Assembly (NCBI GenBank): GCA_005116745.1
Contig: SWDS01000003.1
Location: 1 to 64,000, forward strand
Source of the DNA: Nitrospira sp.
GTDB taxonomy: Bacteria; Nitrospirota; Nitrospiria; Nitrospirales; Nitrospiraceae
Direction: 5' to 3'
Length of the DNA: 64,000 nt
Under the pieces are notes generated by a model, which did not search any database, had not been told where the DNA came from, and worked only from the letters and a program-made list of their open reading frames with translations. Each line of letters opens with the position of its first letter. Position 1 is the first letter of the stretch. Positions 1 through 64,000 of the stretch are shown one piece after another. Made by a program: the position numbers and the translations under genes.

Positions 1-53
1 ACCACCACCCCATAACCAAATGATTCTGTTTGATTTTTAACCGGACACTAGTG
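1..53. repeat. left arm of 53-bp perfect inverted repeat
   Basis: These 53 bases are the exact reverse complement of 952-1004. The inner end of each arm is the self-complementary octamer CACTAGTG, with CTAG at 48-51 and 954-957. Just outward of CTAG each arm reads TGTCCGGTTAA, so the arms look like two outward-facing insertion-sequence ends placed at CTAG targets. They could equally be the terminal inverted repeats of one small element carrying the ATPase gene. The arm touches the window edge and may extend further left. Confidence 0.85.
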
Positions 54-57
54 ATTT

Positions 58-96
58 GGCATGCTATTTGACGACAGAGTCGTCAAATAGCATGCC
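58..96 (+). promoter_or_regulatory. perfect 18-bp-arm hairpin immediately upstream of the ATPase start
   Basis: Arms 58-75 and 79-96 are perfectly complementary around the three-base loop AGA. The second arm stops two bases before the ATG at 99, and no Shine-Dalgarno sequence fits in between. A symmetric site at this position could be an operator for an autoregulating protein, or a transcript hairpin that controls initiation. Which of the two it is cannot be decided from sequence alone. Confidence 0.6.
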
Positions 97-98
97 CT

Positions 99-968
99 AT
101 GAATTCGACACCGGCTATCACTCGATCGCTGTATTTAGCGGACCTCGTGGAGAAGAAGTCCCACTTTCTCTTGGGACCTCGCCAAACCGGGAAGAGCTTC
201 CTGATCACCCAGACTTTCCGTAGTGCCCGCATCTACGATCTCCTGGATACATCCGTCTATCTGACACTCAGTCAACGCCCACAGCGATTGGCCGAAGAAC
301 TCACTCCCAAGGATCGGCTAGTAGTTATCGACGAAATTCAACGGCTCCCGGGACTGCTGAACGAAGTACACAGACTCATTGAGCAACGAGGGATTCGATT
401 TTTGCTCACGGGTTCAAGTGCTCGCAAGCTTCGACAGGGCGGAGTCAATCTCTTGGGAGGGCGAGCGAGGACCAAATACCTGCACCCACTCACTCAGAGA
501 GAATTGGGAGCACACTTTGATCTGAATAAGTTTATTGCTCGCGGCGGATTGCCTTCCATCTATTTTTCAGATGACCCCCGCGCGGATCTCTACGCCTACA
601 CCGGTTCGTATCTGCAGCAGGAGATCGTGGCGGAAGGAGCGACGAGGAATATTTCAGCCTTCAGTCGGTTCCTAAAGGTGGTCGCCTACTGCAATGCGAC
701 CATCGTCAATTTCACCAACGTGGCCACCGATGCCCAAGTCCCACGCACCACTGTCTACGAGTACTTTGAGATCTTGAAAGACACGCTCATCCTTCATGAA
801 CTACCGGCCTGGCGTGAAACCAAACAGCACAAACCATTGGCGTCCTCGAAATATTACTTTTTCGATATCGGCGTCGTGGCCGCCCTCCAAGAACGGCAAT
901 ACCGTCGAGGTACGCCGGAATACGGGCAAGCGGTGGAAACCTACCTCTTTCCACTAGTGTCCGGTTAA
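99..968 (+). pseudogene. AAA ATPase with DUF4143, 3'-truncated by the inverted repeat
   Basis: The 289-residue product has a Walker A motif (GPRQTGKS, residues 26-33), a Walker B (LVVIDEIQ), a sensor-like LTGSSARKL and the start of a DUF4143 C-terminal region. Complete family members are usually around 370-400 residues and end in a nuclease-like fold. Here the reading frame runs into the right inverted-repeat arm, which supplies the last five residues and the stop codon. The N-terminal ATPase half looks intact but the C-terminal domain is missing, so the gene is probably non-functional. Family members are common in accessory regions and their roles are mostly unknown. The ATG lies directly after the hairpin at 58-96. 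Confidence 0.75.
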
Positions 969-1004
969 AAATCAAACAGAATCATTTGGTTATGGGGTGG
1001 TGGT
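952..1004. repeat. right arm of 53-bp perfect inverted repeat
   Basis: Exact reverse complement of 1-53. It overlaps the 3' end of the truncated ATPase gene and donates its stop codon at 966-968. The following 60 bases contain a 7-bp inverted repeat (ATTCAAC/GTTGAAT) but no transposase reading frame. If this is an insertion-sequence end, only a short remnant survives on this side. Confidence 0.85.
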
Positions 1005-1087
1005 GCTTCGTTCCGCTCATTCAACCCGCAGAAATTGCACTTATGAGTTGAATTCGCGCCTCCTGGTTGTTCAGCATTTCCACTTCC

Positions 1088-1774
1088 TCACTTGGTCGGT
1101 TTCAAGGAGACAAAGATGACTTCGTCATAGGTCTGGCCGTTGATGGTGAAACTGGCCGGATCGGAACAGGGACCGGTGAGGATGAACTCACAGACCGTGA
1201 GCGGTTTCCCATCGCGAGTGCGGTCACCGCTCGCCTTGGTGCAGAGACGGTCACGGAAGACCGGATCCTGCGCGTCGATCTTCATGTGCGTCCCGGAGCA
1301 CACGTAGGCGACCGGATGAGCGCTGAAGAGGTTGCCGAAGAACCCTCCTTCGAGGAGGGAATAGGCCTTGGTGTCTTCTTTCGACGGCGCCAGAAACGGT
1401 GCGGTTCCAGGTTTCGCATGCAGCCAGACTTCCACATGTTTGCCGGCATAGTTGGTCAAGGCCAACATACAGGCTGAGACCCATCGTTCTTGGAACGGGG
1501 TCAGAGGAGTTTTCAACCATTCGGGAGCCAACCCGAGGTGTCCGGGAAACGTGAAGCGCTCATGGCCCTGTACGGAAAAGAGCACCACCGAATCCGGCAG
1601 GGCACAATTGACAAGATATTTCAGTTGGTGCCGTGCGGTCTCAGTTGCGACCAGTGTAGGATCAGCCAGTTCGACTTCCTGAATCGGCTGGGAACTAGCA
1701 CTCTTCCGTGTCTCTGCGGCCACAGGCCCGAAAAACAGGCTGAGTAGAAAGGGGATGGTCAGGACAGCCCACAT
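1088..1774 (-). CDS. exported protein of unknown function with six cysteines
   Basis: I do not recognise this 228-residue protein. It opens with a convincing signal peptide (hydrophobic residues 4-18, likely cleavage after PVAA near residue 20), so it should be periplasmic or outer-surface. The mature part has six cysteines, which would allow disulfides, and no catalytic motif I can name. It is followed at the 3' side by the inverted-repeat remnant. A second small exported protein lies 72 bp upstream on the same strand, so the two may be co-transcribed. Confidence 0.65.
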   Translation of the reverse strand: MWAVLTIPFLLSLFFGPVAAETRKSASSQPIQEVELADPTLVATETARHQLKYLVNCALPDSVVLFSVQGHERFTFPGHLGLAPEWLKTPLTPFQERWVSACMLALTNYAGKHVEVWLHAKPGTAPFLAPSKEDTKAYSLLEGGFFGNLFSAHPVAYVCSGTHMKIDAQDPVFRDRLCTKASGDRTRDGKPLTVCEFILTGPCSDPASFTINGQTYDEVIFVSLKPTK

Positions 1775-1846
1775 GATTAGCCAAAGCCACGATGGAGAAG
1801 TTGGGAGGGGCGGATGCGCTCCGCCCCTCGAGAGCCAGACGAGCTG

Positions 1847-2062
1847 TTATTTGCCCAAGGCCTTCTGGCCAATACGGGAAAGGTCCAAACCAGTTGCATG
1901 GAGGCCGTTCGCAGCTATCCTTCCGCTCGCAACTCGTTCGTTCACGGGCATGGGTGCCAGACCGTTCGCAGCAAGCCGCTGAACCCGTGCGTCGGAAGGC
2001 AATGCCGCAAAGAATACCGTGGCACAGCCAGCGATCACCACTGCCGTTAGCATCGTTTTCAT
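1847..2062 (-). CDS. small exported protein, 71 residues
   Basis: The start was set at the ATG at 2062, which follows a GGTGGAGA-like ribosome site. An upstream in-frame start would add a histidine-rich tail encoded by the leader. Residues 1-21 form a signal peptide ending near LPSDA. The roughly 50-residue mature part carries the short motif AANGL twice and is basic. No family is recognised. It probably shares a transcript with the exported protein 72 bp downstream. Confidence 0.5.
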   Translation of the reverse strand: MKTMLTAVVIAGCATVFFAALPSDARVQRLAANGLAPMPVNERVASGRIAANGLHATGLDLSRIGQKALGK

Positions 2063-2334
2063 GTCTCCACCTCCATGTGTGTGATGTGTATGATGTGAGC
2101 GCATTCGCTCCTTTCAATATGGCGGCATTGCATCACAGGACCGATCACGGATTGATCACGGATTCACCCCCACCGTCTATACTGGTGAAATACTTAAGAA
2201 GACTGAGCCCAAGAGCGAGCGACCGCTTGCGGGGATTATGCGGCCTGAGAGATGACCCTCGGCACCATGTGGAGAGATTCTGAAAACTAGCGTTCGGTGA
2301 GCAGAGAGTCAGACACAGCGTGCCTAATTCCCAA
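2063..2334. other. intergenic region with tandem 11-mer
   Basis: No gene is supported here. An 11-base unit, GATCACGGATT, is repeated twice in perfect tandem at 2143-2164. The region lies upstream of the small exported protein and downstream of the broken regulator gene, so it should hold the promoter of the former. I could not identify clear -35/-10 boxes. Confidence 0.4.
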
Positions 2335-3510
2335 TCAGCTGGCAGTTCGGGCGAGTCGGTTCCGAGAGGGATGCAGCCAGGGGAGATGATCGGTCGCAGG
2401 GAGAAACACACCGGCATAGAGCGATCGCGCCTGTTTCGCTAGGTTCTCACCCTGCTCCTGTTTCCCCTGTTCCATGAGGAGCAAGGCCTCTTTCGCGAGC
2501 TGCTCGAACGCGAGGGCATCCACCCAACACAGCGTCTGGTTCAACGACAGGCGATTCTCCTGCAGCGTCACGGCCTCCTTGTGTTTCAGGAGAACACGCA
2601 GTCGATTCAGCTCCGTCGTGAGCGCCTGGTAGGCCTGGGCGCCATCAGACTCAGGCCAGAGCAGGTCGCAGAGCGTCTCGGCCGGCACCTGCTGTCCCCC
2701 ATGGGCGACGATCGCTTGTAACAACGCCAAGGTCTTGCGCGGAATCTTACGTCCAAACTGAAGCGGCTGGTCATTCACGAGAATCTCGAACTTCCCCAAC
2801 GTGTACACGTTAATCGCCCAGGGCCAGGCCGTGGAGTACCGCGCGATCCCGACCGGCTTGATCTGCAGATTCCTGATGAGCGAGCGAACAAATTTCGGTT
2901 CAATCTGCTCCTCCAGCGCCCGCACCAAAATTCGCGTGGCCTCGTCCGGTCGCCACCAAGGCAGATAGTGTTGCTCCGTCTCGGCAGCCAATGCCAGCCC
3001 CGCTCGTAAGGCCATGAGTCCATCCGATTCCCGCCCCGCATCGAGGTCCAGGCGCGCTGTGGCCAAGAGCCACAAGCACCGTTCATACGTATTGCGAGGA
3101 GAGTTCCGAACCTGCGCGTCAATAGTGGCTAAATGTTTCCGCGCTTCCTCGTCGTTCCCCAGCGCATGACAGGTCATGGCCCATCCAACCGTCCCATCCA
3201 CCTCGCCGATAGGACATTGCGTACCGGCAATCAGCTTGTCCGCCTGCTCACACTCACGCCAGGCTAACTGGAAATCCTCGACCAGATACGCCTGCCACGC
3301 CGTGAGAAAGTGCAGAAATCCACGCTGAAATGGGGCGAGTTGGTCGCGCAACGGGTTCACCATGGCGAGATACCGTTCAGCCTCCTGGGGACGGTTGAGC
3401 ATGAGACGCGTGTACACCCCTTGTCCCGAGGCCCATCCAATCAGGAAGTAGATCCCCTGTGCGTGGCACTGCTCGATAATCCGGTCGGTCATGGCCAAGG
3501 CCCGATCCAT
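2335..3510 (-). pseudogene. C-terminal half of a broken SARP/BTAD-type regulator
   Basis: This 391-residue frame continues the gene that starts at 5324. It contains TPR-like helical repeats, then an OmpR-like winged helix typical of SARP regulators (start VYTLGKFEILVNDQPLQFGR, about residues 230-310), then a bacterial transcriptional activation domain to the end. Upstream of the internal ATG at 3510 the same frame stays open and reads on naturally (PPPLAQLLRDYAEGHTFWG) as far as the C6 run at 3572-3577. The half is therefore separated from the N-terminal half only by a one-base deficit. Translation from 3510 alone would give a DNA-binding/BTAD protein without the ATPase. Confidence 0.7.
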
Positions 3511-5324
3511 GTCACCTCTACCCCAGAAGGTATGTCCTTCCGCATAATCGCGTAGAAGCTGAGCCAGGGGTGGGGGGAGTCTCCCAGTCGGTTCCGTATC
3601 CTTGCAGAAAAGTGGTTCTTGGCGGGATGGTTCGTTCCTGTATGAAGATCAATGTGCGCACTATGGGCGTAGGCCTGGGCCAACGAGAAGGGATCATCAA
3701 TGGACGGGAGCAGCCGGTCCAGTTCTTCTCGCACAAACGGGATCAAGGAGGAGCCAATCTGGTGCCAGGTCAAGACCCCTAAGACGGCCGTGAGAAATTC
3801 GAACCGAATGGGAGCGGGCATGTCGGCGGGCATATTCTTCAGCCACCTCTCACCAATTTCCATCCATGGATCGACTCGGCCAAACTGGTCCCAGGAATTG
3901 ATAATGGCCTTGACGACTCCGGCCCACGCCAAGACCTGTCCAACTAACTCGCCGTTGGCTTCAAACAGGCGATAGGCTTGCTCGTGCTGTGCGCGGATCT
4001 GCTCCAGCGCGGCCGCATTGACCGGCGGGGTGGCGCAGGCTGACCAATGCACAAGCCATGGATCATTCGCACGGTGTTCCGATGGGATCGTCTGGAACCA
4101 CCGCTGGATGAGCGCAAAGCGGCCTTGACGCAAGAGATTCGGCGCATGGGAGATGATGGCCTGGGCCACAGCATCATGGTCTTGCACGTCTATAGACAGA
4201 TCGACTGCGGCTTCGACCTGACCGTCTGTAGCAAGGAGATGGGCGGTTGTGGTGCGCAGGGCGACGAGTCGCTCTGGCGACCAGTGCTGTCGGAGCCGAT
4301 GCCGGAGAAAATCCTGAAGCAAGGGGTGATAGGTGTAAGACGCCGGAGTTCCATCATGCCGCTCGACAAAGTAGCGCCGCCGATAGAGTGTCTCCAAGCA
4401 AGATTCGGCGTCACGATGCCCCGACAACTCCGTGGCCATGGGTCCCGTGATGACAGGACAGTAGGCTGTCGAGCACAACACCTCTTGCGTGCTCACATCC
4501 ATGTGCGCAAAGACCTCTGCACCGAGATAGTTGAACATCGCCTGGCGGGATTGTTCGCGGCCCGTCAGTGTGGTTTTTGATCCGGTAGCCTCTTCCAGGA
4601 GCAAGACCAACCCGGCCATCCACCCATCGAGTGTGGCTACGGCTTGGGCCAGTGTCTTCTCGGCAGTGGCGTCGCGTCGGCGAGACCGGTACAGGGCGAT
4701 GATTGCGCGGCTTTCCGCCGGTGTGAGACGCAGCAGGTGACCATCGAATACCGTCATGCGACGCGATGCCAGCAGATGGGCCCATGCCGGTGGCGGCGCT
4801 TCACGGCTGATGATCACCACCGAACGTTTCGCAGCCAGGTGGCTGAGTCCCAGCGCCAACATCTCATGGACAAGGCTGTCGGCTGGAATTGTTTGGTAGT
4901 TATCCAAGACCAGCGCGACGGATCTCGGCAATTGCGCGTCGAGCGCCTCGAAGACATTGCGCGTGAACACGGACACACCCTGCAAATACTCCGGCGTCAG
5001 ATGGGGCAGCAGCGGACTCTTCCTCGGCGCAAGCGGACGCGCCGCGAGACTGAGATAGTGAAAGAACGTCGCCAGATCCCCGTCCCGCTCGTCCGCCGTA
5101 TACCAGAGGGGTCGCAGGCGACGTGCATGCAGATAGCTCGCCACCAAGGTTGTCTTGCCCGCACCTGGTGGGGCAGCGATCCAGATGATGGGGCGGGTGC
5201 GGGCGCGATCCAGTTCGCGAAACAACCGTGCACGGGGCACGATCTTCGGCAACCTCGGAGGCGTGAGTTTGCTCGGGAGTGGCCGATTCCGACCAGGGGT
5301 CGGCGGATCTATCGGCTTCGACAT
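3489..5324 (-). pseudogene. N-terminal half of a broken MalT/LAL-like ATPase regulator
   Basis: The start chosen is the ATG at 5324, preceded by AGGAAC at good spacing. The longer upstream frame has no ribosome site. The product has a P-loop (APPGAGKTTLVASYLHAR, about residues 53-70), an NB-ARC/NACHT-like ATPase region and TPR-like repeats, as in MalT/LAL regulators. The frame goes out of register at the C6 run (3572-3577) and ends on a short unrelated tail at 3489. Adding one C there fuses it with the downstream frame into a protein of about 1,000 residues. The signal sensed is unknown. This is either a real inactivation or a homopolymer sequencing error. Confidence 0.7.
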
Positions 5325-5637
5325 GGTCTTGTTCCTAATGAATAGTTTTTCGGATCGTGCCACAGCGAGACGCGCGCTCGCAAGCAGGAGCAAGCTGAGG
5401 GAACAGTCCACCAACATCACTTTCAAACGTGTGAAGCGTCATCCGCGTCTGAAACACAAGGGACGAGAGTGCGGCCTTTTTGAACATCGTAACGGTATTG
5501 TGACGTTTGTCTGCACAGGTAGCGTCAGCAACGGTACCGGGAGTCTTTCAATTGCGCACCGCAGAGTAACGCCTACTGCGGTGACTCATTCTCCTTTCCC
5601 ACCACGCGCAGAACAACACTGTTTGCTTAGCGACGTG

Positions 5638-5666
5638 TGAGGGGCTTGAGCAAAGCAAGCCCCTCA
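5638..5666 (-). terminator. hairpin downstream of guanidine hydrolase gene
   Basis: Perfect 11-bp arms 5638-5648 and 5656-5666 (TGAGGGGCTTG and its complement) around a seven-base loop, starting seven bases after the hydrolase stop codon. No clear T-run follows on the minus strand, so it may be an imperfect terminator or an mRNA 3'-stabilising hairpin. Confidence 0.5.
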
Positions 5667-5673
5667 GCGCCTC

Positions 5674-6822
5674 TCAGCCCTTCTTCCGATTCGCCAGGTG
5701 CCCGGATCGCACCTGGCAAGCCAGGACGTCGCAGATCACCCTGGTGGCCATGAGGCTCGTAATCTCCGCCGCGTCGTAGGGCGGTGAACATTCCACGATT
5801 TCCATGCCAGCCAGCGGTTTCGTGTCGGCGATGATCTGGAGAAACTTCAGCACTTCACGCGGGAGGAACCCGCCCGGCTCCGGCCAACCGGTGCCCGGCA
5901 CAAATGCGGCATCCAAGCAATCCACGTCGAAGCTGAGCCACACCGCATCCACCCCATCAAACGCCACTTCGAGCGCCTGCTTCGCCGCATTCTCGATGCC
6001 CATTTCCACGCAGTCAGTGACAGTCATGATGCTCGTCTGACGCTCCCGCCCGGCCTTCACGCCGGGTCTGGGCGCTTGCCAGCCACCGATGCCGATCTGC
6101 ACAAGATTCTTGGCGGGTACATTCTGAATATTCGTCGCGTGAAACCAGGGCGTGGTGTGCATGCGTTCGTCGAGATCGGTCTCCTGTGTGTCGACATGCC
6201 GATCGAAGTGAAGAATCCCGAGCTTCTTGCCGTTCATATTCTGAGCCACGCCCCGCACGGTCGCAAATCCCAGAGAATGGTCCCCACCCAAAACCACGGG
6301 AAAGGCCCCGCTGGCATAGACATGGCCGACCCCTTTGCTGACTTGGTCGAAGGTCTTCTCGATGTTGCCGGGGATGGTGAACACGTCACCGAGATCGCAC
6401 ATGGAGATCGACTCTCTGAGATCCACGCCGAGCTCGAAGCTATAGCTGCCATACAACGCAGAGATCTTTCGAATGCCTTGGGGGCCGAATCGAGTGCCTG
6501 CCCGATAGGTGGTTCCCCCGTCGAACGGCGCCCCGAGAATGGCAACATCGTATTCCCCGCACTTGCGGACATCTTCGACATACGGCGCTTTGGTGAAGGT
6601 ATTGATGCCCGCGAAGTGCGGGAGCTCTCCACGACTAAAAGTGGGAATGCGGCGATCTTTGATGGAATCAGCCCCTTGCAGACCCAATTCAAGACCTCGG
6701 GCCACTTCTTCTTCATATTTCGTGGTCGGCAACAGTGCCTCTGCTTCCACGGCGAACTTCGCCTCCGGCCCGTACTTGTCATGCAGTGGAACCTTGCCTT
6801 GGTATGTTCTCTTCTTTGCCAT
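5674..6822 (-). CDS. gdmH: guanidine hydrolase (ureohydrolase family)
   Basis: The 382-residue protein belongs to the arginase/agmatinase superfamily. The metal ligands are visible as GGDHS (H182), HFDRHVD (D207, H209, D211) and SFDVD (D299, D301). The long N-terminal extension, the HFDRHVDTQE variant and the TGWPEPGGF loop (W313) match my recollection of the Ni-dependent guanidine hydrolase group (Synechocystis Sll1077 type, also in comammox Nitrospira), which makes urea and ammonium from guanidine. The strongest context evidence is the upstream permease with a guanidine-I riboswitch. AAAGGAGC precedes the ATG. Agmatinase or guanidinobutyrase activity is the alternative if context is ignored. 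No HypA/HypB-like nickel chaperone genes lie nearby. Confidence 0.88.
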   Translation of the reverse strand: MAKKRTYQGKVPLHDKYGPEAKFAVEAEALLPTTKYEEEVARGLELGLQGADSIKDRRIPTFSRGELPHFAGINTFTKAPYVEDVRKCGEYDVAILGAPFDGGTTYRAGTRFGPQGIRKISALYGSYSFELGVDLRESISMCDLGDVFTIPGNIEKTFDQVSKGVGHVYASGAFPVVLGGDHSLGFATVRGVAQNMNGKKLGILHFDRHVDTQETDLDERMHTTPWFHATNIQNVPAKNLVQIGIGGWQAPRPGVKAGRERQTSIMTVTDCVEMGIENAAKQALEVAFDGVDAVWLSFDVDCLDAAFVPGTGWPEPGGFLPREVLKFLQIIADTKPLAGMEIVECSPPYDAAEITSLMATRVICDVLACQVRSGHLANRKKG

Positions 6823-6905
6823 ACGTGCTCCTTTCTAGGTATAAATGGATTCTGACTCTCTGTGAAACGCTCCTTCAACACAAGCCGTGACGAACGGCCT
6901 GTCTT

Positions 6906-8384
6906 TCATTCTTCAGTTGCGGTCGACTCCCGTGGACTCGGCGGGGCGTCGCTCCTTGTCGATCTCCCGACCAGGAGATACAGCGTGGTCACACCGAGGA
7001 TACCTCCGAGAACCAGCGGGACAGCCCAGAGTTGCCACCAGGGGGCATCAGGCGACACGGCATAGGGGCGCGGCCACGCGATGTTGACGAATTCAAAAAG
7101 CGACCAGAGAAACGCTGCGATATTGATCAGCAATCCCCACGAGCCGAGTTTCAGTTGACCTAACGAAGGGTCCCAGCGCCCTGTGAGACGGGTGTACAGT
7201 CCCACACCCGTGGTCATCGCAAACATGGCGTACAACCCGCCCGTGCCAAAGGCTAACACCGTGGCGACGGCGTCATCGTTGAGACCGAACAGCAATCCCA
7301 GGGTGGCCAGCAGTACTGTGAACAGCACGGCGTTCCGGGGAGCCCCTGCAGCAGTGACCCGGCTGAGGATGGCCGGCATACTGCCTTCGCGAGCCATGGA
7401 AAACACGATCCGGGAGGTGTATTGGACCATGGATGACCCGCAAGCCAGAAATGCGACCATGACAATGGCCAGAAACGGGGTTTCGGCCCAGGCACCAAAG
7501 TTGGCGACGATCACGGGTGTGACAGGATCGGATGCGGCGCTCGTCTGCTGTAAGGTCTCGCGGCTGAAGCTGAGGGTCAGGGCGGCGGAGTTAAAGAGCA
7601 CCACGCTTCCCACCATGCAGAGAGAGAAAAAGATGGCACGCGGCACCATCCGTTTGGGCTCGTGCGTTTCTTCGGCGATGGTCGAGCAGGCATCGAAGCC
7701 GATGAACGCCCACCCAGAAATGGCAAGCGCCGCGAGAAACGCCGCGGTCTGGCTGGGGGCGGTCCCTGTCCCAAGATGAGCGAACAGTTCGGAGAAATCA
7801 TGCTGCCGGAAAAAGAAAAATAACAGCAGCGCGACGCCGAACGAGCCGACGATTTCCGCATAGACCCCCAGGGAAATGAGGAACTTGAAGACCGAGACGT
7901 GGACCAGATTGAGGACAGTACAAACCAGCAGAAAGACCGCTCCCCATATCACGAGGGTGACTCCTGTTCCACCTCCTGACCCGAAAAAAATAGCCAGCCA
8001 GACCCCGCCGGTATAGGCGGTCGTGGTGAGCATGGCGATCGTGGAGCTGACGTAGATGGCTCCGGCGTACGTGCCGGTGGTGGCACCTCCGAGCTGTCGC
8101 GCCCACTTGTATGCACCTCCCGCGATCGGTATCTGCGAGGAGAGCTCCGCATACACGGTCGCGACTAGCAACTGCATCACCAAACAGAGCGCCAGTGCCG
8201 CGAACCACCCGCCACCTGTGACGATTGTCTGCACACCGATAATGGCGTAGAGCCCAGCAACCGGCGAAACCGTTGCGAAGCCGATGGTCAGGCTGTTCCA
8301 GAGACTGAGGCTGCGGTGAAGTGTCTCGGGACTACCGGAAGCGGGAGGTGTACGCACCATCCCTGGATCGTCATGACCTACCAT
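6906..8384 (-). CDS. APC-superfamily permease, probable guanidine importer
   Basis: This is a 492-residue, very hydrophobic protein with about 12-14 membrane segments, starting after a short cytoplasmic tail. The motif FATVSPVAGLYAI in helix 1 is typical of amino acid/polyamine/organocation transporters. The start was set at the ATG at 8384 because it overlaps the stop of the riboswitch-controlled leader ORF. An ATG at 8360 is the alternative, and an upstream in-frame start would lie inside the riboswitch. It is the first full gene behind the guanidine-I riboswitch and is followed after 83 bp by guanidine hydrolase, so import of guanidinium for degradation is the natural inference. Substrate is not readable from the protein itself. 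Confidence 0.8.
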   Translation of the reverse strand: MVGHDDPGMVRTPPASGSPETLHRSLSLWNSLTIGFATVSPVAGLYAIIGVQTIVTGGGWFAALALCLVMQLLVATVYAELSSQIPIAGGAYKWARQLGGATTGTYAGAIYVSSTIAMLTTTAYTGGVWLAIFFGSGGGTGVTLVIWGAVFLLVCTVLNLVHVSVFKFLISLGVYAEIVGSFGVALLLFFFFRQHDFSELFAHLGTGTAPSQTAAFLAALAISGWAFIGFDACSTIAEETHEPKRMVPRAIFFSLCMVGSVVLFNSAALTLSFSRETLQQTSAASDPVTPVIVANFGAWAETPFLAIVMVAFLACGSSMVQYTSRIVFSMAREGSMPAILSRVTAAGAPRNAVLFTVLLATLGLLFGLNDDAVATVLAFGTGGLYAMFAMTTGVGLYTRLTGRWDPSLGQLKLGSWGLLINIAAFLWSLFEFVNIAWPRPYAVSPDAPWWQLWAVPLVLGGILGVTTLYLLVGRSTRSDAPPSPRESTATEE

Positions 8385-8455
8385 GTGCAACCACTCTGAC
8401 AGGTCAGGTGGTCTGATTGATGCGATGGGGAAACAACGAAGCGAGGTAGTTGCAT
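8378..8455 (-). CDS. 25-codon leader ORF in the riboswitch expression platform
   Basis: A short frame starts at the ATG at 8455, seven bases after a perfect AGGAGG (8463-8468). It ends with TAG at 8378-8380, overlapping the permease ATG at 8382-8384. The peptide is not obviously functional. The arrangement looks like translational coupling: ribosomes load at the leader's strong site and hand over to the permease start, which has no good site of its own. It is inferred only from spacing and overlap. Confidence 0.5.
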   Translation of the reverse strand: MQLPRFVVSPSHQSDHLTCQSGCTW

Positions 8456-8485
8456 AACAAGGCCTCCTGCTGGAAGGTGTGATTC

Positions 8486-8625
8486 CCAAAAGGCCATGTA
8501 CCTGCGTACATGATCTCCCGGGCTTTTATCCCTCCGTGGAGCCTCGTGATGCGAGGCCGAAAACTCTTGGACCAGACGCTCTCTCCTAACAAGGAAGAAA
8601 GCCGGAACCCTAGTTTTCCTTTTGG
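8486..8625 (-). promoter_or_regulatory. guanidine-I (ykkC) riboswitch
   Basis: Read on the minus strand, the conserved guanidine-I blocks occur in order. CTAGGGTTCCG is at 8603-8613, CTGGTCCAAGAG at 8564-8575, a GCCTCG/CGAGGC hairpin at 8541-8557, and the ACGGAGGGATAAAAGCCCGG block within 8514-8537, which ends CCCGGGAGA. The outer 8-bp helix can form between 8618-8625 and 8486-8493 (CCAAAAGG with CCTTTTGG). The 3' strand of that helix can alternatively pair with the leader's AGGAGG region (8461-8468 with 8488-8495), hiding it. Ligand binding would then favour the outer helix and free the ribosome site. A 7-bp hairpin lies between at 8495-8512. Confidence 0.9.
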
Positions 8626-8856
8626 AACAATTTTTACGAATCCTATTGTCTCGCCATACCAAAGTCAAGTTTCTGGATGCACCCACATGCTTACCATGAC
8701 TCCGCATCTGTAGCCTTCTCTATATCCTCTCTCTCCTTCTGATCATCTACCATGAAGATAATGAGACTTCATCCGTAGCCTTGCTTCGATTGACTTTTTT
8801 TGCCCAGGGCGAGTAGGGTCCATTTTTGAAACAGTCCTTGTGAAGGAGGGAGTCGG

Positions 8857-9171
8857 ATGCAAATTCAGGTCCATACGGATAACCATATCCATGGGCGCGA
8901 GGAGATCGTCGCTCTTGTTGAGACCAGCGTGGAAGGCGCAGTCGGCCGATTTCGTGATCGGATTACGCGGATCGAAGCGCATCTCAGCGATACCAATAGT
9001 CACAAAACAAAAGGTGACGATATCCGTTGCGTCCTGGAAGCCAGACTGGCCGGTCACCAGCCCATCGCCGTGACCCATCAGGCCGCGACGGTTGAGATCG
9101 CCTTGAGTGGAGCGGCGGACAAACTCGAGCGGTCGGTGGAGAGTACGCTCGGCCGACTTGGAGAGCGATAG
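8857..9171 (+). CDS. raiA: HPF/RaiA-family ribosome hibernation factor
   Basis: The 104-residue protein has the short-form S30EA (sigma-54 modulation protein/HPF) pattern: an N-terminal beta strand (QIQVHTDNHI), a long helix with regularly spaced basic residues (VGRFRDRITRIEAHL), and a C-terminal amphipathic helix (ADKLERSVESTLGRL). Such proteins bind the 30S subunit decoding region in stationary phase and silence or dimerise ribosomes. GAAGGAGGG precedes the ATG closely. It stands alone on the plus strand, so its regulation is not visible. The length fits short HPF/RaiA forms rather than long HPF. Confidence 0.8.
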   Translation: MQIQVHTDNHIHGREEIVALVETSVEGAVGRFRDRITRIEAHLSDTNSHKTKGDDIRCVLEARLAGHQPIAVTHQAATVEIALSGAADKLERSVESTLGRLGER

Positions 9172-9232
9172 ACACCTCTGCAAACGCTTCGCTTTTCCCT
9201 CAGAATCTCGTCCGAGGTGGGCGTGGCTTTAA

Positions 9233-9527
9233 AAAACGCAGTTCAGGATCCTGTCGCTCCCAATGATCTCCCGACGAGGCCGCTATCTTCTTCAGAAAGC
9301 GAAGATCGGTTTCAATACGGTCAGCAGTCGGCCTGTTTGAATTCAGTTCCAACATCACCGTAGACAATTTCCATAACCTCACGAGCCGGCTGATGCACCG
9401 CGCGTCAGAAGCGCCGAAGGAATCCCTTGATCCCACTCATTTTCTCGTGGAGGTCAAGTCCCGGTATATCTGGCTGACGACGGTGGTGGTGGCCCTCGTG
9501 GCCGTGGCCTACGCCTTCATCATGTAG
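9233..9527 (+). pseudogene. possible frameshifted small membrane-anchored protein
   Basis: Two adjoining plus-strand frames look coding. One begins near a GTG at about 9233 (ALKNAVQDPVAPNDLPTRP) and closes near 9360. The other is open from about 9267 to the TAG at 9525-9527 and ends in a basic stretch followed by a single membrane helix (YIWLTTVVVALVAVAYAFIM). Joining them near 9330 gives a protein of about 95 residues with a C-terminal tail anchor. A free ATG near 9393 could instead express only the last 44 residues. No family is recognised and the joint is a guess. Confidence 0.3.
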
Positions 9528-9573
9528 ACAGTGATCATTCGCCAAACTCACCCGCGACCCAGGCAATCGGCCT

Positions 9574-9929
9574 GATCCAGAGTTTTGTATGTTGCAGATG
9601 AAGCGGTTGAAGGAAATCCTGAGGCGGCTTCAGCAATCGTCGCTGCCGGGAGCTTGTACATGTGCGCGTGGTTGCGGTGATCAGTGGTCTTGTTGCCTGG
9701 CAAAGCGGCACAAGAGGCCGTGCTTGGCCAGGCCTTGGCCATGACCTTCTTGTTAGGCCCCCCATATCTCCCCGCCGCCTACCTTTTGGAAAAACGAGCC
9801 CAGACTCTGCTGCACGATCGTCTCTCTCAACAATCCGTGCCGACGCCAGAAGAACGGCTCAACAACCATCGCCCCTTCCTCGCTCTTCGGCATTATTTCC
9901 CTCAGCTCCGGCTCATCCGCCAGACTTGA
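9574..9929 (+). pseudogene. decayed copy A of a small membrane-protein gene
   Basis: This stretch aligns with 11117-11349. Both contain LQM(K/R)RLKE, then AASAI(V/L) with a following CAWLR- or GAWLR-like end, then (Q/H)EAVL..ALA(M/I)T. In copy A a one-base deletion after RLKEIL shifts the frame, and an in-frame TGA follows AWLR. Its downstream part is open from 9684 to 9929 and overlaps the lipase 3' end on the other strand. The gene is therefore a broken duplicate of an unidentified small membrane protein. Confidence 0.45.
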
Positions 9930-10725
9930 GTGCGCTTCCAATATGCTCCACGTAGTGCCGCATCGAATGATCTTTGAGCCCATCGGAGCCCGGCTTGAGG
10001 AAATCCTCCATGCGTCCCTTGACGCGCTCAAGAAATCGATCCCAGAAATTGATGTCCGTCTGAATCTTTCCTGCAGTGTCAATGTAACAAACCTCGCCGC
10101 TGTGAGCGTAGCCGAGCACGCGTGGTGCGACGCGGGTGACCGTGTCGTTGTTGTTGACGAAGCGGAAGTGCTGCCCAGCTAGACGCCGAGCGCACTCGGT
10201 CGCGAAGATCTCGTCGCCGATACGAGGCTGGCCAAACGTATACAGCCCATTCACCGTATGCCCATCCACCAGCAACTGAGCCGCCGCCACAACCGCTAGC
10301 GCCCCACCAAGACTGTGGCCGGTACACCAGAGCGACTGCGGGTGGCTCTTGTCGCGCAGTCGCTGGATTGCGCTCAACAGGTCGTCCTTGACCAGTTTAA
10401 ACGCGCCTAGAAAGCCTTGATGCACTTCGCCCAGCGGGCCTTGTACTTTGTGGAATTGAGCGTCCGCCAGCAAGTCCCGGAGATGCGTCGGCTCAGTGCC
10501 TCGGAATGCCACAATGATGATATCGTCATTCGCGGCGATATACCCTTCCGTGTCTCGTCGACTCAGAAATTCGAACTGATTCAAGCCGAGCTTGGCCACT
10601 GCCGGTTGAATGGTGGTCTTATCCTGATAAGCGATCTGTGCAGCCAGTGCAAGCCAGTAGGCGTTGTTGAGACTGTAGGCCGTGGCGTGTGATTCAAAAA
10701 GGACTTTTGATAGTGTGGTGGTCAT
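9913..10725 (-). CDS. class 3 lipase-family alpha/beta hydrolase
   Basis: The protein is 270 residues from the ATG at 10725, which is preceded by GGGAG; an ATG at 10740 and longer starts are possible. It has the nucleophile elbow GHSLGGALAVVAA, the Lipase_3 strand IIIVAFRGTEP before it, and a later FGQPRIGD block with the acid region NNNDTVTRV and a C-terminal histidine (DHSMRHYVEHI). These match fungal-type lipases (PF01764) that hydrolyse acylglycerols or related esters. No signal peptide is seen from the chosen start, so location is uncertain. It is transcribed against the two homologous decayed genes on either side. Confidence 0.8.
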   Translation of the reverse strand: MTTTLSKVLFESHATAYSLNNAYWLALAAQIAYQDKTTIQPAVAKLGLNQFEFLSRRDTEGYIAANDDIIIVAFRGTEPTHLRDLLADAQFHKVQGPLGEVHQGFLGAFKLVKDDLLSAIQRLRDKSHPQSLWCTGHSLGGALAVVAAAQLLVDGHTVNGLYTFGQPRIGDEIFATECARRLAGQHFRFVNNNDTVTRVAPRVLGYAHSGEVCYIDTAGKIQTDINFWDRFLERVKGRMEDFLKPGSDGLKDHSMRHYVEHIGSALKSGG

Positions 10726-11044
10726 GACTGGGACTCCCATGAGAGGCCATAGGTGATAGGCTTTCCTGTGCTGAATCGCGACAGGGGTTTGATACATGGC
10801 GCAGCAACTATTGTGCCGCTGATCAAGCTATGCGAAAGCACTGATAGGGGGAGATTTTCTCTGAGCGATCACGAGTGATCAAGACGAGTAAGAATCGAAA
10901 TAGATACATAGAACGAATCCAAATGGATACGCTCGACAACAATCCATCAGGGCCTATGCATGACACATTTATTTTGATGTGAGCGGAACTATTCTAGACT
11001 TACGGTACGCAATAGTGGTTGTGTCCATCGTCAATGTGCACGCC

Positions 11045-11349
11045 ATGGTGATGCCGGTGGTGGCTCTGCTTGCAGCATGCAGCACGCTCGTGCCGCCGAT
11101 GGCGGGGGCTCAACCCGATTCCGAGTTTTATGCGCTGCAGATGAGGCGTTTGAAAGAAGTGCTGACTGCAGCCTCGGCAATTCTTGTTGCAGGTGTCTCG
11201 CACATGGGAGCCTGGCTGCGGTGACCGGCGGTGTTGACGCCGATAACGATGCGCACGAAGCCGTGCTGAGAACGGCCTTGGCCATTACTCTATTTGGGGG
11301 CGTGACCTTTACCCTGCGGTATTTGATGGGTAGGGTGTACTCGGGGTAG
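11045..11349 (+). pseudogene. copy B of the same small membrane-protein gene, frameshifted
   Basis: The ATG at 11045 opens a frame with a signal-like segment (MPVVALLAACSTLVPPMAGA) and then QPDSEFYALQMRRLKEVL and AASAILVAGVSHMGAWLR before a TGA at 11222. The coding signal then continues in a different frame to 11349 (AAVTGGVDADNDAHEAVL, then a hydrophobic ALAITLFGGVTFTLRYLMG). Homology with copy A supports one ancestral gene spanning both frames. Alternatively the 60-residue first part may still be expressed. Confidence 0.45.
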
Positions 11350-11390
11350 TCACAGCTGGGAGCGGACCACTTCACGGAGCTCAGTCTCGG

Positions 11391-11594
11391 TTACCCACGC
11401 GTCTGGCGAGTCTCAACGGGTTCTGATGAATGAGATCCCGGTTTATCGAGAAACGTCAACAGAGCGATCAGTGCCAGGCCCGAAAGAAACCACGCACAGG
11501 CTGCTTTCCATTCCCTTTGGAACAATGCAAACAGACCCATCAGAAGCACCACTCCACCCACTAGCCCGGCAATGCTTGTCCCAAACGAACTCAT
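11391..11594 (-). CDS. small two-helix membrane protein
   Basis: A 67-residue protein with two predicted membrane segments (about residues 8-26 and 30-49) joined by a short basic/aromatic loop (QREWKAA), then a polar tail. A purine-rich GGGGGAGAGG precedes the ATG at 11594. No family is recognised. It is isolated, lying between the decayed gene and the methyltransferase gene. Confidence 0.5.
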   Translation of the reverse strand: MSSFGTSIAGLVGGVVLLMGLFALFQREWKAACAWFLSGLALIALLTFLDKPGSHSSEPVETRQTRG

Positions 11595-11860
11595 AGCCCT
11601 CTCCCCCTGTCATTCAGGAACTTCAGAGACCATGCTGGTAGCACCAGAATGGCGCGAGACCGAATTTTCTCCGCATCATACTGTGGCAACGTTCAGCGAG
11701 AAAATTCTACTCCTTCTCGCAGGATGATGAAACAGTATCCGGGTAGAACCTACACTCAATGACCCCCGGTAGCGCGTGCTCAGTGTTAGCCGGGGCCTTG
11801 CACGGCTGTTGCTGCGGATGCTGAGACCACTATATGCTGATCTCGCGTCACTCCCACTCA

Positions 11861-13300
11861 TCACCGACAAGTGAAGTGGCAGTACTCGACAGGGCTAGGA
11901 GGAGCTGTCATGGCCATCTGGATGGCATCTACATCGTAGCCGATCTCTTCCAAATCTTTTTGTGCGCGGGTGAGTTCCTCTTCGGTCATGTAGGCCACGG
12001 TGTCGGGAATGCCGCTGTCTTTGAGTGCCCGCACGATGGCGCCCAAGGTCTCTCGCTCGTTAGGCGGCATATTGCCGCCTAACGGAAATTCGAGCCGTCG
12101 ACGATAGGGACCCTCAAATGTTTCGTTCAACGCCCTGATGGTCTTCAACACAAGTCTGTCTTGTTCCCAAGCTTGCAGTGTAGGCCCAGCAGAGGGATGC
12201 GTCGCCAGCAGATCCATGAGGGTGATCACATTCGTATTCAACGACCGCCCGACGAATTCTCGCTGGGGCTCAAAGGTCATTTGCTTCAGCCCCAGATGCT
12301 TGGCCACCGCGTCGACTAACGCGAAGTTGATCATGAAACTGTATTGCCCACCGAACTGGCCGTAGCAGGGCTTTTCAGGATCGTTCAAGACGTTCATATC
12401 GGCGGTCCCGGCATCGAAGGCGCTGAAGCCGACCGCATCCAGAGCGAGAAGCCGTTTCGCCTCTTTGAGCGTGGCGAAGGCCCCAACGTTGACTGGCACC
12501 AAGACTTCTTGGTCGATGGCCTGGAGGAAGTCGACGATGGTTTTCCGGTAAGGGAAGTCTTTCCATTCGACTTTACGATACTCTTTTTCCCAAACCAGCT
12601 CATCGAGAAAGGGTGGAAACGTCTTGAGCTCATCCAGATTCTTCCCCTGAAAAGCCTGGACGAACGACGACCAATCTTGAATCTTGGCATGGAGCAACTC
12701 GCTCAGATTGGGACGAAGATACTCTTCCTCAACCTCGCCGCCATGTTTCGCCAACAATTTCGTCGGCAGATCGTTCCACAACTCGTTACAGATGATCCGA
12801 TCGACGGTCCCATTGGCCACACCCGTCATGTGATGTATCGACCCGCAAAGAAGATCCACACGATCCCGATGCACCGCCAGGTCCGGATGAGCGAGGGCCC
12901 CATCCAATACCGATTGTTCCCAATCGACCATGACATACCGCACTCGCGGATACACCGTACGTTCTTGATCGATGGTCTTGAGATGGCTGAGGAAGCAGGC
13001 CGCCAGGTTGCCGTTGCCAGGCCCCAGCTCTAGAACGGTAAGAGAAGAGGCGTGAGGGGTAAGGGGTAAGGGGTTCGAAGATTGACGGCCTGCTGTTTTC
13101 TCACGCTTTGTGACGCGCTCGAAATAATCAGCCGCCAGCGCATGGGCGAGCCTAAAATCTGCAGAGGCGAACGTTTGGTAGTACGATCGGAGTTTGTCCC
13201 CTCGCAGTCCATAGAAGAGTTGGTTGAGATGGATCTGCCACTGATCGAGCGGCTTATACTCCCCGATCAACTGCGGAAGGGCGTCAGCATCTTGCAACAT
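11861..13300 (-). CDS. SAM-dependent methyltransferase, MidA/NDUFAF7-like
   Basis: The 479-residue protein has SAM motif I (VLELGPGNGN, about residues 90-99), a following acidic strand (YVMVDWE) and IICNELWNDLPTK, resembling the NELLDALP block of MidA/NDUFAF7 methyltransferases (DUF185). Mitochondrial homologues methylate an arginine of complex I. The bacterial substrate is unknown. A proline/leucine-rich insert just before motif I (SSNPLPLTPH) is encoded by a GGGGTAA repeat at 13056-13074 and looks like a recent addition. The C-terminal 120 residues are helical and not recognised. Confidence 0.65.
   Translation of the reverse strand: MLQDADALPQLIGEYKPLDQWQIHLNQLFYGLRGDKLRSYYQTFASADFRLAHALAADYFERVTKREKTAGRQSSNPLPLTPHASSLTVLELGPGNGNLAACFLSHLKTIDQERTVYPRVRYVMVDWEQSVLDGALAHPDLAVHRDRVDLLCGSIHHMTGVANGTVDRIICNELWNDLPTKLLAKHGGEVEEEYLRPNLSELLHAKIQDWSSFVQAFQGKNLDELKTFPPFLDELVWEKEYRKVEWKDFPYRKTIVDFLQAIDQEVLVPVNVGAFATLKEAKRLLALDAVGFSAFDAGTADMNVLNDPEKPCYGQFGGQYSFMINFALVDAVAKHLGLKQMTFEPQREFVGRSLNTNVITLMDLLATHPSAGPTLQAWEQDRLVLKTIRALNETFEGPYRRRLEFPLGGNMPPNERETLGAIVRALKDSGIPDTVAYMTEEELTRAQKDLEEIGYDVDAIQMAMTAPPSPVEYCHFTCR
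13056..13074. repeat. GGGGTAA short tandem repeat inside the methyltransferase gene
   Basis: Two full and one partial copy of the 7-base unit GGGGTAA. The surrounding GAGGCGTGAGGGGTAAG resembles a short dispersed motif I recall from intergenic DNA of Nitrospira-like genomes. It stays in frame here and encodes the insert before SAM motif I. Confidence 0.5.
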
Positions 13301-13442
13301 GTCGTTCCGTCACCAGTGAGAATGTTCGACGAATTGTCCGTTCAGTGGCCGAAATCCTAACAGATGGCTGGAAAATGCCGCAATGGGCTCCTTGCTCGCC
13401 GATTTCTTGACAGGGTCCCCTCGACAGGTGTAGCAGACAGAC

Positions 13443-14006
13443 ATGATGACCAGAGGATTTTATCTGACCGGCGGTGTGATGATGGCGGCGCTGCTGTGGT
13501 GTCAGGCAACGCCTGCCGAAGAAATCCCCCTCACCGAGAACGTGCCAATCTCCGAGTTTCAAAACCGCACAGAAGACATCAAAGCCTACGATTTCGATGC
13601 TCCACCGCGTGGCATGTTTCGCTCAATCGCCATGGCCGAAGACTTTGAAGAGCGCCTGGGACCCCTTCGAACTCATGAAATCGTGCCAATCAAACCAACT
13701 GAACGATTTCGTGAGGATGTGGCTGCCATTTTCATTGTCTTCTCACTGCATCAACATTATCAGGCCTTTACAGTGTTCGGCCGATGCATGCCCGAGCAGG
13801 TAGCCGGTGTCTTACCCGGGACGATCGTCAGCGAAGACGCGATGCACATTGCCCTGGAGGATGAAAGCGGGTATCTCACGTTATCGCCCCCACAGAAGGG
13901 TTGGAAGCCTGGGCGCTACAAGGTTGAAATTCATACTGGCGAGCAAGTCAACGAGATGACCCTCATGGGCACGATGCGTTTCACCATTGTCACCTCCGGC
14001 CACTAG
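13443..14006 (+). CDS. exported protein of unknown function
   Basis: A 187-residue protein whose first 25 or so residues form a signal peptide (MMAALLWCQATPAEE, cleavage near TPA). The mature part has a beta-rich C-terminal half (GYLTLSPPQKGWKPGRYKVEI) resembling ligand-binding or Ig-like domains of periplasmic proteins. I cannot assign a family. Two adjacent ATG codons (13443, 13446) are possible starts. It is divergent from the methyltransferase gene and precedes the glycosyltransferase trio on the same strand with a 118-bp gap. Confidence 0.6.
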   Translation: MMTRGFYLTGGVMMAALLWCQATPAEEIPLTENVPISEFQNRTEDIKAYDFDAPPRGMFRSIAMAEDFEERLGPLRTHEIVPIKPTERFREDVAAIFIVFSLHQHYQAFTVFGRCMPEQVAGVLPGTIVSEDAMHIALEDESGYLTLSPPQKGWKPGRYKVEIHTGEQVNEMTLMGTMRFTIVTSGH

Positions 14007-14124
14007 CCCGATTGACGATCAGCCCCGAACCTCCCCGGCACATGTTTGACCCTCTCTCCGCCTTCCGTTAGAATGCGCCAGTTTTTATCGTAACCTCAGA
14101 CTGCAGCTCAAATTTTTGCATACC

Positions 14125-14871
14125 ATGACGACGCCATCTAGCCCCAATTCTAATCCCTGGGCCTCTGTCATCATCCCGATCAAGGATGAACGAGAGAACC
14201 TGTCTCCACTTATGGCAAGCCTGCTGAAAGTCATGGATTCGCACGAGCTATCACGCTCCCGCCCATACGAGATTCTCTTTGTCGACGATGGGAGCAGCGA
14301 TGGGAGCAGCGACGAGCTGGACCGCTTGGCTCGCGAGCATGCTCAGGTGCGCGTGCTCCACTTCGACCGCAATTACGGCAAGACCTGCGCGCTTGAGGCC
14401 GGCTTTCGGCAATCTTCGGGCGAGATCATCATCCAGATCGACGGAGACCTTCAACAGGACAGCGAAGATATCTTGAAGCTGATTCCCTATACCGCCTCTC
14501 ATGACGTGGTCTGCGGATGGAGGCAGCAACGACAGGACGGCTTCGTGAAGATGATCTCCTCCCGGATTGCGAACCCTGTGCGCAACGTATTCACTCATGA
14601 CGGTGTCCATGATACGGGATGCCCGCTCAAGGTCTTTCGACGTCCCGTTTTGGAGCGGATTCGTCTGTTTGAGGGAATGCACCGGTTTTTCCCAGCGCTC
14701 GCCTTGATGCATGGTTTTACAGTGACCGAGGTGCCGGTTCGGCATTATCCACGCATTCATGGGATATCTAAGTACGGCATGGGGAACCGTCTGTTTAAGT
14801 CGCTCTATGATCTGATCGCGGTTCGATGGATGCAGCATCGAGTGTTGCGCTACAAATTCCGTGATAACTGA
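14125..14871 (+). CDS. family 2 glycosyltransferase, dolichol/undecaprenyl-phosphate sugar transferase type
   Basis: A GT-A fold enzyme of 248 residues from the ATG at 14125, with VIIPIKDE, EILFVDDGSSDGS and QIDGDLQQD as nucleotide-sugar and metal motifs. It lacks the long C-terminal membrane domain of ArnC/GtrB proteins, resembling soluble DPM1-like synthases. These make polyisoprenyl-phosphate sugars. The next two genes encode a LAB_N membrane protein and a GT39 transferase, so it probably supplies the lipid-linked sugar for that transferase. A TTG at 14116 is a less likely start. Confidence 0.82.
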   Translation: MTTPSSPNSNPWASVIIPIKDERENLSPLMASLLKVMDSHELSRSRPYEILFVDDGSSDGSSDELDRLAREHAQVRVLHFDRNYGKTCALEAGFRQSSGEIIIQIDGDLQQDSEDILKLIPYTASHDVVCGWRQQRQDGFVKMISSRIANPVRNVFTHDGVHDTGCPLKVFRRPVLERIRLFEGMHRFFPALALMHGFTVTEVPVRHYPRIHGISKYGMGNRLFKSLYDLIAVRWMQHRVLRYKFRDN

Positions 14872-14946
14872 CATGTACAACCAACCCCAAGACAGATCCC
14901 TCCACGATGCTGGTATGCGAATGTTGACTTCCTTCTGACTATCCCA

Positions 14947-15237
14947 ATGACTACTGAAACCATCTGGCTCGGCATCGGTTTTCTCGGCCAAGGACTATTT
15001 TTTGGTCGTTGGTTGGTGCAATGGATTGCCTCCGAGCGGACTGCCGAAAGCCGCGTCCCCGTTTCCTTTTGGTATATGAGTCTCATCGGAGGGCTGATTA
15101 CGCTGGCCTATGCGATCTACAGAAAAGACCCTGTGTTTATCTCAGGGCAAGCCCTCGGGGCGGTCGTCTATGTGCGCAATCTGGTCCTCATTCATCGCGC
15201 GGATCAAACCAAGAGTGAGCCTCGGCCGCAGGCATGA
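14947..15237 (+). CDS. LAB_N (lipid A biosynthesis N-terminal) domain membrane protein
   Basis: A 96-residue protein of three membrane helices with the LAB_N pattern: GQGLFFGRWLVQWIASE, then SRVPVSFWYMSLIGG, then a third helix ending VYVRNLVLIHR. The domain occurs at the N-terminus of some lipid A disaccharide synthases, and as a stand-alone protein next to polyisoprenyl-sugar glycosyltransferases. It may handle the lipid-linked sugar or its flipping. It sits between the GT2 and GT39 genes, which supports a joint role in envelope glycosylation. Confidence 0.82.
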   Translation: MTTETIWLGIGFLGQGLFFGRWLVQWIASERTAESRVPVSFWYMSLIGGLITLAYAIYRKDPVFISGQALGAVVYVRNLVLIHRADQTKSEPRPQA

Positions 15238-15301
15238 GCAGCCGTAACACACACTGCCGTTCTGCGCCGTTCACGACCCACTGGTAACAGCCACTCCGAC
15301 C

Positions 15302-17053
15302 ATGGAACGTACCTCTCCTCAACCGATACAACTGCTTCTTCTGCTGCTCCTCTCTGGCCTGCTTTTTTTCACCGGCCTCGGCAGCATGGGCTTGACGGAT
15401 CGCGATGAAGGCCGCAATGCCGAAGCCGGGCGAGAAATGTTCGCCTCCGGCGACTTCGTCACCCCAACCTTCAATGGGGAACTACGCGTTGCCAAGCCGG
15501 TCTTTGTGTATTGGCTGATGACGATCTCGTACCACATCTTCGGCGTGAGCGAGTTTGCGGCGCGGGCACCCTCAGCCCTATTCGGGGTTGGGTTGATCGT
15601 GATGCACTATCTATTTCTCACTCGGCTGCGTGGCCCAACCGTCGGCCTGTTTGGGGCCTTGATGTTGCTGTTGAACATTGAGGTACTGGCACTCGGGCGC
15701 ATGGCGATTACCGATAGCGTTCTGATCTTCTTCACTACCTTATCACTCTACGGGTTTTGGCTCGGCCTCCACGAACCTGGCCGAGGGCGTCATTGGATCT
15801 GGGCTTTTTATGCCGGCATGGCCATCGCGACCTTAACGAAAGGGCCGGTGGGATTCGCTGTGCCGCTGATCACCGGTCTCTTGTATCTCACTGCCACCCG
15901 ACAATGGCTTGCCTTTTGGCAGAGAGGCGCGCCTATCACCGGCACGTTGCTGTTCCTTCTCCTCGCCGGTCCCTGGTATGTCGCCATGTTCCTTCTCCAT
16001 GGAGATGCCTATTCCTCTCAAGCAAAAGTTCACACGGTGGGGCGATTCCTCGCTCCGATGGAAGGCCACGGAGTGGGCTGGTGGTTCTATTTTCCGGTCC
16101 TGCTGCTGGGCTTTTATCCGTGGAGCGCATTCCTACCGGCAGGGCTCTATCGAGCCTATCAGAGTTGGCGAGAATGGCGTCTGATCAGGAATCGCACACA
16201 CGATTCAGAGACACCGCCAGGGTGCGGTAACGAGTTGGATTGGTTTGCGGGGCTCTGGGTCGTCGGCGTGTTCATCTTCTTTAGCCTGTCCTCCACTCGA
16301 CTGCCTCACTATATCGGCCCACTGTTTCCCGCATGCGCCCTCCTGGCTGCGTTGTTTTGGGCTCAAGGGTTAAAAGATTCTTCCACGAGAGGCCTGCGCG
16401 GGTCGATCCATTTCATGATGGGGATTGGCTATCTCCTGGCCATCGGTCTTGCGAGTGCGCCGTCTCTGTTCATCAAATTTTCAGGAAAGATGATCAAGGA
16501 GTTTCCGCTCGCCACTCAATTCGATCTGGGTATCGGGCCTTACGTTGCCGCAACGATTATTGTGGTTGCTATGGGACTGATCGGATATTTGGGGTTGAAC
16601 GACAGCAGGCGCGGCATGGCCTTTGGGGTGGCTGGAGGCACGCTGGCGAGTGTATTTCTTATCGCCATCCTGATGGTCGTTCCCGGACTCAATCGCTACG
16701 CAATTGCGCCGCCGCAGGAATTAGCCTACGCGGCCGGGTTGAACTTGAATCCGACCGACCAACTGATTGCATTTGGTTCGACCAGACCATCCATGGCCTT
16801 CTACGCGAGGCGAACCGTGACCTTTATCCCAGCCAACGAAATCGACCGGCTGCGTGCGGCGCTGCGCAAAGAGGGTCGGACGATGATCCTCCTGCCGGAA
16901 TACGTTCAGGATGCCTTGCCGGAGGAGGCAGTTGGATTTCAGCTGATTCTTAAGCGGTACGGCTACGTCTTGTTAGGCAATCAACCGATGATCACCATGC
17001 CTCAGGGTGCACCTGTTGGCACTCCTCCAGCGCCAAAACTTCTTGGACACTGA
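15302..17053 (+). CDS. GT39/ArnT-like membrane glycosyltransferase
   Basis: A 583-residue polytopic protein with the ArnT/PMT signature near the N-terminus (LTDRDEGRNAEAGREM, then SGDFVTP and KPVFVYWLM). Acidic residues in that first periplasmic loop are catalytic in the family. About 11-13 membrane helices and a soluble C-terminal domain follow. It should transfer a sugar from a polyisoprenyl-phosphate donor to lipid A or another envelope acceptor on the outer face of the inner membrane. With the two preceding genes it forms a compact plus-strand unit. The sugar is not readable. Confidence 0.85.
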   Translation: MERTSPQPIQLLLLLLLSGLLFFTGLGSMGLTDRDEGRNAEAGREMFASGDFVTPTFNGELRVAKPVFVYWLMTISYHIFGVSEFAARAPSALFGVGLIVMHYLFLTRLRGPTVGLFGALMLLLNIEVLALGRMAITDSVLIFFTTLSLYGFWLGLHEPGRGRHWIWAFYAGMAIATLTKGPVGFAVPLITGLLYLTATRQWLAFWQRGAPITGTLLFLLLAGPWYVAMFLLHGDAYSSQAKVHTVGRFLAPMEGHGVGWWFYFPVLLLGFYPWSAFLPAGLYRAYQSWREWRLIRNRTHDSETPPGCGNELDWFAGLWVVGVFIFFSLSSTRLPHYIGPLFPACALLAALFWAQGLKDSSTRGLRGSIHFMMGIGYLLAIGLASAPSLFIKFSGKMIKEFPLATQFDLGIGPYVAATIIVVAMGLIGYLGLNDSRRGMAFGVAGGTLASVFLIAILMVVPGLNRYAIAPPQELAYAAGLNLNPTDQLIAFGSTRPSMAFYARRTVTFIPANEIDRLRAALRKEGRTMILLPEYVQDALPEEAVGFQLILKRYGYVLLGNQPMITMPQGAPVGTPPAPKLLGH

Positions 17054-17162
17054 CCGACTCTCGACTCGGCTTTTCAGATCTTCTTCTGATGCGAGTACCG
17101 TCGGCAGATGACTGGAAGGAAAGATTGAGCGGAGCCAGTACACATCACCTGCGCAATAGCGG

Positions 17163-18251
17163 TCACTGAAAGGGCAGGACCCCTCGCGCATCAACAAGAA
17201 TCAGAATGGCGAGAGCCACCCCCCCAAGCAAGGCACTTTCCCGCATCATAGACCAGCCAGGCAATTCCTCAGCGTGGTCGTCGTTCCGACCTATCGCGTC
17301 GAACCAGCACGCCATGCAGGCGAATCCGACCGATGAGAGGACAAGAGGTGAGGTCGTCAGGGCAGCCAAGCCGTACGCTATCAACAGCGCTGAGGTATTC
17401 GAGTACCAACGCTCTCCTGTTCTTCCCCTGTGGACCCAATGAGTTTTCCGTATCCATAAGCCGCCCACTACAGCACCAACTCCCAGCGTCATGAAGAGAA
17501 TGTCCACCATTCCATCTTCCATTCGATGGGAGAGAACCCAAAGCAAGGCAAATACCGCCGAAGCACCCATCGCTGCACATCGTAGTCCATCCTGTATTGA
17601 CGCGCGCCATTGTCTTAATGGAGCCGTCGCGATGAAGCCGCTGAGGATGCCCATCGCCATCCCTCCAAGGACATCGGTCGGAAAATGCGATCCTCGGAGG
17701 ACACGACTGAGGGCGACGAACAGTGCGATCACGATACAGAGCGGTCCGACGAGGGGAAACCGTCTAGCCAGCACCGTCGCGACGGCAAAACTCGCCGTGC
17801 TATGTCCCGACGGAAAGGAGTCCAGCCCCGATGCCCAGGAAGGGGTCATCTGCCAGTCTCCCCCATGAACGAACTTCGGTCGAGGCCTGCCGATGAGGTG
17901 TTTCAGTCCATTGGCGAGCAGCGCGGCGATGCCGTGAGCGATCAAGGACTGGATGGCCGCGATCTTGACTATCGGCTTTTCAAAGGCCCACGCGCCGACG
18001 AGCAGAAGGAGGCTGACGGCTGTCAGCCGCCAGCCTTGGCCGATCCAGTCCCCCATATCGCTGGTGAACGCCATCCACGGAACGGTGAGTTGGTCCCAGG
18101 GGAGATGAATCGTCACCGATCGAACATACTTGGTGATTGGCAGATCAAACTGGGCCACACCGAGAAAGCTGATGGCCAACGCAATACAGGAACTACCGAC
18201 TGCCGCAATCGAGAAGATGGTGTTCCGCGATGACTGCGACGGGGCTCTCAT
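17163..18251 (-). CDS. PAP2-family membrane phosphatase
   Basis: A 362-residue membrane protein carrying the three PAP2 motifs: KHLIGRPRP, FPSGHSTAS and SRVLRGSHFPTDVLGG (catalytic histidines in motifs 2 and 3). Four extra C-terminal helices lengthen it beyond the usual 200-250 residues. Family members remove phosphate from undecaprenyl pyrophosphate, phosphatidic acid or lipid A. Convergent with the GT39 gene, so a lipid-carrier role is plausible but not proven. The ATG at 18251 was chosen; an upstream start at 18302 would add 17 polar residues. Confidence 0.8.
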   Translation of the reverse strand: MRAPSQSSRNTIFSIAAVGSSCIALAISFLGVAQFDLPITKYVRSVTIHLPWDQLTVPWMAFTSDMGDWIGQGWRLTAVSLLLLVGAWAFEKPIVKIAAIQSLIAHGIAALLANGLKHLIGRPRPKFVHGGDWQMTPSWASGLDSFPSGHSTASFAVATVLARRFPLVGPLCIVIALFVALSRVLRGSHFPTDVLGGMAMGILSGFIATAPLRQWRASIQDGLRCAAMGASAVFALLWVLSHRMEDGMVDILFMTLGVGAVVGGLWIRKTHWVHRGRTGERWYSNTSALLIAYGLAALTTSPLVLSSVGFACMACWFDAIGRNDDHAEELPGWSMMRESALLGGVALAILILVDARGVLPFQ

Positions 18252-18326
18252 TACGCCACCATCTGTAACAAGGCTCCCTGGATGTCCGGAACTGATCACC
18301 AATCACTCATCACCGATCACCGTGCC

Positions 18327-19451
18327 TTATGGCACCCAATCGGCCAAGAACACGTTGAATTCTCCGGGTTCCTTGGCATGTCGATCCGAGACCCAGACGA
18401 GGCGTTTGCCGTCAGGGGAAAACATGGGGAAACTATTAAAGTGCCCTTCCGTGGTGAGCCGTTCCAACCCAGTTCCGTCGTCACCCACCAGATACAGATG
18501 GAAACTGGGGCGGCCCCCTTCCCCTCTCGTTTCGATATTGGAGGAAAAGATGATGCGTTTGCCGTCAGGATGAAAATACGGAGAAAAATTCGACGCGCCG
18601 GTCGTAGTGACCTGTTTCTTCCCAGACCCATCGGCATTCATGACGAAAAGTTCAAGCTGGCCTGGCTCGATCAACCGCTGTGCCAGCAGCTCCTTATATT
18701 TGGCCACTTCGGACGGATCAGTTGGATGGGCCGCCCGATAGACGATTCGCTTACTATCTGGTGAAAAAAATGCCCCGCCATCGTAGCCGACATCGTCCGT
18801 CAGGCGGCGAACGTTTGTCCCGTCCAGACTCATCGTATAGAGGTCAAGATCTCCATCCTTCACCGATGTCCACACAATGGTTTTCCCATCGGGAGAGATC
18901 GTCGCCTCTGCGTCATATCCTGGTGATGATGTGAGCCGCTGCATATCCTGTCCGCTGAGATTCGCAGCGTAGACATCATAATCGTCGAGTGCCCATCGAT
19001 AGGCTCCATCCCGTTTAGGTTTCGGCGGACAGTTAGGCCCGGCAGCATGGGTGGATGAGTACAGCACCCGGCGGTCGCCGGGGAAAAAATAGCCGCACGT
19101 CGTCGCGCCCTTCCCGGTACTCACCAAGCGAACAGCCTCGCTCTCCGTATCCATCACATACATTTGATAGCAACCCAACCCTGCGTCAGCTGGTTTCGAA
19201 CGGTTCCCCAGGACGTCCTTTGACCAATCGTTGGTCGACTGAAAGATCAGTTTGGTCCCATCAAATGAAAAATAGGCCTCCGCATTCTGGCGGCCAACGG
19301 TCAGCTGCCGGATATTGGCTAGATGCCGTTCCGTAGACCGAACCGACGTCATAGTCTCTTTATGTTGATCAGCGGCCAGGGCAAATGAGGGAACCCCCAT
19401 CAACACACAAAACCCCAAAATCGAAATTCCCCCGGTCTTACGACGTTGCAT
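18327..19451 (-). CDS. exported TolB-like beta-propeller protein
   Basis: A 374-residue protein with a signal peptide (cleavage near FALAA, residue 26) and repeated PD40/WD40-like blades of the form FSPDGKR(L/I)VW or ISPDGKTIVW. There are about five or six blades across residues 50-360. This resembles the TolB C-terminal propeller and related periplasmic scaffold proteins. Its start overlaps the end of the upstream metallopeptidase gene by 14 bp, so the two are co-transcribed and may work together. It is too short for a peptidase of the prolyl oligopeptidase type and no catalytic triad is seen. Confidence 0.72.
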   Translation of the reverse strand: MQRRKTGGISILGFCVLMGVPSFALAADQHKETMTSVRSTERHLANIRQLTVGRQNAEAYFSFDGTKLIFQSTNDWSKDVLGNRSKPADAGLGCYQMYVMDTESEAVRLVSTGKGATTCGYFFPGDRRVLYSSTHAAGPNCPPKPKRDGAYRWALDDYDVYAANLSGQDMQRLTSSPGYDAEATISPDGKTIVWTSVKDGDLDLYTMSLDGTNVRRLTDDVGYDGGAFFSPDSKRIVYRAAHPTDPSEVAKYKELLAQRLIEPGQLELFVMNADGSGKKQVTTTGASNFSPYFHPDGKRIIFSSNIETRGEGGRPSFHLYLVGDDGTGLERLTTEGHFNSFPMFSPDGKRLVWVSDRHAKEPGEFNVFLADWVP

Positions 19452-21666
19452 TGATCCTGACCTCCTTCATATCCTGCAAACCAGGCCACACTTCGCGTTT
19501 CGTCACAACTCCATCTTGAAAAATCACGTAACTATGCCACCCATAATAAAACAGAAAGCGCGACAGTTTCTCGACCGCACCCGAGGTCACGCCATACAGC
19601 ACTGTGATGACACTACCCGGCACATTCGCTCGAGGGCAGGAAAACAGCACGGCCATCGTCGGCCCATCATACGTCTGACCATCGATCTGGAAACCCCTAT
19701 CTCCAAGAGCAACCCGGTCACCACAAGACTCCTGCATGACGGATTGGACCGCCTGTCGCTGGTCGACTCCTGCCAGTACGAGGATCGATCCCGTATGGGG
19801 GAGGGCATTCTCTTGGAGCGAAACCACCGCCGTTCGAAGCGAACCTGTGAGCTCATGATCGGTAATGCGAGACACAACCTGCTGCAACGGCGACCCAGGG
19901 TCAGAAAACGCCCGCACCACCGTCTTGTGTGGATCCGTCACATAGACGTTCAGCATGGGCGGCAGCTGATGCCTCGTCACGCGGCGAAACGTCATGAGAT
20001 CTGGATCAAGCTCCACCCGCAGCGGCTGGTTGGACAGCACAAATTCGGCAACGTTGGGTTGCGACTGGCTCAGCGTGATCAACTTGATGTCCATCGATTC
20101 CTTCATCACGATGCGGAGGGGGACCGTCATCCGAAACGGCTTCTCAGCCTGCTCAATCTCAACCGTCAGCCGCCACACTTCTTTGCCGCCCTCTCCCTTC
20201 ACTCGACGGGCATGGACATCCCGCAAGGACACGCGTGGAGCACCGGGCTGTTCGACCCATTGCTCGAAAAACCACCGCAAGTCCTGACCACTTTCTCGAG
20301 AAAAGACTTCCTCGATTGATTGCCAGTCCGCCGCGCGATTGCGATAACTACGGACGAAGGTCTTCACACCACGCCAGAATGGCTCATCTCCGATTTCTTG
20401 TCGAAGGAGATGAAAGACAAAGGCCGATTTTTGGTACCCAATGGCATTATCTTTCTCGTCATGTTTTCTCAGAAACTGCGAGACCGCATAGTCGGTTTCA
20501 GGCCTCACATAGAGATTGTACCCATCAAGCATCATTCGCCGTTGTTCAAAGGCTTGTGGAATATCCTGTACCAGCTCGTGCCAGTAGTAATTCGCCAAGT
20601 AGGTCGTCATGCCTTCGACCCAATTCCCATGATCGTCGCGATTGAACACCGAATTGCCGATCCATGAATGGACGATCTCGTGACCCAAGGCATAGGGCTG
20701 GATATAGTGTCGCTTGATGCTGCCGCTGCCGAGGAGAGTGAACGACGGCAGACCAAGACCACTCGCAAAGAAATTCTCGACCACTGCAAATTTGTCAAAA
20801 GGATAGTCCCCGAGGATCCTGACATACGCGTCGAGATACTTTGCAGTCGCATTGAGATACTCATCCGCCAAGCCCACATTATCGGGCAAGAAATGGGTCT
20901 GGAGTTCGACTCGCTGTCCTGTTGGACTTTTCCATTCCCGCGATGTCGTCACAAACTTGTTGGCAACGATCGTGAATGCCTCAGACTTGTCCTGAACGAT
21001 CCAGGTTGAAGAGGTCTTTCCCGCATTCGTTGTCTCGCCTTCCTTACGGCCCGATGCCACCACCGTCCAGCCCTGTGGAATCTGAGCCGTCACTCGATAG
21101 GTACCGAAGGAGCCGATGACATCTGGATACCATTGGCTCTCACCGCTCAAGTACACACCTTCCGCACCGACATGTCCCGCTGTCTCGCTGGGGGTCACGA
21201 ATCTCAAGTGGCGCGGCTCTCTGGGAGGGTCATTGATCTGACCCCGATAACTCAGGACCAAGGTCACTCTCCGGTCATGGTCTTTGGGAAGCGAGACGAC
21301 AATGCGTTGAGCTGTGGACTCAGGAGGACGCACTATCGTGAACGGAACGACTTCATCCCGGCCTCCCTCCCCGCCCGAAACCGAGTGCGTTCGCATAACA
21401 ACGGACTCGACATGCAGCGTATGGGCAAGCGTAAACGTGACCAACGTGACCTGTGGATTCACTCCTAGTTCGACCTGATCACTCGCCACAACCTCATGTG
21501 CGGCGGGAATCATCTCAACTGAGAGGGTGTGATGAACGTTGGTGACAGTCTCCTGGGCAGGCAGAGCCGAGACACACCACGTGTGTACGATGGAGATCGC
21601 CAGCAGACCGATGAGACAAGAGCGAAGGACACATTTCCTGATGGACATCAGGAAGCGTTTTAGCAC
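19438..21666 (-). CDS. exported M1-family zinc metallopeptidase
   Basis: A 742-residue protein with a signal peptide, an N-terminal beta domain and the gluzincin zinc site HEIVHSWIGNS followed by NWVEGMTTYLA, giving HExxH-x18-E. The usual GAMEN exopeptidase loop appears altered to GLGLPSFTLLG, so substrate handling may differ from classical aminopeptidases. The GTG at 21666 overlaps the upstream receiver gene's stop, suggesting translational coupling; the ATG at 21648 is the alternative. About 200 C-terminal residues are not recognised. Probably a periplasmic peptidase. Confidence 0.78.
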   Translation of the reverse strand: MLKRFLMSIRKCVLRSCLIGLLAISIVHTWCVSALPAQETVTNVHHTLSVEMIPAAHEVVASDQVELGVNPQVTLVTFTLAHTLHVESVVMRTHSVSGGEGGRDEVVPFTIVRPPESTAQRIVVSLPKDHDRRVTLVLSYRGQINDPPREPRHLRFVTPSETAGHVGAEGVYLSGESQWYPDVIGSFGTYRVTAQIPQGWTVVASGRKEGETTNAGKTSSTWIVQDKSEAFTIVANKFVTTSREWKSPTGQRVELQTHFLPDNVGLADEYLNATAKYLDAYVRILGDYPFDKFAVVENFFASGLGLPSFTLLGSGSIKRHYIQPYALGHEIVHSWIGNSVFNRDDHGNWVEGMTTYLANYYWHELVQDIPQAFEQRRMMLDGYNLYVRPETDYAVSQFLRKHDEKDNAIGYQKSAFVFHLLRQEIGDEPFWRGVKTFVRSYRNRAADWQSIEEVFSRESGQDLRWFFEQWVEQPGAPRVSLRDVHARRVKGEGGKEVWRLTVEIEQAEKPFRMTVPLRIVMKESMDIKLITLSQSQPNVAEFVLSNQPLRVELDPDLMTFRRVTRHQLPPMLNVYVTDPHKTVVRAFSDPGSPLQQVVSRITDHELTGSLRTAVVSLQENALPHTGSILVLAGVDQRQAVQSVMQESCGDRVALGDRGFQIDGQTYDGPTMAVLFSCPRANVPGSVITVLYGVTSGAVEKLSRFLFYYGWHSYVIFQDGVVTKREVWPGLQDMKEVRINATS

Positions 21667-22445
21667 TCGCGGCAGACGAGTACAAGCTGGATCGCGGTTA
21701 AGAGGCGTTCAAGATCGACGGGTTTGATAAGAATCTCCTGAGGGCCCAGGCTCCACGCTTCTCCAAGCAACTCCTCATTGTGACTTCCCGTCATGATGAT
21801 GACACCCCCTGAATAGTTCCTGTCACGCAGGGCGCGAAGCACTTCCACCCCCGGCATTCCAGGCATGATCAGGTCGAGCACGATCGCATCGGGCGGCATC
21901 TCTTCGACTATCCGCAGAGCCTCGTCGCCATTTTTAACGCCACACGCCCGATACCCGCGCAGAGTGAGAAACCGCACCAAGAGGTCGCATAGGAGAGGTT
22001 CGTCGTCGACCACCAAGACCGTTTCATCAATCCGTTCGATGACATTCCCGTTGCCAAGAGGCGGCTGCGTGATCGTCGCCGGCACAGACACCTGTGAGAG
22101 TCGAGTGACGGCTTCAACAAGGACGTCCAGTGACAATCCTTTTCTGATGAAATCCGTGGCTCGTAGAGCTCGTGCTTGATTCTCCTGAATTTCCGTGGCT
22201 CCACCACCCAGGATAATCACCGGCGCATGAGGGTCGATGGCCCGGATTTCCTTCAAGACAGTCAATCCGTCCATCCCCGGCATACGGAGGTCTACCAGCG
22301 TGACTTGTGGGTTGTGTGCGCGGAAGAGATCAAGACCTTCCTGTCCATTGGTCGTTGAAATGACGTGACACCCGTGACGGGTGAAGACGCTCTGCAATAG
22401 ATCGCAATTCATCTGATCGTCGTCTACGATCAACACTTTGACCAT
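21660..22445 (-). CDS. tandem receiver-domain response regulator
   Basis: A 261-residue protein made of two CheY-like receiver domains. The first (VKVLIVDDDQMNCDLL, phosphoacceptor in LVDLRMPGMDG) spans residues 1-120. The second (VLVVDDEPLLCDLL, phosphoacceptor in IVLDLIMPGMPG) spans about 142-258. There is no output domain, so it should act through protein contacts or as a phosphate relay or sink. No histidine kinase is encoded nearby. Its stop overlaps the start of the metallopeptidase gene. Confidence 0.85.
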   Translation of the reverse strand: MVKVLIVDDDQMNCDLLQSVFTRHGCHVISTTNGQEGLDLFRAHNPQVTLVDLRMPGMDGLTVLKEIRAIDPHAPVIILGGGATEIQENQARALRATDFIRKGLSLDVLVEAVTRLSQVSVPATITQPPLGNGNVIERIDETVLVVDDEPLLCDLLVRFLTLRGYRACGVKNGDEALRIVEEMPPDAIVLDLIMPGMPGVEVLRALRDRNYSGGVIIMTGSHNEELLGEAWSLGPQEILIKPVDLERLLTAIQLVLVCREC

Positions 22446-22532
22446 CGCCGCTGGCCCTCCTCAACCTAAGAGGTCTACCTTACACAAGGAGAATAGCACG
22501 ACGTTGTGAACAATGAGAAGAAAATGCGTGGT

Positions 22533-23468
22533 TTATGGGCGGGACGTCGGCTGCCCGAACAGAGCTGCGACAAACGCCTCGGCATTGAAGTCCTGGAGAT
22601 CATCGGCTCCTTCTCCTACACCGATGAGGCGCAGGGGAAGCTTCAGTTCTTCGGCAATGGCTACGACAATCCCCCCTCGTGCAGTCCCATCGAGCTTCGT
22701 CAGAGCAAGTCCTGTAACCCCAACAGTCTCGTGAAATTGACGGGCCTGAGCTAGCGCGTTCTGTCCGACCGTGGCATCCAGGACCAACAGCACCTCATGT
22801 GGTGCACCAGGTAATTCCTGAGCGATCACCCGTTTTACTTTCCGCAGCTCGTCCATCAGATTGGACTTGGTGTGCAAACGACCCGCCGTGTCGATAAGGA
22901 CCACATCCACCATTCTGGCTTTGGCTGCAACGACACCGTCGAAGGCCACAGCAGCCGGATCGGCACCGTGACGTTGGCGAATCACTTCCACTCCGACCCG
23001 ATCCCCCCACACTTGAAGTTGATCAATAGCGGCTGCACGAAAGGTATCTCCAGCGACAAGAAGAGGTCGCCGCCCGCCCTGCATCATCCGCTGTGCAATT
23101 TTTGCGATGGTGGTTGTCTTTCCGACGCCGTTCACTCCAACGACAAGGGTGACAAACGGTTTAGGGCCTTCGGTGACCAGCTGATCGATCGTTGGGCCTG
23201 ATACGGTTTTCAGAATGCCATAGAGTGACCGACTTAAGACATTCTGCACCCCTTCCGAAGTTTTTGCGTCTGCTCCCCGCGTCTCTTCCCTGACCTGCCG
23301 TATCAAACGATCGACGGCACGGGCGCCAAGGTCGGCGGCGAGCAGCGCTGCCTCAAGATCTTCAAGAAGTTCTTCATCTGGTGCACGTCCGAGGAATCGG
23401 TCCAGCGATTGCTGCACGACATGGCGTGTTCTGCCGAGCCCCTCATTCAGCCGTTGAAACCATCCCAT
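22533..23468 (-). CDS. ftsY: signal recognition particle receptor FtsY
   Basis: A 311-residue SRP-receptor GTPase. It has an N-terminal four-helix domain, then G1 GVNGVGKTTTIAKIA, the DTFRAAAIDQL block, G3 DTAGRLHTKSNLM, TKLDGTARGG and a GVGE(GA)DDL closing motif. It lacks the long acidic A-domain of E. coli FtsY, as is common outside enterics. It docks ribosome-SRP complexes at the inner membrane. ATG 23468 follows AAGGAG at eight bases, two bases after the ybeY stop, so ybeY and ftsY are one operon. Confidence 0.95.
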   Translation of the reverse strand: MGWFQRLNEGLGRTRHVVQQSLDRFLGRAPDEELLEDLEAALLAADLGARAVDRLIRQVREETRGADAKTSEGVQNVLSRSLYGILKTVSGPTIDQLVTEGPKPFVTLVVGVNGVGKTTTIAKIAQRMMQGGRRPLLVAGDTFRAAAIDQLQVWGDRVGVEVIRQRHGADPAAVAFDGVVAAKARMVDVVLIDTAGRLHTKSNLMDELRKVKRVIAQELPGAPHEVLLVLDATVGQNALAQARQFHETVGVTGLALTKLDGTARGGIVVAIAEELKLPLRLIGVGEGADDLQDFNAEAFVAALFGQPTSRP

Positions 23469-23470
23469 CG

Positions 23471-23965
23471 TCAACGACTCCTTGTTTGGCGTGCAGTGCG
23501 AAGCGTGACCATGCGCGGCACAGGTGACATCCGATGAAACAATGTTCGCTCACGACGCGCCATTCGCGCCGCTTCTCGTGGATTACGTTCATGATCGTAC
23601 CCACAGAGATGAAGCACCCCATGGACCAACAACATCGTCAGCTCATCATCGATCGATCGTCCAGCTTCCTTTGCTTGGCGAACGGCGGTCGGCAATGAAA
23701 TCACAACATCCCCGAGCATGTGGGCAACGGGACGCACACCCTGAGGCATCACGGCCTCACGGATGGGGAAAGCCAGGACATCCGTTGGTCGATCCTTCTT
23801 GCGATACTCACGGTTCAGGCGTCGCATACGTCCATCTCCAATCAACTCCAGGCTCAGTTCCGACCGAGACTCTCCAATCGCCGATAAGAGGCGTTCAGCT
23901 ACATGGGCCAGTATGGTTTGTCTGACGGCAAACCGCGTGAGACGCACGCGAAGATAGATTGCCAT
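23471..23965 (-). CDS. ybeY: endoribonuclease YbeY (16S rRNA maturation)
   Basis: A 164-residue protein with the zinc-binding signature HGVLHLCGYDH (H-x3-H-x5-H) and the preceding DVLAFP and LGDVVIS motifs of the YbeY family. It takes part in 16S rRNA 3'-end processing and ribosome quality control. Its ATG overlaps the phoH stop (TGATG), and the phoH-ybeY order is the widely conserved one. Confidence 0.95.
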   Translation of the reverse strand: MAIYLRVRLTRFAVRQTILAHVAERLLSAIGESRSELSLELIGDGRMRRLNREYRKKDRPTDVLAFPIREAVMPQGVRPVAHMLGDVVISLPTAVRQAKEAGRSIDDELTMLLVHGVLHLCGYDHERNPREAARMARRERTLFHRMSPVPRMVTLRTARQTRSR

Positions 23966-25032
23966 CAATGAGGACTGCTGGGTGGATCGCCAGGCGACGA
24001 GCCTGACGCAGGCGACTTGCGGGGATTGGACGATGGACGCTGGTGAGACGAGACCTGCCCTCGAGTATGCCGAACATCACTGCCGTGTACTGGCTGGTGG
24101 CGATCATAGGCCTTGATAATTTCTTGAACCAATCGATGCCTAACCACATCCTTTTCGTCGAAGTACACGAACTCAATTCCTTCAATCTCATGGAGAATGT
24201 CTTTTACCTGGATGAGGCCGGACACCCGATCACTCGGTAAATCAACTTGCGTGATGTCGCCGGTCACGACCACTTTGGAATGGAACCCCAGCCTCGTGAG
24301 AAACATCTTCATCTGTTCTGCTGTAGCATTTTGTGCTTCGTCCAAGATGACAAACGAATCATTGAGCGTTCTCCCGCGCATAAACGCCAGGGGGGCGATT
24401 TCAATATCTCCCCGTTCGATCAAGCGATTCGCCCGCTCCATATCCATCATGTCGAACAGCGCGTCATAGAGCGGTCGCAGATAGGGATTCACTTTCTCAT
24501 AGATATCGCCGGGCAGGAACCCGAGCTTTTCCCCTGCCTCAACCGCCGGCCGCGCAAGAATAATCCGGCTCACCTCTTTATTCATCAACGCGCTGATCGC
24601 CATGGCCATAGCGAGATAGGTCTTTCCCGTTCCAGCCGGTCCGATGGCAATGACAATATCATGCTGCTCGATTGCTTCAATGTAGATCTTCTGCGTGGGT
24701 GACTTGGGACCAACAAACCGTTTATTCGTCACAATCATGGCCGACTCGCCGAGCACGTCCTTAAGCGACGCCTCAGGGCTTCGGCGCAATGCGCTGAGCG
24801 CATGGGTGACATCTTCAGCTTGGAGTGATATCCCTTGGTTGGTCAGAGAGGCAAGTTCAACGAGAATGCGTTCCGCTTGACGAACAGCTTCGGGAAGACC
24901 ATCCAGCGTGAGTTCTTCCCCGCGGGCAGAGAGTCGGACACCCAACTCGTCTTCGATCAGCTTGAGATGCCGGTCATGGTGACCGAACAGGACGGCGGTA
25001 TTAGTGCCTTCTCGTAGTTTGAGTTTACGCAC
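23965..25032 (-). CDS. phoH: PhoH-like ATPase
   Basis: A 355-residue protein. It has a KH-like N-terminal region with GRGEEL-type strands (residues 1-110), a Walker A GPAGTGKTYLAMAMAI and Walker B SFVILDEAQNATAEQMKMFL, then a short basic C-terminal tail. PhoH proteins are putative RNA helicases or nucleotide-binding partners of YbeY; the exact activity is unsettled. The GTG at 25032 is the start with the best fit, with a GGAGGG about 14 bases upstream. Confidence 0.9.
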   Translation of the reverse strand: MRKLKLREGTNTAVLFGHHDRHLKLIEDELGVRLSARGEELTLDGLPEAVRQAERILVELASLTNQGISLQAEDVTHALSALRRSPEASLKDVLGESAMIVTNKRFVGPKSPTQKIYIEAIEQHDIVIAIGPAGTGKTYLAMAMAISALMNKEVSRIILARPAVEAGEKLGFLPGDIYEKVNPYLRPLYDALFDMMDMERANRLIERGDIEIAPLAFMRGRTLNDSFVILDEAQNATAEQMKMFLTRLGFHSKVVVTGDITQVDLPSDRVSGLIQVKDILHEIEGIEFVYFDEKDVVRHRLVQEIIKAYDRHQPVHGSDVRHTRGQVSSHQRPSSNPRKSPASGSSPGDPPSSPH

Positions 25033-25127
25033 GAGTCCGAAGTGGTCTCCCTCCTACATGGTGCAGGGATTGTAACAGACTCAGAAAAGTCGAGACAAGC
25101 ACAGGGAATGCTGAAGCACATCGCAGG

Positions 25128-26216
25128 CTAGGACTCTGGTTTGGACTGTTCAGGAGCTGCGACGGTGAGTTCGAACTCCTGGAAGGAAAACCCTCCTTGT
25201 TCATCCGTCGCGACAACCTTCACGCGATGCACTCCCGGTTTCACAAGTCCGATATCCCACACAATGTGACCCGTCGTTTGATCGATCGCCATGCCCGGCG
25301 GAGCGACCTCGAGCTGGAAGTTCACCGAGTCGGAATCTGAATCGACAGCTTTCACTATATATTCATAGCGAGTGCGATCGATGGACGTTGGTGGAGATGA
25401 GACGATTTTGGGTGCGCTATTCCCAACCGTGTAGGGATCCGAGCGCGATACCTTTCCTGTGGCGTGCTGATCGCGCGGCCTGACGTCAACCACGACAAGA
25501 TCCTGCGGTCTGACCTCAGTTAGTTCCAGAAAATCTTCTTCACTCTCTTTCACGACGTGTCCGTTCTTGGTCCATCGATACAGAAACTGTGGAATGTCTT
25601 GATCATGATCCGAGGCGTCCACCAGTGCTTGAAGACGATCTCCTCGTTCGTTCGATTTCAAGCCAATACCGACTTGCGCAATCGACGGAGGAGTATTGTC
25701 CACCGTAATGGTGTCAGATTTCCGGCTAGCCCCGGCAATCTTTCCATCAAACGGCACCGCTTCCAATTGAACTCGGTCTCCTCGCTTTAGCAGAGAAGCC
25801 GAAAGAGTTGGGCTTTTCTCGCCATCGACTACTTGATCGTTCAGATACCAGTGATACCGAACTTGGACCGTGTCATTGTCCGGATCATGCGTGTTGACCT
25901 GCGCGATGAGATCCGTTTGCCGATTGAAAGGGGTTGGCCCCAAGACAATGGAGTGAATGGCAGGCGGCTGATTAGCTTTTGGAGATTCACTGGATCGTGA
26001 TGTGCAGCCAGGAACGGGCAGAGAGATGATCGTTACCAGAACACAGACTGACGCAATCCCTCTCCGCGATCGCTTCCACGAATGCGACTGAACGGCTGTT
26101 CTTCCCAAACATGCTTGAGAAGAACAGCCACACTGCTCGCCGGATGTTTGTACTTCTCTATGTTGCACTCGGTCACTCGCGCAGATTGATCCAAGCGATG
26201 AACCGACTCGTGACAC
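25128..26216 (-). CDS. lipoprotein with cadherin/Ig-like repeats, downstream of pilY1
   Basis: The recognisable protein begins at a lipoprotein signal (GIASVCVLVTIISLPVPGC, lipobox cysteine near residue 72). About 290 residues of three or four beta-sandwich repeats follow, each with a VRP(R/F)D- or DPDNDTVQVRYHW-like core and PPxI boundaries. The last resembles a cadherin-like or He_PIG putative Ig domain (ATGHIVWD-type loop, IDQTTGHIVWDIGL). The frame extends upstream across 44 bp of the pilY1 3' end, but that part lacks a ribosome site, so the true start is probably further in. Position after pilY1 suggests a pilus- or surface-associated adhesive or anchoring role. Confidence 0.6.
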   Translation of the reverse strand: MSRVGSSLGSICASDRVQHREVQTSGEQCGCSSQACLGRTAVQSHSWKRSRRGIASVCVLVTIISLPVPGCTSRSSESPKANQPPAIHSIVLGPTPFNRQTDLIAQVNTHDPDNDTVQVRYHWYLNDQVVDGEKSPTLSASLLKRGDRVQLEAVPFDGKIAGASRKSDTITVDNTPPSIAQVGIGLKSNERGDRLQALVDASDHDQDIPQFLYRWTKNGHVVKESEEDFLELTEVRPQDLVVVDVRPRDQHATGKVSRSDPYTVGNSAPKIVSSPPTSIDRTRYEYIVKAVDSDSDSVNFQLEVAPPGMAIDQTTGHIVWDIGLVKPGVHRVKVVATDEQGGFSFQEFELTVAAPEQSKPES

Positions 26217-29200
26217 TTCCAGGGTTCGTGCAAATCGTGTTGGTCAATCCCGCACTCGATTGCATCATTCCTGTAATGCCGGACTGACACCCACTTCCAC
26301 CAGTCCCAGCGCCACCAGTGCCCCAACCCTGGGCACCGATGTGAACGGCCATCACCGACAGCATTCCTGTGCCTTGACCGATATCGACCCTTGAATTCGC
26401 CATCGTACTGCTCCCCGATGCGGAGGTCCCTAGGACAGGGGTGCTCATGGCACTCCCAGTTTGATAAAACAGACCGTAGAGATACCCGTCACCAGCTGAG
26501 ATACAGAGATCGTCCTGCGGCACATAGGTGGGGTAGAACACGATTCCGCCGAGTACCGTCGGCGAGGTGATCGACCGCTCCCGTGTGGTCGTGAGATTGG
26601 TAAACCAACCGTCCTTGCTTTGCACCAGACCTTGCAATGTCGTGGTTGGATCTGTTCCTTGAACCTTTTGAACTCCTGAAAGCGCTGTCGAAGTGACTTG
26701 ATTCGTCCCTGTTGCACAGACGACACATACGGCAACGTCGGAGACATTCACGAGGCTAGTCGCCTTACAACCGTCTATGCTCCCCTCTGTACAACTATCA
26801 CTCAGTACCGAATCTTTGATGCCATATAAGCGCTGTGATTCGGAGTTGGTCTTGTCGGGATTGCCATAGAACCGCCCCGTTCCAAAAAAGAGCCACAAAT
26901 TGTTGGCATCATCGACCGCAAGGCCAGGAGCGGCCACCATGGGCCCGGCTTCTATTGCGGTCCCTGACGGATAGGGTGAAAAGTTATCCAACACCTCGGT
27001 AGGCACGCGGCTTCCCGACAAATCATATCCCCACGTCGAAGACGAACAGGGCGCCGTGAGACATCCACCCGCGGTCAACCGGTACATCCGCCCTCTCCAA
27101 GGAAGACTGTTGTCATGGATCACTGACCCGCCATAGACCGCATCGGCACGATAATCCAAGTCACGATCCACGCTGACTAAATCGCCGACGAAGGTATTGA
27201 GATCCCCTCCTGAGGCACTCTTTATCGGAAACGTCTTGAACACATTGGATGCACTGCCCCCTGTGCCCGTCTTGGGGCCGACCTTGATATCAACCGCATA
27301 GAATTTCCCTGTCTGCCCAATTTGGCCCTCATATCCGATTGCACCTGATCCAAACACAGCAATCCACACATCATCACAGGGACCGGTAAGAGGACAGGTA
27401 TTCGAACCAGGCGGATTCATTCGTGCGATTGTGGGATAGCTGGTCGATAACCCCATGCCAGCATCGCTGAACGACCAGAGGAGCTTAGGCTCCGCATCAG
27501 GATCCGTAATATCGAGGGCAAAATAGGCAGTGTAGAACGTTCGGTTGGTGCCTCCGATGCTCACCGTCATGGGAGCAGCACCACCTGCGCCACAAGCCCC
27601 ACAGCTCCCACCCATGCGAAATCCCCCGATGAGAATCGTGCCCCATCCGTTCGGGTGGATACAGCCCGCAGCCACTGGATTACTACAGGCCGGCTCGGGA
27701 GTGAAGATACGAACGTCCGTCACTTTCGGCTTAAGATCCACATAGTACACATGCGTATAGTCGGCTTGCGCCAACCAGCGGAGATGCGGCAAGAGTTGAT
27801 AGGGGATGAGGCCCCAGAGTTCATCGCCGAGCTCTTGTCCCCGCCCATCACTCGTCGGGGTATTGGAGAACCATCCATGCTCCACCACCCCGGACGTAGT
27901 AGTATCGTCGCCCCGGTTATAAAATCCCCCGTTAAAAGCATGGAGCATCCCATCATTCGCTCCCACATAGGCGACATGTCGTCGGTTCTTCCAGCGCTTG
28001 AAGAAATTCAAGTAGCCTGGATCGCCGTAGATAAAGTCGTACGATTCCCTCGGCTGGGAGACGACCGTCGGTGTGGAATGCACGGGGTCGCCGAATTTCC
28101 ATACGGATAGCCCCAACCCAGGCACTGTTAACCGGCGATCACGGAGCTGAGCCGACCTTGGACATGGCCCACCAGCACTGGTGTCATAACAACCTCGAAT
28201 GAACTGAATGATATCGGTTGATTTAAACGGATTGGTGGCCGGTGCATCGGCATCGGCCCTGAGATACTCCTTCAACAAGGCTGCGCTTGCCGTCGTGAAT
28301 GGGATGACTTCTCCTGATGCCGCCGTATGAGTCCCGTCCGTTTGGCCTTTCGTATCTGTCCCTGAGTCAACCACGCCATCATTGTTGGCATCGACCCAGG
28401 TTAAGATTCGGCGACTCGCGTGGTCTAGCTTGGCGAGTTGCTTGCCAGCCTCCCAAATCGCCTTCACCTCTCTCAAGGGAATAGTTGGAAGAGGCGCTGT
28501 GGGATTGTCGGCTTTCCCGTCAGCATCGCTATCCAGAAACCGTTGTACACCGACATCGCCGGTCGTTGGATCGATAATCGTCTTCACGATATAGTCATCC
28601 GCCAACGTGAGCTTGTTATCCTCCAACGTATCTTCTCGGAGATTTCCAAACTTATCCACCCAGAGTCCCTGAGTAAATCCAGTCCATCGGACATCCGCGT
28701 TGGTCGCCGGCTCTTGCGTGCTGGGGTAAAAAAATGATTGATAGAGTGCGCCTTCTCCCGTCCCGGATGTCGCCAAGACCGAAATGGAGGTTCCGGATTG
28801 ACTCCGACGGAGAATACTATTGATAGCAGAGATAAATCTGTCGCGCATATCGTCGGCGTTTGACGATTCAAAATACGTATCGGGAACGCCATCGGCGCCT
28901 AATCCACCGGTGTAGTTGTTGTACTGATCCCACACATCGCCCGCATCAAATGCCAAGTTGTTGTTGCGATCTTCAAATCCTCCCATCTTGGAAGCATCCT
29001 GAAGAAGTTTTGAACCACTGCCGAAGGCATAGAATGTATAGACAACCAGATTTTGGACACCGGGAATGTCTTTTCCCGTTGCGTCCGATCCATTGAGATT
29101 CAGGCCTGGAATGGTGGCCTGCCGAAGATCCGTCGTGTGGGCATAGTACGCGACATCGTCCAGATAGTGGCTGCCATTCCCTGTGCAGGTATCGGCATTG

Positions 29201-30399
29201 AGCCCCCCATAATACGCTGAACAATTGTCGTGATGATCGACTTGCCCGTTCGCATCGTGATTGATCATTCCCCCGCCATGAGAAATATGTGGCTCCGACG
29301 CATGCACCTCCGTACAACCAGCGGCGCCTGCACAGTGGCCAATGAACCCGACAGGCGCATGAGCATTCGCTGTATGTGCTTTATCCCTGATGGTCGAGGG
29401 AATGTTTAAGTCCTGGGTCGGTTGCCCATCTGTGAAAATCATGACGAAGCTCTTACAGCATTTCACATACTGGGGAACGTCCGACCATGGAGAGGTGAAA
29501 TAGTACGGGTCTTTGTTCAGAACATTATGGGAATAATCTGAGTTATTATACGCCGGAGGGACCTGGGCGAAATATCGCGTGGCTTCATACAGCGATTCTC
29601 CCAAGGGTGTCCAGGTAGAAGCGGGGGTGTTTTGAATGGCATTCACCATGGGTGTCATGCCGGAACCGACATCCGCTAAAACTTTCCCCCCGTCTCCCGC
29701 CCCTTTGAACTCCATTAGCCCGAATCGCGCCTTGTCCCCTACTTGTTGGATAACACCCATCGGTTCAGAAGCGATGTCGACACTAAGCGAGTGGGATGTG
29801 CTGCCCCCATTACAAGCTGCTCCACCATACACGATAAGGTTATTACCACTTCGATCGAAACATCTCGTGCCGGCGTAGGACGTGACTCCCGTTGCATTGG
29901 ACGTCAATGCTGTAAACCGGTCGGTCGTTTCATAATTGAGCTTTCCCCCAGGGTAACAGGTTCCATTGACTGCTCGTGGGGAACACTTACCGCCCATCAT
30001 GACCCACTTCGCAACCTCCATGCGGGACATCGTCATATAGTTGAGAAAGTTCCCGTCCCAGGGATAGGTAGCGCCACAGGTCGGCGCCGTCGCTGCTCTT
30101 GAAGTTCCGATTTGGTAACGACTGGATCCATAGCTATAGCAGAGCGTAGGATCGAAATAGCCGTAGTACGCCTTGGCAGGATTGTAGGCTTCGTTGGCAT
30201 GGTGGTACGCGGAGTTATCCATGCTTCCCGAGTTATCCATTAGTAGAAGAATGTTCGGCGCGACGGCCTCCGTCAGGAACGGTGGTTCGCTCGTATATTG
30301 CGACAGGGTCTGAGCTGATACCGGTGACGATGCGCCCCACCAGAGACTCGCTGCAACAAGGGCAACGTGCATAGAGGTGGCGGTGGTACGACCATTCAT
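26173..30399 (-). CDS. pilY1: type IV pilus tip/assembly protein PilY1
   Basis: A 1,408-residue exported protein. After a signal peptide (ending near VSAQ) comes a von Willebrand A-like domain with a MIDAS-type DNSGS (LLLMDNSGSMDN). Residues from about 760 onward form the PilC/PilY1 beta-propeller, with quinoprotein-like blades such as FYAVDIKVG. Several EF-hand-like calcium loops are visible (DSDADGKADN, DANNDGVVDSG, DRNNNLAFDAGD). PilY1 sits at the pilus tip with the minor pilins and controls extension, adhesion and surface sensing. The gene ends a minor-pilin operon, the usual context. Confidence 0.92.
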   Translation of the reverse strand: MNGRTTATSMHVALVAASLWWGASSPVSAQTLSQYTSEPPFLTEAVAPNILLLMDNSGSMDNSAYHHANEAYNPAKAYYGYFDPTLCYSYGSSRYQIGTSRAATAPTCGATYPWDGNFLNYMTMSRMEVAKWVMMGGKCSPRAVNGTCYPGGKLNYETTDRFTALTSNATGVTSYAGTRCFDRSGNNLIVYGGAACNGGSTSHSLSVDIASEPMGVIQQVGDKARFGLMEFKGAGDGGKVLADVGSGMTPMVNAIQNTPASTWTPLGESLYEATRYFAQVPPAYNNSDYSHNVLNKDPYYFTSPWSDVPQYVKCCKSFVMIFTDGQPTQDLNIPSTIRDKAHTANAHAPVGFIGHCAGAAGCTEVHASEPHISHGGGMINHDANGQVDHHDNCSAYYGGLNADTCTGNGSHYLDDVAYYAHTTDLRQATIPGLNLNGSDATGKDIPGVQNLVVYTFYAFGSGSKLLQDASKMGGFEDRNNNLAFDAGDVWDQYNNYTGGLGADGVPDTYFESSNADDMRDRFISAINSILRRSQSGTSISVLATSGTGEGALYQSFFYPSTQEPATNADVRWTGFTQGLWVDKFGNLREDTLEDNKLTLADDYIVKTIIDPTTGDVGVQRFLDSDADGKADNPTAPLPTIPLREVKAIWEAGKQLAKLDHASRRILTWVDANNDGVVDSGTDTKGQTDGTHTAASGEVIPFTTASAALLKEYLRADADAPATNPFKSTDIIQFIRGCYDTSAGGPCPRSAQLRDRRLTVPGLGLSVWKFGDPVHSTPTVVSQPRESYDFIYGDPGYLNFFKRWKNRRHVAYVGANDGMLHAFNGGFYNRGDDTTTSGVVEHGWFSNTPTSDGRGQELGDELWGLIPYQLLPHLRWLAQADYTHVYYVDLKPKVTDVRIFTPEPACSNPVAAGCIHPNGWGTILIGGFRMGGSCGACGAGGAAPMTVSIGGTNRTFYTAYFALDITDPDAEPKLLWSFSDAGMGLSTSYPTIARMNPPGSNTCPLTGPCDDVWIAVFGSGAIGYEGQIGQTGKFYAVDIKVGPKTGTGGSASNVFKTFPIKSASGGDLNTFVGDLVSVDRDLDYRADAVYGGSVIHDNSLPWRGRMYRLTAGGCLTAPCSSSTWGYDLSGSRVPTEVLDNFSPYPSGTAIEAGPMVAAPGLAVDDANNLWLFFGTGRFYGNPDKTNSESQRLYGIKDSVLSDSCTEGSIDGCKATSLVNVSDVAVCVVCATGTNQVTSTALSGVQKVQGTDPTTTLQGLVQSKDGWFTNLTTTRERSITSPTVLGGIVFYPTYVPQDDLCISAGDGYLYGLFYQTGSAMSTPVLGTSASGSSTMANSRVDIGQGTGMLSVMAVHIGAQGWGTGGAGTGGSGCQSGITGMMQSSAGLTNTICTNPGSVTSRFIAWINLRE

Positions 30400-30451
30400 G
30401 ATGATTTCCTCCTTACACTCAAGCGTCTTCGGTCTCGCTTAGTTCGTCTGC

Positions 30452-30814
30452 TTAGCTCGGAACCCACAACACGAGCCGGTCAATGCGTCCTTTATGGTCG
30501 AGATGGAAGAGCACCCTTTCCCCTTGGGCAATAGCCTTCAAGCTCACGGGATTTTCATACTGGTTTGTGATCGTGGCCGCTGAGAGGATTGGATAATGCG
30601 TGTTGTCGATTTGTATCCCGGCCCCTTGAATACCCGTCACTTCGCCGGCCTTGAAATTCGCATAGGGATTCTTATCCTCATGGGCCAGTGCGTGAGGGAC
30701 GGTCACCAACGGGACAGCTCCTGCACCACCGACAAGAAACAAAACCGGCAAACAACTTGCGAACACATATGATCTCACTGCTTGCATGTTCCCATGTGAC
30801 CACGCGTATAACAT
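30452..30814 (-). CDS. small exported protein between pilX and pilY1
   Basis: The ATG at 30814 follows AGGGAGG at five bases, 12 bases after the pilX stop. The 120-residue product has a signal-like segment (YVFASCLPVLFLVGGAGAV) and a small beta-rich mature domain (GEVTGIQGAGIQIDNTHYP, ending HLDHKGRIDRLVLWVPS). I do not recognise the family. Position strictly between pilX and pilY1 implies a role in pilus tip assembly or PilY1 export. Confidence 0.6.
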   Translation of the reverse strand: MLYAWSHGNMQAVRSYVFASCLPVLFLVGGAGAVPLVTVPHALAHEDKNPYANFKAGEVTGIQGAGIQIDNTHYPILSAATITNQYENPVSLKAIAQGERVLFHLDHKGRIDRLVLWVPS

Positions 30815-30825
30815 CGATGCCTCCC

Positions 30826-31458
30826 TTAGATCTTCCGCTGACAGCTTTCGCCCCCTGCACTGACACAGGCAAAAACCGCCTGAATCCGACTCATCGCACC
30901 GGTTGCCGTCAGTGTGGCCGTACAATCGATTTGATAGATGGCTTCTCCGCCGCCGCCTGCAGCCCCCTGAGCGGCACCTTCATAGCCAGCCGCAAACTGC
31001 AACGATCCACCGACCTTGTTCTTGAAGTAGAGGCGATCGATGTCGCCAACGACCGCAAAGGGCCCGGCAGTCATCTGAATATCGGGAGACGCACCAGCGA
31101 CGTCTGCGTTATTGTTCGCCTGCCCCATGATTTCTTGCGTGAGGGTAGGTGCGATCGCGCCTTCGGCGTTTGCGGGAACCACCGCCGCAGGTCCGACATA
31201 GCTGAGAGGGACTTGCCGTTCCTGCAAAGTCTGCATGATCACGTTGACGCCGGTCCCTATACAGGACTCAGCCGCTGCCGCCGCTGCGTCCGTGGAGTTG
31301 GCAAATCCAGCCATTCGATTCTCCAGCCCTGTCATCGTCATCGCAGCAATCCCAAGCGCCGTCATCATGAGGATGGTCAGAAACACACCAAAGAGAGCAA
31401 AGCCTCGCTCATTATTCAACACTCCGTACCGTCTTGGTTTTGGGCCTATTGTTCCCAC
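30826..31458 (-). CDS. pilX: PilX-like minor pilin
   Basis: A 210-residue type IV prepilin-like protein. The GTG at 31458 was chosen because AAGGAG lies seven bases upstream; a GTG/ATG at 31479/31476 is possible. The prepilin site is NERG followed by FALFGVFLTILMMTALGIA. Position 5 of the mature helix is Gly instead of the usual Glu, as in PilX/GspK-type tip subunits. The globular part is Ala/Gly rich with a cysteine pair near the C-terminus. It lies in a fimT-pilV-pilW-pilX-orf-pilY1 order. Confidence 0.8.
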   Translation of the reverse strand: MGTIGPKPRRYGVLNNERGFALFGVFLTILMMTALGIAAMTMTGLENRMAGFANSTDAAAAAAESCIGTGVNVIMQTLQERQVPLSYVGPAAVVPANAEGAIAPTLTQEIMGQANNNADVAGASPDIQMTAGPFAVVGDIDRLYFKNKVGGSLQFAAGYEGAAQGAAGGGGEAIYQIDCTATLTATGAMSRIQAVFACVSAGGESCQRKI

Positions 31459-31478
31459 GCTATATCTCCTTCGCATCA

Positions 31479-32615
31479 CTATCGCCCTGGATTGCGTACC
31501 TCTATCGTTCGAACGAACATGCGCCGTCTGGTCGACGTATAGGGTGGATTGAGCCCTGCGAAATCACCAGCCGCAAAGAGCCCAGCGCCATGGTTGTGAT
31601 CTGACACTTGCAATGGTTGAGCTTGCATAACACGACCAGTCACGATCCCTTCTCCCACTCCTTGATCTACGAAACGTTCGCGCCCGACGATGCTGGCTTG
31701 CACTAAACTGATCTTGTCCGGCGTCATGGGCGCACTATTCCAAGCGTTATTACTTACAAAGTCTAACTGATCAAACCCAGCAGCACTCCCGACCTGATTA
31801 TCAATGATGCCGTCCGGAATGCCGCCATTCAGCGCCAGAATGCACCCGTCGCAGGCGTAGGTAAATTGTATGTCTTCAATTTCATCAGCAATGGACAGGC
31901 AGCGACTATTTGGCGTATTGCAATCCAAGCCCCCTGTGCCCACGCCCCGCACCAAACATGGGGAGCGACCGTCACAGAGCCCATTCGCATCCGGCGGCGG
32001 AATGATTTGATAAGTGATGCACTGGAGGAGATACACCGGCGCGTTTGCGCCAAAGGCCACCGGAGCTGGAACCGGCGTGATGGTGAGGGTCGATCCACCG
32101 ACCGCGGTTACCGTGGCGGTTGAGCTCCCTGCAACACTCACCGTGGCTCCTATTAAAGTGCCTCCGCCCCACTCAGCGGTCATATCTGTGACGGCCTGAA
32201 GGGACAAGAGCGTAAATGAAATAAAGCCAGGGCCGATTGGGGCTTGTAGTACCCAGGGCGGCCTGGTCGCCGTCCCCACTGGATTTCCAAGCGGCACAAC
32301 CAGGCTGATACGATCCGAACCTGTGTCGGGCCCAGCGACGACATTATCCAGAGGGACAATGGCGGTTGGACAATTGCCCACTGCCCCTATCGATCCGAAT
32401 CCTGCCTGCCTGATATCTCGGGCAATCATTTCCATGGCGTTTCGCACATTCTGCTGCGTTTCTCCCGTTTGCCCTGTGGTAGCATTGGACCGTTCGAACG
32501 ACGTCACCACGGCAAGTCCGGCGGCCACGATACCCACTGCAATGGTCCCGGCAAACATCAGCTCGACCAACGTCATCCCGTCTTGATTGCTCGTCTGACG
32601 CCTAGGCTTTTCCAT
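31479..32615 (-). CDS. pilW: PilW-family minor pilin
   Basis: A 378-residue prepilin-like protein with cleavage site NQDG and mature start MTLVELMFAGTIAVGIVAAG (Glu5 present), then a long helix with RNAMEMIARDIRQAGFG, a hallmark of PilW proteins. The globular domain carries several cysteines (CDGCILALNGG). Minor pilins of this type prime pilus assembly in the inner membrane and cap the fibre. It is about twice the length of FimT/PilV neighbours, as expected for PilW. Confidence 0.85.
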   Translation of the reverse strand: MEKPRRQTSNQDGMTLVELMFAGTIAVGIVAAGLAVVTSFERSNATTGQTGETQQNVRNAMEMIARDIRQAGFGSIGAVGNCPTAIVPLDNVVAGPDTGSDRISLVVPLGNPVGTATRPPWVLQAPIGPGFISFTLLSLQAVTDMTAEWGGGTLIGATVSVAGSSTATVTAVGGSTLTITPVPAPVAFGANAPVYLLQCITYQIIPPPDANGLCDGRSPCLVRGVGTGGLDCNTPNSRCLSIADEIEDIQFTYACDGCILALNGGIPDGIIDNQVGSAAGFDQLDFVSNNAWNSAPMTPDKISLVQASIVGRERFVDQGVGEGIVTGRVMQAQPLQVSDHNHGAGLFAAGDFAGLNPPYTSTRRRMFVRTIEVRNPGR

Positions 32616-32633
32616 ATTCGGCCGACTATCCCT

Positions 32634-33152
32634 TCACTCTGGTGCTATGGTGGTATCCAACATAACTCTTCTTGGAGCCGCAGCAGTCGTGCCCATATTT
32701 CGCCCAGTCCACGTGATGACGACATTCACTCTGCTCTGATTCAGCGGTGGAATGGTTACGACCGGAGTGACGGTCACTACCCCTCGCACCCCAGTCAGCA
32801 CCGATGCCTGACTGATCCCTGAGGCGCCTTGGTTCGTCATCATTGCTTGCCACTGGACACAATCTCCCTGCGCCATTGTCTGGTTTGCAGGAAAGACACA
32901 TGGATTGGGAGGGGGATTGGCGGTGTTGATATCCATGTTGGCATAAGCCGTGACATTTCGACGGTTGAACTGGATCCGCTCCAGCATTTCCGAAGCCAAA
33001 TTGGTCGCGAGCGTGAGTTCCGTCGAATCGACGTTGCGCGTGATGGCAATCCCTTGCATCGCGCCCATAGCGATCACGCCAACCGACAAGATCACGGTGG
33101 CAATCATGCCTTCCAGTAGCGTGAATCCCGATTCGGTTCGTACGATCTTCAT
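32634..33152 (-). CDS. pilV: PilV-family minor pilin
   Basis: A 172-residue prepilin-like protein. The cleavage site ESG precedes FTLLEGMIATVILSVGVIAM (Glu5), followed by LATNLASEMLERIQFNRRN, typical of PilV. A GAAGGGATC ribosome site precedes the ATG. It lies 18 bp upstream of pilW and is co-transcribed with it. Together with FimT, PilW and PilX it should form the tip-priming complex with PilY1. Confidence 0.85.
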   Translation of the reverse strand: MKIVRTESGFTLLEGMIATVILSVGVIAMGAMQGIAITRNVDSTELTLATNLASEMLERIQFNRRNVTAYANMDINTANPPPNPCVFPANQTMAQGDCVQWQAMMTNQGASGISQASVLTGVRGVVTVTPVVTIPPLNQSRVNVVITWTGRNMGTTAAAPRRVMLDTTIAPE

Positions 33153-33164
33153 GATCCCTTCCCG

Positions 33165-33725
33165 CTAACGAGTCCCCATGCAGAATTGACTTGGACACCA
33201 GTCCACCACACCGCGCGGATTGATGCGGATGGCATAGGTGGTCCCCGCGTCATTGACAAGACCAATAACTTGGTTTTGGGATAACGGCACGTTTCCTCCG
33301 ACTCGAAACCCCATTGCATTGAACTGGACCGTGGCAATCGGTGCTGCCGTAAAGACAGGCGCCGTTGGCACACCTCCGGTTTGATTTGCAATGCCATTTA
33401 TGCGGGTGATCTTGCTCGATGCTGTAGAAAGTACCGCTAATGTATTCGTATTGATGGTCGTTACTGTGACCAGGGTAGGAACAACTGCGATAGTCGTAGT
33501 GACAGGTACATTTCGGCTCATCGATGTCATGCGTGCGACCGCCAATTCGTTCCGGACAACCTGAATCGCTTCCTTCAGGTCCGCGCGAGATTTCCAGACT
33601 CCGAAATTAGCTCCTCCAATGCCTGCGATCACTCCGATGATCGCGACGACAATCATCAATTCCAAGAGCGTATATCCACTCTGCCCCCACCGTCTTCGAT
33701 TTGATCCTCTTGCTGGTTGCACCAT
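33165..33725 (-). CDS. fimT: GspH/FimT-family minor pilin
   Basis: A 186-residue prepilin-like protein starting at ATG 33725 behind a strong AGGAGG. Cleavage site QSG precedes YTLLELMIVVAIIGVIAG (Glu5). After the long helix comes the GspH/FimT pattern (LKEAIQVVRNELAVARMTSMSRN) and a beta-rich globular end. It is the first gene of the pilY1 operon. The operon promoter should be within the 280 bp upstream. Confidence 0.85.
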   Translation of the reverse strand: MVQPARGSNRRRWGQSGYTLLELMIVVAIIGVIAGIGGANFGVWKSRADLKEAIQVVRNELAVARMTSMSRNVPVTTTIAVVPTLVTVTTINTNTLAVLSTASSKITRINGIANQTGGVPTAPVFTAAPIATVQFNAMGFRVGGNVPLSQNQVIGLVNDAGTTYAIRINPRGVVDWCPSQFCMGTR

Positions 33726-34008
33726 GGCACCTCCTGACCGAGCAAGGGGCATGCCGCTCTCAGTAAGACGTGGCCCCCTTCTAACCTCCTGATTTGATAG
33801 GGTTCATCCACGATGGCGCCAACCAAATTCGGTCATTTTGTGCGCCTACGTACGACAATTTTCGCCTAGAACGGTGTACGGAGTTTGTCTATGGGGTGGC
33901 GATCCAGCACTGGAGTTATGCGAGTAATCGTTCCTGCAGATGACAGAGGGTAGGACAACAGGCGGAGGATCGGGTAGGATTCAATCTACAGAGGTGTGAA
34001 GGAATCGT

Positions 34009-34329
34009 ATGAAACAAGAGCTTCGCAAGGTCCAGCGGTTTGCCGTCCAGCTTCCTTGCACATTGTGCAGCAATGAAGTCACGTCGGACGGAACTGTCTT
34101 AGACCTTTCTGCACAGGGGTGTGCCATCACGACGGAGCACCTTCCATCGGTCTCGACCTACATTACACTGGATATCGAGCTTGTAAATGGCGAGGGGCCG
34201 GCTACGATCGAATTGGCTGGAGTTCGCTGGGTTTCCGGGCACCGATGTGGGCTGGAATTCATCCGCGTTCGACCCGATATGCTCATGAAACTGAAAGCAT
34301 TTACCCTCTTGTTAGAGCAAACCCCCTAA
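34009..34329 (+). CDS. single-domain PilZ protein (c-di-GMP receptor candidate)
   Basis: A 106-residue PilZ-domain protein. The c-di-GMP-binding motifs are visible as RKVQR (RxxxR) near residue 6 and DLSAQGC (DxSxxG) near residue 43, so nucleotide binding is likely. A GAAGG lies just before the ATG. It sits between the two minor-pilin clusters and is read divergently from the pilY1 operon, and in PilZ of this kind the partner is often the pilus ATPase or its regulators. Link to the neighbouring PilB is inference from position. Confidence 0.85.
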   Translation: MKQELRKVQRFAVQLPCTLCSNEVTSDGTVLDLSAQGCAITTEHLPSVSTYITLDIELVNGEGPATIELAGVRWVSGHRCGLEFIRVRPDMLMKLKAFTLLLEQTP

Positions 34330-34363
34330 GCAGGTTCAACTGGTCGATTCTCTCCTCACAAAG

Positions 34364-36190
34364 CTACTTTATCGCAACAGCTCGGACTTGCCGATAAGTC
34401 GTGAGACCTCTCAGCACCTTCTGGATCCCATTCTGCAACAAGGTGACCATTCCATCCCGCATTGCCACGCTGAGAATTTCGGCTGTCCTCGCTTTGGCCT
34501 GGATCAGATTCTTAATGTCTTCAGACCCAACCAGGAGTTCGTGCAGCGCCACCCGTCCCTTAAACCCGCTGTGATTGCAGATCTCGCAACCACGCCCACG
34601 AGAGAGGGTCCAGTCTTCCGTGTAGGGAACCCCTAGCTTGCCCCAGCATTGCGCTCCATAGCCTTGCACGAGTTCGTCATACTCTTGCTGAGTCGGATGG
34701 TAGGTTTCTTTACAGTCAGAACAAATGCGCTTGCAGAGGCGCATGGCCAGCACCCCCAACATCGCATCGGCAAAGTTGAACGAGTCGCAACCCATGTCCA
34801 GCAGTCGAGTGATTGTTTCTACAGCGCTGTTGGTATGGAGCGTGCTCATTACCAGATGACCCGTGAGGGACGCTTCAATCGCGATATCGGCCGTTTCTTT
34901 GTCGCGCATTTCCCCGATCATAATCACGTCCGGGTCGGCTCGAAGGAATGCGCGCATTGCCGTGGCAAAGGTAAACCCGATTTTCGGATGCACCTGAACC
35001 TGCCTCAAACCTTCCTGCGTGATCTCGATGGGATCCTCTGCAGTCCAGATCTTTCGCTCATCGGTGTTGATGTGTTTCATGACGGCGTGCAGCGTGGTGG
35101 TTTTCCCTGATCCAGTCGGCCCCACGCAAATAAAAATTCCATGCGGATGTTCGGACAGTTCTTTAACGGTCTGCAGCACGTCTTGGGAAAAGTCCATGGC
35201 CTCTAAGGGCATGGTGTCCTTTGCCGTGAGAAGACGCAGCACTACATCTTCGTTGTTTCCTGCAGTAGGTAAGGTCGCGACCCGCAATTCGATTTCACGA
35301 TCTTTCCCTAATTTATACCGGATTTTTCCGTCCTGAGGTTTCCGCCTTTCAGCGATATCCAGATTGGCCATGATCTTCAACCGCGACACAATGGCACGCC
35401 GATAGACGGCAGGAATCCGCATATAGGTAAAACAGGTTCCATCGACACGGAACCGTACCGCCGTTTCCTTGCGATCCGAATAGGGCTCAATATGGACATC
35501 AGAGGCCCCTAATCGATACGCCTCAGCGATCACCTGGTTCGCGAGACGCACGATGGCTGAATCGTTTTCATCGATCTCTCCGGACTCGGCCTCGCCGTTT
35601 CGTTCGATGCCCGCTTCATCGACGAGTTCGCCCAGAATCTCGGTGATCGATCCCCCATTGGCCTGACCTGTTGCGACAAGGAGATATTGTTCGATATCCC
35701 GCCGAAGCCCGACGGAGAAGCGTGTCGTCGTCCCAGGGAACGCACGTCGGATATCCAAGCCTTTCTCCAGATCGTGCGGATCATTGATGACAATGTCGAG
35801 GACAGTCCCCTGTCGTTTCAATGGAATCCAGGCACTTCTTCTGAGGTAGTCGAAACTGAGGTTTTTCAAGAGCTCCGGGTCGATGACGGTGCGCTCATCA
35901 TAGGAAACGTAGGGGCATTGGTAGAATTCGCTGAGCGCTGACCCGAGGGCAGACCTCGGCACGCGGTACTTATCGAGCAAGAGAGTCTCCAGATCAATTT
36001 CCCGTGATAGAGATTCTTCTATTGCGGCATCGAGGTCTGCCTGTTTGATGAGCCCACGATAGGCGATACAGTCTAAGAGACTGCGCCCCATTGTCATCTT
36101 GCGAGGTGGTTTGGCCATCGATAGCTTTTTCAGACTGGCAGCCGAGAGGATCTGCCGCTTCTGATGAGTCTCAACGCTTTGCGTGATCAT
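34364..36190 (-). CDS. pilB: type IV pilus extension ATPase PilB/GspE family
   Basis: A 608-residue secretion ATPase. The N-terminal T2SSE_N-like region spans about residues 35-170. The ATPase has FICVGPTGSGKTTTLHAVM (Walker A), TAEDPIEI (Asp box), RADPDVIMIGEMRDKETA (Walker B), and LVMSTLHTN (His box). A zinc tetracysteine follows (CKRICSDC and CEICNHSGF). It powers pilin polymerisation at the inner membrane. It follows the second minor-pilin cassette on the same strand with an 87-bp gap. A pilT-like retraction ATPase is not in the window. Confidence 0.88.
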   Translation of the reverse strand: MITQSVETHQKRQILSAASLKKLSMAKPPRKMTMGRSLLDCIAYRGLIKQADLDAAIEESLSREIDLETLLLDKYRVPRSALGSALSEFYQCPYVSYDERTVIDPELLKNLSFDYLRRSAWIPLKRQGTVLDIVINDPHDLEKGLDIRRAFPGTTTRFSVGLRRDIEQYLLVATGQANGGSITEILGELVDEAGIERNGEAESGEIDENDSAIVRLANQVIAEAYRLGASDVHIEPYSDRKETAVRFRVDGTCFTYMRIPAVYRRAIVSRLKIMANLDIAERRKPQDGKIRYKLGKDREIELRVATLPTAGNNEDVVLRLLTAKDTMPLEAMDFSQDVLQTVKELSEHPHGIFICVGPTGSGKTTTLHAVMKHINTDERKIWTAEDPIEITQEGLRQVQVHPKIGFTFATAMRAFLRADPDVIMIGEMRDKETADIAIEASLTGHLVMSTLHTNSAVETITRLLDMGCDSFNFADAMLGVLAMRLCKRICSDCKETYHPTQQEYDELVQGYGAQCWGKLGVPYTEDWTLSRGRGCEICNHSGFKGRVALHELLVGSEDIKNLIQAKARTAEILSVAMRDGMVTLLQNGIQKVLRGLTTYRQVRAVAIK

Positions 36191-36277
36191 TCTATCTCAT
36201 CCTTTCACATCGACAATAAGAAGTTGTTTTTATGTCTCGGTCTTTCTCACTGAGAGCACTCGAGCTTCGTCTACAGC

Positions 36278-37744
36278 TCAATATCGCGTCATCCATGTAC
36301 CAGGGGCACGATAGACCACGGGCAATCCACGATAGAGCCCTCGACTGAGATCGTGGTCATACCACACCTCCAGTGTGCTTCCTGAGCTTGCAGAGGTAAT
36401 CGTCCCACCTGCTGCCACGGCTCCATACACTCGGACTCTTCCGGCTATCGTCATATCCCCGCTTGCGTGGAGCACCCCGTTGACATGCACGCCCGAGAGT
36501 TGAACGGGCGTCCGAGCGATAGCGGTCCCCTGATCTGACAGAGGACTCAGGACCTTGATGGACTGTCCTGATCCACTGGGAGCAAGCACAATGTGGCCTT
36601 GCACAACCGCCATGCCTTCAAAGTACGGATCCTGTAATCTGACCACCCCGAGATTGTCCAGGCGGGGGGCCGTCTGATCGAGCGTGTCAATGAAGATCAG
36701 ACCCTGCTGATCCCCGTTTCCCTGTGATCGGAATACCTCGTCAGGGGAGATGCCACGTCCTGGTTCGACAATACCTTGCGGATACAGAAGGCCTTCGCGA
36801 TCAATGGCGAAATAGCGACCGAATCGTTTTGCCACTCGCTTGAGGTGCTCATAGGGCCACTGATCAAGGCCAACGCCAGGAGTCGGATTCTGACCTATGT
36901 GAAGGTTGTGGGGGAAACTGGGAGTCTGTTGGGATGCTACATGTGTCATCTGAACCGTCCCGCCTATCCACGCTTCCGCCCATCGATCTTCTCGTGGCAT
37001 CATTTCGTCATAGGCCTGCCCGGTGACTGGAGCAAGCGCACTCTTCAGTGGGATCTCATCAAGCTGTGAGAGAATCAGATCACCCCCTACCTTTAACTCA
37101 CCCCAATGCACAGAGACAGGTGACTCACTTCCTGGCTGGAAGCGGCCGAGCTGCCGACCCACCTGCACAGCGGCTCTTAACGGCGGTACGTCCAGCGCGC
37201 CCAACTGCATGAGGATCGATTGCCGAACCGGGGGATTGGTATGTGTTACAACCGTGGTGTCGATCGTACACAGAAGGCCCGGCTTTGACGGCGCATAGAC
37301 TTTGACATCTTCCATCTGTCCTACATGGGCCATGGTGCGAAACATCCCTATCTCGGGATCATTCAATAGTCTGTTATCCGCGGGATTGGCTGCCTGTAAC
37401 CGGACATCCGGCTGATCCGCCGTGCCCACGAATTGTGATCGGCCAGACGCATCAAAGAAGGATGGTGCTCCTTCCCTATCGCGATGTCTCTTTTCACGAA
37501 GAAACGACAGTTGAGGTAAGTCCGTCGTTGTCTGGGGACTGTGAAACCAGGCCACCACCAACTCACCGGCTCCATCGGCCAGTTGTTGGGCAACCGATGC
37601 CTGGTTTGCTAATCCAGCACTGACGACCTCTTGTCCGGCGAGATTGAGAAGCGTTGCACCCAACAGCGAGAGCATGAGCGCGACGATCATCGCTCCCAGA
37701 AGCGCAATTCCCTGCTGACCATCTTTGATAGTCCAATAGAACAT
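36278..37744 (-). CDS. long PilX-like pilin-related protein
   Basis: A 488-residue protein beginning with a prepilin-like segment: QQG then IALLGAMIVALMLSLLGATL, with Gly instead of Glu at mature position 5. AGGAGTG precedes the ATG. The rest is a large beta-rich domain of unknown fold with a repeated TI(A/T)G-like segment near 420-460. By position (after fimT-, pilV-, pilW-like genes) it is the PilX counterpart of the second cassette, but it is more than twice the usual size. It may carry an adhesive head. Confidence 0.6.
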   Translation of the reverse strand: MFYWTIKDGQQGIALLGAMIVALMLSLLGATLLNLAGQEVVSAGLANQASVAQQLADGAGELVVAWFHSPQTTTDLPQLSFLREKRHRDREGAPSFFDASGRSQFVGTADQPDVRLQAANPADNRLLNDPEIGMFRTMAHVGQMEDVKVYAPSKPGLLCTIDTTVVTHTNPPVRQSILMQLGALDVPPLRAAVQVGRQLGRFQPGSESPVSVHWGELKVGGDLILSQLDEIPLKSALAPVTGQAYDEMMPREDRWAEAWIGGTVQMTHVASQQTPSFPHNLHIGQNPTPGVGLDQWPYEHLKRVAKRFGRYFAIDREGLLYPQGIVEPGRGISPDEVFRSQGNGDQQGLIFIDTLDQTAPRLDNLGVVRLQDPYFEGMAVVQGHIVLAPSGSGQSIKVLSPLSDQGTAIARTPVQLSGVHVNGVLHASGDMTIAGRVRVYGAVAAGGTITSASSGSTLEVWYDHDLSRGLYRGLPVVYRAPGTWMTRY

Positions 37745-37754
37745 GTCTTCACTC

Positions 37755-38513
37755 CTATGATCGAAGGCTCACTTCCCGCATCATTCGATGCAGGGAGTGA
37801 TGCGACTCAATTTCAAGCACGACTCGCTTCACGAGCGATGGCTGCTGGGTGACATGCCCCTGCTCGTCCCAATACGAAAAATGTAGATCTTCCACATCTC
37901 CGATGAGCGTATTCGCTCCCCCATCGACCATCCGCATGAGGTTCACTGTTCCGTTTTCATTTCGTTTGGTGTAATAACCCACCCGATTGTTGACTTCCAC
38001 AAAGGCACCAGCGGGAAAAGACGAGGCTACCGGCTCAGTTAAGGTCAGCTGATAGTGCTGCCCTGACCTGGAGAGTCGATGGTTTTCGCAGGCCTGCTGA
38101 CCACAAATGATGACGGTCTTTCCCTCACTCCATCCCCTGCCATCCTGCACCGGAATAACTGATTGCCCCGGCATAACCGGACCAGTTGTCATCGTTCGAT
38201 GGGCGTTGATATTGGCGTGAAAGCGAAATGCATCCGAAGTTGTTGAGACGATCGACTCGGCAACCGCCAAACGAGCCTCTTGTTCGAACACCTCTAGCCC
38301 TAGTCGGAGGTCTTGCTGGTGTCTCAGATCCTTTTGCTGTTTGCTCGCATGCACCTGCGCAACATTGAAGGCATTCAACGCTGCAGCCAATACGATCACT
38401 CCGGCCGTCAAACTGACCATCAATTCGGTTAGACACACTCCACTCTTGCCGAATAGAAGGCCGATGGAGCGCCGGCTCCGCCTGGCCAACCTGGTGGCAT
38501 CTTCTTGATTCAT
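37755..38513 (-). CDS. pilW: PilW-like minor pilin, second cassette
   Basis: A 252-residue prepilin-like protein. The site GKSG precedes VCLTELMVSLTAGVIVLAAA with Glu5 present. The helix continues with LGLEVFEQEARLA, resembling PilW (LE.MAREIR-like spacing). A single cysteine pair (ICGQQACENH) lies in the globular part. The start overlaps the pilV-like stop (ATGA), so the cassette is one transcript. Confidence 0.75.
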   Translation of the reverse strand: MNQEDATRLARRSRRSIGLLFGKSGVCLTELMVSLTAGVIVLAAALNAFNVAQVHASKQQKDLRHQQDLRLGLEVFEQEARLAVAESIVSTTSDAFRFHANINAHRTMTTGPVMPGQSVIPVQDGRGWSEGKTVIICGQQACENHRLSRSGQHYQLTLTEPVASSFPAGAFVEVNNRVGYYTKRNENGTVNLMRMVDGGANTLIGDVEDLHFSYWDEQGHVTQQPSLVKRVVLEIESHHSLHRMMREVSLRS

Positions 38514-38983
38514 CGTTGCCCCACAAAGTTTGGGTTGGTTCGAATGGTTGCCACCTGCACTTCTCTCTTGTGGCCGTTAAGGCCTGAGTAGGACGCGACC
38601 GCTTGTATCCTCACCATGGTGGCGGAACGCAGTGGCCCTGGATGTTCAGCTTCAATCGTCCACACGACCGTCACCCCGTCACGCTCGTAGCCGGCTGTGT
38701 AGATCCCATCACCCGCCGTTATGTCAGAGCCTTGGCCATCATCGGCCATAAGCGTTTCTGGAATACCATCGTGATCGAGGTCATCGTCCAGAAGAGACTG
38801 CCAGCGAACGGACCGCTTGGCTTCCAGCCGTGCCTGGGCCAACTCGATTGCCTTGCTGTTCAAGCCGCCCTGTCGTATGTGCCTGGACGACACCTCCACT
38901 GCGCCCAGGGTACCCATCAGCGCAACTCCTGCAATCACCATCGCTACCATCACTTCGATCAGACTGAAACCATCATTCTTCAT
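38510..38983 (-). CDS. pilV: PilV-like minor pilin, second cassette
   Basis: A 157-residue prepilin-like protein starting at ATG 38983, which has GAGG at six bases; the ATG at 38995 lacks a ribosome site. Cleavage NDG precedes FSLIEVMVAMVIAGVALMG (Glu5), then KAIELAQARLEAKRS, characteristic of PilV/GspI. The globular region is acidic (DLDHDGIPETLMADDGQG), possibly calcium-binding. Overlaps both neighbours, hence one operon. Confidence 0.8.
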   Translation of the reverse strand: MKNDGFSLIEVMVAMVIAGVALMGTLGAVEVSSRHIRQGGLNSKAIELAQARLEAKRSVRWQSLLDDDLDHDGIPETLMADDGQGSDITAGDGIYTAGYERDGVTVVWTIEAEHPGPLRSATMVRIQAVASYSGLNGHKREVQVATIRTNPNFVGQR

Positions 38984-38991
38984 TGTTCGCC

Positions 38992-39423
38992 TCATAGGAG
39001 TGAGACCCGGCCCGTGATGCTCACAGTGAGCTGCTGGGTCTGCCCTTCTAGACTGTGAAGTTCAATCGTCGTGGCACTGGCCGAGCGTCCGTTTGGATGG
39101 AAGAGGATTTCCGGCCCTGCGCTGGGCTCTTCGATCACAATCCCCGTTCCTCCATAGTGATACGTGTGATGCGTGGTCTCAGTGTTGACGAACTGAGTAG
39201 TAAGGGCCTGCTGTTCTAGATCGACGATGATTCGAACACGATCTCGATAGGTCATGGCTAGCTGTCGAGCAAGGCGCAGTTCCGAAGCGATTTCTTCGGT
39301 CGTACAACGGACCTGAGTGCGCGAGTTGAGGACCGAGTAGTTGGGGAGGGCCATCGTGGCGACTATCCCTATAATCGCCACGACCACCATGAGCTCCATC
39401 AATGTCTTGCCTTCTTGTTTCAT
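38992..39423 (-). CDS. fimT: GspH/FimT-like minor pilin, second cassette
   Basis: A 143-residue prepilin-like protein with site KQEG followed by KTLMELMVVVAIIGIVATMA (Glu5) and the FimT pattern IASELRLARQLAMTYRDRVRI. CAGGAG precedes the ATG at 39423. It is the promoter-proximal gene of the second minor-pilin cassette (fimT, pilV, pilW, pilX-like, then pilB). Confidence 0.8.
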   Translation of the reverse strand: MKQEGKTLMELMVVVAIIGIVATMALPNYSVLNSRTQVRCTTEEIASELRLARQLAMTYRDRVRIIVDLEQQALTTQFVNTETTHHTYHYGGTGIVIEEPSAGPEILFHPNGRSASATTIELHSLEGQTQQLTVSITGRVSLL

Positions 39424-39719
39424 ACTCTCCTGACAATGTCTGCACTGGTTTGGTAGTGCGACGCTATCTCAAAACTCGTGCCACTCGTAATTGAGGCCTC
39501 CATAGATTGACTCCAAATCAAGCGAGGGCTGACAAAAGGTACCTAAGCTATTGAATCGATGGAACCAAATAGCGCGAATAGAAGAACGGTTCAGGATGAT
39601 CAGGAAGGCATATCGTCTCGATGGAAGGAAATGATCGTAGATAGGAGTAGTACCTCAAGAGATACAGTTCTTGACAGAAGAGATACAGTACGAAATGGGG
39701 GGATCGGCCAGGAGAGCCG
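39424..39719. other. intergenic region upstream of the second minor-pilin cassette
   Basis: No gene is supported in these 296 bp between fimT and pilD. A short direct repeat AAGAGATACAGT occurs twice about 22 bases apart near 39657-39690, with TTGACA between the copies on the plus strand. The region should hold the promoter of the fimT-led cassette, but no convincing minus-strand promoter boxes were found. Confidence 0.4.
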
Positions 39720-40505
39720 TTATCCGGCCAATAGCCCTTGATACCAATCAAGGAGAAACTGGCCAAAGAAGAGTGAAACCAGCGCACCACAAACCAGAAA
39801 CGGTCCGAAGGGAATATAGTCTTCTCGCTTGATCACCTGTGTGGCGATCAATGTAAGCCCCACAAGTGATCCCAGCAACGACCCTACCATGATCGTCATC
39901 AGGGCAGGCTTCCATCCCAGAAACGCACCTATCATCGCCAGAAGCTTGATGTCCCCTCCCCCCATCCCCTCCTTGCCAAAGAGATAGGGGCTGGCCCACG
40001 CTAAAAGCCACAGGATTCCACCTCCGACGAGAACTCCCAACATGCTATCCAGGAAGCCAAGAGGTAGAATGGTCGCGGCACAGACGAGGCCCACAATGAT
40101 CCCTGGAAAGGTTACGGCATTGGGGATGATCTTATGAGAAAGATCCGTCCCAGCTACCACAAGGAGGGCTGAATAGAGCAAGCAGTACGCCGCTGTAGCC
40201 CAGCTTGGGCCGAAGAACCAGAAGAGCCCTACATAACCTAAGGCATTCAGGATCTCGACCATGGGATAGCGAAAAGGAATGCGTACGCCACAATGCCTGC
40301 ACTGTCCAGCCAACACCACGTAACTGACGATGGGAATGTTATCGTACCAGGCAATGAGATGGGTGCATCTTGGACAATGAGAGCCAGGCCATGCAATCGA
40401 TTCCTGCCGTGGTAACCGGTAGATACAGACGTTGAGAAAACTGCCGATGAGGGCGCCAAAAAGTCCGGCAATCAGGAGCAGGAACAGGATTGGTCCGTCA
40501 TGCAT
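39720..40505 (-). CDS. pilD: prepilin peptidase/N-methyltransferase PilD
   Basis: A 261-residue A24-family membrane peptidase. The N-terminal methylation domain has the zinc motif CPRCTHLIAWYDNIP with a second pair CRHCG. The two catalytic aspartates are in AGTDLSHKIIPN and GMGGGDIKLLAM. About eight membrane helices. It cleaves the Gly-aromatic leader site of all the prepilins encoded in this region and methylates the new N-terminus. Standard length and complete. Confidence 0.95.
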   Translation of the reverse strand: MHDGPILFLLLIAGLFGALIGSFLNVCIYRLPRQESIAWPGSHCPRCTHLIAWYDNIPIVSYVVLAGQCRHCGVRIPFRYPMVEILNALGYVGLFWFFGPSWATAAYCLLYSALLVVAGTDLSHKIIPNAVTFPGIIVGLVCAATILPLGFLDSMLGVLVGGGILWLLAWASPYLFGKEGMGGGDIKLLAMIGAFLGWKPALMTIMVGSLLGSLVGLTLIATQVIKREDYIPFGPFLVCGALVSLFFGQFLLDWYQGLLAG

Positions 40506-40653
40506 AATTGCCCAGAGTTCTTTCCCTACTCAGCAACCCTACTAGGGCCGAAGTGCCTTTCTTTACATTCGTGAAGGATCGTTCCATAATAGCTTTGTTC
40601 GATTATGAGTATACCTGAAGCATAGACCTACGTAGTATGGAGAACTAACCATT

Positions 40654-40932
40654 ATGGCGAAGGCAACTGGAAAGCCACGGCCTCGGAAATCTCTTGCCAA
40701 TCTTGAACCTCCTGCGCGCACAAAGCGGCCTGAGTCGCTCACGTCACGCGAACAGGAAATTTTGGAATTGATCTGGGCGGGATTTAAGAACAAGGAAATC
40801 GGGCAACGGTTGAAGATCAGCGTCAAAACCGTTGAAGCCCACCGCGCCAATATGATGAAAAAAATGCGCGTGTCGAATACGGCTCAACTGCTGAAGATGG
40901 CCATCCAGGGTGGCGCACTCAAGATCCGCTAG
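40654..40932 (+). CDS. stand-alone LuxR/GerE-type HTH protein
   Basis: A 92-residue protein consisting of a basic tail (MAKATGKPRPRK) and a complete GerE HTH (LTSREQEILELIWAGFKNKEIG, then ISVKTVEAHRANMMKKM). There is no receiver or sensor domain, as in small DNA-binding regulators. It is read divergently from pilD and its end overlaps the rlmB end by 14 bp on the opposite strand. Its target may be the pilus genes, but this is only positional. Confidence 0.82.
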   Translation: MAKATGKPRPRKSLANLEPPARTKRPESLTSREQEILELIWAGFKNKEIGQRLKISVKTVEAHRANMMKKMRVSNTAQLLKMAIQGGALKIR

Positions 40933-41707
40933 AGTCAGGCCGGTCCTGGGTTGCTCGGCGTTGACGAACCGCTTCGAAGAGGACGATAGCTGCAGCGGCG
41001 GACACATTCAACGATTCAACCTGGCCGCTCAGAGGAATGCGGACGCATTCATCGCAATGTTGCAAGACGCCAGGTCGGATTCCCGTTCCTTCCCCTCCCA
41101 GAACGAGCCCAACCGGTCCTCGGAGATCGACATCCGTAAATATCTTGTTCGCCGAGGGGATCACCCCGTAGATCCACACTCCAGCCGCCTTTAACGACTC
41201 AATCGATCTGCTCATATTGGTCACGCGCGCAACGGGAATGTGATCGATCGCTCCGGCCGAAGCTTTGGCCACCACTGAAGTCAATCCGGCGGCTCGGCGT
41301 TCGGGAATAAACACTCCGTGGGCACCCGCGCCCTCTGCCGTCCGAAGTACGGCGCCAAGGTTGTGCGGGTCTTCGACTCCATCTAGAATGACTAAGAGCG
41401 GCAGCTCGTTCCGTTGTGCGGCGCGAGCCAGAATCGATTCTTCCGTTTGATAGGCTTTTGCGGCGGCAAAGGCGACGACGCCCTGGTGCTTGCCGTTAGG
41501 AACAAGACGATCGAACGAAGCGAGGGGCTGAACATGAATGGGAACACGCTGAGATCGAGCTAGCTGGACCACATCAGTGAACTGTTTGTCGGTTCGAAGA
41601 ACCAACAGACGTTGCAATGGCCTGTTTCCGGCTTTCAGCGCTTCGCGTACGGCATGGAGGCCGTAGAGAATTTCCTGTGCCTCAGCGCTTCCATCGGGTT
41701 GTGCCAT
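40919..41707 (-). CDS. rlmB: 23S rRNA 2'-O-methyltransferase RlmB/TrmH family
   Basis: A 262-residue SpoU-class enzyme from the ATG at 41707 (GAGG nine bases upstream). An N-terminal L30e-like substrate-binding domain (EILYGLHAVREALKAGNRPL) precedes the knotted catalytic domain with DGVEDPHNLGAVLRTAEG, LGGEGTGIRPGVLQHCD and IPLSGQVESLNVSAAAAI. RlmB methylates G2251 of 23S rRNA; related TrmH enzymes act on tRNA. It overlaps the cysS end by 26 bp, a common pairing. Confidence 0.9.
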   Translation of the reverse strand: MAQPDGSAEAQEILYGLHAVREALKAGNRPLQRLLVLRTDKQFTDVVQLARSQRVPIHVQPLASFDRLVPNGKHQGVVAFAAAKAYQTEESILARAAQRNELPLLVILDGVEDPHNLGAVLRTAEGAGAHGVFIPERRAAGLTSVVAKASAGAIDHIPVARVTNMSRSIESLKAAGVWIYGVIPSANKIFTDVDLRGPVGLVLGGEGTGIRPGVLQHCDECVRIPLSGQVESLNVSAAAAIVLFEAVRQRRATQDRPDSSGS

Positions 41708-43154
41708 CAGGTTTGTCCTCGATGATGATGCCAAGGGATTTGAGCTCTCCCCTGATTTCGTCAGCCCTCTTAAAATCTTTTGCCTTTTTGGCGTCAACTC
41801 GTTCACACACCCTTCGGTTAATTTCAGCATCGGACAAGGACGTAGATGCGAAACCAATCGCGTTTCGAGCTGAGGGGTCCCGTTCTGAATCCACCCTTAT
41901 CCATCCGAACTGCCATGTATCCAATTGAAACAGTCCAAAGTTCCCCCCAAGACTCCGAAACGCTTCTCTGGCGGTTTTGCGTGCAGGTGTAGATACGCCT
42001 TGACTGAGTAGTTTATTGACGTGGCCTTTCATGTCTTGTACGGCAGCGATCGCTTCGGGTGTATTCAGGTCATCATCCATTGCAGAGTGAAACGCAACCC
42101 TACACCGTTCGATCACTTCACGAAGCTCCTCGTCAGCTGCGGTTTTTTCTTCTGGCTCGTCCAATCGTTTAAAGAGATCATAGAACCCATTCAGTGCGTT
42201 CTTTGCCTCTTTCAATGCCTGATCAGAAAAATCGAGCGGCCCGTGGTAATGAGTTGATAGGAGAAAGTATCTGAGAATTTCTCCCGTGATCTCTTCAGGC
42301 CATTCCGACTTCTCGAAAATCTCCCGAATCGTGAAAAAGTTTCCCAGCGACTTTGACATCTTCTCTTTGTTGACCTGCACAAACCCGTTGTGGACCCAAT
42401 AGCGCGCGAATTCTTTTCCTGTCGCTCCGCATGATTGCGCAATCTCGTTCTCATGGTGTGGGAAAATGAGATCCATCCCACCGCCATGGATGTCGAAGGT
42501 TTCACCGAGGTGCCGGATCGACATAGCGGAGCACTCGATATGCCAGCCTGGTCGCCCTAGCCCCCAGGGGCTTTCCCATGTCGGCTCACCGGGCTTACTG
42601 CTCTTCCATAGCGCGAAGTCCATCGCGTGGCGCTTCCGTTTATCCACATCCACACGCGCGCCGGCTTGCAAGTCCTCGAGTCGTCGTTTTGACAGCCGTC
42701 CGTACTCAGGATACTTGGAGACTTCAAAATACACATCCCCGTCCACCACGTACGCCAACCCCTTTTTGACCAATTGTTCTGTGAGTTTGATGATGTCGGC
42801 GATATGCTCCGTGGCCTTCGGCTCCTCCGTCGCAGCTTGGATGCCCAGCTTGCCCATATCCTCATGGTAGGCCTGAATGTATTTGGCCGTCACGGCATCA
42901 CACGAAACACCTTGTTCATGTGCCCGTTTGATGATCTTGTCATCGACATCGGTGAAGTTCTTCACAAAGGTCACCGCATAGCTACTGTATTCCAAGTAAC
43001 GCCGGAGCACGTCGAAAACCAGCGCACTCCGCGCATGGCCGATATGGCAGTAGTCATAGACAGTCACGCCGCACACATACATCCTCACCGTCTTTGGCGC
43101 GATCGGCTCAAACGGCTCCTTCTTTCCCGTCAGCGTATTGTAGATCTTGAGCAT
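41682..43154 (-). CDS. cysS: cysteinyl-tRNA synthetase
   Basis: A 490-residue class I synthetase with the HIGH motif (YDYCHIGHARSALVFD) after MYVCGVTVYD, the zinc ligands in GWHIECSAM and the flanking cysteine/histidine positions, and the KMSKS loop (KEKMSKSLGNFFTI). Length and motifs are standard. It charges tRNA-Cys in the cytoplasm. Co-transcribed with rlmB downstream. Confidence 0.97.
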   Translation of the reverse strand: MLKIYNTLTGKKEPFEPIAPKTVRMYVCGVTVYDYCHIGHARSALVFDVLRRYLEYSSYAVTFVKNFTDVDDKIIKRAHEQGVSCDAVTAKYIQAYHEDMGKLGIQAATEEPKATEHIADIIKLTEQLVKKGLAYVVDGDVYFEVSKYPEYGRLSKRRLEDLQAGARVDVDKRKRHAMDFALWKSSKPGEPTWESPWGLGRPGWHIECSAMSIRHLGETFDIHGGGMDLIFPHHENEIAQSCGATGKEFARYWVHNGFVQVNKEKMSKSLGNFFTIREIFEKSEWPEEITGEILRYFLLSTHYHGPLDFSDQALKEAKNALNGFYDLFKRLDEPEEKTAADEELREVIERCRVAFHSAMDDDLNTPEAIAAVQDMKGHVNKLLSQGVSTPARKTAREAFRSLGGNFGLFQLDTWQFGWIRVDSERDPSARNAIGFASTSLSDAEINRRVCERVDAKKAKDFKRADEIRGELKSLGIIIEDKPDGTTRWKR

Positions 43155-43165
43155 GTGAAGACCCG

Positions 43166-43801
43166 CTATGGAGTGGTGGGGCTACGCTTCGGCCAATGGG
43201 ACCAGAGAAAATACCCGAGAGCAAGCGCCAAGAAAATACCGATGACGATATCGAATTGATGAAAGTAATCCCGAAGATGTTCCCACTGTTCACCCATTTT
43301 CACACCGATATAGGCGAGGAGATAGCACCAGGGCAACGCTCCAACAAAGGTGAAGACGACGAACCGCGGAAAATTCATCTTCACAATGCCAGCCGGGAGC
43401 GAAATGAACGTCCGCACGACCGGGAGCATTCTGCCAAAAAAGACTGCAGCTTCGCCATATTTTGCAAACCAGCGATCGGCCACATCCAGATCGTGGTGCG
43501 AAACCAAGAAATACGGTCCATAGCGCTCTGCAAAGGGTCGTCCTCCCCAGACGCCCGCGTAGTAGGCCACGATCGAACCGAGCACATTGCCGACCGCTCC
43601 GGCCAGCGTGACCCCGAGCATCGTAAACTGCCCGGTCGTGACCAGGTAGCCTGAAAACGGCATGATGATTTCGCTCGGCAGCGGAATGCAGGCACTCTCA
43701 ACGGCCATCGTGAAAAGGATCCCGCCATAGCCAAATCGTGAGATACACGCAATGACAAACCGGCTCAACTCACCGATGATGGTTTCGATCAACCCTCCCA
43801 T
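43166..43801 (-). CDS. DedA-family membrane protein
   Basis: A 211-residue membrane protein with the DedA/VTT motifs FTMAVESACIPLPSEIIMPFSGYLV and the re-entrant FFGRMLPVVRTFISLPAGIVKM with its key arginines. Family members act as lipid scramblases or flippases, including recycling of undecaprenyl phosphate. The ATG at 43801 shares its A with the surE stop (TGATG), indicating translational coupling; the longer frame upstream overlaps surE and is not used. Confidence 0.85.
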   Translation of the reverse strand: MGGLIETIIGELSRFVIACISRFGYGGILFTMAVESACIPLPSEIIMPFSGYLVTTGQFTMLGVTLAGAVGNVLGSIVAYYAGVWGGRPFAERYGPYFLVSHHDLDVADRWFAKYGEAAVFFGRMLPVVRTFISLPAGIVKMNFPRFVVFTFVGALPWCYLLAYIGVKMGEQWEHLRDYFHQFDIVIGIFLALALGYFLWSHWPKRSPTTP

Positions 43802-44613
43802 CACGCCTCTCGTTGCCCGGTACGGCTCGATCGGCGACCACGCGATTGAGATTTCTTGGTCCCCTGGTTCATGATCGGCTCCCACGCGCGGAAATGATCC
43901 AGCACCCCGTGGTGAGTGCTATCCAGGCGGATCGGTGTGATGGAGACAAACCCTTCTTCGATCGCCTCGTGGTCAGCATCCTTACTACGACTCCACGAGA
44001 CCCGCTGACCTGCAATCCAATAATACTTGCGTCCGTGCGGATCAAGTTTTTCAATGATGGGATTATCAAACCGCCTTCGGCTGAGACAGGTGACCCGCAC
44101 CCCTCTCATGCCTCCTCGCGGGCGATCTGGGATATTCACGTTCAGAAGCGTCTCCTCGGGCAGACCATGAGCAAGCACAAGACGCGCGACACGTGCACCA
44201 TAGATCGCGCCAATTTCAAATCGAAATGCCTCCTGCCCTTCTTGCGACACGGCTACGGACGGGATGCCAAGGATGGTTCCTTCCATCGCCGCCGACACGG
44301 TCCCTGAGTACAGCACATCATCGCCGAGGTTGACCCCTTTATTAATACCGGAGACGACAATGGCGGGCGGTTTCGGCATGACTTTCAGTATCGCAAGGTT
44401 CACGCAATCCACCGGGGTCCCATTCACGGCATACGTGCGTGGACTCAGTTGGTGCAGACGTAATGGTTTATGCAATGTCACAGCGTGAGCGACGGCCGTG
44501 CGTTCCCGATCTGGAGCAACAATCCAGACTTCACCGATCGCAGCCAGTGCCTTTGCCAAAGCTGCGATCCCCGGCGATTGGATACCATCATCATTGGTGA
44601 CGAGGATGCGCAT
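43801..44613 (-). CDS. surE: 5'/3'-nucleotidase SurE
   Basis: A 270-residue phosphatase starting [15 protein letters not shown], with the metal-binding NDD and the downstream [25 protein letters not shown] block typical of SurE. It dephosphorylates nucleoside monophosphates and short polyphosphates in stationary phase. About 20 residues of basic C-terminal tail exceed the usual 250-residue length. It starts 15 bp after the tRNA-Pro terminator. Confidence 0.93.
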
Positions 44614-44627
44614 GGTTATGCTTCAAC

Positions 44628-44651
44628 AAAAAGAGCTGCCCGAGGCAGCTC
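44628..44651 (-). terminator. Rho-independent terminator of tRNA-Pro
   Basis: On the minus strand a perfect 8-bp stem (GAGCTGCC/GGCAGCTC, 44633-44640 and 44644-44651) with a three-base loop is followed by TTTTT (44628-44632). It lies 70 bp after the tRNA 3' end and just before surE. Confidence 0.9.
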
Positions 44652-44720
44652 CGATATCCGAACCGAGCATTCGGCGAGACTCCGCAACTCCCAATGCTCT
44701 TCATACTGCACAAGGGAAAC

Positions 44721-44797
44721 TGGTCGGGGCGGCGGGATTTGAACCCACGACCACTCGCACCCCAAGCGAGTGCGCTACCGGGCTGCGCTACGCCCCG
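44721..44797 (-). tRNA. tRNA-Pro (anticodon GGG)
   Basis: A 77-nt cloverleaf read on the minus strand. The acceptor CGGGGCG (44791-44797) pairs with CGCCCCG (44725-44731), with discriminator A and an encoded CCA (44721-44723). The anticodon stem-loop is CTCGC-TTGGGGT-GCGAG, giving GGG for CCC/CCU proline codons. The T arm contains GGTTCAAAT. A terminator follows. Confidence 0.95.
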
Positions 44798-44872
44798 ACA
44801 CGTTCATAAATCTGGGCATCCCCATCTTGACCGATGACCAGGGGATTGTTTTCAGTAAACCTACCCTTTTTC

Positions 44873-45223
44873 TCATGCTGAATGCGAGTCGATAATTTTG
44901 AGAATAACTTGAAGATCCCCTCTCAACTTTTTAGCGACCTCTCGTGGACGCACCTTACGAGACGCAGCGCGCCCACGACGTACCCAGTATCGCTTCACAC
45001 CATCGAGGGTATGGCCCTCCTCATAGAGCATCCGCTTGATTTCCAGCACGGTTTCAACATCTCGTTGCACATAGAGGCGTTGATTCCCTCGACTTTTTTT
45101 TGGCTTCAGAAACGTAAACTGAGATTCCCAGAAACGGAGCACATACGCGGGAAGCTTCGTCAGCTGACTCACTTCTCCGATTTTATAGAAAACCTTGCTC
45201 CCCAGCCTGGGTTCAGTTCCCAT
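44873..45223 (-). CDS. MerR-type transcriptional regulator next to ihfA
   Basis: A 116-residue protein from the ATG at 45223 (GAGG six bases upstream). It has a MerR-type winged helix (FYKIGEVSQLTKLPAYVLRFWE), a wing (SRGNQRLYVQRDVETVLEIK) and a short coiled-coil-like C-terminus, without metal-binding cysteines. The same small MerR-type gene sits next to ihfA in many delta-type and Nitrospirota genomes. Its targets are unknown. Confidence 0.85.
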   Translation of the reverse strand: MGTEPRLGSKVFYKIGEVSQLTKLPAYVLRFWESQFTFLKPKKSRGNQRLYVQRDVETVLEIKRMLYEEGHTLDGVKRYWVRRGRAASRKVRPREVAKKLRGDLQVILKIIDSHSA

Positions 45224-45301
45224 GACCGGCCTCACCGTGCGCCTTGTATTGGATTGACGGAGCCGAGCTGGTTGTTGTGTTGACCTGTCTGCTTTGTTTA
45301 C

Positions 45302-45426
45302 GCAGGATGATCAAAAAGACCGCCCGCAAGGCCGCAGCGAGCGAGAAGCCGAATCGTACCATGTGCCGTACGGTGAGGCTTTGACCAATGCGAGAACGAC
45401 GCGGGTGGTTGTTTTCAGCATCCTGC
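45302..45426. repeat. 125-bp nested imperfect palindrome between ihfA and the merR-type gene
   Basis: The outer arms GCAGGATG (45302-45309) and CATCCTGC (45419-45426) are perfect complements. Inside, AAAA pairs with TTTT and CCGCCCGC with GCGGGTGG (one mismatch), and the apex has CGTAC/GTACG around 45355-45372. It ends at the ihfA stop codon, so a transcript through ihfA would fold it into a long stem. I recall near-identical sequences scattered through Nitrospira genomes; no second copy lies in this window. Confidence 0.6.
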
Positions 45427-45701
45427 TATGAATTGACGTACTTTTTGAACACCTGGCTTGGTCGAAACGTCACGACTCGACGGGGGGTAATTCCAATTTC
45501 CTCTCCGGTTCGAGGATTTCGGCCCTTTCGGGCTCCCTTGCTGCGGACAACAAAATTTCCAAACCCCGCGATTTTGACCGATTCTCCCTTCTGCAAGACA
45601 GCCTTCAACATGTTCAGGACAAACTCAACGATATCAGCGGCTTCATTTTTTGAAATGCCGACTTGCTTGAAAATCTCGTCAGCGATATCCGCCTTTCTCA
45701 T
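45426..45701 (-). CDS. ihfA: integration host factor subunit alpha
   Basis: A 91-residue DNABII protein with MRKADIADEIFKQVGISKNEA, the GFGNFVVRSKGARKGRNPRTG beta arm with its intercalating proline, and ITPRRVVTFRPSQVFKKYVN at the end, closer to IHF-alpha than to HU. It bends DNA as a dimer, normally with IHF-beta, which is not in the window. It precedes the MerR-type gene on the same strand. Confidence 0.93.
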   Translation of the reverse strand: MRKADIADEIFKQVGISKNEAADIVEFVLNMLKAVLQKGESVKIAGFGNFVVRSKGARKGRNPRTGEEIGITPRRVVTFRPSQVFKKYVNS

Positions 45702-45841
45702 ACCACCCCCCTACGTGACCACTGCAACTCGCCGCGAGTCTGTCTGATCGACTTCTTTCGCAAAGCGATGAGTTTTGCTTAAGTTACGTGAGGTTATGAA
45801 ACCTGTCAAGAATAAATTTGGCTCATGCTCATGAAAAGACT

Positions 45842-47491
45842 CTACTTCTTCGCGAGAAGTTTGTATTCGATGCTATCAACGAGAGCCTGCCATGTCGCCT
45901 CGATGATGTTTTCTGAGACCCCGACCGTCCCCCACTTGTCCTTATGATCTCCCGATTCGATCAAGACACGCACCTTTGACTCGGTTCCTCGATTCGCCGC
46001 CAGGACGCGCACCTTATAGTCAAGAAGCTTCACTTCTTGAAGCTGAGGATAGAATTGTTCCAACGACTTTCTCAGCGCATGGTCGAGTGCGTTGACCGGT
46101 CCAGCCCCGACAGCCGCCGTATGTTCGACCACATCGCCGACTTTGACCATCACCGTGGCTTCGGAAAGAGTCGTTCCATCCTCCTGCTTCTTTTCAACAA
46201 TCACACGAAATCCGAGTAATTGAAACGAGGGCCGATGACTCCCCATGGCCTTTCGCATCAACAATTCGAACGATCCTTCGGCGCCTTCGAATTGATAGCC
46301 CTGACTCTCTCGGTCCTTCAGCGTATGGATCAGCTCGTCGACCTTGGCGTGGTTCTTTGCAAGCGTGATCCCGTACGCTTCAATTTTATCGAGAAGCCCG
46401 CTTCGTCCTCCGTAGTCGGAGATCAGCATCCGTTGTCGATTCCCGACTCGGGCCGGATCGACATGTTCATAGGTCGCCGGATTCTTCAGCACGGCATGAA
46501 TATGCACGCCCCCTTTGTGCGCAAACGCGGAATCGCCGACATAGGGTTGATGCTTATTCGGCATCAGATTCGCGATCTCCGTGACAAACCCTGACACATC
46601 CTTCAGATGGCTCAATCGATCGGTCAAGGCTGGACGCTTCATCTTCAGTTCTAAATTCGGGATGATCGAGCAGAGGTTGGCATTCCCACACCGCTCTCCG
46701 ATTCCATTGATCGTCCCCTGGACCTGCCGGATGCCCAATTCGATCGCCACCAGGGAGTTGGCCACGGCCATATCACAGTCGTTATGGGCATGAATGCCGA
46801 GCGGCACCCGACACTCGCGTTGAACCACGCTACAGATCTCGCGGACCTCCCACGGCATGGCCCCCCCGTTGGTATCGCAGAGGATGACCCGCTCGGCTCC
46901 AGCCTCCACCGCTTTGCTGATGGTGGCAAGCGCATACTCCGGATTGGTCTTGTATCCATCGAAGAAATGCTCTGCATCGTAGAACACCCGGCGTCCTTTT
47001 CCGTGGAGATACGCGATGGAATCAGCGATCAACTCTAAGTTCTTGGTCAGCGAGATGCCAAGCGCATCGGTCACGTGGAGCGACCAGGTTTTCCCGAAGA
47101 GGGTGATGGTTTTGGTCTCGGCGGCGAGTAAGGCCTGGAGATTGGGGTCTTTGCGAGCAGTATTACTGGCCTTTCTGGTCGATCCAAACGCGATCACGTC
47201 GGCGTGCTTCAGCGGAATCGTCTTGATCATCCGGAAGAATTCAATGTCTTTGGGATTCGCCCCAGGCCAACCGCCTTCAATAAAATGAACCCCAAGGTCA
47301 TCCAACTTTTGCGCGATTCGCACTTTGTCTTCAGCAGAGAAGCTAACGTCCTCCGCCTGAGCACCATCACGCAAGGTGGTGTCGTAGATTTCCAATGCTG
47401 CAGCCTGATCGGCAGACGGTTTCACAATAGGAAGTGCGCGCTGCTCATGGGCGGCGCGGGGAGAGCGAGGCTGTGTGGTTTTGCGGGCCAT
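45842..47491 (-). CDS. cimA: (R)-citramalate synthase
   Basis: A 549-residue HMGL-like enzyme. A TIM barrel begins LEIYDTTLRDGAQAEDVSF and includes LCDTNGGAMPWEV and GIHAHNDCDMAVANSL, with the metal histidines of the alpha-isopropylmalate synthase family. A C-terminal LeuA regulatory domain follows (about residues 410-540). The length and the GAQAEDVSFS variant fit the CimA/2-isopropylmalate-like group (TIGR00977) rather than LeuA. It makes citramalate from pyruvate and acetyl-CoA for isoleucine, bypassing threonine deaminase. Confidence 0.88.
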   Translation of the reverse strand: MARKTTQPRSPRAAHEQRALPIVKPSADQAAALEIYDTTLRDGAQAEDVSFSAEDKVRIAQKLDDLGVHFIEGGWPGANPKDIEFFRMIKTIPLKHADVIAFGSTRKASNTARKDPNLQALLAAETKTITLFGKTWSLHVTDALGISLTKNLELIADSIAYLHGKGRRVFYDAEHFFDGYKTNPEYALATISKAVEAGAERVILCDTNGGAMPWEVREICSVVQRECRVPLGIHAHNDCDMAVANSLVAIELGIRQVQGTINGIGERCGNANLCSIIPNLELKMKRPALTDRLSHLKDVSGFVTEIANLMPNKHQPYVGDSAFAHKGGVHIHAVLKNPATYEHVDPARVGNRQRMLISDYGGRSGLLDKIEAYGITLAKNHAKVDELIHTLKDRESQGYQFEGAEGSFELLMRKAMGSHRPSFQLLGFRVIVEKKQEDGTTLSEATVMVKVGDVVEHTAAVGAGPVNALDHALRKSLEQFYPQLQEVKLLDYKVRVLAANRGTESKVRVLIESGDHKDKWGTVGVSENIIEATWQALVDSIEYKLLAKK

Positions 47492-47616
47492 GAGGGGAGA
47501 GGGTACCAGGAGCGAGGCTCCCCTGTCGAGACGTCAAGGTCCGAGCAACTACACGCGTCCCTTCTGCACTTTGGAGCGTGGCGTTGCAGCCCTATGCCAA
47601 GACTCAAGGCCATTCC

Positions 47617-48027
47617 TTACCCTAGACAGGTGGGTGGAAGAACGAGGCGAACTGCGTCGCGAACGGCTCGCGCCGCCTCAACAGCATGCAGCGCTTCATC
47701 TCGTTCGACTGGCTCCCAGACGCCAGGATATCGCCCCTCGATCACATAGGGGTTCAATCGGTCCAAGAGTCGCGGATCGATGGGCAGAGGGAACTCTTTC
47801 GGGAGAAGAGCGTACAGCTCCGTTAGATCATGAATCTTCGGAAAGTCGATCCGGTGAAACACGAGCAGCGCCTTAAGATATTTCTCACCGCATTGTTGGG
47901 CGTGGAAACCGACGGTGTCCCAGGGAATCTCTTTCGCAGCGAGATTATTCTGAATGTTCAACAAATCGTGCTCGGCTTTGCTCACCCATGACCGGACAAG
48001 ATCCTCGATCTTAGGCCGCTCGGTCAT
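47617..48027 (-). CDS. HEPN-domain protein, probable toxin of an MNT/HEPN pair
   Basis: A 136-residue all-helical HEPN protein with WVSKAEHDLLNIQNNL and FHAQQCGEKYLKALLVFH, the PF05168 signature. A candidate catalytic Rx4H occurs late (RDEALH). Partner proteins of this type are RNases kept inactive by the cognate nucleotidyltransferase. The gene start overlaps the MNT gene end by 17 bp, so the pair is co-translated. Order is MNT first, the reverse of the well-studied hepT-mntA pair. Confidence 0.82.
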   Translation of the reverse strand: MTERPKIEDLVRSWVSKAEHDLLNIQNNLAAKEIPWDTVGFHAQQCGEKYLKALLVFHRIDFPKIHDLTELYALLPKEFPLPIDPRLLDRLNPYVIEGRYPGVWEPVERDEALHAVEAARAVRDAVRLVLPPTCLG

Positions 48028-48355
48028 AGAGGACCTTTCCTTCCTGACGGGCCGTCCGGATCACCGTCCCTGGAGCATCACGATAGGCTTCGAATTCCTC
48101 TGGGGTCACGACGATCACATCTTTTGGAACGCCCATCCCGGCCAGAAGCCCGTAGATCTCGACAGCTCGTGCCCGTTTGGACCCGTGGGGATGCATGACG
48201 ACCAGCAAATCCACATCGCTATCCGGGCCGGCGGTCCCGCGAGCATGGGAACCGAAAATGATGACTCGCTCCGGATTGAACCGCGTGACAATGCGCCGCA
48301 CCATCTCGGTGATTGCGTCTTGGATGAAGGTCGTTTTCAAGGCTGTGTGTGTCAT
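48011..48355 (-). CDS. MNT-type nucleotidyltransferase, probable antitoxin
   Basis: A 114-residue minimal nucleotidyltransferase with GSHARGTAGPDSDVDLLVV (GS-x10-DxD active site) and the third-acid strand PKDVIVVTPEEF. MntA-like antitoxins inactivate HEPN partners by adding AMP to a conserved tyrosine. It is first in the operon and overlaps the HEPN gene. Small size and motifs are standard. Confidence 0.85.
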   Translation of the reverse strand: MTHTALKTTFIQDAITEMVRRIVTRFNPERVIIFGSHARGTAGPDSDVDLLVVMHPHGSKRARAVEIYGLLAGMGVPKDVIVVTPEEFEAYRDAPGTVIRTARQEGKVLYDRAA

Positions 48356-48789
48356 CGCACATCTCGGTCAACCGCTGTGGGGGGCTATTGTGGCACAGTC
48401 ACAACAGCGCGTCGAGCAGCCGCTTTGGTTTCGCTTCCCATCGAGCACAAAGATATTATGGGTTTGGTGAACCGGAGAAATCCGGCCGACGTTCCATACC
48501 AGCATCAAGCCGCCCTGTTCAATGGGCGCAATGGTGTCTAGTTTGCTCATGTCAGAGCAGTTCACTCCTGGTCCTCAGATAAATCATGTACAATCTGTCA
48601 GGATATCTCGAATACCTTCAGCACTTCGTGTGCCGTAGTCGAATGCGACAAGTTTCAGTACTCGCCATCCACGGTCGAATCACTCAAAAGAGTCCAGGTG
48701 CCTGCTCTTCAACAGACACTCTCGTTCGGGCAACGGTATACGCTTAAGGCCAAACGCGGCCCCCCAATTCATTGGGCCAGACCGGAATT
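48356..48789 (-). other. gap with decayed coding-like fragments
   Basis: No intact gene is supported. On the minus strand, one frame from about 48752 to 48584 reads coherently (AAFGLKRIPLPERECLLKSR, then FDRGWRVLKLVAFDYGTRSA after an in-frame TGA). Another stretch, about 48556-48368, reads MSKLDTIAPIEQGGLMLVWN and then cysteine-rich sequence. These look like remnants of one or more lost genes between the TA pair and the endonuclease gene. Their family is unknown. Confidence 0.3.
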
Positions 48790-49677
48790 TCATTTGCTCG
48801 GAGCCAGGAAATAGACAGGCTTCAAAGGCAATAGCTGACGATCTGCTTCTTCAACTTTTGCATAGTGCTCGAGCCAGAGATCAAAAAGCTGCTCCAATCC
48901 AAGCAAAGTGATTTTTCTTTTCTCTTGGGTCCTGGCTTCATTTTCCGCTTCTCGGGTAAACCCTCCTGCTGAGACGAATAGCCCAACATCCTGATCCCCA
49001 AGAACAGCCATAAAAGAACGGAGACCATCGACGGCAATCTTGTCTGAACGTCGCTTCACCTGCACCTTGATTCGAGGCATGTTGATTCCAAGCGGATCGG
49101 TGTGCGCCAGGATGTCAATGCCTCCATCACGACCGGGAGGCGCTATCCAAGACACATGGTAACCCATAGCGCGTAAGAGGGCCGCAACGAGGTTCTGAAA
49201 ATCATATGGGCTCATGGAAAGGAGGTGTTGTTCGATACTGTTCCAAGCTGATTCTTCAGCTTCTTCATATGTACCGGACACATCCGCTGCTTCGACTTCA
49301 GCAGCCTCCTCTTCCATCGGTTCAGGGCGATTGGCAGCCCATTGTCGGTATAGCCGCCTGGCTTCAGATGTGAACTTCTCAGGATCTTTGAAGTCTTTGT
49401 AAGCCTTCAGGCCCTGCTCAGTTACGGTCCAGCGCCCCTTGGACTTCAGGATCCATCCCGCCTTTACCGGCCCGATCGTTGCAAACCGCACAATTTTTTC
49501 GAACCGGCGGACACCAGGATTATTGGGATATGAACTTTGCTCGAAAGGCGTAAGTGTGATGGAATCTTCCACTTGCTTCAGCACATCTTGCGCCTGGAGC
49601 CCTTCCGGGTGGTCTTTTAGCACTTCGATCACTTTCCTGACCAACTCCCCGCGCCGCTTTGTTGTGATCTCAGCCAT
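48790..49677 (-). CDS. mrr: Mrr-type restriction endonuclease
   Basis: A 295-residue protein. The N-terminal winged-helix Mrr_N region (residues 1-110) and an acidic linker are followed by the Mrr catalytic domain: MSPYDFQNLVAALLRAMGY, GRDGGIDILAHTD and KVQVKRRSDKI, giving the D-QxK active site. Mrr enzymes are type IV, cutting modified DNA. It follows the KAP NTPase gene on the same strand after 87 bp, so the two may form one unit. Confidence 0.85.
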   Translation of the reverse strand: MAEITTKRRGELVRKVIEVLKDHPEGLQAQDVLKQVEDSITLTPFEQSSYPNNPGVRRFEKIVRFATIGPVKAGWILKSKGRWTVTEQGLKAYKDFKDPEKFTSEARRLYRQWAANRPEPMEEEAAEVEAADVSGTYEEAEESAWNSIEQHLLSMSPYDFQNLVAALLRAMGYHVSWIAPPGRDGGIDILAHTDPLGINMPRIKVQVKRRSDKIAVDGLRSFMAVLGDQDVGLFVSAGGFTREAENEARTQEKRKITLLGLEQLFDLWLEHYAKVEEADRQLLPLKPVYFLAPSK

Positions 49678-49764
49678 CGAAGCACTCCGGGCATCTTGGG
49701 TTATCTTGTCTTGCCAATTCGCTGGAAAGGGAAATTATATGTTCATGGCACTTCTCTCTTGATC

Positions 49765-52014
49765 CTATTCGCCCTCATCATTCCGCCAGTCGTCATCGGA
49801 CTTTCCTTCCCGCCGCCACTTGTGGGCCTTCTGAAAGGTCTTGACCGCTTTCGTCTCTTTCTCGCTGAGGTTGTCGAGCAAGAGTGTGGACACCTTCCTT
49901 GCCACCGTATTAACAGGGACGAAGTCTTCGACATACTTCAGATTAACTCGCCAGTGCTCCTGCGATACATAGTCCCCCATACCATGAGACGTAGACCGGT
50001 GAAGACATGCGGTGAGGAAAGAGAGCACGCCTTTCTTTGAGTCGATTAACTTTTCCACCCATTGACGAGGTTTTTCGTGTGAGGCCCATTTATCCCAGCG
50101 ATAAAGGATGCTAAGCATGTTGCGATGGCTTGTCAGGATTCCGGAGCCTGCGGCTTGTTCAATCTTTTCCACACAGATATGGTGCAGTGCGTCCAAATCA
50201 GCGTCAGTCACATTAAAAGCATCGGGGTCCTTCTTTCGCTTCTCCTCGTTACCTTCGAGGGAAGCGATCCTTATCGGAAGGTACAGGCCCGTCGTGGCTT
50301 TCATGGCCTCTTTCAGGATAGCCCCGCGTCTGCCTATGTCCTTCTCCTGTTTCAAGTACCAATAAATGATGCGAGAGGCATGCGTGTCTGGGGAAATTGG
50401 AAAGAAGCCACCTCGGTCTTCTGGCAGTTCGTCGCCGATATCGAACAGCGCGGTGATAAACGATACGGCGTGTTGGATGTCGATTTTCTGTTTGTAGGCC
50501 TCAAGACGGTCCAGTGCGACGCCTAAGAGGCTACGCTTGTTGAGCGCACGGAATTCTCCGACTAGCCCTTCACGATTACCAACGAGCGACAGTACGCGAT
50601 CTAGCTCCGCTTGGGAAATGTCTCCCTCAGGAATTGCGAGATGGAAATATCGGTCGAACACCTCAGGGTGGCAGAGACGCAGTTCCCTAAACCACTCATT
50701 CTTAGAGCCATGACAGTACATGGATCCACTGAACACCCACTCAACCGGCGGGAAGAGTTCTTTGACTATCTCGCGGACCTGGCCTGGTTGTGATGCCATT
50801 TCGACTATGGATTCAATGAGTTTTCTCGTTCGCTTCTCTTCCTCATGCGAATCACCCGCACGGTCGCCCAGGTTCGTCAGCTCTAACTTAGCCTCGGGAA
50901 GCCTCTGGTAAACGGCTGGCTCGAAGACGCGGAGCACCTCCAGCGCGATAAGGTCCACTGGGTTCACTTCAAAGCTGCCTGTGCTCCGAAACAGCGAAAC
51001 GTGAAAAGAGAGGGAGGCCAGATAGCGGTACACATCCCGTAGCGTTTGGAAGTAGGGGCGAAGGCCTCCAAGGAATAGGTTGCCCCAGCGCGTCTGGTCG
51101 AACCGCTTGCCCACATCCCCATCGGTTAGTAGTTCATCGAGACCCGCGAATAGGACCTTCTCCAGGCGAGTTTGCTCGATGCGTGGGATGTCAAATCCTA
51201 CTTGTACTATCTTCTCAAGGAATTCTTGTCCGCTAATGGCTGGCGGTGAGTCTAAACTACGCTCCACGATGTCCCGTTGGAACAAAAGGAGGTAGACCAC
51301 GTTTGGAAAGTCAGCATTAGCTTTGACGAGTTGGAAGAGGAGTCGTATTTCTTCAGGTGTGAGGCGATCGATATCATCCAACACCACGAGGATTGGCCTT
51401 TCGAGTTCTTTCAGGGAGTCAGAAAGCTCTTTCTTTATCTCAGCCAAAGTCTGCTGTTGCACGACCGCTTGGTCCTCGACTCCTTTTGAGCCTTCTTGCG
51501 CCACGGTCGCAGATTGCTCCATCCCTTTGGCAAGCATGTCTGCGATTCCCGAACCGGGCAGTCCAAGTATTGGCAAGATGGTCTTAAGTGATTTGGCGAG
51601 AGAGGCGCCGAAGGTGAGGTAGGTTCCATAGGTTCGCCACTTGGCCGCACGTCGTTTCCCGTCTTCGCTTCCGTCCGATCGGCTCAATACCAGACCGATT
51701 TCTTGAAAGAACACCTCTGCCAGTTGATCTTGGCCTGACCATTGCCATGGATTGAACTCAATGATCAGGGGACAGTTCGTCTCGGCCAAACGGAGCGTTT
51801 GCAGGACCATGTTTTTTACCGAAGATTTCCCGGAGCCCCAAGGTCCATACATGGCAACGACCAGGCTCTCATTGCCCTGCCAGCCTTTGATGGCGGAGGT
51901 TAGGGATTTCGCAAACGGAGCACGGCCCAGGAGGTCTTCCTCAATAGAGCCGATAGGTCGATCGGCTGAAAACTGATGTTTCTTGCCCTTAGTCTCTTTG
52001 GAGTCATTCTCCAT
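49765..52014 (-). CDS. KAP-family P-loop NTPase
   Basis: A 749-residue protein from ATG 52014 (a TTG at 52026 is less likely). It has Walker A YGPWGSGKSSVKNMVLQ (about residue 60), the FNPWQWSGQDQLAEVFF block typical of KAP NTPases, a hydrophobic insert between the Walker motifs (YLTFGASLAKSLKTILPILG) that may be membrane-associated, and Walker B ILVVLDDIDRLTPEEIRLL. The 400-residue C-terminal part is helical and unrecognised. Members such as PifA act in phage exclusion. It is followed by an mrr gene, so a defence role is a reasonable inference. Confidence 0.8.
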   Translation of the reverse strand: MENDSKETKGKKHQFSADRPIGSIEEDLLGRAPFAKSLTSAIKGWQGNESLVVAMYGPWGSGKSSVKNMVLQTLRLAETNCPLIIEFNPWQWSGQDQLAEVFFQEIGLVLSRSDGSEDGKRRAAKWRTYGTYLTFGASLAKSLKTILPILGLPGSGIADMLAKGMEQSATVAQEGSKGVEDQAVVQQQTLAEIKKELSDSLKELERPILVVLDDIDRLTPEEIRLLFQLVKANADFPNVVYLLLFQRDIVERSLDSPPAISGQEFLEKIVQVGFDIPRIEQTRLEKVLFAGLDELLTDGDVGKRFDQTRWGNLFLGGLRPYFQTLRDVYRYLASLSFHVSLFRSTGSFEVNPVDLIALEVLRVFEPAVYQRLPEAKLELTNLGDRAGDSHEEEKRTRKLIESIVEMASQPGQVREIVKELFPPVEWVFSGSMYCHGSKNEWFRELRLCHPEVFDRYFHLAIPEGDISQAELDRVLSLVGNREGLVGEFRALNKRSLLGVALDRLEAYKQKIDIQHAVSFITALFDIGDELPEDRGGFFPISPDTHASRIIYWYLKQEKDIGRRGAILKEAMKATTGLYLPIRIASLEGNEEKRKKDPDAFNVTDADLDALHHICVEKIEQAAGSGILTSHRNMLSILYRWDKWASHEKPRQWVEKLIDSKKGVLSFLTACLHRSTSHGMGDYVSQEHWRVNLKYVEDFVPVNTVARKVSTLLLDNLSEKETKAVKTFQKAHKWRREGKSDDDWRNDEGE

Positions 52015-52305
52015 CGCCAGCCCCAATGCCAGTCGTGTTACTTCTACCCACGAAAATTGAAATGTCCAACACGGAAATCTGCGCAGTCGGCTACTTGGAT
52101 GGTTTCGCGCAGGGTAGGCAGGGGAGATCGTTCAATGTTGTCGAATATTCTGGGCATTGTCTTTTCACGTATATTGGGAAATTGATCGCGAAAGGATACC
52201 CTTTCCTGGCGAGAAATCACGCCAGAAGACGAGGAACTGATGGCATATGGCGAGCTCGGAAGGGCTGGTGAAACACGGGATGGACATGCTTTGCGCCGAA
52301 CCGTT
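52015..52305. other. intergenic region between KAP NTPase and lysC
   Basis: I see no convincing gene in these 291 bp. A plus-strand frame exists but has no ribosome site, an atypical composition and no recognisable domain. The stretch marks the boundary between the defence island and the threonine operon and should contain the promoter of the KAP-mrr unit. No tRNA or attachment-site repeat was found here. Confidence 0.4.
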
Positions 52306-53529
52306 TCAGGACTGCACTTGATCGAGATCGAACGCCGAGTGGAGCGAGCGCATGGCCAACTCCAGGTATTTCTCGTCGATGACGCAGGAGATCTTGATCT
52401 CCGATGTGCTGATCATCATGATATTGACGCCTTCTCGGGACAGCACCTCGAACATCTTTGCCGCCACGCCGGAGTGCGACCGCATCCCCACCCCAATCAA
52501 CGAGACTTTGGCGATAGCTTCAGTCACTGAGACAGACTTCGCCTCGATATCCTTGGCGACGGCCTGAATGAGTGGCACGGCCTTCTTGAGATCAGCGCGA
52601 GGCACGGTAAACGAAAGATCCGTCAGAGCGGCTTGGCTGATGTTCTGGATGATCATATCGACATTGATGTGCGCATCTGCGACGGGTCCAAAAATTCTGG
52701 CCGCGATCCCCGGTTTGTCCGGCACCCCGATAATGGTAATTTTCGCTTGATTACGATCTCCGGTGACTCCAGCGATGGCTGCCGCTTCCATATCCGTATC
52801 TTCCTTCGTCACAAGCGTCCCCTTTCCCTCTTTGAAGCTGGAATTCACTTCGACCGGGACATTGAATTTGGCCGCAAACTCGACCGATCTCGTTTGGAGG
52901 ACTTTCGCCCCGAGACTCGCCATTTCAAGCATCTCTTCATAGGCTATCCGATCGATCCGTCTCGCCGCCGGCACGATATTGGGGTCTGCCGTGTACACCC
53001 CATCGACGTCCGTGAAGATGATACAGCGATCGGCCTTCAAGGCCGCCGCCAGCGCCACAGCAGAGAGATCTGACCCTCCTCGTCCGAGCGTGGTCACATC
53101 CGACTGCTCATTGATCCCTTGGAACCCCGCCACAACGGGAACGACCCCCTGTTCCAGGGCCTCGCGGATGCGGTCCGCCGTCACACGCGCAATTCTCGCC
53201 TTGGTATGAGCGCTATCCGTGATGATGCCGACTTGCCGACCGGTAAAGGACCTGGCATTGACCCCTCGCCCTCGCAACTCCATCGCGAGAAGCGCGATGG
53301 TGACTCGTTCGCCAGTTGAGAGCAGCATATCCATTTCGCGTTCATCGGGGGTAGCCGTTACCTCGTGCGCAAGCTTGACCAGCCGATCTGTTTCACCACT
53401 CATGGCTGAGAGCACGACCACGATTCGATGTCCCGCCTGTTGCGCGTGAGCCACACGGTCGGCGACGCGGTGTATTCGTTCGATTGTGCCGACCGACGTC
53501 CCTCCGTATTTTTGGACGATCAACGCCAC
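52306..53529 (-). CDS. lysC: aspartate kinase
   Basis: A 407-residue enzyme with [15 protein letters not shown] at the N-terminus, [15 protein letters not shown] in the amino acid kinase domain, and two ACT regions from about residue 265 ([17 protein letters not shown] and [19 protein letters not shown]). It phosphorylates aspartate as the first step to lysine, threonine and methionine; the ACT pair suggests feedback control. It is the last gene of the threonine operon. Monofunctional, standard length. Confidence 0.95.
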
Positions 53530-53533
53530 AGCG

Positions 53534-54742
53534 TCAGCTCTTTGAGAAGAACTTTATGACAAACTTCGTGGCATCGCGGGTAGGCATGTTCGCTGCGAGC
53601 GCATCCGCCTCAGTAAAGCGGCGACCGACCACCTCGGATCCCTTTCCGCCTCCTTCACCAAACGCATAGAACGCCGGGCCCTCGATTCCTGCGGTGTGAT
53701 CGCAGATCACAAGAAAACGATAGGGACCTAGTGTGGACAAGCCTTCGAATAACGGACCGACAAGATGGCGATCAAACTCTTCGACCCCCTGAACTTTGGC
53801 TTTGATATCGGTGCCGTGGATCACCTCATCCGCCAACTTGGCATGCACATACACAAAATCTCCCTTGGCAAATTCTTCTAATGCCACGGTCGCCTTTGCC
53901 TGAAGATCGCCGCCGGCCAGCCGATCGAGGTCCACCGCATCCAGACCTGCACAGATCCCAAGACCACGATGCACGTCGTTGGTCGCCACGACCGCCCCCG
54001 TAACCTGGTATTTCTCAACCAGACTCGGCCATGTGACCGCTCGCCCCTCGCCCCAGAGCCAGATGCAATTCGCCGGTTTCTTCCCCGCAGCTATCCGTTC
54101 CTCATTGAGAGGATGATCGCGCAAGATGAAATAGGCCGCATCCATCAACTGGCGGAGAATATCGGCTCCATCGCCTTTCGGTAAGGCCTCTGCGATGGAT
54201 TGACCAAGTATCGTCTGCGGATCGGTGCAGATGGCTCGCGGCTTCCCCTTCACCCATACCATCAGGTGGCGGTGACCCGCCCCTGGATAGAATTGGATGG
54301 TCTCCGAGCCAAGCTGCTCATTGATCGCCTCGATCAATTCGCGGGCCTCTTCAGTCTCGATCAGCCCGGCCGTGGCGTCGTCCAGGATGACATGCTGGCC
54401 CAATTTCTTGATTTCTCCGCCCTTCCCACTCTCCGGCACCACGGTGACCATCGTGCAGCGGAACACGACGTCCTGTTCCGTCCCGGACACACCTAAACTT
54501 GCCGCTTCAAGCGGTCCAGGACCCGGATAAAACTTCTTGGGATCGTACCCAAGGATCGCGGTTCCGACCAATCCACCTCCCTGGTGCACTCCGTCAGCGG
54601 GAATCATCAGCTGACCCAGCTCTCCGCTCTGCGCCAGACGATCGAGATGAGGAGTCGCCGCCGCTTGGAGCGGCGTCCGACCGCCCAGTTCTTCTTGTGG
54701 GTGATGAGCCATTCCACCGGCATGCACAATCACATATTTCAT
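53534..54742 (-). CDS. apgM: archaeal-type phosphoglycerate-mutase-like protein, proposed homoserine kinase
   Basis: A 402-residue alkaline-phosphatase superfamily protein starting [26 protein letters not shown] at ATG 54742. It matches the cofactor-independent (ApgM) mutase family. Its place directly between thrC and lysC, with hom two genes away and no GHMP-type thrB visible, fits the subgroup named proposed homoserine kinase (TIGR02535). It would then make the O-phosphohomoserine used by ThrC. If it is a true mutase, homoserine kinase must be encoded elsewhere. Confidence 0.78.
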
Positions 54743-54758
54743 AAGATCCACACGTCTC

Positions 54759-55817
54759 TCAGACTTTCAACAGACGAGCCACGTCCTCGCGCGTCGCCTT
54801 GACCGTCTGTGGTTGTTTCGACACGCTGATTGCCGTATCGGCATCTTTCAACCCATGCCCCGTCAACGTACATACGACTGTCTCTCCTTCTCGTAGACCC
54901 CTGGTTCGATGCAATTTGGCCACGCCGGCGACGGACGCCGCGGAAGCCGGTTCACAAAAGACCCCTTCGGTTGCCGCCACCATGGTGTAGGCTTGGAGAA
55001 TTTCCTCATCAGTCACCAGATCGATCGCGCCCGCAGATTCCTCAACCGCCTTGACTGCTGAAGACCAGCTGGCGGGATTACCGATTCGAATGGCCGTGGC
55101 AATGGTCTGTGGTTGCTCGACGACTCGGCCCAACACGATCGGAGCCGCACCAGCGGCTTGAAATCCCATCATGCGGGGCACCCTCGAAATCTGATTGGCC
55201 GCACGATATTCTTGGTACCCTTTCCAATAGGCTGTGATATTTCCGGCGTTCCCGACCGGCAACACATGAAGCGTTGGAGCCTCGCCGAGTTGATCACACA
55301 CCTCAAAAGCCGCAGTCTTCTGCCCGTCAATCCGGAACGGATTCACCGAGTTCACCAATTCGATGGCCAGTGTGGCCGAAAACTCCTTGACGAGCGTCAG
55401 GGCCTGATCGAAGTTGCCTTCAATCTGAATCACCGTGGCCTGATGCATCATCGCCTGAGACAGCTTGCCCATCGCGATCTTGCCGGCTGGAATCAACACG
55501 AAAACGGACAACCCTGCGCGCGCCCCGTACGCGGCGGCCGAGGCGGAGGTGTTTCCAGTCGATGCGCACATCACCGCCCGCGCACCGCTTTCCACCGCCT
55601 TCGAGATGGCCAATGTCATACCACGGTCCTTAAAGGAACCGGTTGGATTGGCCCCTTCGAACTTCAGATAGAGTTCGACTCCTGGCGCGATGGCCTGAGC
55701 CAATCTCGTGGCTCGAATCAGAGGGGTGCTGCCCTCTCCCAGGCTGATCACAGGAGTCTTCTCCGTCACGGGGAGGAATTTACGATACTCCTCAATCACT
55801 CCACGCCAAGGGTTCAT
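54759..55817 (-). CDS. thrC: threonine synthase
   Basis: A 352-residue PLP enzyme of the short threonine synthase type, starting [19 protein letters not shown] and reading [14 protein letters not shown]. The PLP lysine lies in [18 protein letters not shown] and the phosphate-cup motif is [17 protein letters not shown]. It converts O-phosphohomoserine to threonine. Three bases separate it from hom, so it is in the same operon. Confidence 0.95.
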
Positions 55818-55820
55818 CGA

Positions 55821-57134
55821 TTACTCATCCTTGCCTTCAATACGAATCAGCGTCGGCGACTCGGAAACGAACGCCTTCCGATTGATTTCACGCAACGCAG
55901 TCTGGACATCCCGCTCCTTCGCCACATGTGTCTTGATGACGATCGGCACGGTCTGTCCTTCGCGGCGTCCCTGTTGCACCATCGACGAAATGCTGATTCC
56001 ACAGCGTCCCAACTCACCAGCGATCTGCGCCAACACGCCGGGTCGGTCTACAACGGTAAACCTGAGGTAATAGAGTGAGCTGATCTCTTCCATCGATCTC
56101 AGCCGGAGCGGCCGGCGCTGATCCGGCTGAAACGACGCCACCGGTACGCGACCGGCGCTGTTTTTTAAAAGATTTCGCCCGATCGCAATCACGTCGCTGA
56201 CCACGGCACTCCCGGTCGGCATGGATCCGGCCCCCCGACCATAGAGGACGACGTCACCGACCGCATCACCAACAAGCTGGATGGCATTGTACACATCCTC
56301 AACCTGAGCAATCGGAGACGTCGAGGGAAGCATCGTAGGATGAACCCGCGCCTCAATCTCTCCATCTACCAGTTTTGCGATACCGAGCAGCTTAATCGTG
56401 AAACCAAACTGCTTCGCATAGGCGATATCGATCGGCGTGATGTTGGTAATCCCTTCCGTATAGATGTCCTTGAAGTTGACCGGGGTTCCATAGGCAAGGT
56501 TGACGAGGATAGCCAGCTTGTGTGCCGAATCGATCCCGGCCACATCAAACGTCGGATCAGCTTCAGCATACCCAGCCCGCTGTGCGTCGGTGAGTACTTC
56601 CTCGAAACTGTGCCCTTCACGGGTCATTCTGGACAAAATATAGTTGGACGTCCCGTTGATAATGCCGTAGATGGATTCGATCGTATTCCCGGCTAAGCCT
56701 TCCGTCAACGCACGAATAACGGGAATCCCGCCGCCGACGCTGGCTTCAAATCCGACATCCACTCCTTTACGCACGGCGGCGTCGAAGATTTCTTCTCCGT
56801 GAAGCGCCAAGAGCGCTTTATTTGCCGTCACCACATGCTTCCCGGCCAGGATCGCATCCAGGATGATGCGTTTGGCCGTATCGTATCCACCGATGAGCTC
56901 AATGACGATATCGATGTCTGGAGCAGACAGAACCTGTGTGCTGTCGGTCGTCAATACCCCGGCAGCCAAGGTTACGCCACGATCCCTGATAATATCCCGA
57001 TCTGCCACGCGAACGAGTTCGACCGGGACACCGACACGCCGGGTAATGAGGGCGGCATTATCGAGAAGGATCTTGGCAACACCGGTGCCGACCGTACCGA
57101 AGCCCACAATCCCGATTCCGATACGCGATCTCAT
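55821..57134 (-). CDS. hom: homoserine dehydrogenase with ACT domain
   Basis: A 437-residue enzyme. The NAD(P)-binding N-terminus has [18 protein letters not shown], the catalytic domain reads [18 protein letters not shown] and [23 protein letters not shown], and a C-terminal ACT domain begins [18 protein letters not shown]. It reduces aspartate semialdehyde to homoserine. Its ATG overlaps the upstream aminotransferase stop by four bases. Confidence 0.96.
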
Positions 57135-58327
57135 TCCTCATCCCCATCAAGCTTGAGGGCTTTACGAATTCCTCTGACGGCCTGCCGGGTACGATGTTCG
57201 TTTTCTACCAGCCCAAACCGCACGTATTCATCACCGCCTTCACCGAATCCGATCCCCGGAGAAACGGCCACTTTTGCCTCTTTGAGTAAGAGTTTTGAAA
57301 ACTCCAAGGATCCCATGTGGCGATAGGGCACAGGGATACGCGCCCACACAAACATCGTGGCCAGAGGCTTTGCGACTTGCCAGCCGATCCGATTCAGCCC
57401 TCCCACGAGGACATCCCTGCGCTTTTGGTAGCGCAGAACCGTATCCTTGACACAGTCCTGCGGCCCATTCAAGGCGATCACACTGGCGATCTGAATTGGC
57501 TGAAAAATACCATAGTCGAGATAGCTCTTGATCTTTCCCAACGCTCCAACGACCTCTCGATTACCTACACAAAATCCTACTCGCCAGCCTGGCATGCTGT
57601 AGGCCTTGGACAGAGTATAGAATTCTACCCCGCAGTCTTTGGCGCCCGGGACCTGAAGAAAGCTCGGCGCCTTATACCCGTCAAACACCAGGTCGGCATA
57701 GGCGAGGTCGTGGATGACGATGACGTTGTGCTCCTTGGCAAACGCCACGATCTTCTTGAAGAACTCCAAATCCACGACGGCCGTCGTAGGATTGTGGGGG
57801 AAATTGATGACGAGAATCTTCGGTCTCGGAAACGTCTGCCGATAGACACGCGTCAGATCTTCGAAAAAATCGCTATCCTGACGGAGTTCGATACCGCGGA
57901 CCTCACCACCCGCAATAATGAAGCTGTACATGTGGATGGGATACGTCGGCGTTGGGGTCAGGACCACATCGCCCGGGCCGATCAGGGCCAAGGCCAGGTG
58001 GGCAAGACCTTCTTTTGATCCGATGGTGACAATCGCTTCAGTCTCCGGATCTAGGTCAACACCGTAGTTTCGCTTGTACCACCCACAGATCGCATGCCGT
58101 AGCTTCGTGATACCGCGCGAGGCCGAGTAACGATGATTCGTTCCTTTACGGGCGGCCTCGATCATCTTCTCGACGATATGAGGCGGGGTCGGTTGATCGG
58201 GATTCCCCATCCCAAAATCAATAATGTCTTGCCCACGTTGGCGAGCCTCAAGCTTGAGTGATTGAACTTGCGCGAACACGTACGGTGGGAGTCGCTTGAT
58301 TCGATAAAAACCTTCGCCCAGCCCCAT
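57131..58327 (-). CDS. class I/II aminotransferase, AlaC/DapL-like
   Basis: A 398-residue PLP aminotransferase from the ATG at 58327 (AAGGAAG upstream; the longer frame lacks a ribosome site). Key motifs are [43 protein letters not shown] and the PLP lysine in [16 protein letters not shown]. It is close to AlaC-type alanine/glutamate transaminases, but its place ahead of hom also allows an aspartate-family role. It is the first gene of the operon. Substrate remains uncertain. Confidence 0.8.
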
Positions 58328-58623
58328 GAACTTCCTTTTGACTGCTATTATATATTTCTCAAAACTCACTCATCCCAATAAGAATGAGTGAAGGGTTCCT
58401 GAAAGGCCCTATTCTAATGGAGGGCTTTGGTCGAGTCAATTTACCTAACTTTCTACGGGGTTCCGAAGTTGTCAGATGCGCCTACTCCTCATCCGGTTCT
58501 TCACCAATCCACGAACCCGTTCTTGCCCCCTCTCGCTCCTTTCTGCTACTACTACCGCTAGATTAATGGCTCTAGCCTGTTTCACGTACTTGTTCTCGGA
58601 CTAACTGGATGTAAGGAGGAGGG

Positions 58624-59337
58624 ATGGCCCGGCTTGGTGTGAATATCGACCATGTGGCGACGTTGCGGCAAGCACGTGGAGGAACCGATCCAGATCCCTT
58701 GGCAGCTGCAGTGCTTGTCGAGCTGGCAGGAGCAGACGGCCTGGTCGTCCACCTGCGGGAAGATCGGCGCCATATCCAAGATCGAGATCTTCAACTCCTT
58801 CGTGAAATAACCCGGACAAAGCTCGACCTTGAAATGGCGGCCGACGCAGAAATGGCGAAGATCGCCCTGAACATCAAGCCCGACCTGGTCACGTTGGTAC
58901 CAGAAAAGCGACAGGAACTTACCACTGAAGGGGGCCTCGATATCGCCGGGCATCGTGACCGAATTCAGAGTATTGTGAATATGTTACATAACGGGGGAAT
59001 CCCCGTCAGTGTCTTTGTTGAGCCCGATCTGAATCAGATCAGGGCTGCGCACAAGATTGCAGCTGATTTCGTGGAGCTGCATACCGGTCGGTACGCGAAC
59101 GCCACCCGCTCTAAAGAAGCCGATGCGGAATTCGAAGCCATTACCCACGCCGCCAAGCTGGCCTACAAGCTTGGGATCGGCGTCAATGCTGGGCATGGAC
59201 TGAATTATCGCAACATCAAACGTTTGACACATATTCCCGAAATCGTTGAGTACAACATCGGACACAGTATCATCGCCCGGTCGGTCCTCGTCGGTCTCGT
59301 AGAAGCCGTGAAAGAAATGAAGGCCCTACTCAGTTGA
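58624..59337 (+). CDS. pdxJ: pyridoxine 5'-phosphate synthase
   Basis: A 237-residue TIM-barrel enzyme starting [20 protein letters not shown] behind AAGGAGGAGGG. The further blocks [47 protein letters not shown] and GHGLNYRNI are diagnostic. It makes pyridoxine phosphate from deoxyxylulose 5-phosphate and aminoacetone phosphate. Standard length (E. coli 243). First gene of a plus-strand run to mutS. Confidence 0.97.
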
Positions 59338-59387
59338 GTTGAGATCGTCGACCTGCTGGGTCCGCCCGTTCTTCTCGTTCGTTCACC

Positions 59388-60986
59388 ATGACCAAGATTA
59401 TTACCGCTGCACAGATGCAGGCACTCGACCGCCGGACGATCTTAGAGGCTCGTATCCCTGCGACCACATTGATGGAACGCGCTGGCTCGGGCGTTGTCTC
59501 TTGCCTTGAGCAACGGTTGGGGCCCGTACGGGGCAAGAGAATCACCGTGGTGTGCGGCAAAGGCAACAATGGGGGGGATGGATTCGTTGTTGCGCGCCTC
59601 CTCCGTCGACGCCATGCGAATGTGAGCGTCCTCGTCGTGACGCCCACGTCCGAACTGAGCCGTGATGCTGCCACCATGTATAAGCAATTCGTTCGTGGCG
59701 CAGGGAAGTCCTCCGTCTACCTCTATGCGTCCAAGGCCCAAGCGCAAACACTCTTGCAGGATAGTGATATCCTCATTGATGCCCTCCTCGGAACAGGCCT
59801 CTCCGCTACTGTCACCGGGCGCTATGCCGAGGCCATTGACTGCATCAATGAAACCGGTCGTCCCGTGGTAGCCGTTGATCTTCCATCGGGCCTCCATGCT
59901 GATACTGGAACGGTCCTTGGCCGAGCCATTTGTGCCTCCCTTACCGTGACCTTTGGGCTACCGAAGTTAGGCCTTTATCAGAATGATGGAATCGACCTCG
60001 CTGGAGAGGTGGCGCTCGTCGACATCGGAATTCCGCCGGCCTACATCGACGCGGTCCAGAGCCGAACGACCTTGCTGACACCGCACGTGGTGCGCACATA
60101 CCTGCCGAAACGGCAAGCATCGAGTCACAAAGGAACATTCGGCCATGCCGGTATCATCGCAGGATCCGTCGGAAAAACCGGTGCAGCCGCCATGGCTGCT
60201 CAGGCGGCCCTGCGTGTCGGTGCAGGCCTCGTGACGGTCGCGATCCCTACAAGTGTCAACGATGTATTGGAAGCAAAGTTACTGGAAGCGATGACGATTC
60301 CGATGCCTGAAACGAAAGCGCGCACCTTGGCACGAACCGCATTCGATCGGCTCGTCGCCTTCATGGAAGCGAGAACTGCTATCGCCATTGGTCCAGGTCT
60401 ATCAACTCATCCAGAAACGGTGGAACTGGTCCGGGCCTTGACGAAACAGCTGGACCGGCCGGCTGTGTTGGATGCGGACGCCCTGAATGCGTTGACCGGG
60501 CGGACTGCCCTCCTGGCAGCGTGCAAAACACCGCCAATCATCACCCCCCACCCCGGAGAAATGGCACGACTGGAGGCTGACGCAACGCCTCAGACCGTCA
60601 ACAGTGATCGGATCGGTACTGCCACCCGCTTCGCACGGGAACGGGGACTGTTCGTCGTTCTGAAAGGGGCTCGGACCGTCGTCGCCAGACCTGATGGAGT
60701 CGTCGCTATTTGCCCGACGGGTAATCCTGGCATGGCGACTGCTGGAACAGGCGATGTCTTGACCGGCATGATCGTGGGACTCTTGGCCCAAGGCGTACCC
60801 CCCTGGGAAGCGGCCTGTGCCGCCACCTACCTACATGGCGTCGCCGGGGATTTGGCTTCAGCGAGAAAGGGACAAGCCGGGTTGATCTCGCGTGACGTCA
60901 TCGAGGAGATTCCCCATGCCCTCAAGCTCATGCATCAGGCTCCATCAAACGAAACCAATGAGAATATGCGGAACGATCCCATGTGA
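59388..60986 (+). CDS. nnr: bifunctional NAD(P)HX epimerase/dehydratase
   Basis: A 532-residue fusion. The N-terminal YjeF epimerase half (residues 1-220) has VVCGKGNNGGDGFVVARLL and VDLPSGLHADTG. The C-terminal ADP-dependent dehydratase half, a ribokinase-like fold, has ITPHPGEMARL and NPGMATAGTGDVLTGMIVG. Together they repair hydrated NADH and NADPH. The usual neighbour tsaE follows nine bases later, as in many genomes. Confidence 0.95.
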   Translation: MTKIITAAQMQALDRRTILEARIPATTLMERAGSGVVSCLEQRLGPVRGKRITVVCGKGNNGGDGFVVARLLRRRHANVSVLVVTPTSELSRDAATMYKQFVRGAGKSSVYLYASKAQAQTLLQDSDILIDALLGTGLSATVTGRYAEAIDCINETGRPVVAVDLPSGLHADTGTVLGRAICASLTVTFGLPKLGLYQNDGIDLAGEVALVDIGIPPAYIDAVQSRTTLLTPHVVRTYLPKRQASSHKGTFGHAGIIAGSVGKTGAAAMAAQAALRVGAGLVTVAIPTSVNDVLEAKLLEAMTIPMPETKARTLARTAFDRLVAFMEARTAIAIGPGLSTHPETVELVRALTKQLDRPAVLDADALNALTGRTALLAACKTPPIITPHPGEMARLEADATPQTVNSDRIGTATRFARERGLFVVLKGARTVVARPDGVVAICPTGNPGMATAGTGDVLTGMIVGLLAQGVPPWEAACAATYLHGVAGDLASARKGQAGLISRDVIEEIPHALKLMHQAPSNETNENMRNDPM

Positions 60987-60995
60987 GAATGTTTC

Positions 60996-61538
60996 ATGGC
61001 TACCTCTGTCAGCTCTCTGGACCTTCTCCTCTCATCTCCTGGCAAGACAGAATCATTCGGATATGCCATTGGCCAGTTGCTTCGTGGAGGTGAGGTACTT
61101 GCCTTGATCGGTGAATTAGGAGCTGGTAAGACAGCACTGGTCCGCGGGGTCGTGGCTGGCCTTGGAGTCCCATCTGCTGCTGTCAGGAGTCCAACGTTCC
61201 TGCTGGTCCATGAATACCAAGGGAGGATTCCGGTCATTCATATCGACCTGTATCGGTTGCAGACACCTGAAGAAGCCGAATCGATTGGACTCTCCGATTA
61301 CCTTACGGATGGCGTGGCTGTTGCCATTGAGTGGGCAGACCGATTTCCTCAGCTGCTTCCGGATGACCGACTTGAAGTGAGGCTCGCTCATCGGACCAGG
61401 AGGACCAGAAGCGCTCTGTTGGAAGCACGAGGCCCACGCTCTCGCTCACTTCTCGCTCGCATCAAGAAAATCTGGCGTCGAACCCCTCGATCATCCCAGC
61501 CAATCCTCCAACCAAACAGAAAGACTTCGCCGCGATGA
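60996..61538 (+). CDS. tsaE: tRNA threonylcarbamoyladenosine ATPase TsaE
   Basis: A 180-residue P-loop protein with ALIGELGAGKTALVRGVVAG, the SPTFLLVHEYQG block and HIDLYRLQTPEEAESIGL, all standard TsaE. It assists TsaBD in t6A37 formation. A basic C-terminal tail of about 40 residues is longer than usual. Its stop overlaps the next gene start (ATGA). Confidence 0.94.
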   Translation: MATSVSSLDLLLSSPGKTESFGYAIGQLLRGGEVLALIGELGAGKTALVRGVVAGLGVPSAAVRSPTFLLVHEYQGRIPVIHIDLYRLQTPEEAESIGLSDYLTDGVAVAIEWADRFPQLLPDDRLEVRLAHRTRRTRSALLEARGPRSRSLLARIKKIWRRTPRSSQPILQPNRKTSPR

Positions 61539-61879
61539 CTCGACTGATTCTCATCGGTATTGTTGTGCTCCTTTCGTTGGCCTTCTTCCTTCAAAACCAA
61601 GAGCAGGAAGTCACACTCCGCTATTTCTTTGGATTGCTCGAAGCCTCAACTCCGATTTACAAACCCATTATGGCTGGATTTCTCATCGGCCTTTTGGTCG
61701 CAGCCATCTTGTTGTTTCCCCCCTGGATACGTGGACGTATCGATCTTCGACGTAAGACGAAGGCCTTACAGGAAGCTGAATCGAACTTAGAGCGACTTCG
61801 GCAGTCGCTTGAGAAGATGTCTGGACGCACCCACGCTCCCACACCGATGGAGTCTTCGAGAGACTTTACTGATGAGTGA
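61535..61879 (+). CDS. LapA-domain (DUF1049) membrane protein
   Basis: A 114-residue inner-membrane protein with two helices (LILIGIVVLLSLAFFLQN and IMAGFLIGLLVAAILLF) and a cytoplasmic coiled coil (LQEAESNLERLRQSLEKM), the LapA layout. E. coli LapA works with LapB in lipopolysaccharide assembly control; a LapB partner is not encoded nearby. It overlaps tsaE and mutS, so it is co-transcribed. Confidence 0.8.
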   Translation: MTRLILIGIVVLLSLAFFLQNQEQEVTLRYFFGLLEASTPIYKPIMAGFLIGLLVAAILLFPPWIRGRIDLRRKTKALQEAESNLERLRQSLEKMSGRTHAPTPMESSRDFTDE

Positions 61880-64000
61880 CCAGACCCTGAGCCCGCTGAT
61901 GCGGCAGTATCGGGATATCAAGCAGGGATACCCTGACGCCATCCTGTTTTTTCGGGTCGGGGATTTTTATGAAATGTTCTACGAGGACGCTCAGGAGGCC
62001 TCCCGACTCTTATCGATCGCCCTCACGTCTCGCGATAAGAACAGCGCCCATCCGGTTCCACTATGCGGCGTTCCCTATCATGCCGCAACCGGCTATATCG
62101 CAAAGTTATTGAAGGCCGGCCGCATCGTGGCGTTGTGCGAGCAAGTCGAAGATCCCAAGGTGGCCAAAGGTTTGGTACGCCGTGAAGTGGTCAGGCTCTA
62201 TACTCCCGGCACACTCGTAGACACAGAATTTCTCGCTCCGTGCGAGCTCAACTACCTTGTCGCGTTCGTCCTTCAATCCGACATGATTCATGGAAAATCA
62301 ATCGGCTTGTCCGTCCTTGAGGTTTCAACTGGTGAATTTTGGGGAATGGAGTTTCACGGTCTCCACGCGGTCACGCAACTATTGAATGAACTCTCTCGAC
62401 TGGACCCTCGAGAAGTGCTTTTTCCTGCAAACCTCGTCCCTGAATGCTCCGCTTGGATCCAACAAATCGTAGGAACACGCCTGTGTGAACGGCCTCCCAC
62501 ATCGTTCACCCAGCACTCTGCTGCTCAGACCTTAATGACGCATTTCCACGTACGGGACTTTAACGCCTTAGACTGTTCCGACAGCCTCGCCGCCAGTAGC
62601 GCAGCAGGCGCGGTCTTATCGTACTTACGCGAGACTCAACCGACAGTTCCTCTGGATCATATTCGCCGATTTACTATCAAGCGCAATGACGAATACATGC
62701 ACCTGGATGGCAGCACCATCCGTAATCTGGAACTTCTCAAACCATTGCTATCGAACGAGAACGCGCCGGGTTCGAAGTCTACTACGCTCCTGAGCGTGCT
62801 GGATCGGACTTCCACGGCCATGGGAAGTCGACTCCTTCGCCAGTGGCTGGTACGGCCGTTACGCCATGATGACCAGATACGGCAGCGTCTTGATGCGGTC
62901 GAAGAACTAAAAGACCACATGCAGGTCAGAACCGCATTACGGACCGCCTTGCGAGAGATCCAGGATATCGCGCGACTTGGCAGTCGCATCGTACTCGGCT
63001 TGGCCGGTCCGCGAGAACTTTTGGCCCTCAAGCAATCTCTTTCGGTGTTGCCTGAGATTGATGTCCAGCTAGCACGGCTGCAGAGTCTGCTGCTCTGTCA
63101 GACACGAACATCATGGGATAGCGGTCAGGATCTCTACGACGTGATTGAGCGTGCAATCCGAGCTGATGCTTCACCTTCCATTCGAGACGGGAATATCTTC
63201 GTAGATGGCTATGACCCGGTCATCGATGAGTTGCGCAAAGCCAGCAAGGAAGGAAAAACTTGGATCGCTGCAATCGAGACACAGGAACGCGACCGAACGG
63301 GCATTGAGTCATTGAAGATCCGTTACAATCAGGTCTTTGGCTATTACATCGAGATCACTAAATCCAATCTTGCCCGAGTCCCCGCTGACTACATTCGCAA
63401 GCAAACGCTGGTCAATGCTGAGCGATTTATGACCGCCGAATTGAAAGAGCTGGAAGAACGTGTCACCGGAGCCGAGGCCAAGCTCCTGGCTCGTGAGCAG
63501 GAGGTTTTCATCCAGCTTCGCTCCCGGTTGGCCCAAGAAGCCCACCGATTGGACGCCATGGCGGCCGCCCTTGCGCTCCTTGATGTCGTCGCTGGATTGG
63601 CCGAGGTGGCCGCTCTGTACCGGTATACCAAGCCAACGGTGACTGAAGGAGGTGCCCTTCTCATCAGGGAAGGTCGTCACCCGGTCGTCGAGCGAATCTG
63701 TACGGATTCAGTATTCGTCCCGAATGATACCGTGTTGGACCTTGAACTGAACCGCCTCCTGATCATTACAGGACCAAACATGGCAGGAAAGAGCACCTAT
63801 CTTCGTCAGGTCGCACTGATTGTCTTGATGGCTCAGATTGGCAGCTTTGTACCAGCCTCAGAAGCGACGATTGGATTAACTGATCGCATCTTCACAAGAG
63901 TAGGAGCCTCGGATAATCTGGCCGGGGGGCAGAGCACCTTCATGGTCGAAATGGTAGAGACCGCGAATATTCTCCAAAACGCGACTTCCCGCAGCCTCAT
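61872..64000 (+). CDS. mutS: DNA mismatch repair ATPase MutS, 3' end outside window
   Basis: The ATG at 61872 overlaps the LapA-domain stop. The first 709 residues of an expected 850-880 are present. The mismatch-reading motif is FFRVGDFYEMFYEDA, followed by the connector, lever and clamp domains, and the Walker A is ITGPNMAGKSTYLRQ near residue 635. The mutS2-specific Smr domain is not expected. Walker B and the C-terminal dimerisation part lie beyond the window. It recognises mismatches and recruits MutL. Confidence 0.96.
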   Translation, partial: MSDQTLSPLMRQYRDIKQGYPDAILFFRVGDFYEMFYEDAQEASRLLSIALTSRDKNSAHPVPLCGVPYHAATGYIAKLLKAGRIVALCEQVEDPKVAKGLVRREVVRLYTPGTLVDTEFLAPCELNYLVAFVLQSDMIHGKSIGLSVLEVSTGEFWGMEFHGLHAVTQLLNELSRLDPREVLFPANLVPECSAWIQQIVGTRLCERPPTSFTQHSAAQTLMTHFHVRDFNALDCSDSLAASSAAGAVLSYLRETQPTVPLDHIRRFTIKRNDEYMHLDGSTIRNLELLKPLLSNENAPGSKSTTLLSVLDRTSTAMGSRLLRQWLVRPLRHDDQIRQRLDAVEELKDHMQVRTALRTALREIQDIARLGSRIVLGLAGPRELLALKQSLSVLPEIDVQLARLQSLLLCQTRTSWDSGQDLYDVIERAIRADASPSIRDGNIFVDGYDPVIDELRKASKEGKTWIAAIETQERDRTGIESLKIRYNQVFGYYIEITKSNLARVPADYIRKQTLVNAERFMTAELKELEERVTGAEAKLLAREQEVFIQLRSRLAQEAHRLDAMAAALALLDVVAGLAEVAALYRYTKPTVTEGGALLIREGRHPVVERICTDSVFVPNDTVLDLELNRLLIITGPNMAGKSTYLRQVALIVLMAQIGSFVPASEATIGLTDRIFTRVGASDNLAGGQSTFMVEMVETANILQNATSRSL

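Follow-up and report, generated by a model that had tools for sequence, protein, structure and literature searches.

Guanidine-I riboswitches (ykkC subtype 1), which carry an adenosine at a position that is a pyrimidine in subtypes 2a and 2b (PMC6031431), have been described as usually transcriptional (PMC12186494). The published operon of N. inopinata runs in the order riboswitch, APC permease, guanidinase; its switch was called a transcriptional suppressor, and guanidine raised operon mRNA about 6-fold (log2 2.6 to 2.7) in metatranscriptomes of activated sludge (PMC11410670). At the ppe2 B12 switch of M. tuberculosis, expression of the next gene needs translation of an upstream ORF (uORF) and proceeds mainly by termination-reinitiation (PMC11260477). 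The literature searched, the coverage of which was incomplete, yielded no report of a guanidine-I switch that operates via a leader ORF.

We analyzed a 64,000-nucleotide stretch of a Nitrospira contig (SWDS01000003.1), referred to here as the window. An AMO-family gene was found in its genome and the public collection lists its named relatives as Nitrospira, which together indicate that the window belongs to a comammox-type Nitrospira. Its guanidine locus has the following features.

8513 to 8624, minus strand: guanidine-I (ykkC subtype 1) riboswitch aptamer (RF00442, 91.7 bits, gathering threshold 63, E = 3e-15)
8453 to 8468, minus strand: leader start site, Shine-Dalgarno AGGAGG plus AUG (AGGAGGCCUUGUUAUG), in 47 of 48 Nitrospira loci, with a somewhat variable Shine-Dalgarno
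8378 to 8455, minus strand: 25-codon leader ORF, MQLPRFVVSPSHQSDHLTCQSGCTW and stop (ATG at 8455, TAG at 8380 to 8378)
8378 to 8384, minus strand: stop/start overlap ATGGTAG, 7 nt (permease ATG at 8384 to 8382, leader stop at 8380 to 8378)
8389 to 8413, minus strand: hairpin GACCAC...GUGGUU around the permease's own Shine-Dalgarno (GAGTGG, 8391 to 8396), window version read by eye
6906 to 8384, minus strand: APC-family permease, putative guanidine importer (PF13520, 2.8e-35; operon position as in N. inopinata)
5674 to 6822, minus strand: guanidinase, arginase/ureohydrolase family (PF00491, 8e-76)

No second Rfam family, other ykkC-type families included, matched over the aptamer, even at E ≤ 1, and the gene context argues for subtype 1. 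Genes for guanidine transport and degradation lie downstream: the APC permease and a guanidinase-like protein that matches the solved chain 9fek_A with 848 bits over 381 residues. The record label of 9fek is “Putative agmatinase 2”; we infer that it is the N. inopinata guanidinase from the description of a crystal structure in PMC11410670, a point on which the label is silent. From the family match and the operon, the window RNA is predicted to bind guanidine. A class 3 lipase (PF01764, 1.2e-27; 9913 to 10797, minus strand) lies upstream of the guanidine operon, and downstream of the guanidinase is a 645-aa ORF (3489 to 5426, minus strand) with a subthreshold AAA_16 match (24.7 bits) that, judged by eye, resembles a MalT-type regulator.

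The earlier note, made from the letters of the window, had placed CCAAAAGG at 8625 to 8618, CCTTTTGG at 8493 to 8486, GGCCTTTT at 8495 to 8488, and AGGAGGCC at 8468 to 8461, all of which are correct on the minus strand. The perfect ribosome site and the 25-codon ORF overlapping the permease start that it described are likewise present. With its own Shine-Dalgarno and a stop that overlaps the next start, the leader ORF has the features of the uORF in a ppe2-type relay and, by analogy with that M. tuberculosis switch, looks like a ribosome relay. Its dN/dS is about 0.7 (0.70) and identical in frame +1; with no frame preference, codon use gives no direct sign of translation, and selection on the leader peptide, for which there was no clear evidence, was set aside. 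Since the peptide sequence lacks clear conservation, the act of translation is the likelier function. At the window locus, the leader would presumably be translated, and its translation would be needed for permease expression. The leader frame is open upstream across the entire aptamer, 109 codons to an ATG (8378 to 8707, minus strand), and the permease frame is open upstream back to 8489 (minus strand).

A match was found in 47 of 147 genomes, all of the window's genus, and 48 loci made up the Nitrospira comparison set. In 38 of these (37 by script and L026 read by hand), the leader ORF runs 4 to 11 nt past the permease start, and the overlap is kept despite leader lengths of 23 to 30 codons and the use of both nonzero frames. 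Eight loci have the leader in frame with the permease (fused); in one (L030) the leader start site is deleted, and one (L028) ends too early and is unreadable. The frame change that fuses leader and permease in L005 accompanies loss of the permease's own ATG (ATC) and amounts to a switch, made by nature, to initiation at the upstream site. In a quick tree of the permeases, five fused loci fell in one clade and L078, on the L005 contig, apart from them; fusion thus arose at least twice in Nitrospira. L030 (G007) and L056 keep the aptamer with the Shine-Dalgarno and leader ATG deleted; in the same genome, the end of a contig carries a second, partial riboswitch match (L049), and there is a further copy of the permease (L098).

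Scanning genomes with the permease added loci from Nitrosomonas, Nitrosospira, and Nitrosovibrio. RF00442 was present in all 20 of the first set scanned as well as in L095 and L128, and the remaining ammonia-oxidizer loci were recognized by the aptamer's 3' motif. The permease begins directly at the aptamer-adjacent site in 14 of the 31 ammonia-oxidizer loci (by script), 7 (the Nitrosospira group) have an ORF of 54 to 123 aa that overlaps the permease start, and in the other 10, either the leader ORF terminates before reaching the permease or the start of the permease is unclear. The overlapping ORFs (L103, L097, L112, L110, L123, L089, and L095) end 4 to 14 nt past the permease start, and Nitrosospira leader ORFs differ widely in sequence and length. 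In most Nitrosomonas loci, the same start site begins the permease directly, without a leader. The relay thus appears to occur in comammox Nitrospira and again in Nitrosospira-type ammonia oxidizers, and most Nitrosomonas members appear to have the switch without the relay.

These variants bear on the claim that the aptamer acts through a leader peptide, which a leader broken in aptamer-keeping relatives would refute. The leader is indeed fused or lost in 9 of 48 Nitrospira loci and absent in most Nitrosomonas; yet all but one of these loci start the permease at the same site, which supports the start site as the target of control.

The strands that could exert this control are as follows.

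8538 to 8551, minus strand: aptamer P2 loop and 3' strand CAUCACGAGGCUCC, the proposed OFF-state anti-start-site strand, covarying with 8453 to 8467 in two phyla
8515 to 8522, minus strand: P3 3' strand CCCGGGAG, OFF partner of CUUUUGGG (OFF helix 3, paired in 94% of cells and without double changes)
8495 to 8512, minus strand: hairpin CAUGUAC-GCAG-GUACAUG between aptamer and platform, common to the ON and OFF folds
8618 to 8627, minus strand: P0 5' strand (UUCCAAAAGG), paired in all Nitrospira relatives examined
8484 to 8493, minus strand: P0 3' strand (CCUUUUGGGA), of which CUUUUGGG (8485 to 8492) switches in the OFF state to pairing with the 3' strand of P3

In the predicted OFF folds, the leader start site is sequestered by the 3' strand of P2 (GGAGGG with CCUUCC), and CCCGGGAG pairs with CUUUUGGG, enclosing the CAUGUAC hairpin. 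The P2 3' strand is CAUAACGAGGCUCC in most loci and covaries with the entire leader start site, start codon included. Over 46 Nitrospira sequences, 96.4% of cells in the OFF hairpin are paired and three pairs are doubly compensated (0 of 500 shuffles; kinship ignored), for example in L029 (A-U to G-C) and L033 (C-G to U-A); with one compensated cell per pair, and kinship ignored, these represent few independent events. When P2-strand and start-site 9-mers were joined across the two phyla, 42 distinct sequences gave 4 pairs and 15 cells with double compensation (0 of 500 shuffles for cells and 9 of 500 for pairs; kinship ignored). Swapped partners pair worse in Nitrospira and in ammonia oxidizers (p ≤ 0.0002 in each; kinship ignored). 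In L092 (Nitrosospira multiformis Nl7), whose start site follows the aptamer motif at a distance of about 58 nt, the start codon is GUG, and the paired aptamer strand has CAC in place of CAU. The printed ammonia-oxidizer folds, leaving out L102, have the same kind of long hairpin as judged by eye. A translational platform entails an OFF fold in which the start site pairs, and covaries, with a strand of the aptamer, as is the case here. The claims that the platform is translational rather than terminator type and that the leader's start site is its control target are well supported by comparison of the 48 Nitrospira and 31 ammonia-oxidizer loci.

Free-ensemble calculations favor the OFF helix, with a mean probability of 0.89 over 45 loci, and nearest-neighbor energies place the ON fold about 12 kcal/mol above OFF. 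In the single best fold of the window, the partner of the start site is the 5' half of the aptamer, although the OFF helix retains an ensemble probability of 0.68. Native linkers are more stable than shuffled ones (mean z of −3.6), but in one Nitrospira subgroup the difference is unremarkable (L012, z of −0.8). For the comparison of ON and OFF, we imposed explicit P2 and P0 pairs; a constraint that merely forced CCUUUUGGG to pair upstream could not separate the states, as it pairs upstream in both. The start codon is predicted to be unpaired with a probability of 0.06 in OFF versus 0.52 with P2 and P0 forced. The Shine-Dalgarno is modeled as unpaired at 0.19 in both states, and this lack of opening in the forced ON fold is a real weakness of the switch model. 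The hairpin over the permease's Shine-Dalgarno, in its common form CAGACCU:AGGUCUG, is paired in 91.7% of cells with 2 double changes (39 of 500 shuffles), and that Shine-Dalgarno is unpaired at 0.27 versus 0.34 in shuffles. This hairpin is suggestive only; it was too weak to be retained as the main gate.

The earlier note had a more specific model, in which CCUUUUGG toggles between P0 (CCAAAAGG:CCUUUUGG), closing the aptamer, and an anti-Shine-Dalgarno helix, GGCCUUUU:AGGAGGCC. Both 8-bp helices are only mildly unusual in one sequence (a Watson-Crick helix of that length joins 5' flank and linker in 1.3% of shuffles, and a partner for AGGAGGCC, G-U allowed, arises in 2.4%), and the weight rests on conservation. 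P0 held up in Nitrospira, with compensatory changes (swap test p = 0.002; 4 doubly compensated cells, 0 of 500 shuffles; 46 sequences, kinship ignored). In 27 ammonia-oxidizer and 2 further Nitrospira loci, its own pairing (−5.28) was no better than swapped pairing (−5.30; p = 0.51), for which reason it was rejected as a general feature; it does pair in L080, L082, and L126. Ammonia oxidizers keep the OFF hairpin without P0. The helix GGCCUUUU:AGGAGGCC is pairable in most relatives (93.5% of cells), but it has 0 compensatory changes, 500 of 500 shuffles are equally good, and it occurs in none of the printed folds (7 species), which use another partner. For its lack of compensation we rejected this helix as the OFF helix; covariation with the start site was seen instead for the 3' strand of P2 in the aptamer. 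The toggle as originally drawn is improbable even with both helices present in the window and P0 covarying. A mainly transcriptional switch, in which Rho-dependent termination or decay follows from the long OFF hairpin or from untranslated RNA behind it and the leader ORF plays no part, is somewhat less remote, though still unlikely. It would agree with the roughly 6-fold mRNA response in activated sludge and with the usual mode of the class. However, no intrinsic terminator with a U-run occurs between aptamer and permease (the sole scan hit is the start site's local stem, with tail CCTTGTTATG), and the strand that covaries comprises the start site together with its AUG, which would be superfluous for a terminator. 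The rise in mRNA fits translation-dependent stability or Rho polarity and equally a transcriptional switch; Rho polarity after loss of translation would yield the same change.

Two further readings concern the leader itself. The riboswitch-controlled AUG could be the ancestral permease start, with the leader a frame-shifted, decaying N-terminal extension tolerated by coupling: the window's permease frame extends upstream without a stop, most Nitrosomonas use that AUG for the permease, and in-frame fusion arose at least twice in Nitrospira. We consider this doubtful, since the overlap survives the changes in leader length and both nonzero frames and the second AUG is preceded by a Shine-Dalgarno. 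That the leader peptide is itself a sensor (an arrest peptide or attenuator) is very improbable: it is short, precedes a transport operon, and has a recurring PDQSDLLPSQRGL-like stretch, but it lacks purifying selection in its own frame, and its Nitrosospira counterparts vary widely.

A translational ON switch with a leader-ORF relay is, in our judgment, probably the best explanation of the locus. Without guanidine, the aptamer's 3' half (from the P2 3' strand through the P3 3' strand) would fold onto the linker as one long hairpin and bury the leader's Shine-Dalgarno and start codon. Guanidine would keep P2 and P3 folded as in the aptamer, which P0 additionally closes in Nitrospira; with these strands held, invasion would not occur and the start site would be released. 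Ribosomes could then translate the leader, terminate within the permease start, and at the overlap either reinitiate or melt the hairpin that covers the Shine-Dalgarno of the permease itself; the permease and, via the operon, the guanidinase would thus be made. Comparative data support the aptamer, the operon, the covarying OFF hairpin, and the start/stop overlap; we infer the ligand response of the window RNA, kinetic escape from the stabler OFF fold, leader translation, and coupling. As the ensemble strongly prefers OFF, guanidine would have to act cotranscriptionally, while part of the linker is still to be made, or by way of binding energy missing from the model. More tentatively, and with slightly greater doubt than belief, we speculate that the gene is reached only through the ribosome relay, the switch controlling a leader ORF whose peptide is immaterial and termination-reinitiation at its stop signaling the permease.

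If this is true, control of a comammox guanidine operon so far described under a transcriptional suppressor would lie in translation initiation, with an aptamer strand as the start-site blocker. It would give a clear prediction for how nitrifiers turn on guanidine use, account for an odd conserved short ORF, and bring a second ligand into the small set of riboswitches acting via an upstream ORF. Natural variants (fused, relayed, and deleted) make the relay directly testable. The translational platform is probably not peculiar to nitrifiers. Among other Proteobacteria, read by eye, L135, L154, and L157 have terminator-type linkers (T-runs), and L139, L141, and L151, from the same proteobacterial class, have linkers folded against the aptamer as far as the start site. 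Sequestration of the start site may be widespread among proteobacterial guanidine-I loci, which would leave the relay, not the translational platform, as the distinctive part.

Among known systems, guanidine-I (ykkC) switches with terminator platforms (PMC12186494) share the aptamer family and the predicted ON logic, whereas here the start site is sequestered, there is no U-run terminator, and a leader ORF lies between sensor and gene. The N. inopinata operon has riboswitch, permease, and guanidinase in the same order, and the text that calls its switch a transcriptional suppressor does not contain the terms “leader,” “Shine-Dalgarno,” or “expression platform” (PMC11410670). The ends of the PRPP aptamer, also ykkC type, pair as P0 and are linked to the platform (PMC6031431); that aptamer belongs to another ligand class, and in the present case P0 surrounds an additional hairpin and its maintenance is confined to the guanidine-I loci of Nitrospira. 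In the SAM-II riboswitch of Sinorhizobium metA, a Shine-Dalgarno within the riboswitch similarly governs translation from a start codon further downstream; that system is an OFF switch whose AUG1 and AUG2 are separated by a terminator, with AUG2 in frame and no overlapping ORF (PMC9373788). The M. tuberculosis ppe2 B12 riboswitch with uPPE2 likewise masks the start of a short ORF that overlaps the next gene (PMC11260477). It responds to cobalamin as an OFF switch, established experimentally, whereas the present locus is a predicted guanidine ON switch supported by comparative evidence, in which the blocking strand belongs to the aptamer.
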